Below are positions 1-64,000 of a stretch of DNA of 64,000 nucleotides, piece by piece. Within the stretch, counting starts at the first letter, position 1. Every line of letters starts with the position of its first letter. The notes beneath the pieces were generated by a model. It had not been told where the DNA came from, ran no database searches, and saw only the letters and a list, made by a program, of their open reading frames with translations. A program made the translations under genes and the position numbers. Location of the stretch: the NCBI RefSeq assembly GCF_000092405.1, contig NC_014220.1, positions 1,116,001-1,180,000 of the forward strand, given 5' to 3'. This stretch comes from Syntrophothermus lipocalidus DSM 12680 (GTDB lineage Bacteria; Bacillota; Syntrophomonadia; Syntrophomonadales; Syntrophothermaceae).

Positions 1-419
1 TCTTGCCGGTTTTGCCGGGAATACCGGTCGTATTTCTCGCCATTGCCGGTTACGGGTGGTACGAGGGCTTTAAGGTGGTTACGCCAAAATTCTTGGCGAT
101 AATGGCGGGGCTGACTGTTCTCAGTATTCTGGTCGATTATCTTGCAGGATTGCTGGGAGCCAAGTTTTTTGGATCGAGCCCGGCCGGTATCTGGGGTGCT
201 TTTGTTGGCGGGATATTAGGGCTGGTGTTGGGCGGACCGGTAGGATTAGTCTTAGGGCCGTGGATTGGAGCCTTCGTCGGGGAATATGTGAAATTGCGGG
301 ATGTCAACAAGGCCTGGCGGGTAGGCGTAGGTACTGTTGTCGGTATCTTCACCGGGGTAGCAGCCAAGGTAGTGATAGGGTTAGTGATGATAATATGGTT
401 TCTTATTGTCGTTTTTTAA
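1..419 (+). CDS. DUF456 family membrane protein, 5' end outside window
   Basis: The reading frame is open at the left edge, so the N-terminus lies outside the window and the first two bases belong to a split codon. The visible part (about 138 residues) is almost entirely hydrophobic, with four or so membrane-spanning stretches, an LPGIP signature at its start and glycine-rich segments (GGILGLVLGG, GPWIGAFVGE). This pattern is that of DUF456, a small integral membrane family of unknown function. The TTG at base 3 is not a credible start because family members have a hydrophobic helix before the LPGIP motif. glnA follows on the same strand 61 bp later. Confidence 0.8.
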   Translation, partial: LPVLPGIPVVFLAIAGYGWYEGFKVVTPKFLAIMAGLTVLSILVDYLAGLLGAKFFGSSPAGIWGAFVGGILGLVLGGPVGLVLGPWIGAFVGEYVKLRDVNKAWRVGVGTVVGIFTGVAAKVVIGLVMIIWFLIVVF

Positions 420-480
420 TTGAGTATACATCGTATCTGTGTTAGTCTATCTTAGTAAATTATGCTGGAAGGTGAGATTA

Positions 481-1806
481 GTGACAAAAGATGATGTGAT
501 ACGACTGGCTGAAGAGAATAACGTTGGGTTTATCCGCCTGCAGTTTACCGACATAATGGGCGTTCCTAAGAACGTTTCCATAACCCGGGAGCAGTTGGGA
601 AAAGCTTTGGACGGAGAACTGATGTTCGACGGGTCATCTATCGAAGGCTTTGCCCGGATTGAGGAATCGGATATGTATCTCAAGCCTGATCCCAATACGT
701 TTATGATATTCCCTTGGACTTTAGGGGAGGAGATGTCAATCGGGCGTCTTATATGCGATGTTTACAACCCAGACAATACCCCGTTTGTTGGCTGCCCCCG
801 GTACGCACTCAAGCGCGCTTTAAACAGAGCTGCGGAGCACGGTTTTTCTATGAATGTCGGTCCAGAAGCGGAGTTCTTTTTGTTTCTAAAAGACGAGGAA
901 GGAAAGCCTACCTTGAAGACGCATGACCGGGCCGGATATTTTGACCTGGCACCTGTAGACCTGGGGGAGAATGCCCGCCGCGAGATGGTGCTGACTTTGC
1001 AGAAAATGGGATTCGAAGTTGAAGCCTCTCATCACGAGGTTGCCCCTGGCCAGCACGAAATAGATTTCAAGTATGACGAAGCTTTAAATACTGCGGATAA
1101 AATTGTAACGTTCCGTTCGGTAGTGAGAATAATAGCCCAGAAACACGGGTTGCATGCGACCTTTATGCCTAAACCGATATACGGTATTGCCGGTTCAGGA
1201 ATGCACCTACACATTTCGCTTTTCAAAGAGGGACAAAACGCGTTTTATAATCCGAATACCCCGGACCAGTTGAGCCAAACCGCTCTTCATTTTATAGCGG
1301 GCATTCTCCACCACGCTAAGGCTTTGACTGCCATAACGAACCCTACGGTCAACTCATACAAGCGCTTGGTACCTGGGTACGAGGCGCCGGTTTATATCGC
1401 CTGGTCCTACCGCAACCGGAGCCCGCTGGTCAGGATCCCGGCTCGCCGGGGAATAGGGACCAGGATGGAACTACGTAACCCGGATCCTTCCTGTAATCCT
1501 TACTTGGCTTTGGCTGTTATTCTTCGGGCCGGGTTGGATGGGATCGAAAAACGGATGGACCCACCGGAAACGGTGAACCAGAATATCTACGAAATGGACC
1601 TGGAGGCTCGGGAAAAAGCAGGAATTGAAAGCTTGCCGGGTACTTTGAGAGAAGCCTTAATAGAACTGAGCAACGACGAGGTAATCCAGGATGCTCTGGG
1701 GCCTCACATCTTCAGCCGGTTCATGTACGCGAAGCGTGTGGAATGGGAAGATTACCGGGGTCGCGTGCACGAATGGGAGATAGAGGAGTATCTTGCAAAG
1801 TTCTAA
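481..1806 (+). CDS. glnA: Type I glutamine synthetase
   Basis: Glutamine synthetase (441 residues) condenses ammonia with glutamate using ATP in the cytoplasm and is the main entry of nitrogen into organic form. Visible signatures include the N-terminal FDGSSIEGF segment, the metal-binding NVGPEAEFF strand, AGSGMHLH, the ATP-site [13 protein letters not shown] loop, and the [11 protein letters not shown] segment. The C-terminal region has NIYEMD and no NLYDLP-type adenylylation site, which fits the GSI-alpha form of Firmicutes. The frame stays open upstream to base 439. The GTG at 481 is chosen because GGAAGGTGAG lies just before it and the encoded N-terminus aligns with known enzymes. No GlnR/MerR regulator gene is adjacent, so control cannot be read from the context. 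Confidence 0.97.
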
Positions 1807-1818
1807 TCCCTTCAGTCA

Positions 1819-1875
1819 AATTAGGGACGGGCCCCAATTTGCGTGATTTGCGCAAAATGAGAACCGTCCCTAATT
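1819..1875. repeat. REP-like palindrome between convergent glnA and lexA
   Basis: A perfect 12-bp inverted repeat, AATTAGGGACGG (1819-1830) and CCGTCCCTAATT (1864-1875), encloses a second, weaker inverted segment (ATTTGCG and CGCAAAAT). It lies between the ends of two convergent genes. The GGGACGG core resembles dispersed intergenic palindromes I recall from clostridial genomes. It lacks a T-run directly after the stem on either strand, so it is not a textbook terminator, although it may stop transcription in both directions. Confidence 0.6.
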
Positions 1876-1889
1876 TTCGTCAATTTGGG

Positions 1890-2519
1890 TTAGAATTTCC
1901 TGATTAGGCCAATGACTTTTCCTATGACTTCGACTTGACCAGTTACGATAATAGGTTGCATGTGGCTGTTCTCGGGGCGTAACTCGATGTACCCGTCTCG
2001 TTTGAAAAAACGTTTGACCGTTGCTTCATCCTCAATCATAGCCACGACGATTTCCCCGTTTTCTGCCCGGGGTTGGGACTTCACAATCAAAATATCCCCT
2101 TCCAGAATCCCAGCTTCTACCATACTGTCGCCTTGAACTGTGAGAAGAAAATGCTCCCCCGATCCAAGAAGATCTAAGGGCAAGGGCAGAGATCCGTCCA
2201 GATTTTGGGCAGCCAGAATGGGCGTACCGGCAGCAACCTTACCTACTATCGGCACTTCCACTATCTGCGGGTCAGAGAGGGCAGAGCCCGAGTCAAGTAC
2301 CTCGATAGCTCGTGGTTTTGCTGGGTCTTTCCTTAAATAGCCTTTTTCCTCCAATTGGCAGAGATAGGCGTGGACCGTAGAGCTGGACTTCAATCCTACT
2401 GCCTTGCCAATCTCTCGTACCGAGGGAGGGTAGCCTTTGCGGCGTACTTCTTCTTTTATAAAACTGAGTATCGTTTGCTCCCGTTCGTTGAGATCGGTCG
2501 TAACGTCGGTTCTGTCCAT
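1890..2519 (-). CDS. lexA: LexA SOS repressor
   Basis: LexA (209 residues) represses DNA-repair genes and inactivates itself by self-cleavage when RecA filaments form. The N-terminal winged helix contains [21 protein letters not shown]. The Ala-Gly cleavage site is in VGKVAAGTP. The catalytic Ser-Lys dyad is in GDSMVEAG and in the later DEATVKRFF segment. The frame runs on to 2576, but the ATG at 2519 is preceded by GGGGG and gives the usual LexA N-terminus (MDRT, then [12 protein letters not shown]). A LexA-box-like site overlaps its promoter, so autoregulation is likely. It converges on glnA. Confidence 0.97.
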
Positions 2520-2547
2520 GGGTATACCCCCTTGCCCAGTTTTCAAA

Positions 2548-2583
2548 ATTATACCACAGGCTACCAGCAGAAACAAGTGTTCG
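2548..2583 (-). promoter_or_regulatory. lexA promoter with overlapping LexA-box-like operator
   Basis: Read on the minus strand, TTGTTT (2571-2576) and TATAAT (2548-2553) are separated by 17 bases, a good sigma-A spacing. The sequence CGAACACTTGTTTC (2570-2583) covers the -35 box. It differs at only a couple of positions from the Gram-positive LexA consensus CGAACRNRYGTTYG. Repressor bound here would block RNA polymerase, which fits LexA autoregulation. Confidence 0.7.
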
Positions 2584-2595
2584 TCCGTGTGATGC

Positions 2596-3303
2596 TCATT
2601 GCCAGTAGAGTTTTTCTATGGCTGTCAAGAAGTGAAGCTTGGCCTGAGGGTGATGATTGTCTAACACCGCTAGCCATTTCTGTATGAGAGCTCGTTTAGT
2701 TTGGCCAGCGGCAGGGCAGGGATTGGACTCAACCGGCAGGTTAAGTTTTTTACAAAGCCTGATTATCAGGTTTTCTGGTACATAAACCAGGGGACGAACC
2801 AGGGTAAGACCGGTGCGATCCAAGAAACTCGAGGGTTTGAAACAGCGGGCCTGTCCTTCATAAGCCATAGACATAAAGAAGGTTACTACAGCATCGTCCA
2901 AATGGTGGGCTAAGGCAACCTTGTTACAGTTTTCGGCCAAGGCTACGCGGTGCAGCGCGCCCTTGCGAAGGTTTGAACACAGGGAACAGGGGCTATTTTC
3001 TTTACGTTCTTCAAACACTATTCTGCCTATGTTAGTCGGTTCCACGATTAAAGGTACATTTAGTTCACGGCAGTGTTGTTCCAGCCCACTGTGGTCCGAA
3101 CCAAACCCCAGGTCAACGGTGATGGCAATGATGTCAAATTGAAGGGGAGTGTAACGCCGGAGTTGTATCAGGGCATGGAGGAGCGCGAGACTGTCTTTGC
3201 CTCCAGATAAACCCAGGGCTACGCGGTCTCCGTTACCAATCATCTGATACTTTAAATTCGCACGTTTAACCTTGTGGAATAATTCTCTTTCTAGACGTGC
3301 CAT
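2596..3303 (-). CDS. TtcA/TilS-like PP-loop tRNA-modifying ATPase
   Basis: This 235-residue protein has the ATP-pyrophosphatase P-loop SGGKDS near its N-terminus and a [10 protein letters not shown] motif mid-protein. That layout is characteristic of the TtcA group, which thiolates tRNA and often carries an iron-sulfur cluster on such cysteines. [11 protein letters not shown] is the conserved helix following the nucleotide site. The product is probably a tRNA 2-thiolation enzyme, but the exact target base is inferred from the family only. The ATG at 3303 has GGGAG about 15 bases upstream. A TTG at 3318 directly abuts that sequence, so the start is uncertain by five codons. lexA lies just downstream on the same strand. 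Confidence 0.85.
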
Positions 3304-3362
3304 AGATAGCCAGTTCAACTCCCACCGGATTCCCCAAAACCCACGCTGAAAGGCGCTGGCTT

Positions 3363-4637
3363 TTAAGGCAGAGCCTGGGCCAGGAGCTCGACCGGATGTA
3401 CGACTTTGCCATTAACCCGGCTTCGCCTGAACCCGTAAGCGAGCTGCATGGAGCAACTCGGGCAGCAAGTGGCTACTGTGTCGCAGCCGGTGTTTCTGAT
3501 AGCGGACATTTTCTTATCTAGTATCTTCATGGACATGTCGTAGTGGGTCAAAGCAAAAGTGCCCGACCCGCCGCAACACCTGTCGGGTTCAGCCATTTCT
3601 ACCAGTTCTACCCCTGGAACTAGCCTTAGTAATTCCCTTGGTTCTTTCCTGATATTCTGAGCTTTGGCCAGATGGCAGGGATCATGATAGGTGAGACGGT
3701 GCTCAGATCGCTTGACTAGGTTGCCGGGTCCGATATCGAGAACGTTAACCAGAAAAGCGGTGAGGTCTACTACCTTACCCGCAGTCAAGGCCAGGTTCGC
3801 ATCGATTTCTTCCTGCCCCAGCACAAACCTTACGTTCTTGTCGGATAAAGCCGAAGAGCAGGAAGCACAGTCAGTGACTATATAATCGACTTTAGCTCTG
3901 CTCAAGAGTTCAAAGTTGTGAAGAAGCAAGGAACGGGCAGTACCGAGTTTCCCGTTGGCTATGTGGGGAAGACCGCAGCATTTGAGGTCCCTGGGGATGA
4001 CTACCTCACAACCACTTTGGGTGAGGACTTTTACCGTAGCCAAGGCCACCTCCGGATGCAAAAGATTGGTAGCACAGCCCAGAAAGTAGGCTACTCTCAG
4101 CTTCTTCTTCCCTTGAGCCGGTATGGTCTCGTGCAGCTGGTCGCGGGCCGAGCGGAAAGGGACCCGGTCCAGTATCTGTTCGGCTTTCGGAAGATCGCCG
4201 GGTAGAACCTTGGTTAGGTGCAAGGCTCGGGCCAGCTTCATCAGACCAGTGACGTTTGCACTCCACATAAAAGCCGTGGAGGCCCGAAGAAGCTTTGGGC
4301 TGGTCCACAGCGTGTCAAACACAAGTCTTTTACCGGGATTGCTTTGGTTTTCGGTGATGAATGACCTGGCAGCGGCATTGAGTTCGTGTATGTCTATGCC
4401 AGATGGACAAAAAGTTGAACAGGTTTCGCATAACAAACATTTACTGAGGTGTTCATAGACTTTTGAATCCGGTTTGACTACCCCGTCTCTCAACATCTGT
4501 ACCATAAAAACATGACCTCTAGGAGCCACGGTCTCGTTTTTGACTTCGGCGAAGACAGGGCACACCGTCCTGCACCTGCCGCAACGTACACATTTTCTTA
4601 TTTGTTCTTTTACTGGAGGTAGCTCCTTAAATTTCAC
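3363..4637 (-). CDS. glcF: GlcF-type (Fe-S)-binding oxidoreductase subunit
   Basis: A 424-residue protein with two ferredoxin-type [4Fe-4S] motifs (CVRCGRCRTVCP and CLLCETCSTFCP) followed by two CCG domains (CGLPH after a CC pair, and DRCCGGSGTF). This is the architecture of glycolate oxidase subunit F and of the iron-sulfur partner of D-lactate dehydrogenases. It would pass electrons from the FAD subunit to the membrane or to an electron-transfer partner. It starts at a GTG preceded by GGAGGAG and lies 43 bp downstream of the GlcD-type gene, so the two form an operon. The neighbouring LarA-type racemase points to lactate rather than glycolate as substrate. That substrate is inference. Confidence 0.9.
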   Translation of the reverse strand: MKFKELPPVKEQIRKCVRCGRCRTVCPVFAEVKNETVAPRGHVFMVQMLRDGVVKPDSKVYEHLSKCLLCETCSTFCPSGIDIHELNAAARSFITENQSNPGKRLVFDTLWTSPKLLRASTAFMWSANVTGLMKLARALHLTKVLPGDLPKAEQILDRVPFRSARDQLHETIPAQGKKKLRVAYFLGCATNLLHPEVALATVKVLTQSGCEVVIPRDLKCCGLPHIANGKLGTARSLLLHNFELLSRAKVDYIVTDCASCSSALSDKNVRFVLGQEEIDANLALTAGKVVDLTAFLVNVLDIGPGNLVKRSEHRLTYHDPCHLAKAQNIRKEPRELLRLVPGVELVEMAEPDRCCGGSGTFALTHYDMSMKILDKKMSAIRNTGCDTVATCCPSCSMQLAYGFRRSRVNGKVVHPVELLAQALP

Positions 4638-4680
4638 TGTAACTCCTCCTGCCCTCGGTTATATAAACGGCTAAATAATC

Positions 4681-6084
4681 TCAGATAAGCTTGCCTGGGT
4701 TCATTATGCCTTTCGGGTCCACGGCGTTCTTAATGAGGCGCATGACCTTCAGAGCTTCCCCGTGTTCCAACTCAGCATACTGTCTGCGTACCGCTCCCAC
4801 CCCGTGTTCCCCGGTAGTGGAGCCTTCTAGCTCAATGGCCAAAAGGTGTATCTCGTGAACCAATTGATTGGCCTTTTCCGCTTCGGCCGGGTTTTCCGGG
4901 TCGATTACCGGTGCGGTGTGGACGTTACCGTCTCCGATGTGACCGTAGTTGACTACCGGTATCCCGTATTTTTCGCCGAGTGAACGAATGGCACGCAGAG
5001 CTTCTGCTACTCTCGACAGCGGCACGCTTATATCTTCGCCCGCAAAGACCCGGCTGCCATCAGGACGAACCCTGGCCGCCGCGGTCGCCGTTACACTTCG
5101 ACCTTCCCACAGGCTGGCCATTCGCTGGGGATCGGTAGCCCATTCCACTTTGGTAGCGCGCCTTTTGGCGATTTCTACTATGTTGGTCCCTTCCCATTCA
5201 ACGCTGGGCGCATTCCCATCAACTTCGAACAAAAGTATGGCTTCTGCATCCTCAGGTAAACCGATCTCGGGTTTAAACTGGTTTACAGCTTTTATCGCTG
5301 ACTTATCAAGTATTTCAATACCTGAAGGCAGTATGCCAGCCTGATAGACTTCCAAGACCGTAGCCGGGGCATCGTCGAGCTTGGAGAAAACGGCCATAGC
5401 GATGCCACGGGCCTTGGGCTTGGGCCAGCAACGAAGGCGAATCTTGGTAATAATACCCAGAACGCCTTCCGACCCGACCATGAGTTTGGTTAGGTTCAGT
5501 CCGGACACGTTTTTTATAGCTTTGGATCTGATGCCGCCTGTCGTTATCACTTCACCGTTCGGCAACACTACTTCTAGACCGAGTACGTACTGTTCGGTAC
5601 ACCCGTATTTAACGGCACGCAGGCCACTGGCGTTGTTGGCTACCATTCCGCCGATGGTGCACATCAGGCTGCTGCCAGGGTCGGGCGGGAAGAACAGGTT
5701 AAACTTAGCCAGGTGGTTATTCAGGTCCGCATGTATGACCCCGGGCCGCACGACCACCTGCATGTTGGAAACGTCAACCTCTACAATCTCGTCCCAGGTG
5801 GAAAGATCAATGACTATACCACCGTTAAACGCTACCGCGCCGCCGGTTTCTCCTGTGCCTGCGCCTCTAGGTGTCACCGGTATGTTGTTTTCATAAGCAA
5901 AGCGGACGATTCTCTGCACCTGTTCGGTGGCGCGAGGCAGTACCACGATATCCGGGTACACCCTTTCTAGTTTGGTAAGGAAAGAGCTGTCATACGAGTA
6001 GTACATCAGATCCAGGTCGTCTGCCAATACTTGCTCAGGCTGGAGAATCTTTAACATTTCCTGCTTGAGGACGCGTTTGTCCAT
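4681..6084 (-). CDS. glcD: FAD-binding oxidase, GlcD/D-lactate dehydrogenase type
   Basis: A 467-residue flavoprotein of the FAD_binding_4 plus FAD-oxidase C-terminal family. PRGAGTGETGGA is the FAD-binding loop, followed by PPDPGSSLMCTIGG and NASGLRAVKYG. The C-terminal half has NYGHIGDGNVH and GEHGVG, typical of GlcD and D-lactate dehydrogenases. It should oxidise a 2-hydroxyacid to a 2-oxoacid together with the downstream iron-sulfur subunit. The frame is open to 6246, but AAAGGAGATG precedes the ATG at 6084. An extended -10 box on the same strand lies upstream. Divergent transcription from larA suggests a D-lactate oxidation module. Confidence 0.92.
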   Translation of the reverse strand: MDKRVLKQEMLKILQPEQVLADDLDLMYYSYDSSFLTKLERVYPDIVVLPRATEQVQRIVRFAYENNIPVTPRGAGTGETGGAVAFNGGIVIDLSTWDEIVEVDVSNMQVVVRPGVIHADLNNHLAKFNLFFPPDPGSSLMCTIGGMVANNASGLRAVKYGCTEQYVLGLEVVLPNGEVITTGGIRSKAIKNVSGLNLTKLMVGSEGVLGIITKIRLRCWPKPKARGIAMAVFSKLDDAPATVLEVYQAGILPSGIEILDKSAIKAVNQFKPEIGLPEDAEAILLFEVDGNAPSVEWEGTNIVEIAKRRATKVEWATDPQRMASLWEGRSVTATAAARVRPDGSRVFAGEDISVPLSRVAEALRAIRSLGEKYGIPVVNYGHIGDGNVHTAPVIDPENPAEAEKANQLVHEIHLLAIELEGSTTGEHGVGAVRRQYAELEHGEALKVMRLIKNAVDPKGIMNPGKLI

Positions 6085-6159
6085 CGGTTCATCTCCTTTA
6101 CCCAATTTGCTGACCTCGTTCGTTTGTTCGGAAAGGAGCGTATAGGTCTTGACTACGAT

Positions 6160-6165
6160 ATTATA
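6160..6165 (-). promoter_or_regulatory. Extended -10 of the glcD-glcF operon
   Basis: On the minus strand the sequence TGCTATAAT gives a consensus -10 with an extended TGn element, about 75 bp upstream of the glcD start. No good -35 is visible at 16-18 bp, which is common for extended -10 promoters or for activator-dependent ones. Confidence 0.5.
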
Positions 6166-6200
6166 GCACAAACAGCGCAAACGAGGTTGGAAATTAACCT

Positions 6201-6230
6201 TTGTGAGGCCCAAACCGCCTGTTATATAAT
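6201..6230 (+). promoter_or_regulatory. larA promoter
   Basis: TTGTGA (6201-6206) and TATAAT (6225-6230) are 18 bases apart, 45 bp before the larA start. Between this promoter and the opposing glcD -10 lies an imperfect palindrome built on AGGTT (6184-6188) and AACCT (6196-6200). It could be an operator for a shared lactate-responsive regulator. No regulator gene is adjacent. Confidence 0.55.
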
Positions 6231-6274
6231 TAGGTATAGTTGCCACGGCGTGTGTATTGGAGGGGATTGGTGGT

Positions 6275-7546
6275 ATGTTAGTAAGACTGGCTTATGGGAA
6301 AACGCATCAAGAAGTGGAAATTCCCGATGACCGGGTAAAAGCGATTCTGCGCGGGCAGGACCCCGAACCGGCGGTAGACGGCCTGGAAATGGTGAGGAGC
6401 TGCCTGAAGAAGCCAATCGGGTCGGAGAGATTGAGAGATATGGTGCGAAAACGCCGTCCCCGTAGTGTAGTCGTTATAGTAAACGACATTACCCGACCTA
6501 CTCCTTACCGGGAGATGTTACCACCTCTGCTGGAAGAAATAGAAGAAGGTGGAGCAGACCGTGGGGCCATAACTCTAGTCGTGGCCACGGGGATTCACAG
6601 GGGTCATACCCATGAGGATAACCTTTACGTCTTCGGAAGGGAGATTTGTGATAGTTACCGTATAGTAAACCACGATTGTGACAAGCATCTGGTCAGCCTA
6701 GGGTACCTTGCGAACGGGTGGGAGCTTGAGGTAAACCGGGAAGTAGCCGAAGCCGACCTCTTGATTGCTACCGGGCTGGTTGGCCTGCATTATTTCGCCG
6801 GGTATTCGGGGGGAAGAAAGTCTGTTCTGCCCGGTGTAGCAAGCCGTAGCCTGATAAGCCGCAGTCATGCCATGATGACCGATCCCAGGGCTTGTTTGGG
6901 TAACTATGAGGACAATCCGGTGCATCTGGTTATGACGGAAGCTGCAGATCGGGTCGGCGTGGACTTTATCTTGAACGTAGTAGCAACTCCCGACAAACGC
7001 ATCGAGTTGGCAGTAGCGGGTGATATGGAAAAGGCCTGGTTAGAGGCGGTTAGGTTCTGTGAAGCCGCGCGTATGGTAGAGCTCGATGAGCCAGCCGAAA
7101 TCGTCATCGCCGGCTGCGGAGGGTATCCTAAGGACATAAACCTTTATCAGGCCCAAAAAGCACTGGACGCGGCGGCACCAGCAGTTAAGGACGGGGGCAC
7201 GGTTATCTTGGTTGCCGAATGCACGGAAGGTCTGGGGGAAGCGGTTTTTGAAGGCTGGTTAGATGAAGCGTCTTCACCCGCAGATGTTATGGAACGGTTT
7301 AGTCGGGAGTTCGAGTTAGGGGGACACAAGGCTTTCGCGATCTGCCGGCTCTTGGAACGGATGCGGGTTATATTGGTGAGCCGGATGCCAGCTTGGAAAG
7401 CAGAAAAAGCTTTTCTTATTCCTGCTGGCAGTCTGGAGGAAGCCTGGCATTTAGCGATTGATGGACACCGAGGCGACTTTAAGACCATCATAATACCAGA
7501 AGCTGCCAATTTGGGCATAAAGATCAAAAGAAGAGAACAGGCCTAA
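6275..7546 (+). CDS. larA: LarA-family nickel-pincer lactate racemase
   Basis: LarA interconverts D- and L-lactate using a nickel-pincer nucleotide tethered to a lysine. The 423-residue length matches the family. Key residues fall close to those of the Lactobacillus plantarum enzyme (H108, H174, K184, H200): H108 in ATGIHRGHT, H172 in GLHYFAGYSGG, K182 in GGRKSVLPG and H198 in SRSHAMM. The start is the ATG at 6275, with GGAGGGG nine bases upstream. It is divergent from glcD-glcF, which makes sense if LarA feeds L-lactate to a D-lactate oxidase. The cofactor genes larB, larC and larE are not in the window. Related LarA homologues racemise other 2-hydroxyacids, so the substrate is inferred. Confidence 0.9.
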   Translation: MLVRLAYGKTHQEVEIPDDRVKAILRGQDPEPAVDGLEMVRSCLKKPIGSERLRDMVRKRRPRSVVVIVNDITRPTPYREMLPPLLEEIEEGGADRGAITLVVATGIHRGHTHEDNLYVFGREICDSYRIVNHDCDKHLVSLGYLANGWELEVNREVAEADLLIATGLVGLHYFAGYSGGRKSVLPGVASRSLISRSHAMMTDPRACLGNYEDNPVHLVMTEAADRVGVDFILNVVATPDKRIELAVAGDMEKAWLEAVRFCEAARMVELDEPAEIVIAGCGGYPKDINLYQAQKALDAAAPAVKDGGTVILVAECTEGLGEAVFEGWLDEASSPADVMERFSREFELGGHKAFAICRLLERMRVILVSRMPAWKAEKAFLIPAGSLEEAWHLAIDGHRGDFKTIIIPEAANLGIKIKRREQA

Positions 7547-7584
7547 GCCTGAACTCTAGTGATGTTCAGCCAGTCGGTCATAGA

Positions 7585-7600
7585 TGCCCAGAGATGGGCA
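7585..7600. other. Short hairpin between larA and murB
   Basis: TGCCCA GAGA TGGGCA forms a 6-bp stem with a 4-base loop just after larA. There is no T-run, so it is not a clear terminator. A TATAAT at 7709-7714, with only a weak -35, may start the murB transcript. Nothing else is recognisable between the two genes. Confidence 0.3.
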
Positions 7601-7777
7601 CTGATATGTGCAATAAACCAGGAAAGCCCCAAAGGGATTTCATTTTTGCTTGTCTGTGGTGCTGACACCCAAAGGTTTCGTGAGGGTCTGTGCAAATTTG
7701 GGGCTGCGTATAATGTACAAATTTCAGCCCGTTGTTTATTTCTAGTGCGAGGCCGTTTCAGGAGGATGTATTGATTT

Positions 7778-8677
7778 ATGTATGAGGATATCAAGCAAGT
7801 GATTCCCGAAGCCTACGTTCGGTGGGATGAGCCGATGAAGAACCATACCAGTTTCCGGATTGGGGGCCCGGCAGACTGTATGGTCTTTCCATCCAGTGTT
7901 GAGCAGGTTAATCAGGTTATATCGTGGTGTCGGAATCGTGACGTGCCATTCTTGGTCATTGGTAGCGGGACTAACATCCTGGTTCGCGATAAAGGGATCA
8001 GGGGGGTTGTTATCAAGCTGGCAGAGCGTCTTTCTGGCCTGGCAGTGGAAGGACAGAGCATCTATGCCGAGGCTGGGGTGCTGCTCTCACACGTATCGCA
8101 ACTGGCGGCTGAGAAGGGGCTCAGCGGGCTCGAGTTTGCGGAGGGCATACCGGGGTCGGTGGGAGGGGCCGTCTATATGAACGCCGGGGCATATGATGGA
8201 GAAATGAAGAACGTCATATACGAGGTAACGGCCCTAGACAGCGAAGGCAACCTTGCCGTTTTGACATCAGGTGAGTGCGACTTCGATTACCGAAAGAGTA
8301 TCTTTCAGCGTAACGGTTACGTGATTCTGGCTGCTCGTATGTTGTTGAAACCCGGCGATACCCGGGAGATAACAGCCAAGATGAACGAATTTGCCGAGCG
8401 CAGGCGGCAAAAACAACCATTGGAATTTCCCAGTGCTGGAAGTGTCTTTAGGCGCCCTGAGGGCTACTTTGTTGGTCCTCTTATCGAAGAACTAGGATTG
8501 AAAGGCTACCACATCGGGGGCGCTGAGATCTCCACCAAACACGCCGGTTTCATAATCAACACCGGAGGCGCTACCGCTGAAGATGTGTTGGCTTTGATCG
8601 AACTGGTGCAGGCGAGGGTGAGGGAAAGTACGGGTCTAAACCTGGAACCGGAGATCCGGATAGTGGGAGAAGCCTAA
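7778..8677 (+). CDS. murB: UDP-N-acetylenolpyruvoylglucosamine reductase
   Basis: MurB (299 residues) reduces the enolpyruvyl group of UDP-GlcNAc with NADPH and FAD to give UDP-MurNAc, an early cytoplasmic step of peptidoglycan synthesis. Seen here are the FAD-binding NHTSFRIGGPAD, VIGSGTNILV and GIPGSVGGAVYMNAGAYDGE segments. The catalytic region has YRKSIFQ and PSAGSVFRRPEG, and the C-terminal parts are KHAGFIINTG and EPEIRIVGE. The length fits the compact type II form of Firmicutes. A GGAGG lies upstream of the ATG. It is not clustered with other mur genes here and converges on the MoeB-like gene, only four bases away. Confidence 0.96.
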   Translation: MYEDIKQVIPEAYVRWDEPMKNHTSFRIGGPADCMVFPSSVEQVNQVISWCRNRDVPFLVIGSGTNILVRDKGIRGVVIKLAERLSGLAVEGQSIYAEAGVLLSHVSQLAAEKGLSGLEFAEGIPGSVGGAVYMNAGAYDGEMKNVIYEVTALDSEGNLAVLTSGECDFDYRKSIFQRNGYVILAARMLLKPGDTREITAKMNEFAERRRQKQPLEFPSAGSVFRRPEGYFVGPLIEELGLKGYHIGGAEISTKHAGFIINTGGATAEDVLALIELVQARVRESTGLNLEPEIRIVGEA

Positions 8678-8681
8678 AAAA

Positions 8682-9419
8682 CTAGTAACCTTGGCAAGCG
8701 GGGCAATTCGAATCTCTGGCTACGGTTAAGGCTTCAAGCGTCATCTGTAACCCGTCGAACATGAGCACTTTACCCACGAGCTGGTCACCTGCCCCCAGGA
8801 AGTATTTGAGGACCTGGAGAGCTTGCAAGGAACCCACGACTCCCGCCACTGGGCCCAGGACGGGTACTCCTTTGGGTTCGGATTCGGGCGCAATGTCTCC
8901 CATAAAACAACGCCAGCATGGGCCGGCCCCAGGAATAACCGTCATTACCTGACCGTAAAAGTGGCTGACCGCTCCGTGAAAAAACGGCTTGCCCGTTTGC
9001 AAAGCTACCCTGTTTATGAACTCGCGGGTCTTAAAGTTGTCGGTAGCGTCCACCATGGCGTCATATGATCGAGCCATCCTCATGGCGGTTTCACCGGAAA
9101 ACGGAACCTGATAGACAGTGATTTCAATCGAGGGATTCAACATGTTTATTTTCTCTTTAGCAACTTGTACTTTGGGTCTTCCCAGATCCGGAGTAGTATA
9201 GAGTATCTGGCGGTTAAGATTAGTCAAACTTACCGTATCACTGTCGACGATTCCCAAATGCCCGATGCCGGCTGCGGCCAGATAAAGGCACACCGGAGAA
9301 CCTAAGCCACCGGCTCCCACTACCAGTACCCGGGCTTCCGCCAGTTTTACCTGTCCTTCTTTACCGACCTCATCCATGACCAACTGCCGGAGATAACGTT
9401 CTTGTAGCTGTTCTTCCAT
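8682..9419 (-). CDS. HesA/MoeB/ThiF-family adenylyltransferase
   Basis: A 245-residue E1-like enzyme. The ATP-binding GAGGLGSP loop is followed by DSDTVSLTNLNRQ, the conserved segment containing the nucleotide-contacting Arg, and by VDATDNFKTRE. Two zinc-binding cysteine pairs, CWRC and the C-terminal CPAC, complete the MoeB/ThiF fold. Such enzymes adenylate the C-terminal Gly-Gly of a sulfur-carrier protein (MoaD or ThiS) for molybdopterin or thiamine synthesis. No moaD, thiS or other pathway gene is adjacent, so which carrier it serves cannot be decided. The ATG at 9419 gives the normal N-terminus (RYLRQLVMDEVG). Confidence 0.92.
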   Translation of the reverse strand: MEEQLQERYLRQLVMDEVGKEGQVKLAEARVLVVGAGGLGSPVCLYLAAAGIGHLGIVDSDTVSLTNLNRQILYTTPDLGRPKVQVAKEKINMLNPSIEITVYQVPFSGETAMRMARSYDAMVDATDNFKTREFINRVALQTGKPFFHGAVSHFYGQVMTVIPGAGPCWRCFMGDIAPESEPKGVPVLGPVAGVVGSLQALQVLKYFLGAGDQLVGKVLMFDGLQMTLEALTVARDSNCPACQGY

Positions 9420-9801
9420 AAAACTCAGGACACCTTTCTTCAGGCTTTACCGGTCCAGCCGCTTCTTTCGAGAATCTAACGGGATCTGACACGGCTAGAA
9501 GCAAGGGCTTTGGAATTATATTGTCGTAATTAGTAGTAATAGTATAACACACCTGGTAAGCATGGTAGCGCCAGAGCCACACAGAACTTCTCAAATGGGT
9601 TAACGGGTGTCGCCGGAATGAACACTTATATTATAAGTCAAATATATATTTCTTGTTATGGCCGACGAGATGGCTGTGATAGGGCAGGGACCAGGACTGG
9701 AACGTCGTATTTAGCAAGCTACGCGTGGAAAGGCACTTCCTTCTGGCCGCCAATCTGCTAAAATGTTGGCAGTACAGACCGGGGAATCGGGGTGTCTGGC
9801 A
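9420..9801. other. Intergenic region with AT-rich palindrome
   Basis: About 380 bases between the divergent MoeB-like and YiiX-like genes. The only structure I see is a perfect palindrome, ACTTATA-T-TATAAGT, at 9624-9638, followed by AT-rich sequence. TATAAT-like boxes facing the MoeB-like gene occur near 9515-9550. No credible gene is present. Confidence 0.5.
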
Positions 9802-10464
9802 GTGAAACGATGGCGGGCGGTGTCTAGCTTCAATCAGGCGGTTGCTGATTGGTTTTTCAGGCGCTACCTTGTGGTATTGAGCTTGACCCTGGTTTTGCTA
9901 ATCTGCTCCATACTTTCGGTCAATACCGGTTACGTGAAGAGACTACCGGAAACAGTTGCCGCCGCATATGTCCGCAGTGCCTTCCAAGGACGGGTCGGGA
10001 GTGGACATTTTGGGGGAACTGGAAATAGCCTAGATTTCGCGTTGCTTCAGCCGGGAGATATCTTGTTGGGGGGTAAGCCGGGCGGGGCGTACGGGCATTT
10101 TACTCATGCCGGGCTTTACCTGGGTGAAGGACAGGTCATGGAAGGGTACGTGGACTGCGGGATAACCAGGCAGGCCGTGGAGCATTACCACCAGTACGAC
10201 TGGATATGTATACTGCGGGTTAAGGCCTCGGAGCAAGCTCGCAAAAAAGCGGTCGAGTATGCTTGCCAGCAAGAGGGCAAGGTGTTTTACCCTGGAGCCT
10301 TCAAGCCGGGCGAACGCTACTGGAACTGCACGAAATTCATCTGGGGAGCTTATCACCGGGAGGGTATTGACCTCGACTCCGGGCAGGATTTATGGATTAC
10401 TCCAGATTCCATCTACAACAGTCCTAACGTAGTTGTAGTGGCCAGGGAAGGGCTTATGCCATGA
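9802..10464 (+). CDS. YiiX/YaeF-like permuted papain-fold hydrolase, membrane-anchored
   Basis: A protein of about 220 residues with one N-terminal hydrophobic helix (LVVLSLTLVLLICSIL) and a C92-type NlpC/P60-like domain. LQPGDILL and FTHAGLYLGEG supply the conserved aspartate and histidine strand. WNCTKFIWGAYHREGIDL holds the candidate nucleophile cysteine, as expected for the circularly permuted YiiX family. It probably faces the outside and may cleave an amide or ester in the envelope; the substrate is unknown. The frame begins at an ATG at 9763, but the GTG at 9802 has a nearby GGGG and gives a basic N-terminus before the helix. The downstream membrane protein overlaps it by four bases. 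Confidence 0.75.
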   Translation: MKRWRAVSSFNQAVADWFFRRYLVVLSLTLVLLICSILSVNTGYVKRLPETVAAAYVRSAFQGRVGSGHFGGTGNSLDFALLQPGDILLGGKPGGAYGHFTHAGLYLGEGQVMEGYVDCGITRQAVEHYHQYDWICILRVKASEQARKKAVEYACQQEGKVFYPGAFKPGERYWNCTKFIWGAYHREGIDLDSGQDLWITPDSIYNSPNVVVVAREGLMP

Positions 10465-10940
10465 GAGAAACGCTTGGGTGGGGATTACGTCTTTTTGTGA
10501 TTCACCTGTTTTTCATCTTCATCGTTTGGTTGGCGAGCTATTTCCCTGGGCTGGACCTGCTGTTCTCGCTGACGTATCTTTGGGTCATATGGCAGGCTGG
10601 TGTCAGGATAGGTCATCAGCCCGTGAGATGGGAACTGAAAACCCTGCTAGCCGGGATAGTTGCCCAGTCACCGGGTTTTTTCCTTACTGTGGCCAACATC
10701 AAATATTACTGGGGAACCGGAATCGTGTCCGGCGACTATACCTTTGCTTTTGAGTTGTGGCATACTCCGGCGTTGCCATGGTTGTCTTTATTCTCGTTCC
10801 CGGTGTACGATGGGTTCAAGTCTTACTTCCTCGCTCTCTTCTTGCTCTCGCCCTTGTATCTGGCGTTGTTGTTGATGGCGGGTTACAGAGCACGCAGGTG
10901 GACGGAAACAAGCCCCCGGGAGGGATTGAAACAGGCCTGA
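10461..10940 (+). CDS. Small four-helix membrane protein
   Basis: A 159-residue protein with about four transmembrane helices and no family motif I recognise. Its ATG overlaps the stop of the preceding YiiX-like gene (ATGA), so the two are translationally coupled and probably act together at the membrane. The short C-terminal tail is charged and presumably cytoplasmic. I can offer no function beyond that association. Confidence 0.75.
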   Translation: MRETLGWGLRLFVIHLFFIFIVWLASYFPGLDLLFSLTYLWVIWQAGVRIGHQPVRWELKTLLAGIVAQSPGFFLTVANIKYYWGTGIVSGDYTFAFELWHTPALPWLSLFSFPVYDGFKSYFLALFLLSPLYLALLLMAGYRARRWTETSPREGLKQA

Positions 10941-10973
10941 CAGGGCCGATGATGGAACAGGAGATGACTAGAC

Positions 10974-12734
10974 GTGAAGGTTCTCTTGGTAGCGCTTAAC
11001 GCCAAATTCGTCCACACCAACCTTGCTGTTCGGTATTTGAAGTCTTACTGTGAATCGGACTTTCCCGACATAGTGGTGAGGGAGTTTACTATCAATGAGT
11101 ACCTGCCCGACATCATGGCCGAGATCTACCGGGAAAAGCCCGATATCATAGGGTTTTCCTGCTACATCTGGAACATAGAAGGGGTCTTTCGCTTAACACG
11201 CGACCTGAAGCAGGTTTTGCCCGGCTGCGTGGTAATACTCGGCGGCCCGGAGGTGTCATTCGACTCTGTGGACCTGTTGGAAGCCCATCCTTTCATCGAC
11301 GGTATCGTAAGGGGTGAAGGGGAAGAAACGTTTTTAGAGTTGCTCCGTTCTTTGGACAACAGGGGATCGGGGCTGGTAAAAGGCGTAACCTGGAGAGAGG
11401 GGAATAGGGTCATTTATTCAGAAGACCGGAATCCCATAACTCGCCTTGACAGTATTCCATTCCCATACGAGAAGGAAACGGAAAACCTCAACGGGCGGAT
11501 AGTCTACTACGAGACTTCGCGTGGATGTCCTTTTAACTGTAGTTACTGCATTTCATCTACCACCCGTGGGGTTCGCTGGTTTACTTTAGAAAGAGTTAAA
11601 GAAGACTTAAGAAAACTACTCCAAATAAAACCAAAGGAAATAAAGTTTGTGGACCGCACTTTCAACGCCAACCCGAAACGGATGCGGGAGATAATGGATT
11701 TCCTTATCCAAGAGGCCAAAGAAACCTCGTGTCATTTTGAAATCGCAGCCGACCGGCTTGACCAGGGGACAATCGAATTTCTTAAATCCGTTCCCCTTGG
11801 GGTCTTCAGGTTCGAGATCGGGGTTCAGTCGACCAATCCCGAGGTTCTCCAGGCGGTGAACCGGCCTATGAACTGGGAGTTGCTGGAGAGTAACGTCAAG
11901 AGCATCCGTCAGCAGCACAATATCTTCATTCACCTGGACCTTATCGCCGGTTTGCCCGGTGAAACTTACCATTCCGTGGCCAATTCTTTCAATCAGGTTT
12001 ACCGTCTATGTCCTGATCACCTCCAACTCGGGTTCTTGAAGATGCTTAAAGGATCGGCTATACGAGACAAGAGCTACGAGCACGGTTACAAGTTCAGTTT
12101 TGAGCCACCGTATGAAGTCTTGCAGAATGCCTACATAACCTATGGTGAAATGGTCCGGCTTAAGCGCATAGAGGACTTGGTAGAGAAGTATTATAACAGC
12201 GGCGATTTCGCCCACAGCCTGCGTTACATGATTAAACACGGGTGGAAAGACGATGCCTTCAGATTTTACGAAGAGTTTGCTGGGTATTGGGAAGACAAGC
12301 GGTGGCACCGGGTGCACCATAACAAGAGCAGCTTATACTCTATGCTAATGCAGTTCGTATCACAGCGCAGGCCAGATCTGATCAGACCTGTGAACGAACT
12401 GCTCAAGTTCGATTACCTTTTGAATTATCATTCACAGAAACTACCTGACGGACTAACCAGGATCGAGCTACCGGGGCAGAAAGAATTCTTTGATGACTTT
12501 TTGCGGCAAGAAAATAACAGGCTAAGATACTTTTCAACGATGCAGGATGTTGCGCTGGGTAAACTGAAACGCCAGCTTCACCTGGAAGTATTCACGGAAG
12601 ACGTGCTTTTTTTAGGTGAGCTACGAGAGCGCGAGCTGTCGGGGCCCTATTTTTTAGTTCTCTTTAGAAAAGGCGACAATGCTTGTGACCTTGGTCAACT
12701 AAGTGTATACGGGTTTCCTGATCGGATCTGTTGA
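10974..12734 (+). CDS. B12-binding radical SAM protein (DUF4080 type)
   Basis: A 586-residue protein. The N-terminal cobalamin-binding-like domain (about residues 1-130) has LNAKFVHTNLAVRYLK and VVILGGPEVSFD. It is followed by a radical SAM core whose CxxxCxxC motif is at C185, C189 and C192 (GCPFNCSYC). The C-terminal 200 residues match the DUF4080 extension usually found on these proteins. The reaction is unknown; relatives do methyl transfer or ring rearrangement. The GTG at 10974 is preceded by CAGGAG. The CBS-pyrophosphatase starts 21 bp after its stop, so the two are probably co-transcribed. Confidence 0.88.
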   Translation: MKVLLVALNAKFVHTNLAVRYLKSYCESDFPDIVVREFTINEYLPDIMAEIYREKPDIIGFSCYIWNIEGVFRLTRDLKQVLPGCVVILGGPEVSFDSVDLLEAHPFIDGIVRGEGEETFLELLRSLDNRGSGLVKGVTWREGNRVIYSEDRNPITRLDSIPFPYEKETENLNGRIVYYETSRGCPFNCSYCISSTTRGVRWFTLERVKEDLRKLLQIKPKEIKFVDRTFNANPKRMREIMDFLIQEAKETSCHFEIAADRLDQGTIEFLKSVPLGVFRFEIGVQSTNPEVLQAVNRPMNWELLESNVKSIRQQHNIFIHLDLIAGLPGETYHSVANSFNQVYRLCPDHLQLGFLKMLKGSAIRDKSYEHGYKFSFEPPYEVLQNAYITYGEMVRLKRIEDLVEKYYNSGDFAHSLRYMIKHGWKDDAFRFYEEFAGYWEDKRWHRVHHNKSSLYSMLMQFVSQRRPDLIRPVNELLKFDYLLNYHSQKLPDGLTRIELPGQKEFFDDFLRQENNRLRYFSTMQDVALGKLKRQLHLEVFTEDVLFLGELRERELSGPYFLVLFRKGDNACDLGQLSVYGFPDRIC

Positions 12735-12755
12735 AAAAGGAAGGGGGCTTAATTC

Positions 12756-14111
12756 ATGAAGCCAGTGTATGTCATTGGGCACAAGAATCCAGACATAGAC
12801 GCCATAGCTTCGGCCATAGCCTATGCCCGGCTTAAATCAAAATTGAACCACGGGGCCTTTGTCCCGGCAGCGGCGGGAGAGGTGAATGCTGAAACCAGGT
12901 TCGTACTCGACTTTTTCGCATTAGAGCCGCCAGAATTGGTTACCGACGTGGGGACCAAAGTGGAGGATTTACTTGAAGATGAAGCCGTGTTTTCCGTGCC
13001 TCCAGAAACAACCCTTCGGGAAGCGGGACGCCTCATACGGGTTCACAACATAAAGACGCTCCCGGTAGTAGATTCGAAAGCGAGGCTTTTGGGCTTGTTA
13101 ACAGTAGGGGACGTGGCCCAGATTTATTTAGACCGGCTGGGACAAGAAGAGGAAGACCCGCAGAAGGTGGTTTCAGTTCTTTCCTCAGTCCTTTCAACCA
13201 AAGTTTCGGAGATAATGAAAACTCAAAACCTAGTGCTGTTTGAAAAGTCGGAAACGGTAGAGGAAGCGAAGAAGCAAATGCTCGCTACCAGATACCGAAA
13301 CTACCCGGTGGTAGACGAGGAGAACCGCTTGGCCGGCATCATCTCGCGTCACCATTTGCTGCAAATGAAGCGTAAAAAGGTCATATTGGTGGATCACAAC
13401 GAAAAGAAACAAGCGGTTGAGGGAATAGAAGAAGCGGAGATACTGGAAATCATCGATCACCACAGGGTAGGGGATCTCCAGACTGTTTCACCGATTTTTT
13501 TCAGGAATGAGCCGGTCGGGGCTACATCCACCTTAGTAGCCGAGCTTTACCGACAACATGGCGTTGAGGTTGAACCCCCGGTTGCGGGGTTGCTGCTGTC
13601 CGGTATACTATCAGACACGATGATATTCAGGTCACCTACCACCACAGGGAAAGACAAGGAGATTGCCAAGTATTTAGGGAAGATAGCGGGGTTGGAACCG
13701 GAAAGCTGGGGGAAAGAAATCTTTCGCCGCGCGGTTCGCGTCGAGGATGAACCTATTCAGAACACGGTTTTGCAGGACTTGAAAGAGTACCAACACGGGG
13801 ACCTGGTTTTTGCTATTTCTCAAGTAGAAACCATCGACCTAGATGCTCTGCGCAAGAGAAAACGGGATATACTGGAGGCAATGGAGGGAATTTGTAATAA
13901 ACGGGGTTATCACTTGCTGTTGCTGATGGTTACCGATGTCTTCGCCGAGGGGACCGAATTGTTCGCGGCAGGTCCAAGGAAAGAGATTGCAGCATCGGCT
14001 TTCAGCCTTCCTTTGGAGCAAGAAACAGTGTTCCTAAAAGGAGTGATGTCGCGGAAAAAGCAGGTGGTTCCCCTGATATACAAGGTGCTGGCCGAACAGT
14101 CTCTGTTCTAG
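12756..14111 (+). CDS. ppaC: CBS-domain family II (Mn-dependent) inorganic pyrophosphatase
   Basis: A 451-residue enzyme hydrolysing pyrophosphate to phosphate. The catalytic DHH domain is split by an insert: GHKNPDIDAIASA at the N-terminus, then IIDHHRVGD and SGILSDTMIF later. Between about residues 65 and 205 sit two CBS domains (LPVVDSKARLLGLLTVGD and YPVVDEENRLAGIISRHH), which bind adenine nucleotides and regulate activity in characterised clostridial enzymes. The DRTGG domain found between the CBS pair in some homologues is absent. The C-terminal DHHA2 domain has the SRKKQVVP substrate-binding motif. GGAAGGGGG lies before the ATG. Confidence 0.95.
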   Translation: MKPVYVIGHKNPDIDAIASAIAYARLKSKLNHGAFVPAAAGEVNAETRFVLDFFALEPPELVTDVGTKVEDLLEDEAVFSVPPETTLREAGRLIRVHNIKTLPVVDSKARLLGLLTVGDVAQIYLDRLGQEEEDPQKVVSVLSSVLSTKVSEIMKTQNLVLFEKSETVEEAKKQMLATRYRNYPVVDEENRLAGIISRHHLLQMKRKKVILVDHNEKKQAVEGIEEAEILEIIDHHRVGDLQTVSPIFFRNEPVGATSTLVAELYRQHGVEVEPPVAGLLLSGILSDTMIFRSPTTTGKDKEIAKYLGKIAGLEPESWGKEIFRRAVRVEDEPIQNTVLQDLKEYQHGDLVFAISQVETIDLDALRKRKRDILEAMEGICNKRGYHLLLLMVTDVFAEGTELFAAGPRKEIAASAFSLPLEQETVFLKGVMSRKKQVVPLIYKVLAEQSLF

Positions 14112-14132
14112 AAAAGGTTATGTTGATAGTTC

Positions 14133-14162
14133 TAGACAAAGTGATTGCCTAGGATGTAAAAT
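14133..14162 (+). promoter_or_regulatory. Candidate tRNA promoter
   Basis: TAGACA (14133-14138) and TAAAAT (14157-14162) with an 18-base spacer end 18 bases before the mature tRNA 5' end. This is a reasonable sigma-A promoter for the tRNA transcript. Confidence 0.5.
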
Positions 14163-14180
14163 AATGCTCAGGATATGGAC

Positions 14181-14256
14181 GGGGCCGTAGCTCAGCAGGG
14201 AGAGCGTCTGGTTCGCATTCAGAAGGTCGAGGGTTCGAGTCCCTTCGGCTCCACCA
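14181..14256 (+). tRNA. tRNA-Ala (anticodon CGC)
   Basis: A complete 76-nt cloverleaf. The acceptor stem GGGGCCG/CGGCTCC contains the G3:U70 wobble pair that marks alanine tRNAs. The D arm is GCTC/GAGC. The anticodon stem-loop has loop TTCGCAT, giving anticodon CGC for the GCG codon. The T arm is GAGGG-TTCGAGT-CCCTT. The 3' ACCA end is encoded. The G31:U39 closing wobble in the anticodon stem is tolerated. Confidence 0.95.
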
Positions 14257-14270
14257 ACCATTGTTAACGT

Positions 14271-14293
14271 AGCCCGATTAATCGGGCTTTTTT
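14271..14293 (+). terminator. Rho-independent terminator of tRNA-Ala
   Basis: AGCCCGAT-TA-ATCGGGCT followed by TTTTT, beginning 15 bases after the tRNA CCA end. It is a perfect stem with a T-run on the plus strand. Confidence 0.9.
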
Positions 14294-14559
14294 CATGCTA
14301 TCAGCACTTTAGTCGTTTACGTCGATATCGGTTCCGTGTAAAAAATCTGGCAGCTTCCTGAAAGGGAACATACAGAAACGGCTGAGACTGTCTTCAAGCG
14401 TCCCTCGCCAAGCCTTGCTCTGTGTGTTGGTAAGGCTAATAATGTAAAAAAAGGTAAGAGAAGCGCGGTTGCGGGTGCAGAATGTTGAGAAAATGCTTCT
14501 TGATAGCGGGCTTTGATGATAAAATTTACGGAGGAGAAAGAGGAACGGGAGGGTACTGT

Positions 14560-15195
14560 TTGAAGAAAATCAGGATCGCCCGTGAAGGAATCCCTTACGT
14601 GGCGTTTTTCTTGCTTTTGGCTGTAGCTTTTTACCTATGGAAGCCTAGCTGGTCCGGATTGCCTCTCGGCCTGGCCTTATTTTCCGCCTTTTTTTTTCGC
14701 AACCCTGACCGGCATATACCCGATCAGCCCGGGGTTGTAGTTTCTCCCGCTGACGGGGTGATTTTGGACATAAGCGAAACATTTGAGCCCGAGTATATCA
14801 AAGACAAGGCTCTGAGGGTCAGTATATTCTTAAGTCTTTTCAATGTTCACATTAACCGAATTCCTGTAGATGGAGAGGTCGAATACATCTCAAGGGTAAG
14901 CGGTAAGTTTGTTCCTGCTTTTCATCGGGACGCTTCCCGGCTGAATTCGCGTAATCTGGTGGGAATGCGGACGGAGTGGGGGAAGCTCTTGGTAGTTCAA
15001 ATCACAGGCTATGTTGCCAGGAGGATAGTATGTCATGCCCGGATCGGCGAGAGATACCGGACGGGGGACGTTTTTGGCCTTATCAAATTCGGTTCTTGTA
15101 CCGAAGTTTATCTGCCTCTCGATGTAGAGCTCTGCGTCAGGGTAGGGGAGAAGGTCAGAGGCGGAGAGAGCATTATCGGGAGGTTTGCAACATGA
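14560..15195 (+). CDS. psd: Phosphatidylserine decarboxylase (short form)
   Basis: Psd (211 residues) converts phosphatidylserine to phosphatidylethanolamine at the membrane. It cleaves itself between Gly and Ser to form a pyruvoyl cofactor; the site is in LIKFGSCTEVYLP near the C-terminus. Other conserved parts are FFRNPDRHIP, VVSPADGVI and FLSLFNVHINRIP. The first 30 residues form hydrophobic helices that anchor it. The frame extends upstream to 14482, but the TTG at 14560 with GGGAGGG before it yields the usual KKIRIAREGIP start. Its stop overlaps the pssA ATG, so substrate supply and decarboxylation are coupled in one operon. Confidence 0.95.
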   Translation: MKKIRIAREGIPYVAFFLLLAVAFYLWKPSWSGLPLGLALFSAFFFRNPDRHIPDQPGVVVSPADGVILDISETFEPEYIKDKALRVSIFLSLFNVHINRIPVDGEVEYISRVSGKFVPAFHRDASRLNSRNLVGMRTEWGKLLVVQITGYVARRIVCHARIGERYRTGDVFGLIKFGSCTEVYLPLDVELCVRVGEKVRGGESIIGRFAT

Positions 15196-15698
15196 AGTTT
15201 GTACCTAACTTGCTGACCCTCTTGAATCTTTCGCTGGGAACGCTGGCGTTGATTAACCTGTTTACCGGCGATTATGCCAAATCGGCGGTGTATATCTTGT
15301 TGGCGGTCGTACTCGATGGTATGGATGGCCGGCTGGCGCGCCGCCTGCAGGTAGCCTCGGAAATGGGGAAACAGATGGATTCTTTATCGGACCTGGTTTC
15401 TTTTGGAGTAGCACCTGCCCTGTTGGTGTTCGTCCAGGTTTTTTCCCCCACTTACGGGTACAGTCTCATTTCCGTCGCTGTTACGGTGCTGTTTGTGATA
15501 TGTGGAGCGTATCGCCTCGCGCGTTTTAACGTGCTGAATATAACGGATTATTTTGTGGGTGTCCCTATTACCGTAGCCGGCGGGCTGGTGGGAGCTTTGA
15601 GCTTCCTGGCTTCTATATTGCCTGCTATAGGATTCTTACTGATCTTACCCGTCCTATCATTTCTTATGATAAGTTCTATCAAAGTACCTAAATGGTGA
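15192..15698 (+). CDS. pssA: CDP-diacylglycerol-serine O-phosphatidyltransferase
   Basis: PssA (168 residues) makes phosphatidylserine from CDP-diacylglycerol and serine in the membrane. The CDP-alcohol phosphotransferase signature is complete: DGMDGRLARRLQ, then GKQMDSLSD, giving the DGxxAR...G...D...D pattern. About five membrane helices are visible. The ATG at 15192 overlaps the psd stop (ATGA). A longer reading frame from 14976 is an artefact of open sequence inside psd. The C-terminus converges on the repeat-protein gene with a 33-bp gap. Confidence 0.95.
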   Translation: MKFVPNLLTLLNLSLGTLALINLFTGDYAKSAVYILLAVVLDGMDGRLARRLQVASEMGKQMDSLSDLVSFGVAPALLVFVQVFSPTYGYSLISVAVTVLFVICGAYRLARFNVLNITDYFVGVPITVAGGLVGALSFLASILPAIGFLLILPVLSFLMISSIKVPKW

Positions 15699-15731
15699 GA
15701 ATTAAGCAGGTTGGCGTTTGGTGGAGCCTGG

Positions 15732-16619
15732 TTACAATCGGAAAGGCTCGTCTGAGTTCCATGCTAGGCTTTTGGACAACCGGTAAAGCCTGGCCTTCTG
15801 CTGAAATTGGTTGGCGGCGATGAGCTTCCCCTCGAGGTAGTAATAAGTTCTGGCCGGTATCAGCTTGTAACCTTTAGTGTGTATTATTTCCACTGCTGGC
15901 CCGTCATCCCGGTGGTACTGTCCGTGGCAGAGCCAGTAACGGGCTAGGCAGCTACCAGAGGAGTTATACATTTGGCGGGCAGGACCGCCGTCCCTGTGTA
16001 GCTTGCCGTACAGGTACCATTCTTCTAGTCTCAACTTGCCGCTGGTAAAATACTCTTCCACAGCGGGACCGTCTGGCCTGTGCAGGCGGTCGTTAACATA
16101 CCATTTTCGGGAACGGATGGTTCCCGTATCGTAGAAGGTTTCTTGGGCCGGGCCATTTTCACAGTGTCGTTGATCTTTATACCACCATTCTCGGCAAACA
16201 AGCACCGTTTCCCCTTCTCTGGTCAGAAAAACAAGAACTGCAGGTTCGTGTTCCCGGTGCAGACACCCCTTAATATACCAACGTTCTTCACGCTTGATTC
16301 GTCCTTCTGTTTGCTCGTGAGCAATATAGGCCGGGCCCTGATCACGGTGTCTTAATCCACTAAAATACCATTCTTCCCTGCTTTCCGTGCCAATAGGATT
16401 GCAGACGATCCGAGCCGGGCCGTCTTCGCGGTGTAACAACCCGTTCAAGTACCATCTTTCTTCTACCAGGAAACCGTCTTCGGTGTATCTTAGAAAAGCG
16501 GGGCCGTCGGTGCGGTGATACTCTCCGTCCTTTTTCCATTCCGCGGTTTTGACCGCGCCGCGGGGATAGCACTCAACCACGGCGGCACCGGTAAGCATAT
16601 GACGCGGGCTTACAACCAT
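15732..16619 (-). CDS. MORN-like W(Y)xxGxxHRxxGPA repeat protein
   Basis: A 295-residue protein made almost entirely of eight imperfect repeats of about 28 residues. Each carries a W(Y)-x-x-G/D-x-x-H-R-x-x-G-P-A core, for example WYLNGLLHREDGPA, WYFSGLRHRDQGPA and WLCHGQYHRDDGPA. Similar MORN-like or YwqK-like repeats occur in bacterial and giant-virus proteins and probably form an elongated beta sheet for protein contact. No signal peptide is seen. The ATG at 16619 has AGGAGGG just upstream; the frame also runs back to 16652 across the end of the preceding gene. It lies 16 bp downstream of the VWA gene and is presumably the third gene of a MoxR-VWA operon. Its function is unknown. Confidence 0.8.
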   Translation of the reverse strand: MVVSPRHMLTGAAVVECYPRGAVKTAEWKKDGEYHRTDGPAFLRYTEDGFLVEERWYLNGLLHREDGPARIVCNPIGTESREEWYFSGLRHRDQGPAYIAHEQTEGRIKREERWYIKGCLHREHEPAVLVFLTREGETVLVCREWWYKDQRHCENGPAQETFYDTGTIRSRKWYVNDRLHRPDGPAVEEYFTSGKLRLEEWYLYGKLHRDGGPARQMYNSSGSCLARYWLCHGQYHRDDGPAVEIIHTKGYKLIPARTYYYLEGKLIAANQFQQKARLYRLSKSLAWNSDEPFRL

Positions 16620-16635
16620 GAACAGCCCTCCTAGC

Positions 16636-18159
16636 TCAATGTCCGTAAGCATTAGCCGAGTTCTGGCGATGTACTACCTTTACTCCGGGGAGGTTTTCGA
16701 CTACTTTCGCATCGGATGGAGAACCGAAATTCAACCACAGCACATTGTTGCCGCTAACTTTGTGTATTCGAACCATTTTCTGCTTAAAACCTGGAGTTTC
16801 CAAGTCATCGATACAGCTATCGGTGCAAACCACCACCAACTGCCCCTGTTCCAGTTTCTGTAAAACCTGATCCAGTGCGGGATTTATAACTGTGCCACCA
16901 CCGCCCGGGATTTCGCGCAGCTGCCGTAAATCCGCCTGAGATTTCACCGTGATTTCAGCATAAGCACTGGCATCCCAGGGGATTATCTTGATCTCTCCGG
17001 GGCAGGCTAACCATTGGAAATAAGAAAGCGCGGTACCGGTGATGAGTTCCAATTGGTCACGCATGGACCCGCTGGTGTCGGCTAAAAGCCACATCGTTGC
17101 TGGGTCTCCCTCGTGGAGCACGCCGGGATACTCGTCCAGTTTACGCGAAGGTCGGCTCCAGGAAGAGATCACGCGAGTCGAGTTCAAGGTGTTGGCCAGT
17201 TCGCGACGAACAAGTGTGTCCCAGGGGATGGTCACCGAACAGGCTTGTTCCAGAAGCAGCAGGTGCCCTCCTGGTTGGTCTCCTGCTTTTTTACTTTGCC
17301 TGGCTTCGACGACAGCAATCTTCATAGCACGACTCCAGCTTTCTTCGGGGTTATCTTCCAGTTGGTCAAGACCCGGGCGAACTATCAAGGCGTCCTCAGG
17401 TACCAACTCACCGTGGACACCTTTAGCCCTGGTTATCGGAGCAGGTGTTTGATGTTGATTGTCCAAGAAGTCTGTTTTCGAATTCAGCCTCTTCGCCTCT
17501 GGAGGTAAAACGAATCCTTTGTTGCCCTCTACTATGGCTAGGAATAGGTCTTTCCAGCTGAACCTGCAGTAATGCTTAGTTTCCAGGTCTTCTTTCAAGT
17601 GACTTGGGAAATCGGCTCCGGATCTCCGGATGAACTGTTCGAGATCGTGAGAACTGCTGATGGTGAGACTTTTGATCAGGTCTGCCCGCGGTAAAACGTC
17701 GGAACAGAAGTTGTTAACCATGTAATCCATGCAGGCGTTGGCCCACTGGCGGGCAGCCTGGGGCTCGATATCGTAAGCAGTGAGAAATGTTTCAGACACG
17801 AGGCCGCGAAACTCCCATGGATGCCGCAATAACAGGTGGGCTACTTCGTGAAGGAGGGCGAAGCGGAGCTCGTCGGCCCAATCGCGGTGCAGTTCCTGGG
17901 CGAGATCGACGACCGCATTCCAAAAAGGAGGGTTAACATATACTTTTCCGTCTTCGGCAGCAAATATAGTAGTCTCTGGCTCAGGAGGCATGACACATAC
18001 AGGCGCTTGATAAAGAGCCCAGCGCAGGAATCCATCAGTGGTTGTAGCGATGAGCCAAGAGATGCTTTGGGCCAGTTTTTTCGACAGCCCACCTAGATCC
18101 CTTTCTCTCAGCATTTCGAAGTTTTCCTTGATAAGCCGGGTTATTGTCGGCTTGTTCAC
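16636..18159 (-). CDS. VWA-like protein with HExxH metallopeptidase-like domain (DUF2201 type)
   Basis: A 507-residue protein. The N-terminal half has HEVAH at residues 104-108 inside LLHEVAHLLLRHPWEF, the zinc-site signature of the DUF2201 N-terminal domain. The C-terminal half is a von Willebrand A-like domain with the MIDAS motif DTSGS at about 361-365 and a later CTDSCIDD strand. Such proteins pair with MoxR ATPases, which remodel or load metals or partners; the substrate is unknown. It starts at a GTG and lies 24 bp downstream of the MoxR gene, so the two are co-transcribed. No signal sequence is visible, which suggests a cytoplasmic location. Confidence 0.88.
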   Translation of the reverse strand: MNKPTITRLIKENFEMLRERDLGGLSKKLAQSISWLIATTTDGFLRWALYQAPVCVMPPEPETTIFAAEDGKVYVNPPFWNAVVDLAQELHRDWADELRFALLHEVAHLLLRHPWEFRGLVSETFLTAYDIEPQAARQWANACMDYMVNNFCSDVLPRADLIKSLTISSSHDLEQFIRRSGADFPSHLKEDLETKHYCRFSWKDLFLAIVEGNKGFVLPPEAKRLNSKTDFLDNQHQTPAPITRAKGVHGELVPEDALIVRPGLDQLEDNPEESWSRAMKIAVVEARQSKKAGDQPGGHLLLLEQACSVTIPWDTLVRRELANTLNSTRVISSWSRPSRKLDEYPGVLHEGDPATMWLLADTSGSMRDQLELITGTALSYFQWLACPGEIKIIPWDASAYAEITVKSQADLRQLREIPGGGGTVINPALDQVLQKLEQGQLVVVCTDSCIDDLETPGFKQKMVRIHKVSGNNVLWLNFGSPSDAKVVENLPGVKVVHRQNSANAYGH

Positions 18160-18183
18160 CGCGTTGCACCGCCTCTCATCGCG

Positions 18184-19656
18184 TCACCGGCCGTTGTCTT
18201 CGGATGAGATAAACTCCTTCAGATGAGAAGCCATTAGGATCCCGGCCACGCGAGTAATGGTCCTCGTTTCGTCCGAAGCTTCGGAACAAACGGCAAAGGG
18301 GTTAAATTCCCTGGTCTCGACGTTATCTTGTTGATTTATGACCTGTTCGAAGTCGGCGACTGTCCATTCTTGATACAGGTCCAGGAGATGAGCGCAAGCC
18401 CCGGGATCTGATCCCTCCATGATGCTCTTCAAGAACTGCAACCTACCACAGCTGGCCCGAACATGCCCGAGTCTTCCGCTCGTGAACATACCGGCTCCCG
18501 CCAAAATACCAGGAGCGTGCTCTTTGGCGGCAGCGACGGCGGCTTTGATCGAGGGTCCTAGATTCTCTAAAACTTCCCTCGCCATAGGAGAAACGAGGAT
18601 TTCATCGATCTCGGATGCCGATCGCGGAACACTGTGTCCCAACAACGCCAGCATGGCCCATACCCCACAGGGCGACATATTCTTAAGATCCCTTTCTCTC
18701 AGACCTTTACGTAAAGCATCTACTAACCCCATGTTATTTCGATACCATTCCGCGAAGATGCCGCTTTCTTTGACTCCGATAATGCCGTTGGCCGACTCTT
18801 CAACCAAGAGGTGAAGCTCCGTCTCATCTATAAACCCCTGTTTAAGCAACGCTGTGTAACCACACACCTTCTGCAGTAGGAGGTCACAAGAACGGGGAGT
18901 TACCATAGGCGACATGACATCAGGATTATTGGTTTCCGGAACTGAGGCCAGGTAGGATAAATAACCAGCGACCCCCGTATCGAGGGAATCGCCGTATTGC
19001 CTCTGGGCATATGCCAACCACTCATGGGGAAGAGGGGGATCAAAGTCTATAATCTCTACCCTTGACCTTAAGGGCTCCGGCAACCCTGTAGCCAAAAAGC
19101 TTTGTTCAGGTCGGTTGCCAGCAAGTATTATCATAACCGTAGGATTGAGATAAGCGTAACCTACTTTATGTTCGCCTACCATTTTAAGCATCACCGACAT
19201 CAGGTCCGGGCGGCGGATGTTGGTTACTTCATCGATGAAGAGGATGCCTGGATATTCTTGGAGATAAGGTACCCAGGCAGTAGGCAAGAACGCGGTTATT
19301 CTCTTTTCGATAACACCATCGTTGTAAAGCAGGGCAAACGACTCCACCGGTTTGCCGCTAAAATCCATGGGCTCGTGGGTAAGCATGTTCAAATCAACGA
19401 TGAAGAAGGGACCGCCGTTTGCTACTGCTGCTTCCAGAAGCTGGTTGCGGCGAGTCTCGTGCAGACGCTCAAACTCGTTGAAGTCTATGAGTACCCGTCC
19501 CATCTGGGCAGCGATGTTTTGGGCTGCTTCTTTCACACAAACCGTCTTGCCGATTCCAGGAGCACCCAAAAAACATATGGGAACCGGTCTTGCTCCTGTC
19601 ATCTGGGCAGCGTAGTAGGAGTATTCGATGTATTTGCGGGCTTCCTTGAACCTCAC
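18184..19656 (-). CDS. MoxR-family AAA+ ATPase
   Basis: A AAA+ ATPase of about 490 residues with Walker A GAPGIGKT near the N-terminus, Walker B ILFIDEVTN, sensor-1 IILAGNRPE and an arginine-finger region (EPLRSRVEIIDF). MoxR proteins act as chaperones with VWA partners, matching the gene immediately downstream. The C-terminal 200 residues are helical and not a known catalytic domain. The frame is open to a GTG at 19683, which sits directly against its own purine run. The GTG at 19656 has AAGGAAGTGA nine bases upstream and is preferred. It is transcribed divergently from the PBP1a gene. Confidence 0.9.
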   Translation of the reverse strand: MRFKEARKYIEYSYYAAQMTGARPVPICFLGAPGIGKTVCVKEAAQNIAAQMGRVLIDFNEFERLHETRRNQLLEAAVANGGPFFIVDLNMLTHEPMDFSGKPVESFALLYNDGVIEKRITAFLPTAWVPYLQEYPGILFIDEVTNIRRPDLMSVMLKMVGEHKVGYAYLNPTVMIILAGNRPEQSFLATGLPEPLRSRVEIIDFDPPLPHEWLAYAQRQYGDSLDTGVAGYLSYLASVPETNNPDVMSPMVTPRSCDLLLQKVCGYTALLKQGFIDETELHLLVEESANGIIGVKESGIFAEWYRNNMGLVDALRKGLRERDLKNMSPCGVWAMLALLGHSVPRSASEIDEILVSPMAREVLENLGPSIKAAVAAAKEHAPGILAGAGMFTSGRLGHVRASCGRLQFLKSIMEGSDPGACAHLLDLYQEWTVADFEQVINQQDNVETREFNPFAVCSEASDETRTITRVAGILMASHLKEFISSEDNGR

Positions 19657-19694
19657 AGCATCACTTCCTTCCAGGACTTTCACTCCTGATCTAA

Positions 19695-19742
19695 ATTGTA
19701 CTACTTACTCAAAATCAGGCAATGCGGGAAATGCCGGCATTT
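19695..19742 (-). promoter_or_regulatory. MoxR-operon promoter and adjoining palindrome
   Basis: On the minus strand TTGCCT (19717-19722) and TACAAT (19695-19700) are 16 bases apart and face the MoxR gene. Immediately upstream is a perfect 14-bp palindrome, AAATGCCGGCATTT (19729-19742), in the gap shared with the divergent PBP gene. It is a good operator candidate for either direction. Confidence 0.55.
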
Positions 19743-19819
19743 TAAAACTTTCTTAAAACACGCGATTCCAAATAAGGCAAGAAAGACGATTGTGTTAAAA
19801 TATTCAGAGGTGATATGAG

Positions 19820-21913
19820 GTGAACAGGTTATTGAGAACCGTTTTTGCAGTACTGATTATTTTCTCTATTTTCTTCGCCCTTGGGGCTGCCTTACCGCTG
19901 GCTTTGGCCCAGCTTTACGATGTTAGTTTGGAAGACTGGTCATATCGGGCTCCGGCTCAGACCACCATCTATACCACCGACGGTCAGGTGCTGGCTCAGT
20001 TCGGTTACAAGAGGATATATAAAGACGATTTCCCCCGCCTACTGAAACAGGCAGTGGTCGAAGTTGAGGATCGGCGCTTCTACGAGCACGGTAGCATAGA
20101 CCCGCGGGGTATGCTCAGGGCTTTGTGGGTAGACCTGAGGCTTGGTGAAAAAGCCCAGGGAGGCAGTACCATTACTCAGCAGCTGGCCCGTACTTTGTTT
20201 TTGACTAACAAGAAAAGCATAATGCGCAAGTCCCAAGAAATCATAATCGCGACTGCCCTGGAAAGAAAGTATTCGAAGGACGCTATACTGAATATGTATC
20301 TGAACGAGATTTACATGGGGCGGGGAGTATGTGGCATGGGAGTTGCGGCTCAGGAGTATTTTGGCAAAGATGTTTCTGACCTTTCCCTGGCTGAGATATC
20401 TTATCTGGTGGCCATGATCAGTGCCCCCGAGTATTACTCTCCCGACCATGATGCTCGGGCTTTGAAAATACGTCAGGCCACAGTGCTCAATGTGCTGTCC
20501 GAACGCGGGATCATCACGACCGGAGACGCGGAGAAAGCTCTTTCCGAAGAACTCGATATCCGGCCATACAAGAAGAGGGAACTGGTACACCCGTATTTTA
20601 CTGTGTATATCCTGAACCGTCTAAAACAGGAATACGGAGAAGATGCGGTTTACAGAGGCGGGCTCAAGGTTTATACTACAGTCGACTCTCAGATGCAAGA
20701 GCGGGCTGAACAGACAGTTGCGTACCACATGAAAAAGCTGGAGGCAGAGGGCATCACAGCCCGGGATGTAGCTTTGGTTTCGATTGAGCCAGGCAACGGC
20801 GCGGTAAAAGCTATGGTAGGAGGTGCTGATTTTAGCCGTAATCAGATTAATATGGCCGTAGTTGCAAGACAGCCCGGTTCTGCCATCAAACCCCTGATCT
20901 ATGCTGCAGCGATGGACAGCGGCGTTATAAAAAGTAATACGGTTCTTAACAACCGCCCTCGTGATTTCAACGGCTACCGGCCGAGTAATTCTACGGGGAA
21001 TCCAGACAAGGCCAGTGTACGGCAGGCTTTGGTAAATTCATACAATGTAGCATCAGTAGAAGTCCTTAACACCTTGGGGCTAGAAAAGGCCTTTAAATAC
21101 CTGGAACGGTTCGGCATTACCACTTTAACTCCCGGTGACCGTCACCTGGCTCTGGCCTTGGGTGGAATGGAAAAGGGAATATCGCCTATGGAGATGGCTG
21201 CGGCCTATGCGGTTTTTGCTGCGAACGGGCAATGGGCTGAGCCTTATACCATTGAGCGAATAGAAGATGCTAACGGAAATATCCTCTATGATCACCCGAT
21301 CAAGACCAGGACAGTCGTAAAAGAAAGCGTGGCCCGTGAGATGACTTCAATACTTCGCGATGTGGTCAACTACGGAACTGGTAAGTCGGCCCGGGCCAAA
21401 GTGCAGGCTGCCGGAAAAACGGGAACTACCAGCCAGAGCCGTGACTTATGGTTTGTCGGGTATACGCCGGAACTTTCCACAGCTGTATGGCTAGGCAACA
21501 GCAACAACGACGCCATTAAGGGCGCAGCCACTTACGGGGGAACCCGTTGCGGACCCATTTGGCGCGATTACATGAATGCGTTAGTGGATGCGGGACTGCT
21601 TGCCCACAGGTCGGCAGAATGGGTAGAACCCGAAGCAAGCCCGGTCGAGCAAGCACCGGAGACAACCCCCAATAATGGAGGTAATCCTGAGCCGCAAGCA
21701 ACACCAAACGATACATCGCAGGAAACGAACCCACAGGAACAGCCGGTACCGGTCGAACCTGCACCCGAACAACTAGCTCCGCCCCCTGGGGAGAATGGGC
21801 TCACCCCACCAGCTGCAGGGCAGGGGACAGGATCGGCCCAAGTCCCGTCTGCAGGATCGACAAGCAGTGAACCTTCCGCCACAGGGACCGGGGACACGGG
21901 AGCCGGGAGGTGA
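19820..21913 (+). CDS. Class A penicillin-binding protein (PBP1a type)
   Basis: A bifunctional peptidoglycan synthase of 697 residues. The N-terminal signal-anchor helix precedes a GT51 glycosyltransferase domain with EDRRFYEHGSIDPRG and GGSTITQQLARTLFL. The transpeptidase domain has the active-site serine in QPGSAIKPLIYAAA, SYN as the SxN motif, and AGKTGTTSQSRDLWFVGY containing KTG. The last 100 or so residues are rich in Pro, Glu, Thr and Gly and should be an extracytoplasmic disordered tail. The GTG at 19820 has a nearby GAGGTGA. A 60-residue membrane protein overlaps its stop. Confidence 0.95.
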   Translation: MNRLLRTVFAVLIIFSIFFALGAALPLALAQLYDVSLEDWSYRAPAQTTIYTTDGQVLAQFGYKRIYKDDFPRLLKQAVVEVEDRRFYEHGSIDPRGMLRALWVDLRLGEKAQGGSTITQQLARTLFLTNKKSIMRKSQEIIIATALERKYSKDAILNMYLNEIYMGRGVCGMGVAAQEYFGKDVSDLSLAEISYLVAMISAPEYYSPDHDARALKIRQATVLNVLSERGIITTGDAEKALSEELDIRPYKKRELVHPYFTVYILNRLKQEYGEDAVYRGGLKVYTTVDSQMQERAEQTVAYHMKKLEAEGITARDVALVSIEPGNGAVKAMVGGADFSRNQINMAVVARQPGSAIKPLIYAAAMDSGVIKSNTVLNNRPRDFNGYRPSNSTGNPDKASVRQALVNSYNVASVEVLNTLGLEKAFKYLERFGITTLTPGDRHLALALGGMEKGISPMEMAAAYAVFAANGQWAEPYTIERIEDANGNILYDHPIKTRTVVKESVAREMTSILRDVVNYGTGKSARAKVQAAGKTGTTSQSRDLWFVGYTPELSTAVWLGNSNNDAIKGAATYGGTRCGPIWRDYMNALVDAGLLAHRSAEWVEPEASPVEQAPETTPNNGGNPEPQATPNDTSQETNPQEQPVPVEPAPEQLAPPPGENGLTPPAAGQGTGSAQVPSAGSTSSEPSATGTGDTGAGR

Positions 21914-22092
21914 TACAGACGAATCCTCGCTTGCCAGTTATTCTTTTGCTGCTGGGGGCCAACTTATATTTCATTATTGCCTTAGCCTATTACTCGGGAT
22001 TCTTATCGCGAAAGGCTATGCTACCTCTGGTCTTGGCTGGCTTGGTTCTAATAACAGTGGGTGGAATCTGGAAGGCTAAGCGGCAGAGGTGA
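21910..22092 (+). CDS. Small two-helix membrane protein coupled to PBP gene
   Basis: A 60-residue protein with two hydrophobic helices (LPVILLLLGANLYFIIALA and AMLPLVLAGLVLITVGGI) and a basic tail ending KAKRQR. The GTG start overlaps the PBP stop (GTGA) and has GGGAGG upstream, which argues for real, coupled translation. No family is recognised. It may associate with the penicillin-binding protein, but that rests only on position. Confidence 0.65.
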   Translation: MIQTNPRLPVILLLLGANLYFIIALAYYSGFLSRKAMLPLVLAGLVLITVGGIWKAKRQR

Positions 22093-22137
22093 AGGTGACT
22101 GTTGTACCCTTTTTGGTGGGATACCGCTACAAGCAAG

Positions 22138-22842
22138 CTAGGACGTGCTTTTTGTCGCCTCAATTACCAGGTCTTTTTGATCCCTGGTTTTATCCTTTAG
22201 AGCTTTGCTGGCCTTAGGGGACAGCAGTACTTCTCCGAACCACCGTAAAGCCTTGTCAAAGTTGCCCAGTCGCCGGTGAAGTTCCCCGATCAAGTACATA
22301 TGGGTGGCGGAGTCCATCCCTAATACCGGAGGCTCTTCATCCTGAAACGCTTTTTCCAGGTAGCGGCAAGCCTGTTGCATGCAGGTGATTTCGTTGGCCT
22401 GGTCACTCAAGCTCCTGTAAATCCAAGCCAGCTTTAAATAGAGCATACCCAACTCGCTGCTTTTAGCCTCTCTGACCATAGCGCCGTAAAGGGCAAGCTT
22501 GTATCTTTCAATTGCTACCTGCGGGCTGTAAGTCGGGGGGTAATCACGTGGTTGCCACTTAGAACTGATATTCTGCCGAATCAAATTTGCCTCCGCCGGC
22601 AGAACGGGATTGGGAAACTGGTTTTGCAGCCTCGCATAACCGCAATGGTTGCAGAGCCAAACGTCGTAGAATAAAGGGTTTATATCCTGGTAGACCGCCA
22701 TGGAATCGGTATCCCGCTTGACTAACCGTAAACGGCTGTTTCTAACGGCTTTAACATTGATCGTGCTTTTGCATAAGGGACAAACCACCTTTTTGTCATA
22801 TAAATAGAAATCTTCGGTTTTAATCTGTTCCTGTTGGGACAC
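22138..22842 (-). CDS. DUF2225 family protein
   Basis: A 234-residue protein. Near the N-terminus is a zinc-ribbon-like pair, CPLC and CNHCGYA, followed by a TPR-like helical region (YLKLAWIYRSL, ELHRRLGNFDKALRWFGEVL). This layout is the DUF2225 family of Firmicutes, whose function is unknown. The frame is open to 22896, but GGAGG lies seven bases before the GTG at 22842, giving a start at SQQEQIKTEDFYLYDK. The gene ends about 45 bp from the convergently transcribed PBP-associated gene. Confidence 0.85.
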   Translation of the reverse strand: MSQQEQIKTEDFYLYDKKVVCPLCKSTINVKAVRNSRLRLVKRDTDSMAVYQDINPLFYDVWLCNHCGYARLQNQFPNPVLPAEANLIRQNISSKWQPRDYPPTYSPQVAIERYKLALYGAMVREAKSSELGMLYLKLAWIYRSLSDQANEITCMQQACRYLEKAFQDEEPPVLGMDSATHMYLIGELHRRLGNFDKALRWFGEVLLSPKASKALKDKTRDQKDLVIEATKSTS

Positions 22843-22969
22843 CGCTGAACCTCCATTGGACAAAAACTTGCGACCCGAACGGGTTGAATGATACACGTCT
22901 TAATTCTGCATTAGAGACTATTTTCCTGCAAAGACAGAAAATTATTTGACCTGAGCCGGCAGGACTGAG

Positions 22970-23190
22970 TTAAGGGCAAAAGTCGCTTCGGATGGCAGCT
23001 ACTTGTTCAGCATCAAAACGGTACACTTCATTGCAGAGATTGAAGATTATTTCGAGGTGTCCTCGGCTTTGTAGGGCAGCACTGATGTCTTCGGCACTGA
23101 GACCAGCGATCACGGACCTCACCTTCTCTATGCTGCATTTGCAGGCAAAAGCCAGGGGACGTTGCTCTAAAATGGTGATCGGTCCCAAGC
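22970..23190 (-). pseudogene. hslO: Remnant of hslO (Hsp33) C-terminal redox domain
   Basis: The last 70 codons of this minus-strand frame match the C-terminal zinc/redox-switch domain of the chaperone Hsp33: FACKCSIEKV supplies the CxC pair and NLCNEVYRFD the second pair region. A full Hsp33 is about 290 residues. Here the chaperone domain is missing, and the frame upstream (to 23281) resembles nothing and runs into the oppositely oriented DUF362 gene. The first cysteine of the CxxC pair is replaced by Phe (FNLC). Both facts indicate a decayed fragment. A separate complete hslO may exist elsewhere. Confidence 0.7.
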
Positions 23191-23317
23191 AGAGCAATTG
23201 AGCCAGGGCAGGGCATAGCAGGAGAAAAGTCCAGAGCGTCGAATGAGTGTTAATAAGACAGACAAACGGGCGCAGAAACACCGGAGTAGAGCAGCAGGGG
23301 AGGGAGGATATTCAATT

Positions 23318-25075
23318 ATGAAAAGAGAGATAGTGCTTAGGGAAGGGATAATGACCGACGGCTTAGTCGAAGAAATGCAGAACTACTACCGGCCTTTGCC
23401 TAAGGGGCTCGACTACGTTAAGTTCAGGCAAGAAAGGTGGAGGGAAAAAGAGAGTATTGTTGTTTATTCGGCCGAACAAAACGGCGAGACCATCGGGTGG
23501 GTTGTTTATGACCCGGGAAAGAGCACCGTAGAAGAGTTACTTGTAAAGCCAGATTTGGTTCAGCCGGAAACCGCATGGCAATTACTCGATGAACTTGTAA
23601 AACAGGAAAGCTTGGTAGCAGCAGAAACATGGCAGGAGGATAAAGCAAAGCAAAGCGCTATGATAGAATACGGGTTCCGCCCGGTGCGTCATTTTTTACA
23701 AGAAGGCTTCTCTATAACCAAGATGGAGCTGTCGACCCAAGCGTACTTCAGGCGGCTGAAAGAATATAAACCTGTAAAGGAGTATTCGACGCGGGAACGG
23801 GTGGCGCTCGAAAAGGTGCCGGAGTCCCAGGAACCTGGCGAAATCAAAGCTGCTTTAGTCGGGTTGCTCGATAAGCTAGGAGGGATTAAAAGGTTCGTTA
23901 AGCCGGGGAAAACTGTGGTCTTGAAACCTAATATCGTAAGCGAACACGGGCTAAAAGACGGCATACCCAAAGGGGGCATCGTTACCGACATAAGGCTTGT
24001 GAAGGCACTCGTGGAATTGCTTTTACCGCTAGCGGGAAAGGTGATTATCGCCGAAGGCGCTTCCATTAACCGCAGTGCTACGACCAAGCTGTTTGAGCAT
24101 TACGGATACCCTGAAATCGTAAAAACTGCTCCCGATAAGATCAGCCTGGTTGATTTGAATGCCGATGAAACCGTAGAAAAACCGGTTCCCGGAGGCAAGC
24201 GGATGCTGGCAAGAAAGATACCGGTGACCTTAGAGGAAGCGGACGTCATTATCAGCCTGCCTGTAATGAAGATACACTTCGCAGCCGGGGTATCTTTGGC
24301 AGTTAAGAACTTACAAGGGACCATGCCACCGCTCGAAAAATATATGACTCATTTCTTTGGTTTGTGGCAGAATCTAGTCAATATCCACCATTTGGTCAAG
24401 CCTAACCTCATCATTATCGATGGCCTTTATGGACAGGAAGACTTCGGGCCTATATCCGGAACGCCGAAGAAGATGGACTTGCTGATAGCGGGAACTAATC
24501 CGATAGCGGTAGACTCAATCGCCACAAGGGTAATGGGGCTGGACCCGCTCTCATCGCCGCCGGTTTTGCTCGGATACCTGCAGGGTTTAGGCCCGGTTGA
24601 GCTGGACCTAATAGATATCATCGGACCTCCTTTAGACGAAGTTACCAGCAAGTTCAGGGAACCGGAACTAGATATTTCCGGGGGAGAAAGTTTCCATGTC
24701 CACGACGGTGACGCCTGCCGGGGCTGCAGGGCTTACCTCCATTTTGTTTTGAGCAAGCTTCGCCGCCCAGATCCGAAGGACCCCAGCCGCCTGCTAATCG
24801 ACCGTCCCTTTGATAGGAAAGTAAACCTGTTCCTGGGACCGGATACCAGGGCTAATATCAACCCGGAAGAAGCCAACATCTTTATGGGCATGTGCCAGCA
24901 ACATCGTGCCGATGTGGGCATACACCTTCCCGGGTGTCCTCCCCACACCGAGGTAATCATCGACGGCGTCTACCGCATGTTCCCGGATGTAGAGAAAGCT
25001 AAGTACGCGGACAAAAGTGAGGAAGCGGTATTAGGGGAGATGCTGCAACAAATACTGGCCTCACTTGAAGTTTGA
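23318..25075 (+). CDS. DUF362 domain protein with N-terminal GNAT-like region
   Basis: A 585-residue protein. Residues 1 to about 155 resemble a degenerate N-acetyltransferase-like domain (ETIGWVVYDPGKSTVEELLV, then EYGFRPVRHFLQ). From about 190 on is a DUF362 domain: VVLKPNIVSEHG, VIIAEGAS, ISLPVMKIHFAAGVSLAVKN and AGTNPIAVDSIATRVMG. DUF362 proteins are often linked to iron-sulfur proteins; here only a short DACRGC cysteine pair is visible. Its activity is unknown. The ATG at 23318 has GGGAGG upstream; an ATG at 23243 is in frame but poorly supported. It converges on the metallo-hydrolase gene. Confidence 0.82.
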   Translation: MKREIVLREGIMTDGLVEEMQNYYRPLPKGLDYVKFRQERWREKESIVVYSAEQNGETIGWVVYDPGKSTVEELLVKPDLVQPETAWQLLDELVKQESLVAAETWQEDKAKQSAMIEYGFRPVRHFLQEGFSITKMELSTQAYFRRLKEYKPVKEYSTRERVALEKVPESQEPGEIKAALVGLLDKLGGIKRFVKPGKTVVLKPNIVSEHGLKDGIPKGGIVTDIRLVKALVELLLPLAGKVIIAEGASINRSATTKLFEHYGYPEIVKTAPDKISLVDLNADETVEKPVPGGKRMLARKIPVTLEEADVIISLPVMKIHFAAGVSLAVKNLQGTMPPLEKYMTHFFGLWQNLVNIHHLVKPNLIIIDGLYGQEDFGPISGTPKKMDLLIAGTNPIAVDSIATRVMGLDPLSSPPVLLGYLQGLGPVELDLIDIIGPPLDEVTSKFREPELDISGGESFHVHDGDACRGCRAYLHFVLSKLRRPDPKDPSRLLIDRPFDRKVNLFLGPDTRANINPEEANIFMGMCQQHRADVGIHLPGCPPHTEVIIDGVYRMFPDVEKAKYADKSEEAVLGEMLQQILASLEV

Positions 25076-25092
25076 AACCCAAACGCAGGGTA

Positions 25093-25159
25093 AAAGGCCC
25101 GGTTTCCCCAGTGCATAAAGCAAACAAAACCAAGGGGAACTGGGCCTTTCTTATGCACT
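25093..25159. terminator. Bidirectional terminator-like hairpin with pseudoknot topology
   Basis: Arm A (25093-25109, AAAGGCCCGGTTTCCCC) pairs with A' (25134-25149) in a stem of about 16 bp with one bulged base. The loop of A contains AGTGCATAA (25110-25118), which is the exact complement of TTATGCACT (25151-25159) just beyond A'. The order A-B-A'-B' is an H-type pseudoknot. It lies between convergent genes. T-rich bases follow the stem on both strands, so termination is a likely minimum role. Confidence 0.65.
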
Positions 25160-25224
25160 ACCAGACCCAGAGACGAAGTATTTATCAGCCCTAATTATCG
25201 CGTCGGGTAGTATTCAGCTGTTCT

Positions 25225-26103
25225 CTACAGTTTGGCTTTCACATTTTTGATCAGCACGTACATCATCTGTCGCATCGTTTCGGCAGGGTAGAGGGCCATG
25301 CCGCCCACGATGTATTTGTCGAAGAGCTCGTTTGCCAGTTCGTCTTCCGTAGCTCCTTCTTTCAGCCTTTTTTCGATGAAGGCAAAGCCGTCTTGTGCTG
25401 CTTTAATCGCTTGGCGATAGAACTGTTCTGCCTCGTCTCCGACCGGGATCTCGCCATGGGCAACGCCGACCGCGCGGGTGGAGTAGGCCATAAGCTTTTC
25501 CAAGGTTTTGATATAGGCGTCGTATTCCTGGAAAAACACCGGGGTAACGAAGTCTTTGCTCACCCGGTACCCCCCGGCGTCTGAGATGAGCATTACCTGA
25601 TCCGGCTCCACATAAGCCGCAATCGAGCACACAGTGTGCCCGGGAGCGTCGAAAAAGCGCAGAGCAACTCCCGGCTCTATCTCCAGTTGGTCACCTTCGC
25701 CTGCCACCATATCGACCGGTATGGTAGCAGGGGCAGGCACATCGGGCATAGTATTGAGGAGGCCATGTTTTACGTACAATTCCGAAGTCCCTTCATCTAT
25801 GGCGAACGAAACTTTGTTAGCTTTTTCTTTGGCTAAAATGTTCTTCGCCGGCGCGCTGGCCACCAACTTAGCCTCGGGAAACATCTGCTTCAGCACCGGA
25901 TAGCCTCCGATGTGATCGAAATGAGAATGCAGGGCAACGATGTACTTGATTTCGGGTTTCTCCTCAAGCTGTGTCCACTGGTCGCGAAAAACCGCGGCTC
26001 CAGCCCTGGTTCCACATTCAACCAATGCTGCGGTCTTCCTGCCCACGATGAAAAAATTAAAATACCCGTTTCCAAGAACCTTTACGTTCCCAGTCAACTG
26101 CAT
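25225..26103 (-). CDS. MBL-fold metallo-hydrolase
   Basis: A metallo-beta-lactamase-fold enzyme of 292 residues. The metal ligands are in HSHFDHIGG (HxHxDH), DAPGHTVCS, LISDAGG and GVAHGEIP, so a two-metal site is intact. The C-terminal 90 residues are helical. The fold covers hydrolases, glyoxalase II enzymes and flavin oxygen reductases; no flavodoxin domain is present. The substrate is unknown. GGAGG lies eight bases before the ATG at 26103, two codons inside the longest frame. It stands alone, convergent with the DUF362 gene. Confidence 0.88.
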   Translation of the reverse strand: MQLTGNVKVLGNGYFNFFIVGRKTAALVECGTRAGAAVFRDQWTQLEEKPEIKYIVALHSHFDHIGGYPVLKQMFPEAKLVASAPAKNILAKEKANKVSFAIDEGTSELYVKHGLLNTMPDVPAPATIPVDMVAGEGDQLEIEPGVALRFFDAPGHTVCSIAAYVEPDQVMLISDAGGYRVSKDFVTPVFFQEYDAYIKTLEKLMAYSTRAVGVAHGEIPVGDEAEQFYRQAIKAAQDGFAFIEKRLKEGATEDELANELFDKYIVGGMALYPAETMRQMMYVLIKNVKAKL

Positions 26104-26445
26104 GCCCACCGCCTCCTTGTCCTCAAAATTAGAGTTGGCAAACTTGCCCGGAGTGAATCCGAACCTGCAACTATCGAAACACGGTTGCGATAAATAATAA
26201 GACCAGAGCGAAAACCGTTCTGTGCTGTTCCTTATTCTTTCCCTTCAAAAACATTTCCTGCTTCTTTCCTAAAATTTGGCCGTCCGTAACCTGTAAAAGG
26301 GCAGGGCAGGTTCCTATAAACATAGTGCTACTAATAACAACACGTGCTTACGAAAGGTGCCTGGGAAACGCTAAGAACAGCCATTGTATCATCAAAGGCA
26401 ATACCCCTCAAGGTTAACGGCAGAAGCAAGCTTATAGCCAGGCTT
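26104..26445. other. Intergenic region without recognised features
   Basis: About 340 bases between the metallo-hydrolase start and the small zinc-ribbon stop. Open frames here overlap the zinc-ribbon gene on the other strand and look like shadows. I see no clear promoter pair, terminator or repeat. Confidence 0.4.
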
Positions 26446-26598
26446 TTAGCGGTTAATGGGATGAAACGTCTTGAAACACGACGGGCAGGTTGCTCGATCC
26501 TTTTTTGTCTTAACCCAGAAATACTTCCGGCAAAAAGGGCAACGGATGCGGTGTTCCAAAACTGTCCTGATTAGATTGATGAACAAAGGGTTTCCCAT
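26446..26598 (-). CDS. 50-residue zinc-ribbon protein
   Basis: A short gene encoding M-G-N-P followed by a CPFC pair (C20, C23) and a CPSC pair (C38, C41), spaced as in a zinc ribbon. The N-terminal 18 residues are helical and the tail basic. GAGGTGG lies a few bases before the ATG, and the gene begins 9 bp after the antiporter stop, so the two should share a transcript. The four cysteines, the Shine-Dalgarno sequence and the position together argue for a real gene. It may bind nucleic acid or a protein partner; its function is unknown. Confidence 0.7.
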   Translation of the reverse strand: MGNPLFINLIRTVLEHRIRCPFCRKYFWVKTKKDRATCPSCFKTFHPINR

Positions 26599-26607
26599 TT
26601 GACCACC

Positions 26608-28575
26608 TCATACGATAAAGAATTTGCTGAAAAGTGCTAGCTGGCCGGAGGTTCCTAGAACGACCAGATGGTCGCCGGCATCGATACTTTCCTTACCAGA
26701 AGGATTGAGGAGAAGCTCACCGTTTGCTTTCTTAATCGTTACAACCGTACAGCCTGTTGACTCGCGTATCGAAGAGTCTAGGAGCTGTTTACCCGCCAGG
26801 GGCGATTTTTCATCGATGAGGTATTCTCGCAGCTTAAGTCTACTCTCCCTTATGGAATCGTAGACGCGCTTCTGGACGGTGATCGTTACACGTCTTGAAT
26901 AAAGGGAATGGAGGTATTGCTCGACCTTTTCTCGTGGCACATCCAGGTGAAGAATAACTAGCCGAGCTGTCTCCATACCAGCTTCGACTTCCGGTTCTAC
27001 CACCTCAAGAGCTCCTGCTTCCCGCAATACCTCGGCTTCATAACGGCTGTGGGCCCGGGCGAAGACGGTTAGCGACGGATTGATCTTTAAAAGGTTATGA
27101 ACCACCTGAACGTTACTCGCCAGGTCGGGCAGGGCAGCTATAGCTAACAGAGCCGTATCGGGACGTGTATGCACTAAAACCGATTCGCTGCTCGCATCTC
27201 CGTAAAGACAGGGAATGCCCTTAGCGGTTAATTCTTGAATTGCTAAATAGTTGAAGTCGACGCAGACCAAGGGTAGTTGGAGTTTTTCCAGTGCGTTACC
27301 TATACTCTTCCCAACCCTTCCGTATCCGCACAGGATAATATGACCTTGCAGTTGGGTAGGGTCGATGGCGCTATCGCCAATGTCCGGCTCGGGAAACAGC
27401 CCAGCAAAACAGCGCTTCGTGCGCAGCCAGTTGTACCACCTAGGCGCCTGTTCGATAAGGTACGGCGTGAAGAGCATGGTTATGATCGAAGATGCCAGAA
27501 TAAGGTTATACAGGCTGTCAGGTATTATTTTATAGTCCAAGCCGAGCTTAGCCAAGACAAAGGAGAACTCTCCGGTCTGTATCATCCCGGTTGCGACGTA
27601 AAACGCTACCCGGCTGTGGTATTTGAAAAGCCTTATTATTACGAAGAAGACCAAAAACTTGAGTGGAACGATAAGTAGAAGCAGCATAATCAGGGACGGC
27701 CAGTTATTCACCATGCAAATAGGATTCACCAGCATCCCCACGGAAACGAAGAACAGGATTACAAAGGCATTACGCAGGGAACTCACTTTGCCTATTATTT
27801 CATGGGTAAATTCGGATTCGCTAATAACTAAGCCTGCCAAAAAGGCCCCCAGAGACAGTGACAAGCCGAAGAAATAACCTAAAACGGCAACGCCTATGCC
27901 GAAAGTCAGGGCAACCAAAAGAAAGGTGTCCCTATCATTGGTCAAAGCCGCGCGCTTCATTACGAGCGGAAAAATCTTCTGAGCTACGTAAACTACGGCT
28001 ACGACAAAAAGAATCGACTTTAAGAGAGTAAGCCCTAACGAGGGTAGGGAAGACAGGGAAAGGCGGCTGAACCAGGGAAGCAAGGTGACCATTACAACAA
28101 CTGCCAGGTCTTGTATGATAAGGATACCTAACATGATGTTTCCGTGGAGAGAATTCAATTCCCCCTGAGATTCCAGAACCTTCATAACAAGCATGGTACT
28201 GCTGATGGCGACCGAGCAGCCTAAAAGAAGAGCCTGGGGAAGCGAGAAGCCCAAAACATACCCGGCAATACTTCCAAGAACGACCAGTGCCATTATTTGG
28301 CATATTCCACCCCAAAGCGCGACCGGCCTGACGTTTTCCAAACGGGCAAAGGAAAACTCTATTCCCAGGGTAAACATCAAGAGAATGACCCCGATCTCGG
28401 CGAAAGCTTCGATAACGTGGGTGTCCGTTACAAGGCCCAAGACAAAGGGACCAATAATTATGCCTGCGACTATGTAACCTATGACCGCCGATTGTTTGGC
28501 CCGGTCAGCAGCGAGACCACCTAGCAAAGCTGCAGTAAAGACAACCAGAGAATCCACAATTAAGGAATAATCCAT
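26608..28575 (-). CDS. CPA2-family cation:proton antiporter with TrkA domains
   Basis: A 655-residue KefB/YbaL-like transporter. About twelve membrane helices span residues 1-380 (ISSTMLVMKVLES and LVISESEF are family signatures). A TrkA-N Rossmann domain follows (IILCGYGRVGKSIGNALEK, CVDFNY, YGDASS), and then a TrkA-C domain (LAGKQLLDSSIRESTGC). It should exchange K+ or Na+ for protons at the cytoplasmic membrane, gated by nucleotide binding to the TrkA-N domain. GGAGG precedes the ATG at 28575. The small zinc-ribbon gene follows in the same operon. Confidence 0.93.
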   Translation of the reverse strand: MDYSLIVDSLVVFTAALLGGLAADRAKQSAVIGYIVAGIIIGPFVLGLVTDTHVIEAFAEIGVILLMFTLGIEFSFARLENVRPVALWGGICQIMALVVLGSIAGYVLGFSLPQALLLGCSVAISSTMLVMKVLESQGELNSLHGNIMLGILIIQDLAVVVMVTLLPWFSRLSLSSLPSLGLTLLKSILFVVAVVYVAQKIFPLVMKRAALTNDRDTFLLVALTFGIGVAVLGYFFGLSLSLGAFLAGLVISESEFTHEIIGKVSSLRNAFVILFFVSVGMLVNPICMVNNWPSLIMLLLLIVPLKFLVFFVIIRLFKYHSRVAFYVATGMIQTGEFSFVLAKLGLDYKIIPDSLYNLILASSIITMLFTPYLIEQAPRWYNWLRTKRCFAGLFPEPDIGDSAIDPTQLQGHIILCGYGRVGKSIGNALEKLQLPLVCVDFNYLAIQELTAKGIPCLYGDASSESVLVHTRPDTALLAIAALPDLASNVQVVHNLLKINPSLTVFARAHSRYEAEVLREAGALEVVEPEVEAGMETARLVILHLDVPREKVEQYLHSLYSRRVTITVQKRVYDSIRESRLKLREYLIDEKSPLAGKQLLDSSIRESTGCTVVTIKKANGELLLNPSGKESIDAGDHLVVLGTSGQLALFSKFFIV

Positions 28576-28692
28576 CAAATAATCCTCCACGTGAACAACT
28601 TGGACAACCTTAAACGGCAGACATTAACCAAAACCTAACGTAGCGGAGAGGGAACTGTCAAGCAGCGGTCCCGCGGAAATTCGCAAGTTAAC

Positions 28693-28706
28693 ATAATGTT
28701 CATTAT
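28693..28706. promoter_or_regulatory. Palindrome upstream of antiporter gene
   Basis: ATAATG-TT-CATTAT is a perfect 6-2-6 inverted repeat about 120 bp upstream of the antiporter start and downstream of the GGDEF gene. It has the size of an operator for a dimeric regulator. No -10/-35 pair is certain around it. Confidence 0.35.
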
Positions 28707-28851
28707 CGGAAGTAAGAGAATCGTAAAGAAAGCCGCGGGATATTAGGTTTCTAGCGCCCTGGGCCTATAGCCTGTAATTCCTTCATTTATTGTCAACGTC
28801 GTGGGAAAGCGACCGACCTGGTTGGTTTGACGCAAAGCAAATTGCGTCCTG

Positions 28852-29676
28852 CTAAACCTGCTGTGCAGTATTTTTCCTGTCGTAGTTCTTGAGGGAATAC
28901 ATCCTTTCGTCGGCTGTCGCGACCAAATCTTCAAAACGAGTTCCATCCTGGGGCGAAAAAGCAAGCCCTACGCTGGCGGTCAATCTTTCACCGCGGGGAA
29001 GCGCTACTGAAGATAGGGCTTTATTAACCCGGTCTAAAATTATCTGCCGTTCGTCGGGCCCCACATTATAGCAAATCAGGACAAACTCGTCCCCGCCATA
29101 CCTGATGACATAATCATCACGGCGCAGGTTAGCCTTGAGCGCTAACACCAGTTTTTTCAACACCGAGTCTCCGTATACGTGACCGTAACGGTCATTTACA
29201 CTTTTGAAATTATCCACGTCTATTATGGCTATGGCGGAATTCTGCCCAGAGGGATTGCTACCTGGCCTGTTTGGCAATAACTGCTCGAAGTGTTGGGCCA
29301 AAAAACGGCGATTGTAAGCCCGGGTTAATGGGTCTACTACATTCTCGAAAGCCAGTTTGTCGATAGTCCTTGCCAGCTTTCTTACCCAAAAAATGCCTCC
29401 CAGAACTATCAGAAACGCACCGGCATCAAAAAAGACGTATTTAGCCGTATTGATAAACGCATTTTTGCTTCCGCTGACCACGGACACCAGGTCGAGAACC
29501 TCTCCGATCCAGTCCGTAAAAAGCCCGATAGTAAGAACCGACCAGCCTTTTCCTCGCGCTGACATCTTGTGGCGGTTACGGAAAAAAAGTATTATCAAAA
29601 AGAGGTAGAGGAGACACAGGCTTGTTCGGGTAAAGATTTCGAACAGAGAGCTATTATGTATGAGTCCAGTCATCAT
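28852..29676 (-). CDS. Membrane diguanylate cyclase (GGDEF)
   Basis: A 274-residue protein with about three N-terminal hydrophobic helices (residues 10-110) and a C-terminal GGDEF domain. The catalytic motif RYGGDEF is intact, as are DPLTRAYNRR, IDVDNFKSVND and YGHVYGD. It should make cyclic di-GMP from two GTP in response to a membrane signal. There is no RxxD product-inhibition site directly before GGDEF. The start codons at 29676 and 29673 (both ATG) have no strong Shine-Dalgarno sequence. A hairpin at 28826-28845 (GACGCAA/TTGCGTC) lies just beyond the stop. Confidence 0.9.
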   Translation of the reverse strand: MMTGLIHNSSLFEIFTRTSLCLLYLFLIILFFRNRHKMSARGKGWSVLTIGLFTDWIGEVLDLVSVVSGSKNAFINTAKYVFFDAGAFLIVLGGIFWVRKLARTIDKLAFENVVDPLTRAYNRRFLAQHFEQLLPNRPGSNPSGQNSAIAIIDVDNFKSVNDRYGHVYGDSVLKKLVLALKANLRRDDYVIRYGGDEFVLICYNVGPDERQIILDRVNKALSSVALPRGERLTASVGLAFSPQDGTRFEDLVATADERMYSLKNYDRKNTAQQV

Positions 29677-29871
29677 GCATAAACACGCTCAGCTTTCTTT
29701 ATTATCCCTAATCATCCCTAGCATTCGTTGGGCGAAGCCTCTAGCCAGAAAGATTGTGATGCAGTTAGCCAATTTAGTCAATAATGGTATTCGATACGAA
29801 GAGTCATATATCCTTTCTCACGGGAAGTTTTTTCATATAAATTTAAATTGGCAAAGAAGGGGTCTAACAAC

Positions 29872-30168
29872 GTGGTCGTCATTTACGGTAAGGTTGAGCT
29901 TCATCTTCCCTACTCCCAATCACTCAAAGAGAAGCGCCAGGTCGTGAAAAGCATCAGCGACCGGGTACGCAAGAGGTTCAACATTTCTATTGCCGAGGTA
30001 GCAGGGCATAACCTGTGGCAAGCGAGCACCCTAGGCTTTTCGGCAGTCGCCAAGAGTTATGCCGAAACCGAAAGATTCGTACAGGCTCTGAAAGAAACCC
30101 TCGATTTGCACGACGAGGAAGCTCATGTTATCGATTTTGAGTATGATTACGTGGGGCCTCAGCCATAA
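29872..30168 (+). CDS. DUF503 family protein
   Basis: A 98-residue protein with the DUF503 pattern: a beta strand, then HLPYSQSLKEKRQVVKSI and ISIAEVAGHNLWQASTLG, and an acidic C-terminus. Members are widespread small Firmicutes proteins, often near ribosome-maturation genes, with no established function. The GTG at 29872 follows AAGGGG at good spacing and gives the normal family length. The frame is open eight codons further, to a TTG at 29848. Confidence 0.85.
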   Translation: MVVIYGKVELHLPYSQSLKEKRQVVKSISDRVRKRFNISIAEVAGHNLWQASTLGFSAVAKSYAETERFVQALKETLDLHDEEAHVIDFEYDYVGPQP

Positions 30169-30175
30169 CCGGTTC

Positions 30176-30583
30176 CTAACTGCTACGAGGTTCGAACTGG
30201 GGCAGCTTCATGTCAGAGCCGAGTTCTTCAAAAACTACTTGAACCGGCATTCCGGTATGTACTTCGTCTACCGGACAGTTTATTATGTTCGCCGACATTC
30301 TTGGGCCTTCTTCCAGTTCAACTATTGCGTATATATAAGGAACCTTATCGGCAAAAGCGTCCAGATCGGTGCGGTGGACCACGGTGTACGTGTAAATCTT
30401 CCCTTTTCCTGACGCTTTGACCCATTTTAGATTTTCTCCCCAGCAGTGCGGGCAGGCAACCCGGGGATAGAACGTGTGTGCTGAGCAGTCTTCGCACTTC
30501 TGTATCCACAACTCCTCTTGAGATGCCTTTTCCCAGTACGGTTTTGATACCGGGCTTGGCTGCGGTATAAACCTTCCTTCCAT
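30176..30583 (-). CDS. DUF35/OB-fold zinc-ribbon protein (thiolase partner)
   Basis: A 135-residue protein with an N-terminal zinc ribbon (CEDCSA then CPHCWG) and a C-terminal OB-fold (GKIYTYTVVHR, PYIYAIVELEEG). DUF35 proteins form complexes with thiolase-like enzymes and are thought to bind or position the acyl-CoA. The ATG at 30583 has AGGGGAAAC before it. Its expected partner, a thiolase-like gene on the same strand, lies 1.4 kb upstream, separated by an oppositely oriented peptidase gene. Confidence 0.88.
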   Translation of the reverse strand: MEGRFIPQPSPVSKPYWEKASQEELWIQKCEDCSAHTFYPRVACPHCWGENLKWVKASGKGKIYTYTVVHRTDLDAFADKVPYIYAIVELEEGPRMSANIINCPVDEVHTGMPVQVVFEELGSDMKLPQFEPRSS

Positions 30584-30799
30584 TGTTTCCCCTGCCCTTC
30601 CCCAATTTGTGACTAAAGTACTGGTAACGTTGAGGTCCATCTAAGTTCAACTGCAGCGTCCGGATCTACGAGCGACAAACATTCCACAACTCCGCTTGTC
30701 GCCAACAGCAAGCAGGAATTTCATAAACATAGCTAGAATTAGCGCTATACTGTGTATATCTTTCTTTTATTTTAATCGCATAATAGGGGGGAGTACAGG

Positions 30800-31987
30800 A
30801 TGAATTTTGTTCCCAAAACGGAGATTGAGTCCAGGATAAATAAGTTTCAACGCCAGATGAAGAAAAGTGAAATGGACGGAGCCTTGTTGGTTTTGAATGC
30901 CGATGTTTTCTACTTCACCGGGACCGTACAGAACTCGGTATTATGGGTTCCATCAGAAGGTGAACCCGTTTTCATGGTCAGAAGGAGCGTGGAACGTGGA
31001 CGCCGCGAATCTCCTTTAGCCCATATCGTACCGATAAAAAGTCCAAGGGATGTCCCCGAGGTTCTAAGCCGCTTCGGTTACACGCAGTCTGGGCGAATCG
31101 GGTTGGAATTGGACGTTTTGCCAGTCAATACCTTCTTTTTCTACCAAAAGCTGTTCCCTGACACCAAATTTGTGGATGTTACCCCAATGGTAAAAGACAT
31201 ACGGGCAATCAAATCCGCGTATGAGATAGAGTATCTACGTGAAGCCTGTCGGACGGTAGACAACGCGTTCCGAGAAATCCCCATGCTATTGCACGAAGGG
31301 ATGACCGAACTCGAGCTGGCTAGTCAATTCGAAGCTGTTCTACGGAGGAATGGTCACCACGGGTATAACGTAATGCGGGCCTTTAACCAAGGGCCATCCA
31401 TTGGGGTAACCTGCGCTGGCGAGAGCGGCGGTACACCTAGTTATATGGACGGACCTTTGGGCGGACCGGGACCGACTCCGGCTTTCCCCCATGGAGCCGG
31501 GTGGCGGACGATAAAGCGTAACGAGCCTATAATCATAGATTACGCCTGTACGGTAAACGGCTACACCGTAGACCAGACCCGGGTTTTCTGTATAGGGGAG
31601 CTGCCGGATTATATGGTCAAAGCATTTGAAGATGCCGTCCTGATACAAGAAGAGATACTGAAGCTGATAAAGCCAGGGACTCCGTGCGAAGAGCCGTATC
31701 TTCTCGCCTTGGAGTTGGCGGAAAAAATGGGCTACAAGGACAGCTTCATGGGACGCCCCGGGGACCAGGTGAGGTTCATCGGTCACGGAGTAGGACTAGA
31801 ACTAGACGAAAACCCCGTTTTTGCAAAAGGTATCAAAACACCGATTATGCCGGGAATGACGTTTGCGCTAGAGCCCAAATTCGTTTTTGCTGAGGGAGCC
31901 GTGGGTACGGAAAACACTTTCCTGATGACCGAAAACGGCCCGGAACGGCTGACCATTACCCCCGAAGTCATAACCTATTTGAAGTGA
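30800..31987 (+). CDS. M24-family Xaa-Pro-type aminopeptidase
   Basis: A 395-residue protein with an N-terminal creatinase-like domain and a C-terminal pita-bread metallopeptidase domain. The five metal ligands of the family are recognisable: IIDYACTVNGYTVDQTR supplies two Asp, FIGHGVGLELDENP the His, MTFALEPKF a Glu and GTENTFLM the last Glu. It probably removes N-terminal residues from proline-containing peptides in the cytoplasm, though M24 proteins vary. A GGGGGGAG sequence lies upstream of the ATG. It sits on the plus strand between the DUF35 and thiolase-like genes, both on the minus strand. Confidence 0.9.
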   Translation: MNFVPKTEIESRINKFQRQMKKSEMDGALLVLNADVFYFTGTVQNSVLWVPSEGEPVFMVRRSVERGRRESPLAHIVPIKSPRDVPEVLSRFGYTQSGRIGLELDVLPVNTFFFYQKLFPDTKFVDVTPMVKDIRAIKSAYEIEYLREACRTVDNAFREIPMLLHEGMTELELASQFEAVLRRNGHHGYNVMRAFNQGPSIGVTCAGESGGTPSYMDGPLGGPGPTPAFPHGAGWRTIKRNEPIIIDYACTVNGYTVDQTRVFCIGELPDYMVKAFEDAVLIQEEILKLIKPGTPCEEPYLLALELAEKMGYKDSFMGRPGDQVRFIGHGVGLELDENPVFAKGIKTPIMPGMTFALEPKFVFAEGAVGTENTFLMTENGPERLTITPEVITYLK

Positions 31988-32012
31988 TTCCTGCCGTCAT
32001 GCGCTGAAGATT

Positions 32013-33197
32013 TTAAACCCTATGGGCGCTTTTCCCTAAGATGAGGCTGCATTGCTGGCTTAAGGCTCCGCCGTTACCGTTGACAAAGCACAGTTCATTC
32101 CGCTTTACTTGTCTTAGGCCAGCTGTTCCCCTTATCTGTCTTACCGCCTCCGTTACGTGAGACATCCCGCCAGCATATGAAGGCTGGCCCCAAGAGAGCT
32201 GCCCTCCGTGTGTGTTACAAGGCAGCTTTCCTTTGTAAGTAAGATCTGTAGTCTCTACAAAAGGTCCTCCTTCCCCTTTCGGGCAGAACCCTGCATCTTC
32301 GAGAGTCAGGAGTACGGTTATAGTGTAGCAATCATAAACCGACACGAAATCGACATCGCTGGGACTAACTCCTGCTTCCCTGTATGCGGTTTCGGCCGAG
32401 TACTTGATGGGAGTAACGGTAATGTCCGGCACTTGGGCTATAGAATTATGGGTGCAGAACTCCCCTGTCCCTAAAATGTATACCGGCGGTTGGGGCATAT
32501 CCTTTGCGACTTCCGCAGCAGAAACCACAACTGCGCTGGCACCGCTGCACGGCCTGACTATTTCAAATAAATGCAAAGGTGAAACGATAACCGGAGAAGA
32601 CAGGACTTCTTCTACAGTTAGAGGGTGACCGTAAAAAAGCGCTTCCGGACACGCACAAGCGTTGAAGCGCTGGTCCACAGCGATTTTGGCCAGTTGTTCG
32701 GGCTTAGTCCCGTACTGGTACATGTGTCTTTGGGCAGCAAGCGCGTAGGCGGAATTAAATCCCATCGGTCCGTATGGCAAGTCGAACTCAGCCTCAATGG
32801 TGGACATTACCGCTCTTCTGGCTTCGAGTGTATTGAAAATACCGGTATTCCAAACTCCACCGGTCAGGCAAAGCACATGCCGGCATTGACCAGTAGCAAT
32901 AGCCATCGCTGCCCGCCGGATCGCACCGGTGGCGCTAGCCCCTCCCATTTCAATCAGATCCAAAAATGATGGGAATAATTGTAAATATTCTGCTACCTGC
33001 TGCGGCCACATGAAAGCCGGGTCTTCAGTCGGGGGCCCAACTATCAGCCCATCGATGTCATTCTTGGTGAGGCCCGCGTCCCGCAAGGCCAGGCTGGCCG
33101 ATTGAGCTAAGAGACCGAGAGTGGTTTTGCCTTCAGCATCTCGAGAAGGCTTTAGCTCTCCCACTCCGGTAATGGCTGCTACCCCTCTTAGTTTCAT
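32013..33197 (-). CDS. Thiolase-like (SCP2/Ltp type) acyl-CoA protein
   Basis: A 394-residue thiolase-superfamily protein of the lipid-transfer-protein group. Characteristic parts are GVGELKPS, VSVYDCYTITVLLTLEDAGF, CNTHGGQLSWGQPSYAGG and VNGNGGALSQQ. At the place of the nucleophile cysteine the sequence reads EMGGASATG, with Gly where classical thiolases have Cys. It is therefore unlikely to be an ordinary thiolase and may catalyse aldol-type cleavage or carry acyl-CoA, as do Ltp-DUF35 complexes. GGGGGAG precedes the ATG. The DUF35 partner lies downstream on the same strand. Confidence 0.85.
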   Translation of the reverse strand: MKLRGVAAITGVGELKPSRDAEGKTTLGLLAQSASLALRDAGLTKNDIDGLIVGPPTEDPAFMWPQQVAEYLQLFPSFLDLIEMGGASATGAIRRAAMAIATGQCRHVLCLTGGVWNTGIFNTLEARRAVMSTIEAEFDLPYGPMGFNSAYALAAQRHMYQYGTKPEQLAKIAVDQRFNACACPEALFYGHPLTVEEVLSSPVIVSPLHLFEIVRPCSGASAVVVSAAEVAKDMPQPPVYILGTGEFCTHNSIAQVPDITVTPIKYSAETAYREAGVSPSDVDFVSVYDCYTITVLLTLEDAGFCPKGEGGPFVETTDLTYKGKLPCNTHGGQLSWGQPSYAGGMSHVTEAVRQIRGTAGLRQVKRNELCFVNGNGGALSQQCSLILGKSAHRV

Positions 33198-33317
33198 CTC
33201 GACTCCCCCTCTCCTCTATTGCCAGAAAGAGCAACAATCGTTTTGCCATCACCACGCTGTTGGCTTCAGGTAGATGTTTCTAGTTTATGTTGCCGAATCC
33301 TTCTAATGAATCTAGAT

Positions 33318-34376
33318 TCATACGTTGAACCTGAAGTGGATGATATCGCCATCTTGCACCAGGTAGTCTTTACCCTCAAGCCGGAACAAACCTTTTTCTC
33401 TTACTCGGGCCATCGTTCCACAGGCCTCCAAATCTTCATACTTTACTACCTCGGCCCTGATAAAACCCCGTTCTATGTCGGAGTGTATCTTTCCTGCTGC
33501 CTTGCGAGCGGGTGTTCCCTGAACTATGGTCCAAGCTTTCACCTCGTCTTCCCCTACTGTGAAAAACGAGATAAGGCCGAGCAAGCGGTAAGCAGCTTGG
33601 GCTAAGCGGACTATTCCCGGCTCACTTATACCCATATCGCGCATGAACAGTTCTCGTTCCTCGCCTTCCAACTCGGCAATCTCTGACTCTAATTTTGCCG
33701 AGATCAATACCAAGGGGATTCCTCGGCGGCCAACATAGTCCAGTATCTCCTGTTTGTGGGGATATATCCCATCCTGAAAACTTGCTTCATCGAGGTTCAG
33801 AGCTACCAGGATCGGCTTTGCCGTTAGAAACTGGTAGGTCCTAAGCCAGGCTTGTTCTTCTGAGGAAAAGGTGATGTTCGATATAGGAGTTTCTTCTTCC
33901 AGCATCTTCTTTACGCGTTGCAGCCAGTTAAGTTCAGCTTCGTTTCTTTTCTTGCCTTGCTTGATGCGATCTATTCTTTTTTCTACCAGATCCAGATCGG
34001 CCAGCAATAACTCGTATTCGATGAGCTCGAGATCCCTTAACGGATCTATACTGCCCTCAAGATGCGGAACATTATCATCTGCAAAAGCGCGAACCACATG
34101 AACCAGTGCATCGGTATCTCTTACAGACTGCAAGAAAACACTAGCTTCTTTTTCCGAGCCCGGAACCAAGCCGGGGATGTCGATGACTTCCAGCTGTGCG
34201 TAAGTCGTCTTGCGAGGCTGGTACAATCGCGCCAAGAAGTCGACCCGCCTGTCAGGTACCCGCACCACCGCTTTCTCAATCCTGGCACCGTAAGCTCCAT
34301 TACCTCGCGCTTCGGTCAATAGTTGAAAAAGAGTCGTCTTCCCCGATTGGGGCAAGCCGACGAGCCCGAGCTGCAT
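33318..34376 (-). CDS. ychF: YchF/OLA1-type P-loop ATPase
   Basis: A 352-residue protein of the Obg-related YchF family. The P-loop is GLPQSGKTTL, and the switch region contains VIDIPGLVPGSEKEAS. NLDE stands at the usual NKxD position, which explains the family's preference for ATP over GTP. A coiled-coil insert follows residue 120, and the C-terminal TGS domain has GTPARKAAGKIHSDIERGFI and VQDGDIIHFRF. YchF binds ribosomes and affects translation and stress responses. GGGAGG lies before the ATG. A perfect palindrome, ATGAATCTAGATTCAT (33306-33321), overlaps its stop codon. Confidence 0.96.
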   Translation of the reverse strand: MQLGLVGLPQSGKTTLFQLLTEARGNGAYGARIEKAVVRVPDRRVDFLARLYQPRKTTYAQLEVIDIPGLVPGSEKEASVFLQSVRDTDALVHVVRAFADDNVPHLEGSIDPLRDLELIEYELLLADLDLVEKRIDRIKQGKKRNEAELNWLQRVKKMLEEETPISNITFSSEEQAWLRTYQFLTAKPILVALNLDEASFQDGIYPHKQEILDYVGRRGIPLVLISAKLESEIAELEGEERELFMRDMGISEPGIVRLAQAAYRLLGLISFFTVGEDEVKAWTIVQGTPARKAAGKIHSDIERGFIRAEVVKYEDLEACGTMARVREKGLFRLEGKDYLVQDGDIIHFRFNV

Positions 34377-34476
34377 ACGTACCTCCCTTTCTATTCCGAA
34401 AACAGAGCCACAGACCCCACGACACCTAAGAGTGTCACCGCAAGAGAATGAAAACAGCTGAGAACGGTGATTTTGC

Positions 34477-34937
34477 GAGGAGTGTTAGCCAGCTCGCTCC
34501 AAGACTCCTCGCCTGCAACACATCGGCTCACCTCGGGCAGCCGCCTGCTTGCGCAGGCTAGGCTGCCGGCTGAAATCTATTACAGCGTGCCGCTTATCCA
34601 AGAAACCAAGGAAGGTTTGACTTATTCAGTTCACGTTTACTAGGTTTCTTGGGCGGCACTAGGCGGACCGCTCGGGATTCGTCCGGCACTCAGGGAATGG
34701 CATGCTCCGGGAAATCGCTGCTTACGGAAAGGGCTTCCAAGCTACACTCATCCTGAGTGCCGGAACTCAGTCCCTCGCTGCTCGAAACCTCCTGTTTCTT
34801 GCTCCGCTTCGCAGCCCTCGGTTTCGCCGTGGGTTGTCCGGCGCTCAACGGGAGTCGCGAGCACCTTTCTTTCGTTAAATCGTTGGATTGAGTGCCGGAG
34901 CTCGTCATACGTCGCTCGCCCGGCTAACACTCCCCCT
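34477..34937. repeat. Folded non-coding block bounded by inverted repeats
   Basis: Terminal inverted repeats GAGGAGTGTTAGCC (34477-34490) and GGCTAACACTCC (34922-34933) enclose at least four large hairpins: a 13-bp stem at 34536-34567, a 17-bp stem with arms at 34587-34607 and 34643-34659, a perfect 13-bp pair (34682-34694 with 34752-34764), and a near-perfect pair (34837-34848 with 34888-34899). The TCCGGCxCTCA motif recurs four times in alternating orientation. A further inverted pair lies outside (34396-34409 and 34939-34952). No convincing gene is present. It could be a MITE-like element or a structured RNA. Confidence 0.6.
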
Positions 34938-35045
34938 CGGCTCTATTTTCGGGGCAGACATTAGAAACGATACCAAGTTAACATAATATAACTATAGTAA
35001 ACTACACTGTCATATAGTGGTATTTATCTCCCATATTAGAGTCTA

Positions 35046-35879
35046 TTAGAACGATATCGTAACTACTGACAGAACCAGGAACGTCATCATTATTAAGAGG
35101 CTAAGTCCCCAGATAAGATAAGCTGCCGCAGGAATGAACTGATATGCCCGGCTTGCGTTTCCGATGTTGAAAACCAGCACCCCCGCTCCTAAAGCGGGTA
35201 ACAGGACCACCGTTCGCGAAGCTCCTGACCCCGGGAAGAACATAGCCTGGTAAAGGATTACACCCAAAAGGATGACCAGATTCAGGACATACAGGCTCAT
35301 ATAGACTATATCTTCGGTTAGTAACTTGCCTCGTACTTCTTCGCTCAAGCCGTCGCAGTTGATTTCCCTGGCCTCTTGCCCTGAACGGCGAGATACTTCA
35401 AGCAAGAACCCCGCTTCGTCAACCGGAGTGACGGCGAAGTTGCCATGGGGAGTTGCGAGCACAATCACGTTCCCCTTGACTCTGGTAGCATACATCTTGA
35501 CCACGCCCAACCCCTTTAAGGTGTAGTTGCCTACCATGTATCCTGGCCAGCTGATTCCGCTGAGGTTGGCCAGGTTTTTGGTCCCAGTTACCCTAATAAT
35601 ATCGGTTATTTCCGACCACGGGATCCTGATCCTGCGGGTGGCCCACTTGATAATGAATTCGCTCTCACCAACTGTATAGGTAAGAGTAAGTAGGCCCCAC
35701 AGTATGTACAAGAAAAAAAGAGCAAACAGGTATATCGGCACTAGGAGTAGGAACTTCAAAGTGCGTTCATCAGGTTGCACTAAGGAAAAGTTAATAGCCC
35801 AGATGACGGATCCGAAGCCGAGAACCCCCAACAACAACCCAACTAGAACTCCTACAGTCTTGTTCGGCTTGTAGTTCAA
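35046..35879 (-). CDS. Membrane protein with PH-like domain
   Basis: A 277-residue protein. Two N-terminal helices (residues 8-32 and 40-70) are followed by a beta-rich cytoplasmic segment (about 75-165) with IPWSEITDIIRV and NVIVLATPHGNFAVTPVDEAGF, the look of a bacterial pleckstrin-homology (bPH) domain. About three more helices close the C-terminus. The PH assignment rests on the pattern, not on a catalytic motif. It ends about 110 bp from the folded non-coding block. pfkA lies downstream in genome order but is transcribed separately. Confidence 0.65.
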   Translation of the reverse strand: MNYKPNKTVGVLVGLLLGVLGFGSVIWAINFSLVQPDERTLKFLLLVPIYLFALFFLYILWGLLTLTYTVGESEFIIKWATRRIRIPWSEITDIIRVTGTKNLANLSGISWPGYMVGNYTLKGLGVVKMYATRVKGNVIVLATPHGNFAVTPVDEAGFLLEVSRRSGQEAREINCDGLSEEVRGKLLTEDIVYMSLYVLNLVILLGVILYQAMFFPGSGASRTVVLLPALGAGVLVFNIGNASRAYQFIPAAAYLIWGLSLLIMMTFLVLSVVTISF

Positions 35880-35933
35880 CTCTGACTCCTCCTTAAAACA
35901 TAAGTACTTTACTCTTTATACCTTAATCTTGGG

Positions 35934-37016
35934 TTAATCCCCAAAGCTGATCCCCACGGCCCGGGCAACCTGAATCATTTCATGATCAACCGGGACCTTT
36001 TTCAACTCGCCAATTGCGTCTTCGAGAGGCACGGTGGTTACGGCCGAGCCTTGCAGGCTAACCATGCTTCCATAATTGCCAGCTTTCAGAGCTTTTGTTG
36101 CCGCTACTCCATATCTAGTGGATAAGATGCGATCAAAGGCGTTAGGGCTGCCACCTCTTTGTAGGTGACCGAGAACCGTAACCCGTGTTTCCTTCCCGGT
36201 CAATCTTTCTATCTCCTCACCTACCTTATTACCTATTCCACCCAGCCTCACGGGATCGTGGCTCTCAGGAACTATTTTTTGAACAACCATTTCCCCGCCT
36301 TCAGGCTTGGCTCCTTCAGCAACCACTATAATGCTGAATTTCTTGCCAGTCAACGTGCGCTCTTCGATTTTTTCACAGATCTTCTCCAGCTTGAATGGTA
36401 TTTCGGGTATGAGTATAACATCGGCTCCCCCGGCTATCCCTGCAGCTAAAGCGATCCATCCCGCGTACCTCCCCATCACTTCGAGAACCATTACCCGGTG
36501 GTGAGATTCCGCAGTAGTATGCAGGCGGTCTAGCGCATCCATAGCTGTGGCTACGGCCGTATGAAAACCAAAGGTGAGATCGGTAGCTGAAAGGTCGTTA
36601 TCAATGGTTTTGGGGACCCCGACCACTTTGACCCCTTTTTGATGCAGCTGGTACGCTATATTGAGACTTCCGTCCCCGCCGATTACTACCAAAGCATCAA
36701 TGCCGAGCCGGTCAAGGTTTTCCAGGACTACCGCCGACATATCTCGAAACTCTTTTTGGCCGTTTTCCTCGATGAGGAAATTGAACGGGTTATCCCGGTT
36801 CGTCGTTCCGAGGATAGTGCCACCGCGGTGAAGGATCCCGGAGACGGCCTGCAGGTCTAAGATGCGGTAGCGATTTTCGACCAAGCCTTTAAACCCGTCT
36901 TCAAATCCAATGACTTCCCAGCCGTAAAGGTTGATTGCAGACTTGGTTACGGCCCTGACCACGGCATTGAGTCCAGGACAATCTCCACCCCCTGTAATGA
37001 CTCCGATACGATGCAT
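35934..37016 (-). CDS. pfkA: 6-phosphofructokinase
   Basis: PfkA (360 residues) phosphorylates fructose 6-phosphate in glycolysis. Visible motifs are the phosphate loop GGGDCPGLNAV, GGDGSLNIA, the catalytic PKTIDNDLSATD, MVLEVMGRYAGW and HLQRGGSP. The GGDGS glycine is the residue associated with ATP use, while the lysine in PKTID is the one found in pyrophosphate and group III enzymes, so donor choice is ambiguous. AAGGAG lies eight bases before the ATG at 37016; a GTG three codons upstream is less well placed. The DUF6485 gene lies just upstream on the same strand. Confidence 0.93.
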   Translation of the reverse strand: MHRIGVITGGGDCPGLNAVVRAVTKSAINLYGWEVIGFEDGFKGLVENRYRILDLQAVSGILHRGGTILGTTNRDNPFNFLIEENGQKEFRDMSAVVLENLDRLGIDALVVIGGDGSLNIAYQLHQKGVKVVGVPKTIDNDLSATDLTFGFHTAVATAMDALDRLHTTAESHHRVMVLEVMGRYAGWIALAAGIAGGADVILIPEIPFKLEKICEKIEERTLTGKKFSIIVVAEGAKPEGGEMVVQKIVPESHDPVRLGGIGNKVGEEIERLTGKETRVTVLGHLQRGGSPNAFDRILSTRYGVAATKALKAGNYGSMVSLQGSAVTTVPLEDAIGELKKVPVDHEMIQVARAVGISFGD

Positions 37017-37040
37017 TCCTCTCACTCCTTTTTCCTCTAC

Positions 37041-37241
37041 TTACCTTTCCTGGCAAGCCTGAATGAAACGGCGATAGGAGCGATCATAAGTACGTTCAAC
37101 ACTTGGCGGGAAAAAGCAGCCAGGCACTTCATTACGACGCCGATGATAGGCCACGCATTCGCAACACTTGCCTTTGCGGTGACAGACTTCATAAGTGCAC
37201 GTACAGGTAAGTGCCAGTTTTTCTTGGTTACACTCCTTCAC
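37041..37241 (-). CDS. DUF6485 cysteine-rich small protein
   Basis: A 66-residue protein with a dense cysteine cluster (LTCTCTYEVCHRKGKCCECV), then YHRRRNEVPGCFFP and RTYDRSYRRFI. This is the DUF6485 pattern, probably metal-binding, of unknown function. AGAGGTGA stands just before the GTG at 37241; the frame continues to 37274. It is probably co-transcribed with pfkA, 24 bp downstream, and follows the htrA terminator. Confidence 0.78.
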   Translation of the reverse strand: MKECNQEKLALTCTCTYEVCHRKGKCCECVAYHRRRNEVPGCFFPPSVERTYDRSYRRFIQACQER

Positions 37242-37281
37242 GATTTCACCTCTTTCCGCGCTATCCATCAACACTTATTAT

Positions 37282-37309
37282 AAAAGATAAAAGGGTGGTT
37301 TACCCACCC
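37282..37309 (-). terminator. Rho-independent terminator of htrA
   Basis: On the minus strand, a hairpin built from GGGTGG/CCACCC (arms about 37293-37309) is followed by TTTTATCTTTT. It lies about 60 bp after the htrA stop and before the DUF6485 gene. Confidence 0.75.
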
Positions 37310-37365
37310 AAGTAATAATATAGTTCCCCTCGTGTATTTGATGCTTGCCTGAAAGGCCGCTCTTC

Positions 37366-38535
37366 TTAAGGCTTGGCCGCCAAAGTCAACGGTAGTTCTT
37401 TTGTACTACCGTTGCGAATCACCTTAACCGTTATTGTTTGTCCAGCTTTCTTGGTATCAAGGATAGTTTTCAGCCCGTCATAGTTATTCACTGTTTTTCC
37501 GTCAATAGCCGTTATAACGTCCCCGGTGTGTAAACCGGCCTTTTCGGCAGGGGTCCCCGAATAGACTTGGGCCACCAAAACTCCTTTGGTGGTACTGAGC
37601 CCGAGGCTATTGGCAGTATCTGCGGTTATTTCGCTAACCCCTATTCCCATGTATGCCCTTTCGACTTTCCCTTTACTAATCAGTTGATCCAGAACCTGCT
37701 TCGCCGTATTGATGGGGATAGCAAAGCCGATCCCTTGGGCCGAAGCGTTAACTGCCGTATTAATACCTACAAGCTCTCCACTCGCTGACAAAAGAGGACC
37801 GCCGCTGTTACCGGGATTAATGGCGGCATCAGTTTGAATCAGGTTCCGGTATTGACGATCGCCTATGGTAACCGGACGCCCTTTGGCACTGATGACTCCG
37901 GCGGTAACGGTATGATCCAAGCCATAAGGGTTTCCTATGGCTATAACCCAGTCTCCCACCCTGATCCGGTCTGAATCTCCCATCTTCAACGCAGTATAGG
38001 TGGCCTTTTTCTGAAGTTTGAGAACCGCAAGGTCCAGCTCATAATCCTGTCCAACTATTGTCGCCGGAATAGGCTGGTCAAAACCGGCAACCGTGACCAT
38101 GATTTTCACCGCGTTGTTTACCACGTGCTGGTTGGTCAAAACGTACCCGTCAGATGAAATAATACAACCGCTACCAATACCTGTTTCATAAGTAGACCGG
38201 GGAGATATACCGAACCTGTCGCCAAAAAACTCTCTAAAAAACGGGTCGTCAAAAAACGGGTCAACATAACCGTTGTCTACGCGCACAGTCGTCTCAATAT
38301 TGACAACGGCTGGGCTAACCTTTTCCACCATGTCAGCAATACCGCTCGGACCCATAACCACATACTTGGTTGTTTCGCCCGATTCCTGGGCTGCCAGTTG
38401 TCTGGACTGGTTACCATTACCCTTCCAGTCGGCCAGTTGATCGGGCATATTTACCCCTATCAATGCGCCTATAAAAACTCCGAGAACCAGGACAACCAAA
38501 AATCTAAGAACACCTGAGCTCTTTACGTTAGCCAA
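37366..38535 (-). CDS. htrA: HtrA/DegP-family serine protease with PDZ domain
   Basis: A membrane-anchored S1C protease of about 389 residues. One N-terminal helix (VLRFLVVLVLGVFIGALIG) precedes a trypsin-like domain with catalytic His in VLTNQHVV, Asp in ELDLAVLKL and Ser in NPGNSGGPLL. A single C-terminal PDZ domain follows (GIGVSEITADTANSLGL to AGLHTGDVITAIDG). It degrades or refolds damaged proteins outside the membrane. AAGGAGG stands eight bases before the TTG at 38535; the frame is open to a TTG at 38544 that sits against the same sequence. Its own terminator lies downstream. Confidence 0.93.
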   Translation of the reverse strand: MANVKSSGVLRFLVVLVLGVFIGALIGVNMPDQLADWKGNGNQSRQLAAQESGETTKYVVMGPSGIADMVEKVSPAVVNIETTVRVDNGYVDPFFDDPFFREFFGDRFGISPRSTYETGIGSGCIISSDGYVLTNQHVVNNAVKIMVTVAGFDQPIPATIVGQDYELDLAVLKLQKKATYTALKMGDSDRIRVGDWVIAIGNPYGLDHTVTAGVISAKGRPVTIGDRQYRNLIQTDAAINPGNSGGPLLSASGELVGINTAVNASAQGIGFAIPINTAKQVLDQLISKGKVERAYMGIGVSEITADTANSLGLSTTKGVLVAQVYSGTPAEKAGLHTGDVITAIDGKTVNNYDGLKTILDTKKAGQTITVKVIRNGSTKELPLTLAAKP

Positions 38536-38986
38536 AGCACACAACCTCCTTCCCTTGCACCAAGAGAACTAACAGGTTTATTCTTGATGAATTTTACCAC
38601 ACTTTTGTTAAACTGAGGAGGTGCCACCGCCTCCCCTTTCTTTGCTCGGCTACCTATAAACTGTAACCCTCTTTCCCGAGAATGCATATTTATACACAGT
38701 ACAGCGATGAATAAATTGCATGAATATACACAACCGATGCCCGTCAATCCACCCGCCGAAAGCAGACACGTAAACAGGTTATGGCTACGGCGACTCGCCT
38801 TAAACAAGTGTTTACATGCGGGGTGGTTCTTAGGGCGGAGCGCAAATAGAGAGGAAACATCAAACACCTCAAGTGAAGGTCAATGAACGTCAGTTGGCTT
38901 GCAAAAAAACAGGCCCAGGATTTCTGGGCCCGGTAGTTCCACCTATTTTAACGCTCCGGCAGGCTCATCTCGTTAGTAGGAAACAT
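38536..38986. other. Intergenic region upstream of htrA
   Basis: About 450 bases between the htrA start and the end of the second VWA gene. Apart from the terminator at 38902-38931 I see no clear gene or regulatory structure. The open minus-strand frame to 38867 has no Shine-Dalgarno sequence and overlaps the htrA ribosome binding site. Confidence 0.4.
38902..38931 (-). terminator. Rho-independent terminator of the PAS-AAA-VWA unit
   Basis: On the minus strand GGCCCAG-AAATC-CTGGGCC is followed by TGTTTTTTTG. It lies about 60 bp after the stop of the VWA gene and ends the three-gene transcript. Confidence 0.88.
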
Positions 38987-40762
38987 CTATTCTTTGTATG
39001 CTTGTGCGGTTACCCTCTTTTCGTAACGTACGATGTCAATTAAGGTGTTACGGTTGAGGTCGTCTACTACATAGAGAGTGCCGTGGGCACGGGCAGCCAA
39101 CTCGTTGAGAAAGACTTTGTTGGACTCCAAACCAATGCAGACAAATTTGATTTTTGTATTCGCGATTTTTTTGGCAGCAGTCAAAGCGTCTTCCCTCGCA
39201 TCTACTGTCCATAACGGGAAATTGGGCATTCCGTCGGTAATAAGGACCAGTAACGGGTTGCTTACTCGCGAAGATTTAATGAGTTTGAGGCTGGTGGCGA
39301 TGCCGTCTGCCAGCGGGGTAAGCCCTTCCGGTCGTATGCTGGCCAACCCTTTGGTGAGCAACTTGTGGTTGCGGGTGAACGGGACAACGACTTTGGCTTT
39401 TGTTTGCTGGAATATGACCACTGCCACTTTTTCTCTGCCCGTAAGCAGGAGATGTTCGGCCAGGTAGCACGCGGCCTGGCGCTTATCTCCGGCCATACTG
39501 GCACTGGCGTCAATCAAGAGGCAGACATCGATTGGCACGTAAGCCCGGCGGTCGTAGATGCGCATATCTTCTTTGCGTATAGTAAAATGTTTTTCTCCCC
39601 GGAGAAAGCAGCCTTTTTTGGCCTGGATAATAGTTTCGGGGACTGCTAAGTCGCCGGTTTGGGGACTTTGGGCGAGGGGGACGGTTTTATTGCGATTCGT
39701 AAACTGCACAGCGGAGGCCGTTTTTTCCCCTTTCCCAATCCTGTGGTAATACCTGGACCTTCCGGGAGACTTGCGAATGCTCCTTCTAATTTCAGCCTCG
39801 ATGTCGCACTTGTGCTGGGACAAGTATTGGATGAGTTCCTTGCCTTCCTTGGTCAAAACCGGCCCAAACAGACCTTTCTTGAGAATCTCGAGGTCCTCAA
39901 GCTGTTCCAGGTATTCGTCTAAGTCCCCTACTTTGCGTTTTTGTTCCTCCCTGCTCTTGCGTTTAAAGATGTTGCTACCATAACTTTCAAGAAACTCCTG
40001 TAACTCCTCCACGCTGGCGAACTTTTCAACCAGCTTCAGAAGCAACTGGTTTTGGTTTTCACGCAACAATAACGGGCTGTATTCTCCACCCTTTTTCTTC
40101 CAGGGCAAAATTAGATATCCGGCTAGGTTTTCTTGTTTGTTCTTTTCCCTGGTATGAACGATTCTCTTGACTTTACCAAGTTGAAGTCCAGCCTCCTCAA
40201 CAGCTTCTTCCACGGCCTGGACTATAGGAAGAATAATCCCGTACTTTTCGCGTGTGAAGCTGGCCAAGATGTGAACGTGATTCAGTTTGGCCTCGGCTCC
40301 GGTTACCGGTTGAAGTTCCCCTTGAGACAGTTGATAAACCAAACCGCGTCCGGACTTTGTAACTACCTCAATCTTAAGAGCGTATTCCAGAACGTTTTTC
40401 ATCTTTTCTTCTTCATTGAACTGCAGGCTGGGGTCCAGGTTAGTCAAATGAGTTTCGATGGCCCGAAAAACATGCCTGGATACCTGCCTAGGGTCTAGTG
40501 TTCCCGGCGAGTGATAAACGTCGATGTGTACCACTTGCCCAGTATCCACGAACCCACGGTACGTTTTGCCCGCATCTCGGTTCAAAAGAATTCGTACATG
40601 GCCCCTCCGTCCTGGTACTTGGGTGTGGGCTTTGAGGCTCACTACGGCACACTCTCCTAGCCTCACCCCCTGCTCCTTCTCAAAATACATACCGAGATAG
40701 TTCCCTACCAAGCTGGCAGTGTCAAACGCTTCGTTTTTTTCTTCCATCCTCATTCTCGTCAT
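38987..40762 (-). CDS. VWA-domain protein, ChlD/CoxE-like partner of AAA+ ATPase
   Basis: A 591-residue protein with a C-terminal von Willebrand A domain from about residue 410. All MIDAS elements are visible: DASAS near 419-423, the Thr in PEGLTPLADG and the Asp in ITDGMP. The N-terminal 400 residues have no motif I recognise and include a basic, low-complexity segment around 330-370. Paired with the ChlI-like ATPase 122 bp upstream, it should bind metal-dependent ligands for an AAA-driven remodelling step. The start is uncertain: ATGs at 40762, 40753 and 40747 are all in frame, and GGGGAG lies close to the first. A terminator follows. Confidence 0.85.
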   Translation of the reverse strand: MTRMRMEEKNEAFDTASLVGNYLGMYFEKEQGVRLGECAVVSLKAHTQVPGRRGHVRILLNRDAGKTYRGFVDTGQVVHIDVYHSPGTLDPRQVSRHVFRAIETHLTNLDPSLQFNEEEKMKNVLEYALKIEVVTKSGRGLVYQLSQGELQPVTGAEAKLNHVHILASFTREKYGIILPIVQAVEEAVEEAGLQLGKVKRIVHTREKNKQENLAGYLILPWKKKGGEYSPLLLRENQNQLLLKLVEKFASVEELQEFLESYGSNIFKRKSREEQKRKVGDLDEYLEQLEDLEILKKGLFGPVLTKEGKELIQYLSQHKCDIEAEIRRSIRKSPGRSRYYHRIGKGEKTASAVQFTNRNKTVPLAQSPQTGDLAVPETIIQAKKGCFLRGEKHFTIRKEDMRIYDRRAYVPIDVCLLIDASASMAGDKRQAACYLAEHLLLTGREKVAVVIFQQTKAKVVVPFTRNHKLLTKGLASIRPEGLTPLADGIATSLKLIKSSRVSNPLLVLITDGMPNFPLWTVDAREDALTAAKKIANTKIKFVCIGLESNKVFLNELAARAHGTLYVVDDLNRNTLIDIVRYEKRVTAQAYKE

Positions 40763-40884
40763 CACTCCCCAACCGGTTTCTGCCTCTGTGGTTCTTTGCC
40801 GTGGTTCAACAAAAATTTCCCAGAGGCATTGGTAGTTCGGTGCACTGCATCAGCTTAACTATATAAATCGATTTTCAAGGTTAT

Positions 40885-42102
40885 TTAGAAATCTTGCGGG
40901 TTCAAAGTCTTTTCAGTAGCGATCAATTCGCTGCGGCTCATATCCTTGATGCGCCTGGCTCCCCCTAAGAAGGTATCGTCTGTTTCTTCTTGCTCCTTTT
41001 CCGGAACGCACTGTTTGCCCAATCCAGTCTTGTCGCGCAGGCTCAAAATGCTCTCCTTAGGAGACCTGGCTTCAAGACTGTTCATTATTTTGACCAGGGT
41101 ATCGCCTTCCACCCTGTGCTTTAAGGCTAAAGGTACCATTTCTACCACATCGGCCACAGTGGGTTGTTTACGTTTCTTAAGCAAACTGTAGAGCAAAGCC
41201 CCCTGTTGTATAGCCTCGATAGCCCGCAGACTTTCAAGGTTATGCTTAACATAAATCCTGGCAACAAAGTTCCGCAAGTAATCGGGAAGTTCAGCTTTAG
41301 CGTAGCCTTCAGCTATCTCCAGTATCCGCCTGCGATACTCCTCGTGAACCTGTTCTGCCGCGGCATCTTCGTTTGCCCGGCTTGACTTAGTAGACTTTGA
41401 CAGGATCTCTGCTACTACCTCTACCGAGGCAGGTCGTCCCATGTAAAACACCATATCGAAGCGGTCTGAAAGCTGTCGTCTTACTTCTTCCAATGGTCCC
41501 GGTTCTTCGTCCGGGTTGGAAGCAGCCCATATGGTGACGGCTAAAGGTATCTCAACCACTGGCAATCCAGCTTCTTCAATCTGAAGCCTTCCTGGCTTTT
41601 GCCCCATGACGTCCAACAGTATATCTGTTATCTCGGGCGAGGTATCTGCCAAACGATTGATTTCATCAATAAAAATGATTCCCCGATGAGCTTGGGGAAG
41701 GATTCCGGGGAGCAGAGCTGCTTCCGGCATGTTGGGATCGGTAATCTTTGCTAGGTCTATACTCCCAGCTACTGTACCTACTTTTGCCGAGTGGGATATC
41801 TCCAACAAAGGCATCATAATCTGTTCTACCCCGAGTTCTGCGATTTCCTCAGAAGACAAACCTCGGTGATTAGGACAGTGAGGATCAGACGGGTTACAGT
41901 TGTACAAGCATCCTTTGATACGGGTAATGGTCGGCAGTATATCCCTGGCTGCGCGCATAATAGTGGTCTTACCTGTACCCCGCAAGCCTTCTGCATGTAT
42001 GTGAAAAGGTTCCCCGAAATAAGTGGACGCTATCGACATTTCTACGAGATCAAAAAGAGTCTGGTTGCCATCGTGCCTCGATAATTCAGCGTAACGTTTC
42101 AT
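40885..42102 (-). CDS. ChlI/MoxR-like AAA+ ATPase with Cys cluster
   Basis: A 405-residue AAA+ ATPase of the magnesium-chelatase ChlI-like group. Walker A is GLRGTGKT (39-46) and Walker B GIIFIDEINRL with D146-E147. Sensor-1 lies in IWAASNPDEEPG and the arginine finger in RQLSDRFDMV. Between Walker A and B is a small Cys/His cluster (C65, C69, C76, H79 in GCLYNCNPSDPHCPNH) that may bind zinc or an iron-sulfur cluster. Its ATG overlaps the PAS-protein stop by four bases (ATGA), and the VWA gene follows. No chlorophyll or cobalamin chelatase gene is near, so it is probably a MoxR-like chaperone. Confidence 0.88.
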   Translation of the reverse strand: MKRYAELSRHDGNQTLFDLVEMSIASTYFGEPFHIHAEGLRGTGKTTIMRAARDILPTITRIKGCLYNCNPSDPHCPNHRGLSSEEIAELGVEQIMMPLLEISHSAKVGTVAGSIDLAKITDPNMPEAALLPGILPQAHRGIIFIDEINRLADTSPEITDILLDVMGQKPGRLQIEEAGLPVVEIPLAVTIWAASNPDEEPGPLEEVRRQLSDRFDMVFYMGRPASVEVVAEILSKSTKSSRANEDAAAEQVHEEYRRRILEIAEGYAKAELPDYLRNFVARIYVKHNLESLRAIEAIQQGALLYSLLKKRKQPTVADVVEMVPLALKHRVEGDTLVKIMNSLEARSPKESILSLRDKTGLGKQCVPEKEQEETDDTFLGGARRIKDMSRSELIATEKTLNPQDF

Positions 42103-44024
42103 TGGGCCTCACCTCCGTCAAGTCCGTTTTCACCTACCTGTTCCCCTGCAAACTGGGCCAGAATCAGGGTTTTGGTTACGGCACCGTTTTGCTCGACAGG
42201 TACTGTCTTGACTTTCATTTGTAACTCAGTACCATCCTTCTTTTTCAAGACCAAAACATACTCACCTTCTGTCCCTGTCGCCAGGCGTCGTGCCAGTTCC
42301 TCTTTGGGAGCAGAGACCTGCTTTTCGGCAAGCAAAGAGGAAACACCCTTTTCTAAGAGTTCCCCGTGATCGTATCCTAGCTTTTCTTCGAAGGCGCGGT
42401 TGGCTAAGGCTATCACTCCTTGAGTATTACACATCCCAACAGGTAAACCAATACTGTTCAAGATGAAAGTTAGCTGCTCCACTTCTCCTCGTAAAGCCGC
42501 TTCCTTTTGTTCTTGGATTTTGCGCTGGGCAGTTATTTCTCTTAAACTTTCTACCGCGCCGATCATGCTTCCACTGTTATTTCGTAGAGGAGCTGCGGTT
42601 CCCCACAAGTACTGGGCTTTCCCTTTGAGTTTGGGGACATCAAACTCAGAAATAAGGTTGTAATTCTCATATTGAAATATCTTGTAATACTTTGCTACTT
42701 CCTCCGGATTAAGGACCACATCCACCATAAGTGGTCGTTTGATGCCGTAGAACGGGATCCCATACTCGTAATCACCCTTGCCCAGCATTTCCTCGGCTTT
42801 AACCCCGGTCATTTCTTCCATTGCTTTGTTCCATATAACCACCTTACCTTCGTGGTTAATAGCGAGAACTGCATCGGGGAACTGATCAAGTATGATTCGC
42901 GCGCTGTATTCTGATTCTGCCAAGGCCGCTTCGGTAAGTTTGCGCTGGGTGATGTCACGCGCTATTCCTTGAATAGCTACAGGTTTCCCCATTTTATACA
43001 CCGGCCACGCACTTATCTCGAGAACTACCCGTTCCTGGTATTTAGTGCTAATTTCTAGTTCATAGGTGTTCTCCTTTTGCCTGGTCTTTTTACGATAAAT
43101 CATGGAACGCAAAAGCTGGGAGTAATCGTGTACGACCAGTTGTTCGATGTTCATCTTGAGTAACTCGTCACGCCAGTACCCTGTAATCTTTTCTGCTGCT
43201 CGGTTAACGAAGAGAAAATTGCCCTCCAAATCATGAGCAAAAATCATGTCTCGGGCGTTATCGAAGAGATTCCGGTAACGCTCATCACTCTCTTTCAATG
43301 CTGCTTTCAGCTGGCGTGCCTCGGTTACGTCCTGGATAACAGTAAGTATTCGTTCGTCGCTTCCCATAGAGATGCGGCTCGGTTTAACCTTGATCCAGAA
43401 CGTCCTGCCCCCTTTATCTTTGGCTTCCCACTCAAACGGACTGACCTGTGAATAAAAGGCCCTCTTTATAAGCTGGGCAAACTCCTCTTTGGTGTAAGGG
43501 ACTTGCCCGCTCACCAGATCAGTGATATTCATTCCCAACAATTGTTCACGTCGGTAAACAAACATTTCCGATGCCTTGTCGTTGGCCAATATGATTTCTC
43601 CAGTATAGGCGTCATGAATGAGCAAAGCGTCATTAACTGCTTCGAGCAAGGCTCGAAAATCTCCGCTTTCACGGGTCTGCAATCTGTGAATCCGTTCGTC
43701 CTCGGTAACATCCTGAAATATCGAAACCAAACCCCAAGAAGTTCCGTACACTCTTTCCCTGAAATAACGGTAACCGTACGAAGTGGTTATCTGTTTGATT
43801 TCTCCAGTGGCTAGCACTTCTAAATAAGTGTTGTGACAAGGGGTATCTCTCAACCCGGGGACAGCATCAAAAAGGTTACTTCCTTCCAATTCCCCAACCG
43901 GTAATTCGACCAAATCGGCATACGCTTGGTTGCAATAAACAACCTGAAAGTTCTTCCTCAAAGCTAAGACCGGTTCAGCTATGCCGTCCAGCATGTTTTT
44001 GAACCCGAATTTTGTTTGCGGCAT
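42099..44024 (-). CDS. Five-PAS-domain protein without output domain
   Basis: A 641-residue cytoplasmic protein made of five consecutive PAS domains, roughly 9-115, 124-240, 248-365, 372-505 and 515-625. Each has the S-box ending or an equivalent (SIFQDVTEDERIH, VIQDVTEARQLK, GIARDITQRKL, SLREITAQRKI). No kinase, GGDEF, EAL, HTH or sigma-54 domain follows; the protein ends 20 residues after the fifth PAS. GGGGGG precedes the ATG at 44024, and the frame is open to 44108. Overlap with the AAA gene means the sensor and ATPase are made together, so the PAS protein may signal by contact to the AAA-VWA pair. Confidence 0.88.
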   Translation of the reverse strand: MPQTKFGFKNMLDGIAEPVLALRKNFQVVYCNQAYADLVELPVGELEGSNLFDAVPGLRDTPCHNTYLEVLATGEIKQITTSYGYRYFRERVYGTSWGLVSIFQDVTEDERIHRLQTRESGDFRALLEAVNDALLIHDAYTGEIILANDKASEMFVYRREQLLGMNITDLVSGQVPYTKEEFAQLIKRAFYSQVSPFEWEAKDKGGRTFWIKVKPSRISMGSDERILTVIQDVTEARQLKAALKESDERYRNLFDNARDMIFAHDLEGNFLFVNRAAEKITGYWRDELLKMNIEQLVVHDYSQLLRSMIYRKKTRQKENTYELEISTKYQERVVLEISAWPVYKMGKPVAIQGIARDITQRKLTEAALAESEYSARIILDQFPDAVLAINHEGKVVIWNKAMEEMTGVKAEEMLGKGDYEYGIPFYGIKRPLMVDVVLNPEEVAKYYKIFQYENYNLISEFDVPKLKGKAQYLWGTAAPLRNNSGSMIGAVESLREITAQRKIQEQKEAALRGEVEQLTFILNSIGLPVGMCNTQGVIALANRAFEEKLGYDHGELLEKGVSSLLAEKQVSAPKEELARRLATGTEGEYVLVLKKKDGTELQMKVKTVPVEQNGAVTKTLILAQFAGEQVGENGLDGGEAQ

Positions 44025-44412
44025 GTTCCGTCCCCCCTTACTCTTAGTATTAGTGACAACATTCACTAACCTGGTTCCATTAAACCCTTTTGCGCTTCCA
44101 GCGAACAAACGTTCTACAACGCACTTCCTTTCTTTCGTTTATGTAGATATACCGCCTATGTGTTTTATGTATGTACAAAGGCCCCGCCTAGGCATATGTA
44201 TATGTAAATAAGGAGCTCGGGGAGCTCGATGCCCGATGAAAGAAACAGCCGGGCATGTATGCGGTTGAACATGACCGGCTGCTTTGTCTCGTGGTTGGGG
44301 CAACCAACCGAGTCGATGGTGAATGGTCTTAATTTTTTGGATATCTCTAATTGCTCGTGTCCAGTGAAAACCATAATTTACACTTCTTTCTGAAGCAAAG
44401 CTAAAAACCCAC
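44025..44412. other. Intergenic region upstream of PAS gene
   Basis: About 390 bases. It contains an imperfect hairpin around 44247-44285 (ACAGCCGGGCATG and CATGACCGGCTGC on the plus strand) and one copy of the 25-nt sequence described at 44363-44387. Open minus-strand frames across it lack ribosome binding sites. It probably contains the promoter of the PAS-AAA-VWA unit, but I could not fix it. Confidence 0.4.
44363..44387. repeat. 25-nt direct repeat, copy 1
   Basis: AGTGAAAACCATAATTTACA followed by CTTCT. It matches 45194-45218 at 23 of 25 positions in the same orientation. The ends AGTG and CACT are mutually inverted, so each copy is weakly palindromic. Confidence 0.65.
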
Positions 44413-44778
44413 TCAGTACTCGTAAATCTCCCGCAGGCGTTCCCTTTCAGCAAGACGCGTTTTCTCTTGAGCATCGCGTTTCTTGGGAATCTGAGCACTG
44501 ACGGGATGCGCCTCTTCGACTTCGGGTTCGGGAACCGGCAGGGGTACAACCGTGGCAGTTTCTGCATTCCTTTTCTGATACCACTGATAGGCTTCCTTGT
44601 ATAATTCCCTATCTCTCGCCCGCACCCGTGATAGGTACGCCCGCCTTTTACGCTGCCTTTCTCGAGCGGCGGCCTCAATCTGCAAAGTGACTAGGTAAAT
44701 GATGAAGCCCAAGATTACCTTGGCTACCAGATACATCATAGCCACCAGCAGAAATATGACCTGAAACTTGGTCATCAT
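44413..44778 (-). CDS. Single-pass membrane protein with charged cytoplasmic tail
   Basis: A 121-residue protein. Residues 5-35 form one hydrophobic helix; the rest is strongly charged, beginning with an Arg-rich stretch (ARERQRKRRAYLSRVRARDR) and then a Pro/Glu segment and a helical end. GGGGGGG lies before the ATG pair at 44778. No family is recognised. It lies upstream of the PAS-AAA-VWA unit on the same strand, with nearly 400 bp between, and has its own promoter, so a functional link is only possible. Confidence 0.65.
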   Translation of the reverse strand: MMTKFQVIFLLVAMMYLVAKVILGFIIYLVTLQIEAAARERQRKRRAYLSRVRARDRELYKEAYQWYQKRNAETATVVPLPVPEPEVEEAHPVSAQIPKKRDAQEKTRLAERERLREIYEY

Positions 44779-44962
44779 TTGTCCCCCCCACTGCAACCCA
44801 TTCACCATCGGTAGTTGGTGTGCCTGGGGATGGATTCAGTTGTAGTAACTTAGCCTCACCTCCAATGCAACTTACCCCCTGTCTAGAATATAGCACGCAA
44901 ATGCGCTAGAACCAAACCGTCCTCGAAAGGTCACCGTATTAACGGATTCGGTAGTTTCTTGT

Positions 44963-44991
44963 AGTATAGCATAGTCATTATTAAGGCGTAA
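44963..44991 (-). promoter_or_regulatory. Promoter of the small membrane-protein gene
   Basis: On the minus strand TTACGC (44986-44991) and TATACT (44963-44968) are 17 bases apart, and TGC before the -10 gives an extended element. Transcription from here would leave a leader of about 175 nt before the start codon. Confidence 0.55.
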
Positions 44992-45193
44992 TATGCCGCT
45001 TTAGTAGGATGAACTGTTGGTTAAGTGTCTTTTCCTAACAAAGTGGTGTAAAAAAAGGGGGGTAACAGGGGTTTTGTCATTTCATACAATCTTCCTTGCC
45101 TGTTAGGATTGTTACTTTGCGAACTATCCCTCACAAGCGTCCGGATAGGTCATGGGCCATTACAAGAGCAGTTTGACGTGCTAAAATTTAATT

Positions 45194-45218
45194 AGTGAAA
45201 ACCGTAATTTGCACTTCT
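45194..45218. repeat. 25-nt direct repeat, copy 2
   Basis: AGTGAAAACCGTAATTTGCA followed by CTTCT, differing from copy 1 (44363-44387) at two positions. The copies flank the small membrane-protein gene and its leader. Confidence 0.65.
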
Positions 45219-45223
45219 TAAAG

Positions 45224-45249
45224 AGGCTCAATGCAGAGCCTATTTTTTT
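45224..45249 (+). terminator. Rho-independent terminator without upstream gene
   Basis: AGGCTC-AATGCA-GAGCCT followed by ATTTTTTT on the plus strand. No plus-strand gene ends near it, so it may terminate a small RNA or a leader. Confidence 0.8.
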
Positions 45250-45329
45250 GCCCCTCTACTTTTTCCCTGCTCCACTGACTTATTCGCAATTAATGTAATA
45301 ATACCTCCTATGTGTCCCTAAGGGAAAAC

Positions 45330-45358
45330 TTGTAATTCGCCTGTATTAACTATACAAT
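45330..45358 (+). promoter_or_regulatory. Promoter of DUF523 gene
   Basis: TTGTAA (45330-45335) and TACAAT (45353-45358) with a 17-base spacer, 38 bases before the start codon of the DUF523 gene. Confidence 0.7.
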
Positions 45359-45396
45359 AAAGCATCATCGAGATCCCGATTTAGAGGTGGCGTTTT

Positions 45397-45873
45397 TTGA
45401 TACTGATCAGCGCATGTCTTTGCGGATGCAAATGCACTTACAAGGGAACGAGTCACTATCATCCAGTGTTCTACAAGTTGTATAAAGAGGGAAAAGCGGT
45501 TGTCGCTTGCCCTGAGAGACTGGGTGGATTACCGGTGCCCCGTTCGCCCGCCGAAATAGTTGGAGGGGACGGAAGCTCGGTTTTGAAAGGCTTAGCTAGG
45601 GTAATCACCAAAGAAGGCAGAGACGTGACTCCTTGTTTTCTTAGAGGAGCAAAAGAAACCCTTCGTATTGCGCGAGACGCGGGAGCCATTGTGGCCGTAT
45701 TGAAATCTCGCAGCCCATCCTGTGGGGTCGGACAGGTTTATGACGGAACATTTAGCGGTAATTTAAGGGGAGGAAATGGTGTCACTTCCGCACTGCTAAA
45801 AGAGTACGGCTTGGCAATAATGAACGACGAAGAGTTTTTGCTAAGGCAAGAGGAGATGAAAGAAGGTTTATGA
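45397..45873 (+). CDS. DUF523 family protein
   Basis: A 158-residue protein with the DUF523 signatures: ISACLCGCKCTYKG at the N-terminus, ACPERLGGLPVPRSPAEI in the middle and LKSRSPSCGVGQVYDG later. The conserved cysteines suggest redox or metal binding; the function is not established. It begins at a TTG with GAGGTGG upstream and a good promoter. Its stop overlaps the start of the next gene (ATGA), a PP-loop enzyme, so a role in sulfur transfer or thiolation is plausible but is inference from position. Confidence 0.88.
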   Translation: MILISACLCGCKCTYKGTSHYHPVFYKLYKEGKAVVACPERLGGLPVPRSPAEIVGGDGSSVLKGLARVITKEGRDVTPCFLRGAKETLRIARDAGAIVAVLKSRSPSCGVGQVYDGTFSGNLRGGNGVTSALLKEYGLAIMNDEEFLLRQEEMKEGL

Positions 45874-46850
45874 AGGCGGTGAGCTTGTTTTCCGGCGGGT
45901 TAGACTCGCAGTTAGCTGTCTGTGTCGTCAAGGAGCAAGGGATTGAGGTTGTCGGGGCACACTTTAAGACCCCCTTCTTCGGTGGTGATGAGCACGTTGC
46001 CGAGGCGGCACGAAACCTGGGGATTGAACTGCTGGTCCTAGACAGGTCGGACGAATACCTGGAAGTTCTTAAGAACCCCCGTTACGGGTATGGTAAACAC
46101 ATGAATCCCTGTACCGATTGCCATGGGTTCATGCTGAAACATACCGGGCATCTTATGGATGATATAGGGGCCAAATTCATAGTAACTGGGGAAGTGCTCG
46201 GGCAAAGACCCAAGAGCCAGAACAAGGCAGCTTTGCGTCAGGTGGAGAAGCTCTCGGGTTATGAAGGATACATCCTGAGGCCTTTATCCGCCAAGCTGCT
46301 GCCGCCAACCATTCCTGAACTCGAAGGATGGGTGGACCGGGAACGGCTTCTTGATATATGCGGGCGTTCGCGGCTGCGCCAGATGGAGCTTGCCGAGAAG
46401 TACGGTCTAAACGATTACCCGTCACCGGCCGGCGGGTGTTTGCTCACGCAAGAGAACTTTTCACGGCGGCTGCAGAAGTTTATGAATGCTTATCCCGAAG
46501 CTAAGGCAGACGACATGTATATCTTGCGCTGTGGGCGACACATCTACCTGTCGGCTAGTTCCCTACTGGTGGTAGGAAGAAATCAGGAGGAGAACAGCAG
46601 AATCCAGTCCCTGGCTAAGCCTGGCGACTACTTGCTGAAGGTTAAGGCCTATCCCGGGCCCACAGGTCTATTGAGGGTGGCTACAAGGGCTTCCCGCGAA
46701 GAACTGACTGAAGCCGCCGCGATCGTTGCTCGTTACAGTGATGCAAGAGAAGCGGGTCTAGCCTTGGTTCAGGTTCGGCAACCAATAGGATCCGAGGAGG
46801 AAATAACCGTGTCTCCCCTCGCCCCGTCAGACACTCCTGCCTCTATATGA
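45870..46850 (+). CDS. PP-loop ATP pyrophosphatase with C-terminal NFACT-R/DUF814-like domain
   Basis: A 326-residue protein. The N-terminal PP-loop is SLFSGGLDSQLA, as in ThiI and MnmA. It is followed by the NPCTDCHGFML cysteine pair and VTGEVLGQRPKSQN. After YPSPAGGCLLT the C-terminal 110 residues resemble an NFACT-R/DUF814 RNA-binding module (MYILRCGRHIYLS, VVGRNQEEN). Proteins of this layout are annotated as tRNA 4-thiouridine synthase-like; the exact modification is not known. The gene overlaps DUF523 by four bases and converges on degV. A short hairpin, CAGGGA-GAAAA-TCCCTG (46867-46883), lies after its stop. Confidence 0.82.
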   Translation: MKAVSLFSGGLDSQLAVCVVKEQGIEVVGAHFKTPFFGGDEHVAEAARNLGIELLVLDRSDEYLEVLKNPRYGYGKHMNPCTDCHGFMLKHTGHLMDDIGAKFIVTGEVLGQRPKSQNKAALRQVEKLSGYEGYILRPLSAKLLPPTIPELEGWVDRERLLDICGRSRLRQMELAEKYGLNDYPSPAGGCLLTQENFSRRLQKFMNAYPEAKADDMYILRCGRHIYLSASSLLVVGRNQEENSRIQSLAKPGDYLLKVKAYPGPTGLLRVATRASREELTEAAAIVARYSDAREAGLALVQVRQPIGSEEEITVSPLAPSDTPASI

Positions 46851-46947
46851 GGGCAGTCGCTGTTAACAGGGAGAAAATCCCTGCTGATATCCTGGCATTA
46901 GGTCATACGCAAACCACGTTGTATTCGAATTTGAAGAGAGCCTAGTA

Positions 46948-47811
46948 TTATCCCATTGGTTTTTCCTTTTTGCTTTTGCGCATATATAGAATCCCCAGGG
47001 TATAAGGCCCGCAATGGCTTGAGACCGTGCACCCGGCGTCAGTCTCTAGGATCTCTTCAAAATCAGCGTAGCGACGAACAGCTTCTTTCACCTTGTCAAC
47101 TGTGGGTTTAGGACAGAAGGAGTGCGTGATAAATATCCTGCTGTAATCGATATCCTGGTTGCCGAACAGCCTGTCCTTGACATACTTTTCAAGGCAGGAT
47201 TCAAAACTGCCCCGGTATTTCCTGCCCACCGTCATTTTTCCGTCTATGACTTCAATGCATGGCTTTATCTTAAGTACCCTGGCTCCGATGGCTTCAAGTC
47301 CAGAACAGCGCCCTCCCTTGTATAAATAATCTACGCGATCAATTACGAAACTGGTATCAACCCTGGGAATCAATTCCTCTAACCTGCGGCAGATTTCGGA
47401 CGGTTCGAGGCCTTCCTGGGCCATCAAAGCGGCTTCGTATACGATATGCCCGCTCCCGGTGGAAAGATTGCGTGAATCGATGACATAAACATTGTCGAAA
47501 TCCTGAGCCGCGATAACCGCGTTTTGATAACAAGAGGAAAAACCCGAACCGATGCAGATGTGAATGACTGCTTCATGCTTCGCCGAGAGGTCCTCAAAAA
47601 AACACACGTAATCATACACGTTGACCGCTGCAGTCTTGCACGTTTTACCTTGCTCGTCAACATACCTGAATATGTCCACAGGCTTTATGTCTACCCCGTC
47701 TCGAAACATTTCATCGCCGACAAGGATATAAAGAGGCGTTAACGTAATGTTTAGTTTTTCTAAAATCTCCGGGGAAAGATCGCAGGTGCTGTCAGCGGTT
47801 ATCTTGATCAT
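46948..47811 (-). CDS. DegV family fatty-acid-binding protein
   Basis: A 287-residue DegV (FakB-like) protein. Signatures are ITADSTCDLSPEIL, GVDIKPVDIF, GSGFSSCYQNA, VIDSRNLSTGSG and FVIDRVDYLYKGGRCS. FakB proteins present a bound fatty acid to the kinase FakA for phosphorylation and entry into phospholipid synthesis. No fakA is adjacent. GGGAGGGGA lies before the ATG at 47811; the frame extends two codons to a GTG. Confidence 0.93.
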   Translation of the reverse strand: MIKITADSTCDLSPEILEKLNITLTPLYILVGDEMFRDGVDIKPVDIFRYVDEQGKTCKTAAVNVYDYVCFFEDLSAKHEAVIHICIGSGFSSCYQNAVIAAQDFDNVYVIDSRNLSTGSGHIVYEAALMAQEGLEPSEICRRLEELIPRVDTSFVIDRVDYLYKGGRCSGLEAIGARVLKIKPCIEVIDGKMTVGRKYRGSFESCLEKYVKDRLFGNQDIDYSRIFITHSFCPKPTVDKVKEAVRRYADFEEILETDAGCTVSSHCGPYTLGILYMRKSKKEKPMG

Positions 47812-47904
47812 TTCCACTCCCCTCCCTTGACGCTTCTTCTCCTTTTATGATGATTTTATTCAGTTGCGTCTCTACAATTATGTAAAAATGGTGCGCTTAT
47901 AACA

Positions 47905-48735
47905 CTATACAAAATATGGCTGACAACCGACAAGCTCGCTGATGTTACACAGGCGAGCTTCAATTTTGTCTCGATACATCTCCGGAGAGCGCAGATATGT
48001 TTCCAGTTCCGGCAGAGCCTCGGGGAAATAACGCAGGTAGGTATTTTTTAAGCGTTGTACTACAGCAGGATATGGATTCAGGGTGTCCAGCAAAACCTCC
48101 CGGATTCCGCATTCATGAATAGTACGCAACAAACCTGTCAATGACTCTTCCCTATCCGATACTCCCGGCAGCAGCGGGGCGATAAATACCCATACCTTAA
48201 TACCGGCCCTGATCAATTCGCGGGCGGCAGCGAGGCGCAAGTGCGGCGGCGAAGCCCCGGGTTCCAATACCCGGGCTACGTTTCGATCCAAAGTAGTGAT
48301 AGTGAACCCTACCTCGCAACCTCTCATCTGCCGAAGTAGCGGAAGATCCCTTAGCACCAGGGAAGATTTGGTCAGAGTATGAACTTCAAGCAATTGATAG
48401 TCAGCCAGGATTCTCAGGCTGGACCTTGTGATTTCGTAGACGGCTTCAGCAGGTTGATAGGCGTCGGTTACTGAGCCCACTAAAACCGCACCTTCTGGTC
48501 GATTCCGGCGCCCCAATTGTTTGGCCAGAACCTCAGGGAAGTTTACTTTAACGTCCAGGAATCTGCCCCACTTCTCCAGGTGGTTAGTAAATCGGCACAT
48601 AAAGGAAGCGTAGCAATAGACGCAGGCATGGGCACAGCCCACATACGGATTAATGCAGTACTGATAGCCCGGGACGCCGGTCTTGTTTAGGGCTGACTTG
48701 CAGAGTATCTCTCGGACTGCAATATTTTGGAGCAC
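47905..48735 (-). CDS. SPL-family radical SAM protein
   Basis: A 276-residue radical SAM protein resembling the spore photoproduct lyase/Rv2578c group. The cluster motif is GCAHACVYCYA with cysteines at 34, 38 and 41. Other conserved parts are GSVTDAYQPAE, VHTLTKSSLVLRD and IAPLLPGVSD. It lacks the extra C-terminal catalytic cysteine region that I would expect of true SplB, so DNA photoproduct repair should not be assumed. GGAGG stands upstream of the ATG. It is the last core-like gene before the accessory region begins. Confidence 0.85.
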   Translation of the reverse strand: MLQNIAVREILCKSALNKTGVPGYQYCINPYVGCAHACVYCYASFMCRFTNHLEKWGRFLDVKVNFPEVLAKQLGRRNRPEGAVLVGSVTDAYQPAEAVYEITRSSLRILADYQLLEVHTLTKSSLVLRDLPLLRQMRGCEVGFTITTLDRNVARVLEPGASPPHLRLAAARELIRAGIKVWVFIAPLLPGVSDREESLTGLLRTIHECGIREVLLDTLNPYPAVVQRLKNTYLRYFPEALPELETYLRSPEMYRDKIEARLCNISELVGCQPYFV

Positions 48736-48842
48736 CTGGCCTCCTCCTTGACTGTCAATCCTATGACTTACAAGATTCTAGCCCTTTTCCACGCACGAAA
48801 CAAGTCTTTTCCCTTTCATATCTATTGCTGGTACTTACCCCT

Positions 48843-51800
48843 TTAACAGGCCCTACTATATATGCTCTGCCCTGCCCCATAGTAACTGTCGTAAATATGC
48901 TGGTACACCTGCACGCACTTCTCTTCAAATATTTTGGGGGTGTATGCTCTGGGGAGTTCGCGGTCCAGTGTATCCTGGATCGCAATCAATACCGCTGCCC
49001 GTGTCTGTTGCCGTTTTCGCCAATCAAGGACCAGCTTCTCCTTTTTCAGCGTAACTAAAAGCTCTCTGACCACCTTCTTCACCTGCGACCTGTCTTTTTC
49101 AGTCAATTGGGGTTCAGGTTTAATAAGGATATCAAACAAGGCAAGTTCTTCCTCGGTGAGCTGCTCGGCCATGCCGCGCTTTTCTTCTTCGGTGAGCTCC
49201 TTGGCGAAGGCCACCAGTCTATCGAACATCAATTCCACATTCAGGGCGCCGCTGTTGTACTCGTCAATGAGCTTCTGGAACCTCTCGGCAAAATCGATCC
49301 TGCTCTTGTTAAGACGCACGAGCTTGTTCAGTTTGGCATTGACTAAACCTTTCAGTTTTTCAACTTCCGTATGTTTCCTCGACTTTTCGAAAAACTCCCG
49401 CAGGGCTTCAAAATCAATCTCGCTCAGGTCTACCTTTGCATTGTAGCCAGCCGGGTCCTCCTGGATGATATATCCTTCACTGGCAATAGACCGGTCAAGG
49501 ACTTCCTCAATATCATCCATAATCTCGGAGATGTCAACCGGCGGGGCCAGTGCTCTGATTTTATCGGAAATACATGCGAAAAGATTCTTCTGCTTGGCAA
49601 ATTCAGAAGCTTCAGGGTCGGGCAATATAGCCTTGTAGAGTTTAACCGTATTCCCCGCCAAGGATTGAAACTGCTGCTTGGTTTGGTCATTCACCACCAA
49701 GCGCTCCACAGCATCATCCAAAAGCCCGACCATCTCAAGCCCCGATGCAGCAAGGAGTCTATCTACGTCAATGCCTTTTTCGTGGCAAAAGGCGGTTGTT
49801 TCGGTAACAGCTCTCTTAAGCTCATCGACCAGGGCTGCCTTGTCTTTTACCGGCGTATCCACTGAGCCGCCCGCTGCTGGGCTGGCGTATATGGCAAGAG
49901 CTTTTTGCAGATTGCGGAACACTCCGATGTAGTCGACTATGGTGCCGCAGGTTTTGTCCTTAAATACCCGGTTCGCCCTGGCGATAGTCTGCATCAAAGT
50001 GTGGTTCTTCATGGGCTTATCCAGATAGATGGTATTGACGGCAGGGGCATCGAAGCCTGTCAGCCACATGGAGCAGACAAACACAATCCGTAAAAGGTCA
50101 TTGGGGTCTTTGAACTTTTTGTCCAGGTCCTCGGTTACCATGCGCTTGCGGTGGGACAGGATGTCCAGGCCCTTTTTTTGAAAGTCTTCAACCTCGTTCT
50201 GGCTAGAAGAGACGACCACAGCCATATCGGTTTCCTTCATGTAGTCCAGTTTGTTTCTTATTTCTGTTATCTCTTCCAAAGGACAGGCCAGAAGTTGGCG
50301 GTTTAGCTCCTCTATGTACCCTTGCCAATACTTCCGCACCTTGTCATACATCTTGACGGCAGTATACCGGTCGATGGTCACCACCATCGCTTTGCCCATC
50401 TCGCCCCGGTTCATGAAATGCTTGACGATATCCTCGGCAATAGTTTCCAACCGGTCATCACGCGTAATGAGGTGATACTCCCTGGCAAATTCCCGTTCCA
50501 GCTTTTTTTCCTGATCTTCGCCGAGGTCGGCACTGTCGATGATGTCCTGAATGTCGTCGTTCAGGTTTTCATTAATAAGCTGTAATTCAGGAATTCGGTT
50601 TTCATAATAGAGAGGAACGGTAGCCCTGTCCTCAATGGACTGGCGGAAGTTATAAATGGAAATATAATCTCCGAACACTTCCCTGGTTTTTTCCTCGCCA
50701 GCCATAAGAGGAGTGCCCGTGAAGGCGATGAAGGAAGCGTTCGGCATAGCAGAGCGCATGTTGGCGGCAAGGGTATCATACTGGCTGCGGTGGGCTTCAT
50801 CAACCAGAACAATAATGTCGTCACGGTCGGTTATCTTCGGGTATTTGCCGTCGCTTTCGCTTTGAAACTTTTGGATGAGGGTGAATACCATGCGGTGATT
50901 CTCTGCCAAAAGGCTTTTCAAGTGCTCGCGGCTTTCAGCCTGTATTCTTTGTTCGATAACCGCGCCTGCGGCTGCAAAGTTCTTGTATATTTGGTCATCC
51001 AGTTCCGTCCGGTCAGTAACGACTACAAATGTCCAGTTGCCGTGAATTTTGCGCAGGATCTTCTGACAGAAGAAGAGCATGGAATAAGACTTACCCGAAC
51101 CCTGGGTGTGCCAGAACACCCCCAGGCGGCCTTTGTTTTCCCGCATCCTTTTCACTGCTTCGATGGCGTTGTTCACCCCGAGGTACTGGTGGTTCTTAGC
51201 GATCAATTTGACCAGTGAACCGCCGGCATCGCTGAACAGAGTGAAGTTTTCCACAATGTCCAAAAGCTTGTCCTTAGCACAGGTTCCGCGAATCATAGTT
51301 TCCAGGGAGACAACGCCTTTTTCGCCCTCGCTGTTAATCTTCTTCCATTCGGCAAAATGCTCCCATGACGCGCTCATGCTGCCGATGCGGCTCTGGCTAC
51401 CGTTGGACAGGATGATGAAACCGTTGTACCAGAAGATCTGGGGTATGGTATTTTTGTAGTCCTTTAGGTTGTTGTTATAAGCATCCTCCAGCCTTTTGGA
51501 AGCGGATTTGAGTTCGATAAAAACCAAGGGTATGCCGTTGACAAAGCCGACAAGATCGGCGCGCCGCTTGTAAATCTCACCCGTTACCCAAAGCTGTGAC
51601 GCGAGGAGAAAGTGGTTGTTTCCCGGATCGTTCCAGTCGATAATTCTCACTACGTCGTCTGTCTCTTCATCATCGGCGTTCTTGTACGCAACCTTCACTC
51701 CATCCTTGAGGAGTCTGTAAACCTCCCGGTTGGCTTGGACAGGACTCAAACTGCTGCGATCTCTGACGATTTCCTCTATAGCCAGGTTGATGGCCTCCCT

Positions 51801-51995
51801 ACCCGCGTCGGGATTCAGTGTTTCCAGCGCATTACGTAGATACCGGGTCAGCACCACCTCGGAAGTGGTCTCCCGGCCGAGGGTCCCCGATGTGCCAAGG
51901 GTTTCGTGGAAGCAGTTGACGGTTTCCCAGCCGAGTTGCTTGAACAGGGCGATAGCCGGCTGTTCTATCAAGGCATCTTCACCGTACTGGTTCAT
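48843..51995 (-). CDS. hsdR: Type I restriction endonuclease subunit R
   Basis: HsdR (1050 residues) is the motor and nuclease of a type I restriction system and cuts unmodified DNA after ATP-driven translocation. The N-terminal PD-(D/E)xK nuclease has D147 in RADLVGF and E161-x-K163 in FIELKSA. The helicase core has Walker A in HTQGSGKS (298-303), the DEAH box in LVDEAHRSQ, SFIAFTGTPLMAGE and later IARANRVFKDK. The C-terminal 200 residues are helical and bind the methylase. Its ATG follows the hsdS stop directly, as expected for the third gene of hsdM-hsdS-hsdR. Confidence 0.96.
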   Translation of the reverse strand: MNQYGEDALIEQPAIALFKQLGWETVNCFHETLGTSGTLGRETTSEVVLTRYLRNALETLNPDAGREAINLAIEEIVRDRSSLSPVQANREVYRLLKDGVKVAYKNADDEETDDVVRIIDWNDPGNNHFLLASQLWVTGEIYKRRADLVGFVNGIPLVFIELKSASKRLEDAYNNNLKDYKNTIPQIFWYNGFIILSNGSQSRIGSMSASWEHFAEWKKINSEGEKGVVSLETMIRGTCAKDKLLDIVENFTLFSDAGGSLVKLIAKNHQYLGVNNAIEAVKRMRENKGRLGVFWHTQGSGKSYSMLFFCQKILRKIHGNWTFVVVTDRTELDDQIYKNFAAAGAVIEQRIQAESREHLKSLLAENHRMVFTLIQKFQSESDGKYPKITDRDDIIVLVDEAHRSQYDTLAANMRSAMPNASFIAFTGTPLMAGEEKTREVFGDYISIYNFRQSIEDRATVPLYYENRIPELQLINENLNDDIQDIIDSADLGEDQEKKLEREFAREYHLITRDDRLETIAEDIVKHFMNRGEMGKAMVVTIDRYTAVKMYDKVRKYWQGYIEELNRQLLACPLEEITEIRNKLDYMKETDMAVVVSSSQNEVEDFQKKGLDILSHRKRMVTEDLDKKFKDPNDLLRIVFVCSMWLTGFDAPAVNTIYLDKPMKNHTLMQTIARANRVFKDKTCGTIVDYIGVFRNLQKALAIYASPAAGGSVDTPVKDKAALVDELKRAVTETTAFCHEKGIDVDRLLAASGLEMVGLLDDAVERLVVNDQTKQQFQSLAGNTVKLYKAILPDPEASEFAKQKNLFACISDKIRALAPPVDISEIMDDIEEVLDRSIASEGYIIQEDPAGYNAKVDLSEIDFEALREFFEKSRKHTEVEKLKGLVNAKLNKLVRLNKSRIDFAERFQKLIDEYNSGALNVELMFDRLVAFAKELTEEEKRGMAEQLTEEELALFDILIKPEPQLTEKDRSQVKKVVRELLVTLKKEKLVLDWRKRQQTRAAVLIAIQDTLDRELPRAYTPKIFEEKCVQVYQHIYDSYYGAGQSIYSRAC

Positions 51996-53264
51996 TTAAT
52001 CACCACCTACGGCAATATCCAGATCCTCCACATTCAATTCGCCCGAGATAAGCTTGGGTAAGAGCAGATCACGGGTACGGCGGAGGACGGTGTTTTGTTT
52101 GAGAAGAATGTTCAGGAATTTCCTATATCCCATAATTATCTCCTCAAACATATCTATGATTTCTTTCGGTGGTATTACTAAGCTGATATCTGTTATTACA
52201 CTTGCGCTTGCACTTTTCCTTGTTGTTCCAGTAGAAGCTCTATTAATATAGTTTTGATAACGGTCGGAAAGCAAAAAGTAGAATAAATAGTAAGGCGCCA
52301 CCGATAGTGATCTGATCTTCAAGCGTATAAGGTAGGAAGCAAATACAGCCTCTACAGATTGTTCAACAATACCAACCTTCCCGGGGTCTGCCATCCTAAT
52401 AACAAGTATATCTCCCTGTTTAAGTTTATACTTCCTATAATCCTCATCATTAATAGTGCAAAACTGCACTTTATCCCAATCAATGTATGAGTTCTTATTA
52501 ATATCAGTACCTCTAAGATATTTGGGTCCAACGGGTAAATCTCTTGCTGATTCTGTATAACCGTATTGCGTATCAACTAAATCTGATAATCTTTTAACCT
52601 CCCACCCCTCGGGTATCGGCCCCAATTCCGAATCCACCATCCTGACCTTCTCGTAGCCCGGGAACCTGAACTTTACAAACCATTCGCGGTAAATAAGCTG
52701 CGCCATTTCCTCTAGAATTCTGATGCGGCGGTTATTGTTATCAATCAGGTCGTCGTAGGCAGAGAGGATGGCAGCAATTTTGCGTTGAATAGGAAAATGT
52801 GGTAGGCAAATCTCCATCTCTTTTAACAAAGCAATCGTATAGGCGGGTTGGGATGACCCAATTACGCACTTCTTCAACTGCTCTCGTCCTTGGGGTGATA
52901 ATAACCAATAATACAAGAAGCGGTTGTCCAGATTCCTGAAGTTAGTGAACCATGTAAGGTTTCCATCTTTGAAATAAAACTCTTCTCCATGCCTCACAAC
53001 ATATGGAACCCCGAGAGTTCCAACCGAGGTTAATAGTAGATCACCAGCCTTAGGTGTTCCAAATTTTGCCCGTATCTGTTCAAACTTAACCCGGTCGATG
53101 AATAACTCTGTTGAAACATCTAACTTGCCTTGATGTTTTTCTACAATTTCTTTCCCCCTATAAAAAGGTACTCCTTCAGGTTTATAATCAGCAGCGTATA
53201 TGCGTTTGCTAGAAGTAATATCGCAAAGTTCACTCATTTTATAGAGCTTAGTCGAGCTTTTCAT
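51996..53264 (-). CDS. hsdS: Type I restriction-modification specificity subunit S
   Basis: HsdS (422 residues) recognises the two half-sites of the target DNA. Two target-recognition domains are visible. The first ends near the coiled-coil spacer with [22 protein letters not shown]. The second begins after [15 protein letters not shown] and ends near the C-terminal helix ([20 protein letters not shown]). The first half of the second domain is AT-richer than its neighbours, as is common in swapped recognition domains. The ATG at 53264 lies in GGAGGGTTTTGATG and overlaps hsdM by 17 bases. Confidence 0.94.
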
Positions 53265-54819
53265 CAAAACCCTCCAATAACTTTCCCACATTCTCCCTTA
53301 TCCTTTCCTCCAGCTCCGCTGCCTCGGCGTTGAGCTGCTCCAACTCTTCGTTCAGCTCTTGCAGCCTTTCCGTGAAATCATAGTCTTCCTCTTCCTTCTG
53401 AGCCACACCAACATACCTGCCGGGGTTGAGGCTCCAGCCCTGGGCTTCGATTTCCTCTATAGTCGCTACCTTGCACAGGCCAGGCACATCCACATATTTG
53501 CCTTCCGGAAACTTATCCTCGAGCATTTCATCCGACCCATTTACGGTCTCCACCGGCTCGCCCCGGTACAAGCGTACGATATTGGCGATAAACTCAATCT
53601 GTTCCGGGGTAAACTCGCGGTGGGCCCGGTCTACCTGGCGGTAGATGTTCCTCGCATCGATGAACAGCACTTTATTACCCCGCTCAGTCTGCCGTTTACC
53701 CTTGTCGAAGAACCAGAGGGTGCATGGTAGAGTAACGGTATAGAAGAAGTTAGGCCCGATGGTGATCATCACATCCACAACCCGGTCCTGGATGAGCTTT
53801 TTTCTTATCTCGAGTTCAGAACCCCTGGCATCGCTGGCAGAGTTGGCCATGACGAAGCCCGCCCGTCCAGTATCGTTTAAAGCGCTGTAAAACTCCTGGA
53901 TCCAGATGTAGTTGGCGTTATCGACAGTGGGAAGCCCAAAAGGATAACGCGGGTCGTCTTTGATCTTCTCTTTGTCCACCCCGTCCACGTTGAAGGGGGG
54001 ATTAGCCATGACAAAATCGAACCGGCCTATGCAGTTATGTACATTCTCGTAATAGGTGTTGGCCTGACGGATGTCCCCCGAAAGCCCGTGGACCGCGAGG
54101 TTCATCTTGCACAGTCTGACTGTTTCGGCCACTTTCTCCTGCCCGTAGATGGATATCTCACTGCTGGGGTTTTTCTTGTGATTCTGGACAAACCGGGCCG
54201 ACTGGACAAACATGCCGCCTGACCCGCAGGCCGGGTCCAGGATGCGTCCTCGGTATGGCTCGATGACCTCGACAATTAGCTTTACCAGCGAAGTGGGCGT
54301 GTAAAATTCCCCGCCCCGCTGCCCTTCTGAACGTGCGAACTCGCCGAGAAAGTATTCATATACGTTGCCAAAAACGTCCCCTTCGACGTCCATCGGGATT
54401 TCGGAGAATGTTTTTAGTAGAGCTATCAGTGTATCGTTGTCCAGCCGGGTATAGGTTTTGGGAAGGACATCCTTAAGGTCTTCGTTCTCGGCTTCGATGG
54501 CTTTCATGGCTTCGTTCACAGCCTTCCCGATATTCTCCCCTTCCGGCAGCTTCAGGAGGTAAGAATATCTCGCCTGTTCTGGAAGGTACATAACCCCCCT
54601 GGCTTGATAGTCAGCTTTGCCAATAACACGCCTTGAACCTGCCTTAGCCTTTTTAGCCAGCTCCTTTTCGGCCATACTGAACTTGTGATCGGCAAAGCGC
54701 AGGAATATCAGCCCAAGCACGGGAACCGAGTATTCTGAAGCTTTTAATTTCGAGTTAGCTCTTAATTGGTCTGCCGCGTTCCACAGCTTCTTTTCTATTT
54801 CATTGTTGATTGACGGCAT
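53248..54819 (-). CDS. hsdM: Type I restriction-modification methyltransferase subunit M
   Basis: HsdM (523 residues) is the adenine-N6 methyltransferase. The SAM site is [12 protein letters not shown], the catalytic motif NPPFNVDG, and the N-terminal helical domain begins [18 protein letters not shown]-terminal coiled coil ([16 protein letters not shown]) contacts HsdS. The ATG at 54819 is preceded by GAGGTG. The frame is open 34 codons further, but that part does not resemble the family. The order M-S-R is complete and all frames are intact, so the system is probably functional. Confidence 0.95.
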
Positions 54820-55000
54820 TGTCTGCACCTCGTTAATAGTTCGACTTAGCTCAATAAGAAATTCTCCTTTGTTTTCCCAAATCCTGCATAATTCGTTTAG
54901 ATATCTTGATTTCCCTGCCAAAAACCCCTTACGGTTTACCGGTAATTCTCTGCTTACCTGTATGTAGCGCTAGCACCAATAATAGCCACAATATATTAGG
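54820..55000. other. Gap between recombinase and hsdM
   Basis: About 180 bases that should hold the hsdM promoter and perhaps an attachment site. I see only a short palindrome, TTACCGGTAA, near 54938-54947. No duplicated core that would mark att sites could be identified within the window. Confidence 0.35.
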
Positions 55001-56707
55001 TTAACAGCATTTAGGATTCGCTATATCTTCTATCGGGACAATTCCCCGAACCTCTAAACGGTCTGGATACACCCACAGCTTCACCTGCAACCTGTCAAGC
55101 AGTTCCTCCCAGGTTACTACCTTCTGTGGGAATCCGACCGTTAAATGTTTTTCATCGTGAACCTTCACAAAGGCAATATTTTCAGTAATTTTATCGTCAT
55201 CCGGCTGGTAGCGGACATCAAACAGTTCCTCTTCAATCGCTTCTTTCACAACAGCAATATTCTGCTCCAGCTTTGTAAGGTTTTCCATCTCCGGCCAGTA
55301 ATGCTCATAACGCCTGCGGACAGCAAGCTCCTGCTCCTTCAATTCATTGATTTGCCGCTTATAATCTTCGTGAGACAAAGCCCCGTCAACATAGACAGTA
55401 GCAAGCCTTTTCTGCTTCTCCTGCAGATGAGAAATTTGCTCTGTTATGGGAGAGAGCAGGGTTTCAAGTTCTTCTTTCCGGCGTTCCAGCGAACCGACGT
55501 ACTCCTCGATGGCTTTCCGCATCTGGTCTTTGTCTTGAAGCATATCAATAAGCCGTTTTTTGACTTCTGCAGTAACTGCTTCGCCGTCAAGCACAGGGCT
55601 GTCGCATTTCGGGCTCCCGTCAAGGTGATACTGTTTCAATTTCCCGTTGCACTTGAAAACCAGCTTTGCGCCTTTGTTATACATAGCATCGTGAAACGGG
55701 CGCTGGCAGACACCGCAGAAGATACGACCGGCAAGTATAGGCTTGGGCCTCTTGCGGTTAAAGCCTCCTCTGGACTGCACTCTCTTTTCCTGCGCTTTCT
55801 CCCAGAGCATCTTGTCAATTATCGGCGGGAAGTCTACCTCAAACCACCCATCAGTTTTTTCCTTCTTTATTTTTTCGACCTGTTCTGGACTGACCTGCAT
55901 TTTATCACCCCTCCAGAGATAATTTGTCCCGGCGTAAACAGTGTGAGTAAGAATGCGTTGGACGGTAGCGTCGCCCCAATGAGCCTGCATTTTTCCAGCG
56001 CGCCCTTTTCGGGTTTTGCGAAATTGGTTAGGCGTGGGTATACCGAGTTCAGTCAGCTTTTCGGCAATCCGCACCATACCCAAAGGCTGTCCTGACTCGT
56101 CTCCATAGACGTACCATTGGAAAATAAGCTTAACTATCTTGGCTTCATCTTCTCGAATTACCCACTCTTCCTTTTCGTCATCCCACCTGTAGCCAAAGGG
56201 TTGAGAGCCGCCGGAATACTTGCCTGCTTTTGCCAGCTTTTTCTTGCCGGTCACCGTCCTTAATTTGATAACTTCCCTTTCATACTCCGCAAAAGTGGCG
56301 AGGATGTTTGACTGCAGTTTACCTTCGGGAGTGTCATCGTTGGACCCCTGCACGAAAATAAAGCCGTCTCCTTTAAGGCCGCACCGCCTTACTTTTCGGG
56401 CTTCATCCCGCAGGGCGGCAAAAAGGGCTAAAGAGCGGGAAAGCCTGTCTTGGCGGTAGACGAAAATAGCGTCGTATTCTCCCGCTTGGTATTTCTCCCA
56501 AAGCTGATGGAGCACTGGTCTCGCATCAATCCCCAGTGCTCCGCTGTATCCGTCTTCTTTGAATACGTCTTCTTCTGTAACGTGGTAACCGCGTCTTTTT
56601 GCTTCCTCCATACAAATTTCCGCTTGGGTATCGAGAGAAGTCCCTTCTGCTTGGTCTTCTGTGGAAACCCGACAGAGGACAGCGGCACGCTTTATTAACT
56701 GCTTCAT
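55001..56707 (-). CDS. Large serine recombinase
   Basis: A 568-residue site-specific recombinase. The N-terminal resolvase domain has the nucleophile S15 in CRVSTEDQ and the YRQDRLSRS helix. It is followed by the recombinase domain (GKYSGGSQPFGYRW, AEKLTELGIPTP) and a zinc ribbon (CGVCQRPF, later a paired Cys). A long coiled coil lies around 420-480. These enzymes integrate or excise phages and conjugative elements, so this gene marks mobile DNA. GGTGG stands before the ATG. The LysM-like gene is 11 bp upstream on the same strand, and hsdM follows. Confidence 0.94.
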   Translation of the reverse strand: MKQLIKRAAVLCRVSTEDQAEGTSLDTQAEICMEEAKRRGYHVTEEDVFKEDGYSGALGIDARPVLHQLWEKYQAGEYDAIFVYRQDRLSRSLALFAALRDEARKVRRCGLKGDGFIFVQGSNDDTPEGKLQSNILATFAEYEREVIKLRTVTGKKKLAKAGKYSGGSQPFGYRWDDEKEEWVIREDEAKIVKLIFQWYVYGDESGQPLGMVRIAEKLTELGIPTPNQFRKTRKGRAGKMQAHWGDATVQRILTHTVYAGTNYLWRGDKMQVSPEQVEKIKKEKTDGWFEVDFPPIIDKMLWEKAQEKRVQSRGGFNRKRPKPILAGRIFCGVCQRPFHDAMYNKGAKLVFKCNGKLKQYHLDGSPKCDSPVLDGEAVTAEVKKRLIDMLQDKDQMRKAIEEYVGSLERRKEELETLLSPITEQISHLQEKQKRLATVYVDGALSHEDYKRQINELKEQELAVRRRYEHYWPEMENLTKLEQNIAVVKEAIEEELFDVRYQPDDDKITENIAFVKVHDEKHLTVGFPQKVVTWEELLDRLQVKLWVYPDRLEVRGIVPIEDIANPKCC

Positions 56708-56718
56708 GCTACCACCTA

Positions 56719-57810
56719 CTAGTTCACTTTTGCACCTTTGTCAATATAAATCGGTATCTTTAAGGTGTCTCCCGCTTTGATATAGTGAGGGTCGGTAATG
56801 TTGTTAAGTTTCAGAACCTGTTTAGCATACCATTCATAATTCATTCTGAAATGTTCATTCATAAAGTATGGTTTGATAATGTCAACCAGCGTATCTCCTG
56901 ATTTAATAGTTATCTCCCGTATCTCTTTTAGCTCCCACACATCATTAGGGCGGTCTGTAATATTGATACCGTCAATTGTCTCTACTTTGGCGCGGTCAAT
57001 ATATTCTTCGGGTGGTATTACCTTGTATCCGTCCTTAACGACATACCAAACACCAGTAATTTTGTTAATATACCTTCCTGTTTGTTCATCATAAATATAC
57101 TCTTCAAGTGCTGTCTGATAAAAACCTTTGAGTGTTTTTGTAACACCAAAATACGTCTCCACACCCTTCCAATCAGGTGGGGCAGCAGTACCTTTGGGAT
57201 ATTGGATAGGGTAGTTCAGCACCCAATAATCGAGGTTGTGTAACACCTGATGAGCATACCACAAATTTTTGATGTCGTGGTTCTTTACAGCTTCGCTTAT
57301 CAATTCTTGAGCTTTAGTAATATCGTCAGTGAAGGCTGTTTTATCAGCGAAAGCCGCTTTAACTTCTTCAAGTCGTTGTATATACCAATTGCCATCCTTT
57401 TCATTATACACCTTTTCCGTATAGCCGGGGATTTCGATTGTGCCGGTTTTCTCCCAGAAGACCCATCCCGGACTATTTGGGTCGCTGTACTTTTCAATCC
57501 AGTTTTCTGCTTCATAAACAAAACCGGACTCGAAATACATATGCAGTTCGTGAACGGTCTTTTTCGCTTTTTCTAAGTCTTCCTTCTTCACACCCTTAAA
57601 CAGTTCAGCTTGTACTTTTTCTACCATATCCTTGTCAGGCAAGGGAACATCAGACTTATGGAGGTTTGCTTTGCTGATAACAACGTCCGGCGTTTTCACA
57701 GATGAAGCTGTCTTATATGCAGTATCCTGAACTTGATTACTTGTTGCTGGATTAATCCAAAGCTTAGAAAAAATCAAGCAACCGCAACCAATGAGCGCAA
57801 CTATCACCAC
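56719..57810 (-). CDS. Exported protein with C-terminal LysM domain
   Basis: A protein of at least 363 residues. A hydrophobic helix at the N-terminus, with cysteines after it (VIVALIGCGCLIF), is a membrane anchor or lipoprotein-like signal. The middle is unrecognised and rich in aromatic residues (FESGFVYEAENWIEKY). The C-terminus is a LysM domain (ITIKSGDTLVDIIKPYF to YIKAGDTLKIPIYID), which binds peptidoglycan. The start is problematic: the GTG at 57810 has no Shine-Dalgarno sequence, and a GGGGGTGA 30 or so bases upstream leads only to an out-of-frame GTG. Base composition is AT-rich. The recombinase follows 11 bp later. Confidence 0.75.
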   Translation of the reverse strand: MVIVALIGCGCLIFSKLWINPATSNQVQDTAYKTASSVKTPDVVISKANLHKSDVPLPDKDMVEKVQAELFKGVKKEDLEKAKKTVHELHMYFESGFVYEAENWIEKYSDPNSPGWVFWEKTGTIEIPGYTEKVYNEKDGNWYIQRLEEVKAAFADKTAFTDDITKAQELISEAVKNHDIKNLWYAHQVLHNLDYWVLNYPIQYPKGTAAPPDWKGVETYFGVTKTLKGFYQTALEEYIYDEQTGRYINKITGVWYVVKDGYKVIPPEEYIDRAKVETIDGINITDRPNDVWELKEIREITIKSGDTLVDIIKPYFMNEHFRMNYEWYAKQVLKLNNITDPHYIKAGDTLKIPIYIDKGAKVN

Positions 57811-57913
57811 CGAAATAATGATTTCATGCCGATATTTCGTTTTTAGTCACCCCCGGTTATCCAAATGAACTAATAATAACAGCATGAGTAACATCAGGAT
57901 ACAGCTTACATAC

Positions 57914-58396
57914 TTATAAATAACGCTTTAACTCCGACCACGCCATCAATTTCTCTTCAAATGGCCTTGCCAGAGCTCTGCTTGTGCTCGGCATTGTTAT
58001 AAATTCAATATTTGGGGCAATTTTAACAAGTTTATTCCAGAGCCTTTCGGCCCTTTTACCGTTGAATGCAACCACTTTTATATGAGGATACTGCTTAAAG
58101 ATAGTAGAAAAATCGTTAACAACGGCATTACTAATATCACCGTCAAGACTGCCTGCTCTAGTACAGCTTGCCAGGACATCCCATAAGGCAATTTTAGACT
58201 CCAATAATTGAGCGACTTTTTGCTGGTATTCAAACGGCATGGGTTTCTCCAAAACAGAGAAGATAATAGACCAAAACTGGTTTCTCGAATCGGCATAGTA
58301 CTGCTTTTGCTCAAGAGACTTTTTTCCCGGCATTGTACCAACGATAAGTATTTTTGAAGTTGGGTTGATTACTGGAGGTAAACCTTCTTGTCTCAT
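57914..58396 (-). CDS. DNA-deoxyinosine (hypoxanthine) glycosylase, UDG superfamily
   Basis: A 160-residue protein of the uracil-DNA glycosylase superfamily, closest in pattern to family 6 hypoxanthine-DNA glycosylases. GTMPGKKSLEQKQYYADSRN is the active-site strand, followed by ALWDVLASCTRAGSLDGDI and the DNA-intercalating MPSTSRA loop. It should remove deaminated bases, mainly hypoxanthine, to start base excision repair. GGGAGAA lies before the ATG. It stands among accessory genes of lower GC content, suggesting it was carried in with them. Confidence 0.85.
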   Translation of the reverse strand: MRQEGLPPVINPTSKILIVGTMPGKKSLEQKQYYADSRNQFWSIIFSVLEKPMPFEYQQKVAQLLESKIALWDVLASCTRAGSLDGDISNAVVNDFSTIFKQYPHIKVVAFNGKRAERLWNKLVKIAPNIEFITMPSTSRALARPFEEKLMAWSELKRYL

Positions 58397-58447
58397 AGCT
58401 GCGTTCTCCCTAAATATTTTCGGAGTAACATAAAGGGATATTACATT

Positions 58448-58900
58448 TTATGTAAAACCGCATTGTAATCGAATGGATTTTATTTTGTAATGGAATATCC
58501 CGCCTGGTGCTTTAACTTCTATCACATCGCCGACTTTCCTTAGCAATAAAGATTTGCCAACCGGAGATAAATATGATATATCTCCGTCTTTCACACTGCC
58601 CCGAAAGGGGGTAATTATCCGATATTTATGAGTTTCTTTGTCGGATAAGTTTTGTATTTCTACTTCACTGCCGATAGTCACAAAGGGAAGTTTATTCCCT
58701 GCTTTTGATGACTTCTTAACTTTTCTGATGAGTTCGTCAACCTGTTTGATATAGTTTTCAAGAAGGATTTCAAATTCATCCCGTTCTTTTGACGGCCTTG
58801 GAAAAAATTCATCAAGAAGCTTATTTTTGCCTTCCTCGATTTCTACCAAGTGTTTAACTAGGCATTCAAATGCTGGCTCTGACAGTACAACTTTGGCCAA
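58448..58900 (-). CDS. GreA/GreB-like transcript-cleavage or RNAP-binding protein
   Basis: A 150-residue protein. The C-terminal half is a GreA/GreB FKBP-like domain (VTIGSEVEIQNL, YLSPVGKSLLLRKVGDVIEVKAPGG). The N-terminal half is helical (SEPAFECLVKHLVEIEE, then an acidic turn LLDEFFPRP), as in the Gre coiled coil but somewhat shorter. It probably binds the RNA polymerase secondary channel. GGAGGG stands eight bases before the TTG at 58900, which gives the family N-terminus; the frame continues to 58927. A palindrome, ACCATT-A-AATGGT (58923-58935), lies just upstream. Confidence 0.75.
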   Translation of the reverse strand: MAKVVLSEPAFECLVKHLVEIEEGKNKLLDEFFPRPSKERDEFEILLENYIKQVDELIRKVKKSSKAGNKLPFVTIGSEVEIQNLSDKETHKYRIITPFRGSVKDGDISYLSPVGKSLLLRKVGDVIEVKAPGGIFHYKIKSIRLQCGFT

Positions 58901-58942
58901 TTTAATTCCCTCCACTATTCGAACCATTAAATGGTAAACCCC

Positions 58943-58984
58943 TAAATAAAACGGAAGGGCGCTTCGCTGAACAGCGAAACACCC
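58943..58984 (-). terminator. Hairpin upstream of GreA-like gene
   Basis: On the minus strand GGGTGTTTCGCT-GTTC-AGCGAAGCGCCC forms a 12-bp stem with two G:U pairs, followed by TTCCGTTTTATTT. It is terminator-like and would separate the GreA-like gene from the genes upstream. Confidence 0.65.
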
Positions 58985-59196
58985 GTTATTGTTAACTTAT
59001 CACAACATACAATGATTGTCAATACTGCATCATCTTGCCATTTAATGCAACGGGTTATAGTTTCTGGTAATTTTACTACCTGCCTTAAAGAAAAGTTGCT
59101 TATGCCCTCCGGAGTATAAATATATTGACGAAAAAAGTTCCCTAGGGCATAGAGTCGTATAATTGGTTGTAATTTGAGAAAAAGCAAGAGTAAAGC

Positions 59197-59230
59197 GAGA
59201 GTGCCGCTGTTTTGATTAGGCGGCACTCTC
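59197..59230 (-). terminator. Hairpin overlapping the end of the coiled-coil gene
   Basis: GAGAGTGCCGC (59197-59207) and GCGGCACTCTC (59220-59230) form a perfect 11-bp stem that includes the stop codon of the coiled-coil gene on the minus strand. T-rich sequence (GCTTTACTCTTGCTTTTTC) follows, so it is probably the terminator. Confidence 0.65.
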
Positions 59231-59599
59231 ATTTCCTTCTTTTCCCGAAGTCTCTTCCTTTTTTCTTTCTACTCTGTAACGGGCAATTTCCTCTTCCACT
59301 TTAGCGATTTTTTCCCTGTAAAACTCAATCCGCAGTTTCTGCTCTGCCAGCTTCAATTCCAGCTTATCAATTGTTAACTGGTCGGCTCCAGCCTGCATTG
59401 CTTCAGTGTACTCTACTGCGTACTTATCCTGCATCTGCACCGCATAAGAAAGGTTAGCGCGGTAAGTCGCCCGTCTCTTCTGCAGCACCTGCAGTTTAAG
59501 GTCTTGTTCCTTACCCTCTGCGGAAACAGTAAACTCAACCTTCATTTTTTCCGTCTCCTCTTTCTTAGATTTTTGGACTGTTTGATTATTACCCGCCAT
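59216..59599 (-). CDS. Small coiled-coil protein
   Basis: A 127-residue, charged, mostly helical protein. The helix from about 45 to 115 contains LEAELK-type heptads (IDKLELKLAEQKLRIEFYR, KVEEEIARYRVE) typical of coiled coils. No family is recognised. GGAGG stands nine bases before the ATG at 59599; another ATG at 59608 overlaps the upstream stop. With the 88-residue gene before it, it forms a small operon divergent from the primase gene, as small orphan genes often do in mobile elements. Confidence 0.65.
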   Translation of the reverse strand: MAGNNQTVQKSKKEETEKMKVEFTVSAEGKEQDLKLQVLQKRRATYRANLSYAVQMQDKYAVEYTEAMQAGADQLTIDKLELKLAEQKLRIEFYREKIAKVEEEIARYRVERKKEETSGKEGNESAA

Positions 59600-59600
59600 T

Positions 59601-59867
59601 TTACTCATCCTCCTTTTTTACCGCTCGTTCCAAAATTTTCTTCAGCCGAGATAGAGCAGTGTCCACATCCCCGCCGGAATTCTTAAAGTGGCTGTAGACG
59701 CAACCCAACTCATAAACCAGAGAAGCTGGAGCCTCTTTTACGAGCATCTCCAGCTTCCGTTCCGCGACCTTTATACAGTTGCCTTGTTCCGGGAAGTCTC
59801 CGCTTTGTTCCAAACAGCGGATGATTTCCCGCACTTTCTTTTTGGCTTCTCTCTTGTTCAACGGCAT
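59601..59867 (-). CDS. Small helical orphan protein
   Basis: An 88-residue protein that looks entirely helical (NKREAKKKVREIIRCLEQ, RLKKILERAVKKEDE) with two cysteines. No domain is recognised. AAGGAG lies just before the ATG at 59867. Its end abuts the coiled-coil gene, so both are probably on one transcript. It is divergent from the primase-helicase gene, which begins 211 bp away. Confidence 0.6.
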   Translation of the reverse strand: MPLNKREAKKKVREIIRCLEQSGDFPEQGNCIKVAERKLEMLVKEAPASLVYELGCVYSHFKNSGGDVDTALSRLKKILERAVKKEDE

Positions 59868-59998
59868 CAACTCCTTATCTGTTAAATATTTCCATCTGCT
59901 TAATTATATTATAATGTACATCTATGTAAATTTAAAGAGGGAACCAAAATTTTGTCAAAATTTGTCTTTTTCTTTTTTTCGTACACTCTTTGGGCAAA

Positions 59999-60050
59999 GG
60001 TCAAAAATTTTGAGCTTCTTATTGAAAGTTGCTGAGGTCAAATGTATAAT
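59999..60050 (+). promoter_or_regulatory. Primase promoter with GGTCAAA motifs
   Basis: TTGAAA (60022-60027) and TATAAT (60045-60050) with a 17-base spacer form a near-consensus promoter. A GGTCAAA motif (60036-60042) lies inside the spacer and another at 59999-60005 just upstream. The positions suit a repressor or replication initiator acting on this promoter. Confidence 0.75.
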
Positions 60051-60078
60051 ATTACCATAGGCAGAGGAGGTTTTAAGA

Positions 60079-62106
60079 ATGAAGAAGTGGAGGGTTGATT
60101 TTAACGAGTCTCTTCATCCCGAACCTTGGCGGGATTTTTACGCCCGCTATTTTCCTGAACTGGACAGGATGGACATAAAAGAGGACGGCTTCACCGTCCA
60201 GTCCCTAAAGTGCTTAAACCACGACGACAGGAAGCCTTCCGCGACGGTCAACGTCAAGTCGGGCTTTTACGTCTGCCATGTATGCGGGAGCTTTTCGCCG
60301 TACCGCTTTTTAGTTGAAATTGCAGGCATTGCGCCGGAAGACGCGAGCTATTTCATAAACGACTACCTCCGCGAGCTTTACGTAAAAGACGAACGGACAG
60401 GAAGATACATACACGCGTTCCCCCACTACGACCCCAGCCACACCTATATCCCCACACCCGGACAGGAAGAGGAATTTGAAGAGTTTATCAAAGAAGCAAA
60501 AGCGCGCCTGCGCCCGGAACTGCCGATTGTCCAAGAGTACATTACCGCCAGAGGAATCAAGTATGAAATGCTGGAGCGTTTCGAATGGGGTTATGTCCCC
60601 CATGACGAAGATGCAGGACAGGTTGAATGCTTGGTAGTCCCTTTTCGCGTGAGGGGCAAAATCAGGGCTATCAGAGGGAGGGCTTACGACGGCAGGAAAG
60701 GAGCGGTTAAAAACTCCCGTTTTTCATTGTGGAACCTCGACAGCCTTGAGGGGAAAAGCCAAGCAGTCATAGTCGAGGGAGAAAGCGACGCTTTAAGAAC
60801 TATTCAGGCGCTTGAAGCCTGCGGTGTAGACATCCCTGTAGTTAGCGTGCCGGGCAACAATTTCCGCAAGGAGTGGAAACGGGAATTTGAAGGCATACGC
60901 ACCATCTACCTCATCCCGCAGGACGACGACGCCAGCGCCAACTTCGTGAGGTCTGCCCTGGCGGTGCTCGGAGAAGAACGGTGTAAAGTGGTTGAACTGC
61001 CGTGGAAGCGGGGAGATGTCGGCAAAGACATCTGCGAGTGGTTGACCCGCAACAACCATACCGACCAGGAACTGGTAGAGCTAATCCCGCTTGAAGAACA
61101 CCAAGACCGGTTTTCCCGCTACTACAGGGTGGAAGAACTGCTGAAGAGAGAGCCTGCGGAGCCTGACTGGCTGGTAAGAGGAATGATAGCAAGAGGGCAA
61201 AAAATCCTTGTCCAAGGGCCGCCGAAGCAGATGAAGACGTGGTTTGTCTTGAGCTTATTGAAGGCGCTCAGCCGCGGTGAAAACGTCTGTGGGGTTCCGT
61301 ACTGGAGAACTACCGTCTCTGGAATCAAAGCCGTTATGGTGGAGGAAGAGCATTCGACCAACGCTTTAATACAAAGAGTACAGCAGAGCCTTGCCGGTAC
61401 AAGCAACATCGTCATCCCGCACAGGACAGGCGTGAAACTGCTTCCGAAAAACCCAGAATTTGAAGACCTGCTCAATTTTATTGACGAGTTCCGGCCTGAC
61501 CTGCTCGTGCTTGACCCACTGAGAAGCTTCTTCGACGGAGACGAAAACGACTCTTCCATCATGCAGCAGGTATTTGCGCCGCTCAATATGCTCCTCCGCA
61601 AGTACCCCCACATGGCAGTCATTGTCGTTGACCATACCGCCAAAAAGCCGTCAGACGTTCTGGTGTATGCCAGCAGGGGGTCTTCTGTCAAAGGGGCGGA
61701 AATGGACGGCGTGATAGACATCCGCAAGTTCCAGAAAGACGAAGATGTAGGTGTCGTCGTTACTGGAGAGTTCCGCGACGCTGAGACTGTAGAGAACTTG
61801 AGCTTAAAATTCGAGGACGGGAATCTGATTTACGACGATGGTTTCCGCATCAACATCAAGCTGAAAGACAGCGAAGTGCGCCTGCAGAAGCTGGCGAAGC
61901 TGTTGACCCAGCGGAGCTACACGCAGAAAGAGCTAACCGACTTGCTGAAGGTAAGCGACCAGACTGTGAGAAACGACATCAGCAAACTGCGGGCAGGCGG
62001 CTTCACTATTGAGGAAGAAGGGGGACATCAAGGGTCTCCAAAAACGTACACACTTACAAAAACACCCGACGGGTGGAAAGCGGACGACGAAGACAGCGGC
62101 GAATAA
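60079..62106 (+). CDS. Primase-helicase: CHC2 zinc finger, TOPRIM and RecA-like ATPase
   Basis: A 675-residue multidomain replication protein. A CHC2-type zinc finger (C45, H48, C66, C69) is followed by a TOPRIM primase core with E234 in VEGESDALR and an acidic DDD at 282-284. A RecA/AAA_25 ATPase follows with Walker A GPPKQMKT (380-387), Walker B LLVLD (475-479) and VVDHTAKKP. A winged helix closes the protein (YTQKELTDLLKVSDQTVRNDI). Such fusions prime and unwind DNA for plasmids, phages and integrated elements. GAGGAGG precedes the ATG, and it has a strong promoter. It marks the region as mobile. Confidence 0.9.
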   Translation: MKKWRVDFNESLHPEPWRDFYARYFPELDRMDIKEDGFTVQSLKCLNHDDRKPSATVNVKSGFYVCHVCGSFSPYRFLVEIAGIAPEDASYFINDYLRELYVKDERTGRYIHAFPHYDPSHTYIPTPGQEEEFEEFIKEAKARLRPELPIVQEYITARGIKYEMLERFEWGYVPHDEDAGQVECLVVPFRVRGKIRAIRGRAYDGRKGAVKNSRFSLWNLDSLEGKSQAVIVEGESDALRTIQALEACGVDIPVVSVPGNNFRKEWKREFEGIRTIYLIPQDDDASANFVRSALAVLGEERCKVVELPWKRGDVGKDICEWLTRNNHTDQELVELIPLEEHQDRFSRYYRVEELLKREPAEPDWLVRGMIARGQKILVQGPPKQMKTWFVLSLLKALSRGENVCGVPYWRTTVSGIKAVMVEEEHSTNALIQRVQQSLAGTSNIVIPHRTGVKLLPKNPEFEDLLNFIDEFRPDLLVLDPLRSFFDGDENDSSIMQQVFAPLNMLLRKYPHMAVIVVDHTAKKPSDVLVYASRGSSVKGAEMDGVIDIRKFQKDEDVGVVVTGEFRDAETVENLSLKFEDGNLIYDDGFRINIKLKDSEVRLQKLAKLLTQRSYTQKELTDLLKVSDQTVRNDISKLRAGGFTIEEEGGHQGSPKTYTLTKTPDGWKADDEDSGE

Positions 62107-62122
62107 AACAGATACCGCCGAA

Positions 62123-62175
62123 GGTCAAAATGTCAAAACCGCTATATATATTTTTGAGCTTTGACCTTGGTCAAA
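62123..62175. promoter_or_regulatory. GGTCAAA motifs and palindrome after the primase gene
   Basis: GGTCAAA recurs at 62123-62129. A perfect inverted pair, TTTGACC-TT-GGTCAAA, occupies 62160-62175, beyond the primase stop. With the two upstream copies this makes five motif units around one gene, as iterons or operators would. Confidence 0.65.
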
Positions 62176-62186
62176 GACGGGTTCGT

Positions 62187-62269
62187 CTGAAGCCGCTGAA
62201 GCGGGACCGCGTTGTAGACGACGGTTCCACGCTCGCAGGGCTTCAGCAAACCTTACCCGGCGGCTTCAG
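62187..62269. other. Nested hairpin sequence downstream of primase
   Basis: An outer pair, CTGAAGCCGC (62187-62196) with GCGGCTTCAG (62260-62269), encloses an inner pair, CTGAAGC (62196-62202) with GCTTCAG (62240-62246), and a small GGACCG/CGGTTCC hairpin. It could be a structured RNA, an origin of replication or a terminator. No long T-run follows. Confidence 0.5.
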
Positions 62270-62366
62270 GCAGTAAGCCCAAAACAAGAATTATTACCAA
62301 ACTTGAGCTTTGAGCTTGATTGTTTGATAACTCTTTCCGATAAATAACCAAAGGGGGTTGGCGCAC

Positions 62367-62645
62367 TTGACTGTTCTCCCAAATGAGATTGCACAGCCGC
62401 AGGTGATTATCCAATCTGACGGACGCATTAACATACCCAAAAAGGAAGACGGCAGTGTCTGGACGTTAGAAGAATTGAGAGAAAAAATGAAGTGGAGCCG
62501 CTGGCCGATGTTCGATGAACTTGAGCCGCTTTTCCGCAGGTGGTGGGAGCTCCGCTACAAAAACCGCTTCCACCGTTACTGGACAGTTGAGGAACTGATG
62601 GAGATGAAGGACATCCAGCAGTTTTTAGGGTTAGAGAACAGTTAA
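62367..62645 (+). CDS. Small orphan protein downstream of primase
   Basis: A protein of about 92 residues with no known domain. It starts TVLPNEIAQPQ and contains a Trp-rich helical part (KWSRWPMFDELEPLFRRWWE). AAAGGGGG stands eight bases before the TTG at 62367; another in-frame TTG at 62358 abuts that sequence. It follows the primase on the same strand after the folded element and is probably part of the same mobile module. Confidence 0.6.
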   Translation: MTVLPNEIAQPQVIIQSDGRINIPKKEDGSVWTLEELREKMKWSRWPMFDELEPLFRRWWELRYKNRFHRYWTVEELMEMKDIQQFLGLENS

Positions 62646-62674
62646 TTTCGATTACTTTTGGAGGAGTTGACTTG

Positions 62675-62840
62675 ATGACGTACCCTGTAAACCTACCAAT
62701 GGAGGAAAGGGTACTTTATCCTCTGCGGGAAGCTTGGACTTCTGCACCTCAACAAACCTAAGTACCTTCCCGGCAAGAAGACTCTCATGTTTAAAGCGGT
62801 CGCCCGAGAAGTAGAAGTCGTCAAGCCAGTTTACGAATAA
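62675..62840 (+). pseudogene. Possible frameshifted small gene
   Basis: GGAGGAG precedes an ATG at 62675 that opens a frame of only 28 codons (MTYPVNLPMEERVLYPLREA). In the +1 frame, from the CGGGAAG region on, coding-like sequence continues to a TAA at 62838-62840 (KYLPGKKTLMFKAVAREVE). Joining the two across one base would give a protein of about 55 residues. It is either a decayed gene or a chance arrangement. Confidence 0.35.
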
Positions 62841-62937
62841 CTACTTTCACATGGGTATACTTTCTCCAGTGAATAATATTTTAACACCCTGCACGTCGTT
62901 AGGAGCACGTCAGATTTGTTACTTGTCCTGATGGGAG

Positions 62938-63177
62938 ATGTATTCCAATGAGGATGGCAAACCCATACCGGTACTGGATTACGGAAATTTCCGGGTTCAC
63001 AAAGTACTAATTCGTTCACCGATGTCTTGCAAGTGGTCTTGCGGCTATAGCACAGTGGAGGAATCCTTCCGGGGTCTAGTTCTCACCATCGGTTTCCATC
63101 CCCGTTTACCCGGTAACACAAATAAACGTCGTCATTCAACCGCCCTTACTGTGGACAGTTTTTTGTTTTTGCTTTAA
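62938..63177 (+). CDS. Doubtful 79-residue reading frame
   Basis: An ATG preceded by GGGAG opens a frame of 79 codons with a protein-like beginning (MYSNEDGKPIPVLDYGNFRV). The C-terminal half (RLPGNTNKRRHSTALTVDSF) looks less natural. No family is recognised. It lies in an otherwise empty stretch between small orphan genes and an AT-rich gene, and may be real, decayed or spurious. Confidence 0.3.
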   Translation: MYSNEDGKPIPVLDYGNFRVHKVLIRSPMSCKWSCGYSTVEESFRGLVLTIGFHPRLPGNTNKRRHSTALTVDSFLFLL

Positions 63178-63192
63178 CGGTAGAGCCAACTC

Positions 63193-63221
63193 TTGTTGTT
63201 TTTATGAGATTATGATACAAT
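63193..63221 (+). promoter_or_regulatory. Promoter of the right-edge gene
   Basis: TTGTTG (63193-63198) and TACAAT (63216-63221) with a 17-base spacer lie 40 bases before the ATG at 63261. Confidence 0.65.
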
Positions 63222-63260
63222 ACAAACAAAAAGAAAAATTTGTAAAGGGAGTTGATAATC

Positions 63261-64000
63261 ATGGCGGTTGAATCAAGCTTGCCTGCTTACACTACAATAG
63301 AGAACATCTTAAAATTAATTGATGCTCTAAGACGAAAAAATAATGATGAAGAAGAAGCTAAGCCTTTATTCGGAATGGGTGATACTGCTTTTAGGAGTAC
63401 CAAATCTGTATTACGAACATTTAACATTATTGAAGAATCAAACACAAATTTTACTGCTACAGGACGTCAAATTGCTTATGCTGGAAATGACGAGGAAAGA
63501 AAAAAGATTATTCTTGAAGTTATCAAGAGGTATCCTCCTTATGAGGCATTATTACATAATATTGCTGAAAAAAAGGAACCAGAAACAGAAATTAACTATA
63601 TTGTTAGTTTTTGGGGAAAATTTAATTATGGTAGTACAGAACGGAACAGAAAAGATGCTGCAACCCTATTTGGTAATATAATAGAGTATATAGGGTTTGG
63701 TACATTTAAAAAAGGACGCAGTAATTATCCAACACGAATTATCTGGAAACCTGGGATTGAGTCTCAAATCCTAAACACTGGTCAGAAATCTGAAGAGCCA
63801 GAAAGGGAGTTTAATGAAGATTCCTTAATCCAACAAAGAGTCGAAGAAAAACAAACTGATAATGGAATACCAGAGCATGAGAAAGATACAGGTTATTCTA
63901 ATCAATATAGGTACATAAACGCAAAAAAAGGTCCATTTATAATAGTTAAAGTTGATATGACAAATTGGCCGGAAGAAAAAATGAAAAATTTTTTTAAACT
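63261..64000 (+). CDS. AT-rich partial gene, DUF5343-like N-terminus (uncertain)
   Basis: The frame from the ATG at 63261 is open to the window edge (246 codons) and is preceded by AAAGGGAG and a clear promoter. The N-terminal 160 residues start AVESSLPAYTTIENILKLID and look like two winged-helix-type units (ATGRQIAYAGNDEER; RNRKDAATLFGNIIEYI), reminiscent of DUF5343-type proteins. A low-complexity Glu/Gln-rich linker then leads to a new domain beginning GPFIIVKVDMTNWPEE. Base composition is far more AT-rich than the chromosome to the left, pointing to recent acquisition. The 3' end is missing and the function is unknown. Confidence 0.7.
   Translation, partial: MAVESSLPAYTTIENILKLIDALRRKNNDEEEAKPLFGMGDTAFRSTKSVLRTFNIIEESNTNFTATGRQIAYAGNDEERKKIILEVIKRYPPYEALLHNIAEKKEPETEINYIVSFWGKFNYGSTERNRKDAATLFGNIIEYIGFGTFKKGRSNYPTRIIWKPGIESQILNTGQKSEEPEREFNEDSLIQQRVEEKQTDNGIPEHEKDTGYSNQYRYINAKKGPFIIVKVDMTNWPEEKMKNFFK

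Follow-up and report, generated by a model that had tools for sequence, protein, structure and literature searches.

Does a five-PAS protein whose gene runs straight into that of a ChlI-like AAA+ ATPase control this ATPase, and what machine does the ATPase form with the VWA protein encoded behind it? The question is raised by a locus in the complete genome of Syntrophothermus lipocalidus DSM 12680 (2,405,559 bases), of which a stretch of 64,000 nucleotides (henceforth the window) was analysed. An earlier note on this DNA had proposed that the PAS protein gates the ATPase directly, by ligand or redox sensing, and that the locus encodes a signal-controlled AAA-VWA machine rather than a chelatase. 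Of the second part of this interpretation, the rejection of a chelatase stood; direct gating by the PAS protein was not supported. Reading of the open reading frames on the minus strand gives the order PAS protein gene, ATPase gene and VWA gene, followed by a terminator-like hairpin, with these features:

44413..44808, minus strand: 131-aa protein with a hydrophobic N-terminal stretch, also a neighbour in loci L053 and L054; no Pfam match
42099..44024, minus strand: PAS5, a five-PAS protein without output domain, 641 aa, ATG start at 44024; Pfam gives PAS x5 only
42099..42102, minus strand: ATGA shared by the PAS stop and the AAA start (sequence); absent in both other PAS-linked loci
40885..42102, minus strand: ChlI-like AAA+ ATPase, 405 aa (Pfam and curated-model matches); nearest solved structures are Mg-chelatase ChlI
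41866..41910, minus strand: C65-x3-C69-x6-C76-x2-H79 motif between Walker A and Walker B of the ATPase; 127/129 family ORFs
40766..40884, minus strand: AAA-VWA spacer with a predicted hairpin, z = -2.9 (folding prediction)
38987..40765, minus strand: VWA protein, 592 aa, ATPase partner; adjoins the ATPase in 107/122 loci
40130..40726, minus strand: N-terminal domain of the VWA protein, aa 14-212, with invariant S43, D64, G66, H80, H85, T136 and H163; no known family or fold match
39041..39568, minus strand: VWA domain with complete MIDAS (D419, S421, S423, T483, D511; Pfam and alignment); top PDB fold match NorQ-NorD VWA
38910..38932, minus strand: intrinsic-terminator-like hairpin 3' of the VWA gene (sequence)

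The gene layout was as the earlier note had described it. Five PAS domains and no output domain are all that Pfam finds between 42099 and 44024, and the PAS stop overlaps the AAA start at 42099-42102, where a Shine-Dalgarno-like GGAGGTGAGG lies just 5' of the ATPase start. The spacer behind the ATPase gene measures 119 bp to a GTG start of the VWA gene (40765) and, as noted before, 122 bp to the next codon, an ATG. What had been called a strong terminator is a GC-rich, 9-bp hairpin with a T run (38932-38910), some 55 bp past the VWA stop. A spacer of comparable length separates the AAA and VWA genes in L054, and an Rfam scan of positions 37000-46000, the spacer included, returned no match.

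The AAA-VWA pair and its copies

The ATPase carries Walker A (GLRGTGKTT) and Walker B (IIFIDE) motifs, and its partner has a single, C-terminal VWA domain in which the MIDAS residues are complete, as they are in 42 of 42 aligned VWA proteins. Across 122 ATPase loci (pooled from several sets, with at least four cases of the same locus seen twice), a co-directional VWA gene stands directly downstream in 107, is missing from 14 and is cut off in one, and the AAA+ and VWA genes are thus paired as in MoxR-type couples; the neighbours beyond the pair vary widely among loci. The ATPase was found in 53 of the 61 genomes of the order and in 109 of 398 genomes of the phylum (E <= 1e-60). A link to sporulation was considered and rejected: SpoIVA is present in 107 of the 109 ATPase-positive genomes but in 340 of the 398 overall, and because 233 SpoIVA-positive genomes lack the ATPase, sporulation is at most a lineage association. 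None of the papers that we searched describes the pair, and the family libraries that we used hold no name for it.

The ATPase is encoded three times in the host genome: in the window; in L033, where a VWA gene accompanies it and the two are flanked by genes for a LytTR response regulator and a Germane lipoprotein; and in L034, where it has a shortened tail and no VWA partner. The layout of L033, with the LytTR regulator 5', Germane 3' and no PAS gene, is the rule across the order. In the ATPase tree, the window copy clusters with those of L053 and L054 (100/99), beside the canonical copies of its own family. Judged by sequence, these three ATPases are one clade that arose by duplication within the window's family.

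Several loci depart from the common layout in detail. An ORF of ~75 aa with one hydrophobic C-terminal stretch lies directly upstream of the ATPase in L033, L034 and L055-L059, in two families; it is absent at the window locus and was not found in the third family. In L059, a canonical locus, no VWA gene lies between the AAA gene (ending at 11197) and Germane (12143). The VWA gene of L053 (11333-11709) consists of remnants with large internal deletions, the AAA and PAS genes beside it being intact.

The five-PAS protein in the order

A full-length relative of PAS5 occurs in 20 of the 61 genomes of the order, one in each. The orthologues are 507-662 aa long, with five PAS domains (fewer in some), and since they end without an output domain throughout the order, we could rule out that PAS5 is a truncated histidine kinase. 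The PAS5 tree separates three families and follows family lines.

The earlier note had suggested checking the co-occurrence of the trio. We found the PAS gene with the pair in 3 of the 122 loci only (the window, L053 and L054), all with one paralogue of the ATPase in one family, and co-directional in a single one of them. Thus the AAA-VWA pair is conserved, and the PAS-AAA-VWA trio is not. In 17 genomes outside the window's family, PAS5 stands in contexts that lack the ATPase and change by genus; these free-standing five-PAS proteins of Syntrophomonadales resemble window PAS5 in domains, size, missing output domain and single full-length copy, but unlike it are not beside the ATPase. We regard PAS5 as long established in the order and free-standing; beside the AAA copy of the window it is found in one family only, and there its gene orientation varies between genera. 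Counted by genome, PAS5 is present in 20 of 53 ATPase-positive and 0 of 8 ATPase-negative members of the order (p about 0.03, with no correction for kinship or for incomplete assemblies), with 33 of the 53 ATPase-positive genomes lacking it; the association is weak and may be an artefact of assemblies that are incomplete.

The overlap itself proved to be local. Because the PAS gene is divergent in both relatives, lying 169 (L053) and 232 bp (L054) from the ATPase start, the co-directional overlap is unique to this genome, and no PAS-AAA transcript would be shared in L053 or L054. Compared with the L053 and L054 proteins, the window PAS protein has ~14 extra C-terminal residues, which would fit a reading frame that now extends into the leader of the ATPase gene. 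Inverted repeats able to explain the inversion of the PAS gene were looked for, and none was found. These observations correct the inference of an operon here: a tight overlap in one genome can stem from a rearranged neighbour and says little alone.

Might the PAS protein nevertheless bind the ATPase and gate it according to ligand or redox state, so that in this lineage the AAA-VWA machine would be under signal control? The stop-start overlap suggests translational coupling at the window locus, the adjacency of the PAS and AAA genes is kept in three genera, and in L053 both have stayed intact while the VWA gene decayed. As the PAS gene remained beside the AAA copy in all three genera carrying it, a lineage-specific link is possible. 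However, this adjacency needs no functional reason, because flanking genes (PFK, DegP-like, w44413, w45397 and w45870) are also syntenic among the window, L053 and L054. The divergent orientation in both relatives likewise argues against gating, as do the unlinked PAS5 orthologues of the 17 genomes, and between the three genera the PAS proteins are only ~50% identical as opposed to ~80% for the ATPases. In the PAS5 alignment no Cys is conserved and only one His, H264, is invariant (20/20 orthologues). AAA-VWA pairs that normally lack the PAS gene, together with an overlap confined to this genome, were what the earlier note had itself named as speaking against its proposal, and both were found. 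We conclude that neither direct gating of the ATPase nor a machine under signal control through the PAS protein is supported, and regard this reading as distinctly improbable.

Regulators and sigma-54 elements at other ATPase loci

Signal control could also act on transcription, with LytTR regulators, Fe-hydrogenase-like/PAS/sigma-54 activators and sigma-54 promoters switching the genes on and PAS5 having no part in it. Indeed, a LytTR gene stands beside the canonical pair across the order. The PAS-bearing neighbours of the ATPase other than PAS5 are one-PAS proteins; of these, four were scanned in Syntrophomonadales, and all proved to be sigma-54 activators. Divergent regulators of ~900 aa, also PAS-bearing, lie beside the ATPase at five loci (L074:6500-9190, L100:1481-4216, L106:5958-8663, L113:1425-4118 and L117:1-1657); the three scanned are all sigma-54 activators, in which the activator domain is joined to ferredoxin, Fe-hydrogenase-like and PAS domains. 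Activators of this type stand divergent beside some paired and some unpaired ATPase copies.

We then scanned the upstream regions for the sigma-54 element TGGCAY-N5-TTGC, with GG-N10-GC spacing. Such -24/-12 elements were located 200-440 bp upstream of VWA-less ATPase genes in L034, L087, L093, L097, L105, L106, L112, L113 and L117, that is, at 9 of 14 VWA-less loci versus 1 of 107 paired loci (p = 1.7e-9; the loci are related and so not independent). In the tree, the VWA-less copies with an element fall in at least three separate lineages. Because of these elements and the adjacent activators, control at the level of transcription is better supported than PAS gating for the family as a whole, though not at the window, whose locus has neither a sigma-54 element nor a DNA-binding regulator. 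As a rival explanation we consider it unlikely. The sigma-54 finding is a lead to conditions in which the ATPase acts alone.

A chelatase is unlikely

The likeness of the ATPase to chelatase subunits is real. ChlI is the nearest solved family by sequence, and the AAA+ core can be aligned to solved ChlI over ~300 residues; the nearest curated models are putative cobaltochelatase, BchI and BchD. With Mg-chelatase ChlI/ChlD and putative cobaltochelatase (TIGR02442), the pair has in common an AAA+ core and a MIDAS-bearing VWA partner. Yet none of the curated ChlI, ChlD and cobaltochelatase cut-offs is approached (136.6 versus 779 bits for TIGR02442, 111 versus 467 for BchI-ChlI, and 59 versus 500). 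In addition, the ATPase differs from Mg-chelatase subunits in its Cys/His motif, at whose positions the aligned solved ChlI structures have no Cys, and the VWA protein lacks the AAA half of ChlD, since Pfam finds in it a VWA domain only and its N-terminal domain has no PDB fold match. As to the large subunit, a CobN/BchH-type protein (PF02514) is absent from the complete host genome and present in only 2 of the 61 genomes of the order, and genomes G041 and G014 have CobN with separate, weakly related AAA genes nearby on the same contig. A chelatase is unlikely because the complete genome lacks any such subunit, in agreement with the earlier note, and a genuine Mg- or Co-chelatase ID pair is in our estimate extremely improbable.

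A candidate AAA+ ring/VWA machine

Machines of the AAA-VWA type carry out the maturation of key metalloenzymes, and known clients are few. On balance, we think that the window locus is probably a second copy, specific to one family, of a ChlI-like AAA+ ring/VWA machine that is itself widely conserved and most likely works like NorQ/NorD. The observations behind this reading are the genes and their intact motifs, the pairing, the paralogy, the phyletic spread and the resemblance in fold between the VWA part and the NorD VWA domain. In the fold search of the PDB, the VWA protein hit 9qh6 best, a complex of NorQ with the NorD VWA (E 9.6e-9, probability 1.00); the hit spans the generic VWA domain only, and the scores of many unrelated VWA domains are not far below. 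Further likenesses to NorQ/NorD, the MoxR AAA+ and VWA proteins of nitric oxide reductase maturation, are the adjacency of the AAA+ and VWA genes and the C-terminal position of the VWA domain behind a long middle part. The differences are that the ATPase here is ChlI-like and carries C-x3-C-x6-C-x2-H, and that the VWA protein here has an N-terminal domain without a PDB fold match; nor genes were not noticed next to the pairs. A MoxR-type (AAA_3) match is absent among the Pfam hits of the ATPase; we do not assign it to the MoxR clade, though it may work like MoxR AAA+/VWA couples. To RavA/ViaA and CbbQ/CbbO the likeness is at the level of general AAA-VWA remodelling logic only (PMC10585395, PMC4660213).

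In NorQD, a finger of the VWA domain reaches into the pore of the ring, and the NorD linker is twisted by ATP hydrolysis so that metal can get in (PMC13036017, PMC9976466). By analogy, the ATPase would assemble into a hexamer, on which the C-terminal VWA domain would dock; ATP-driven movement would then pass through the helical middle part of the VWA protein to its N-terminal domain, which would hold the client, probably for remodelling or for insertion of a metal cofactor.

Could the window copy instead be a duplicate in decay that has no role of its own? The canonical pair persists in the host genome, and the VWA gene of L053 is a remnant. However, the catalytic, MIDAS and conserved N-domain residues of the window copy are all intact, and so is the L054 copy, which makes mere decay very unlikely.

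As far as sequence comparison goes, two features of the pair are new: the C-x3-C-x6-C-x2-H motif of the ATPase, present with small spacing variants in 127 of 129 ATPase-family ORFs, and the N-terminal domain of the VWA protein. In the latter, S43, D64, G66, H80, H85, T136 and H163 are invariant in 42 proteins from many families. The domain (aa 14-212) gives a confident AlphaFold2 model (pLDDT 94.7, pTM 0.91), which in a Foldseek search of the PDB found no match (best E 0.16, TM below 0.3), and Pfam scans of the 42 domains gave scattered chance hits only, so that no family applies. In the host genome it is restricted to the two VWA proteins. The pair, present in about a quarter of the sampled Bacillota genomes, has here a domain for which neither Pfam nor the PDB offers an explanation. 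It is conceivable, and we put it forward tentatively, that the pair is an undescribed machine for metal-cofactor insertion or repair in mostly spore-forming Bacillota. The N-terminal domain, with its invariant Ser, Asp, His and Thr, would then serve as a new module specific to the client, either metal-binding or catalytic, and the ring would be tied to the metal or redox state through the Cys/His motif of the ATPase.

The N-terminal domain is separable, because the VWA protein of one lineage (L189-L191) lacks it. Variation of another kind is seen in Thermincola-type genomes (L109, L114, L103, L108, L118 and L127), where two or three tandem VWA genes follow one ATPase.
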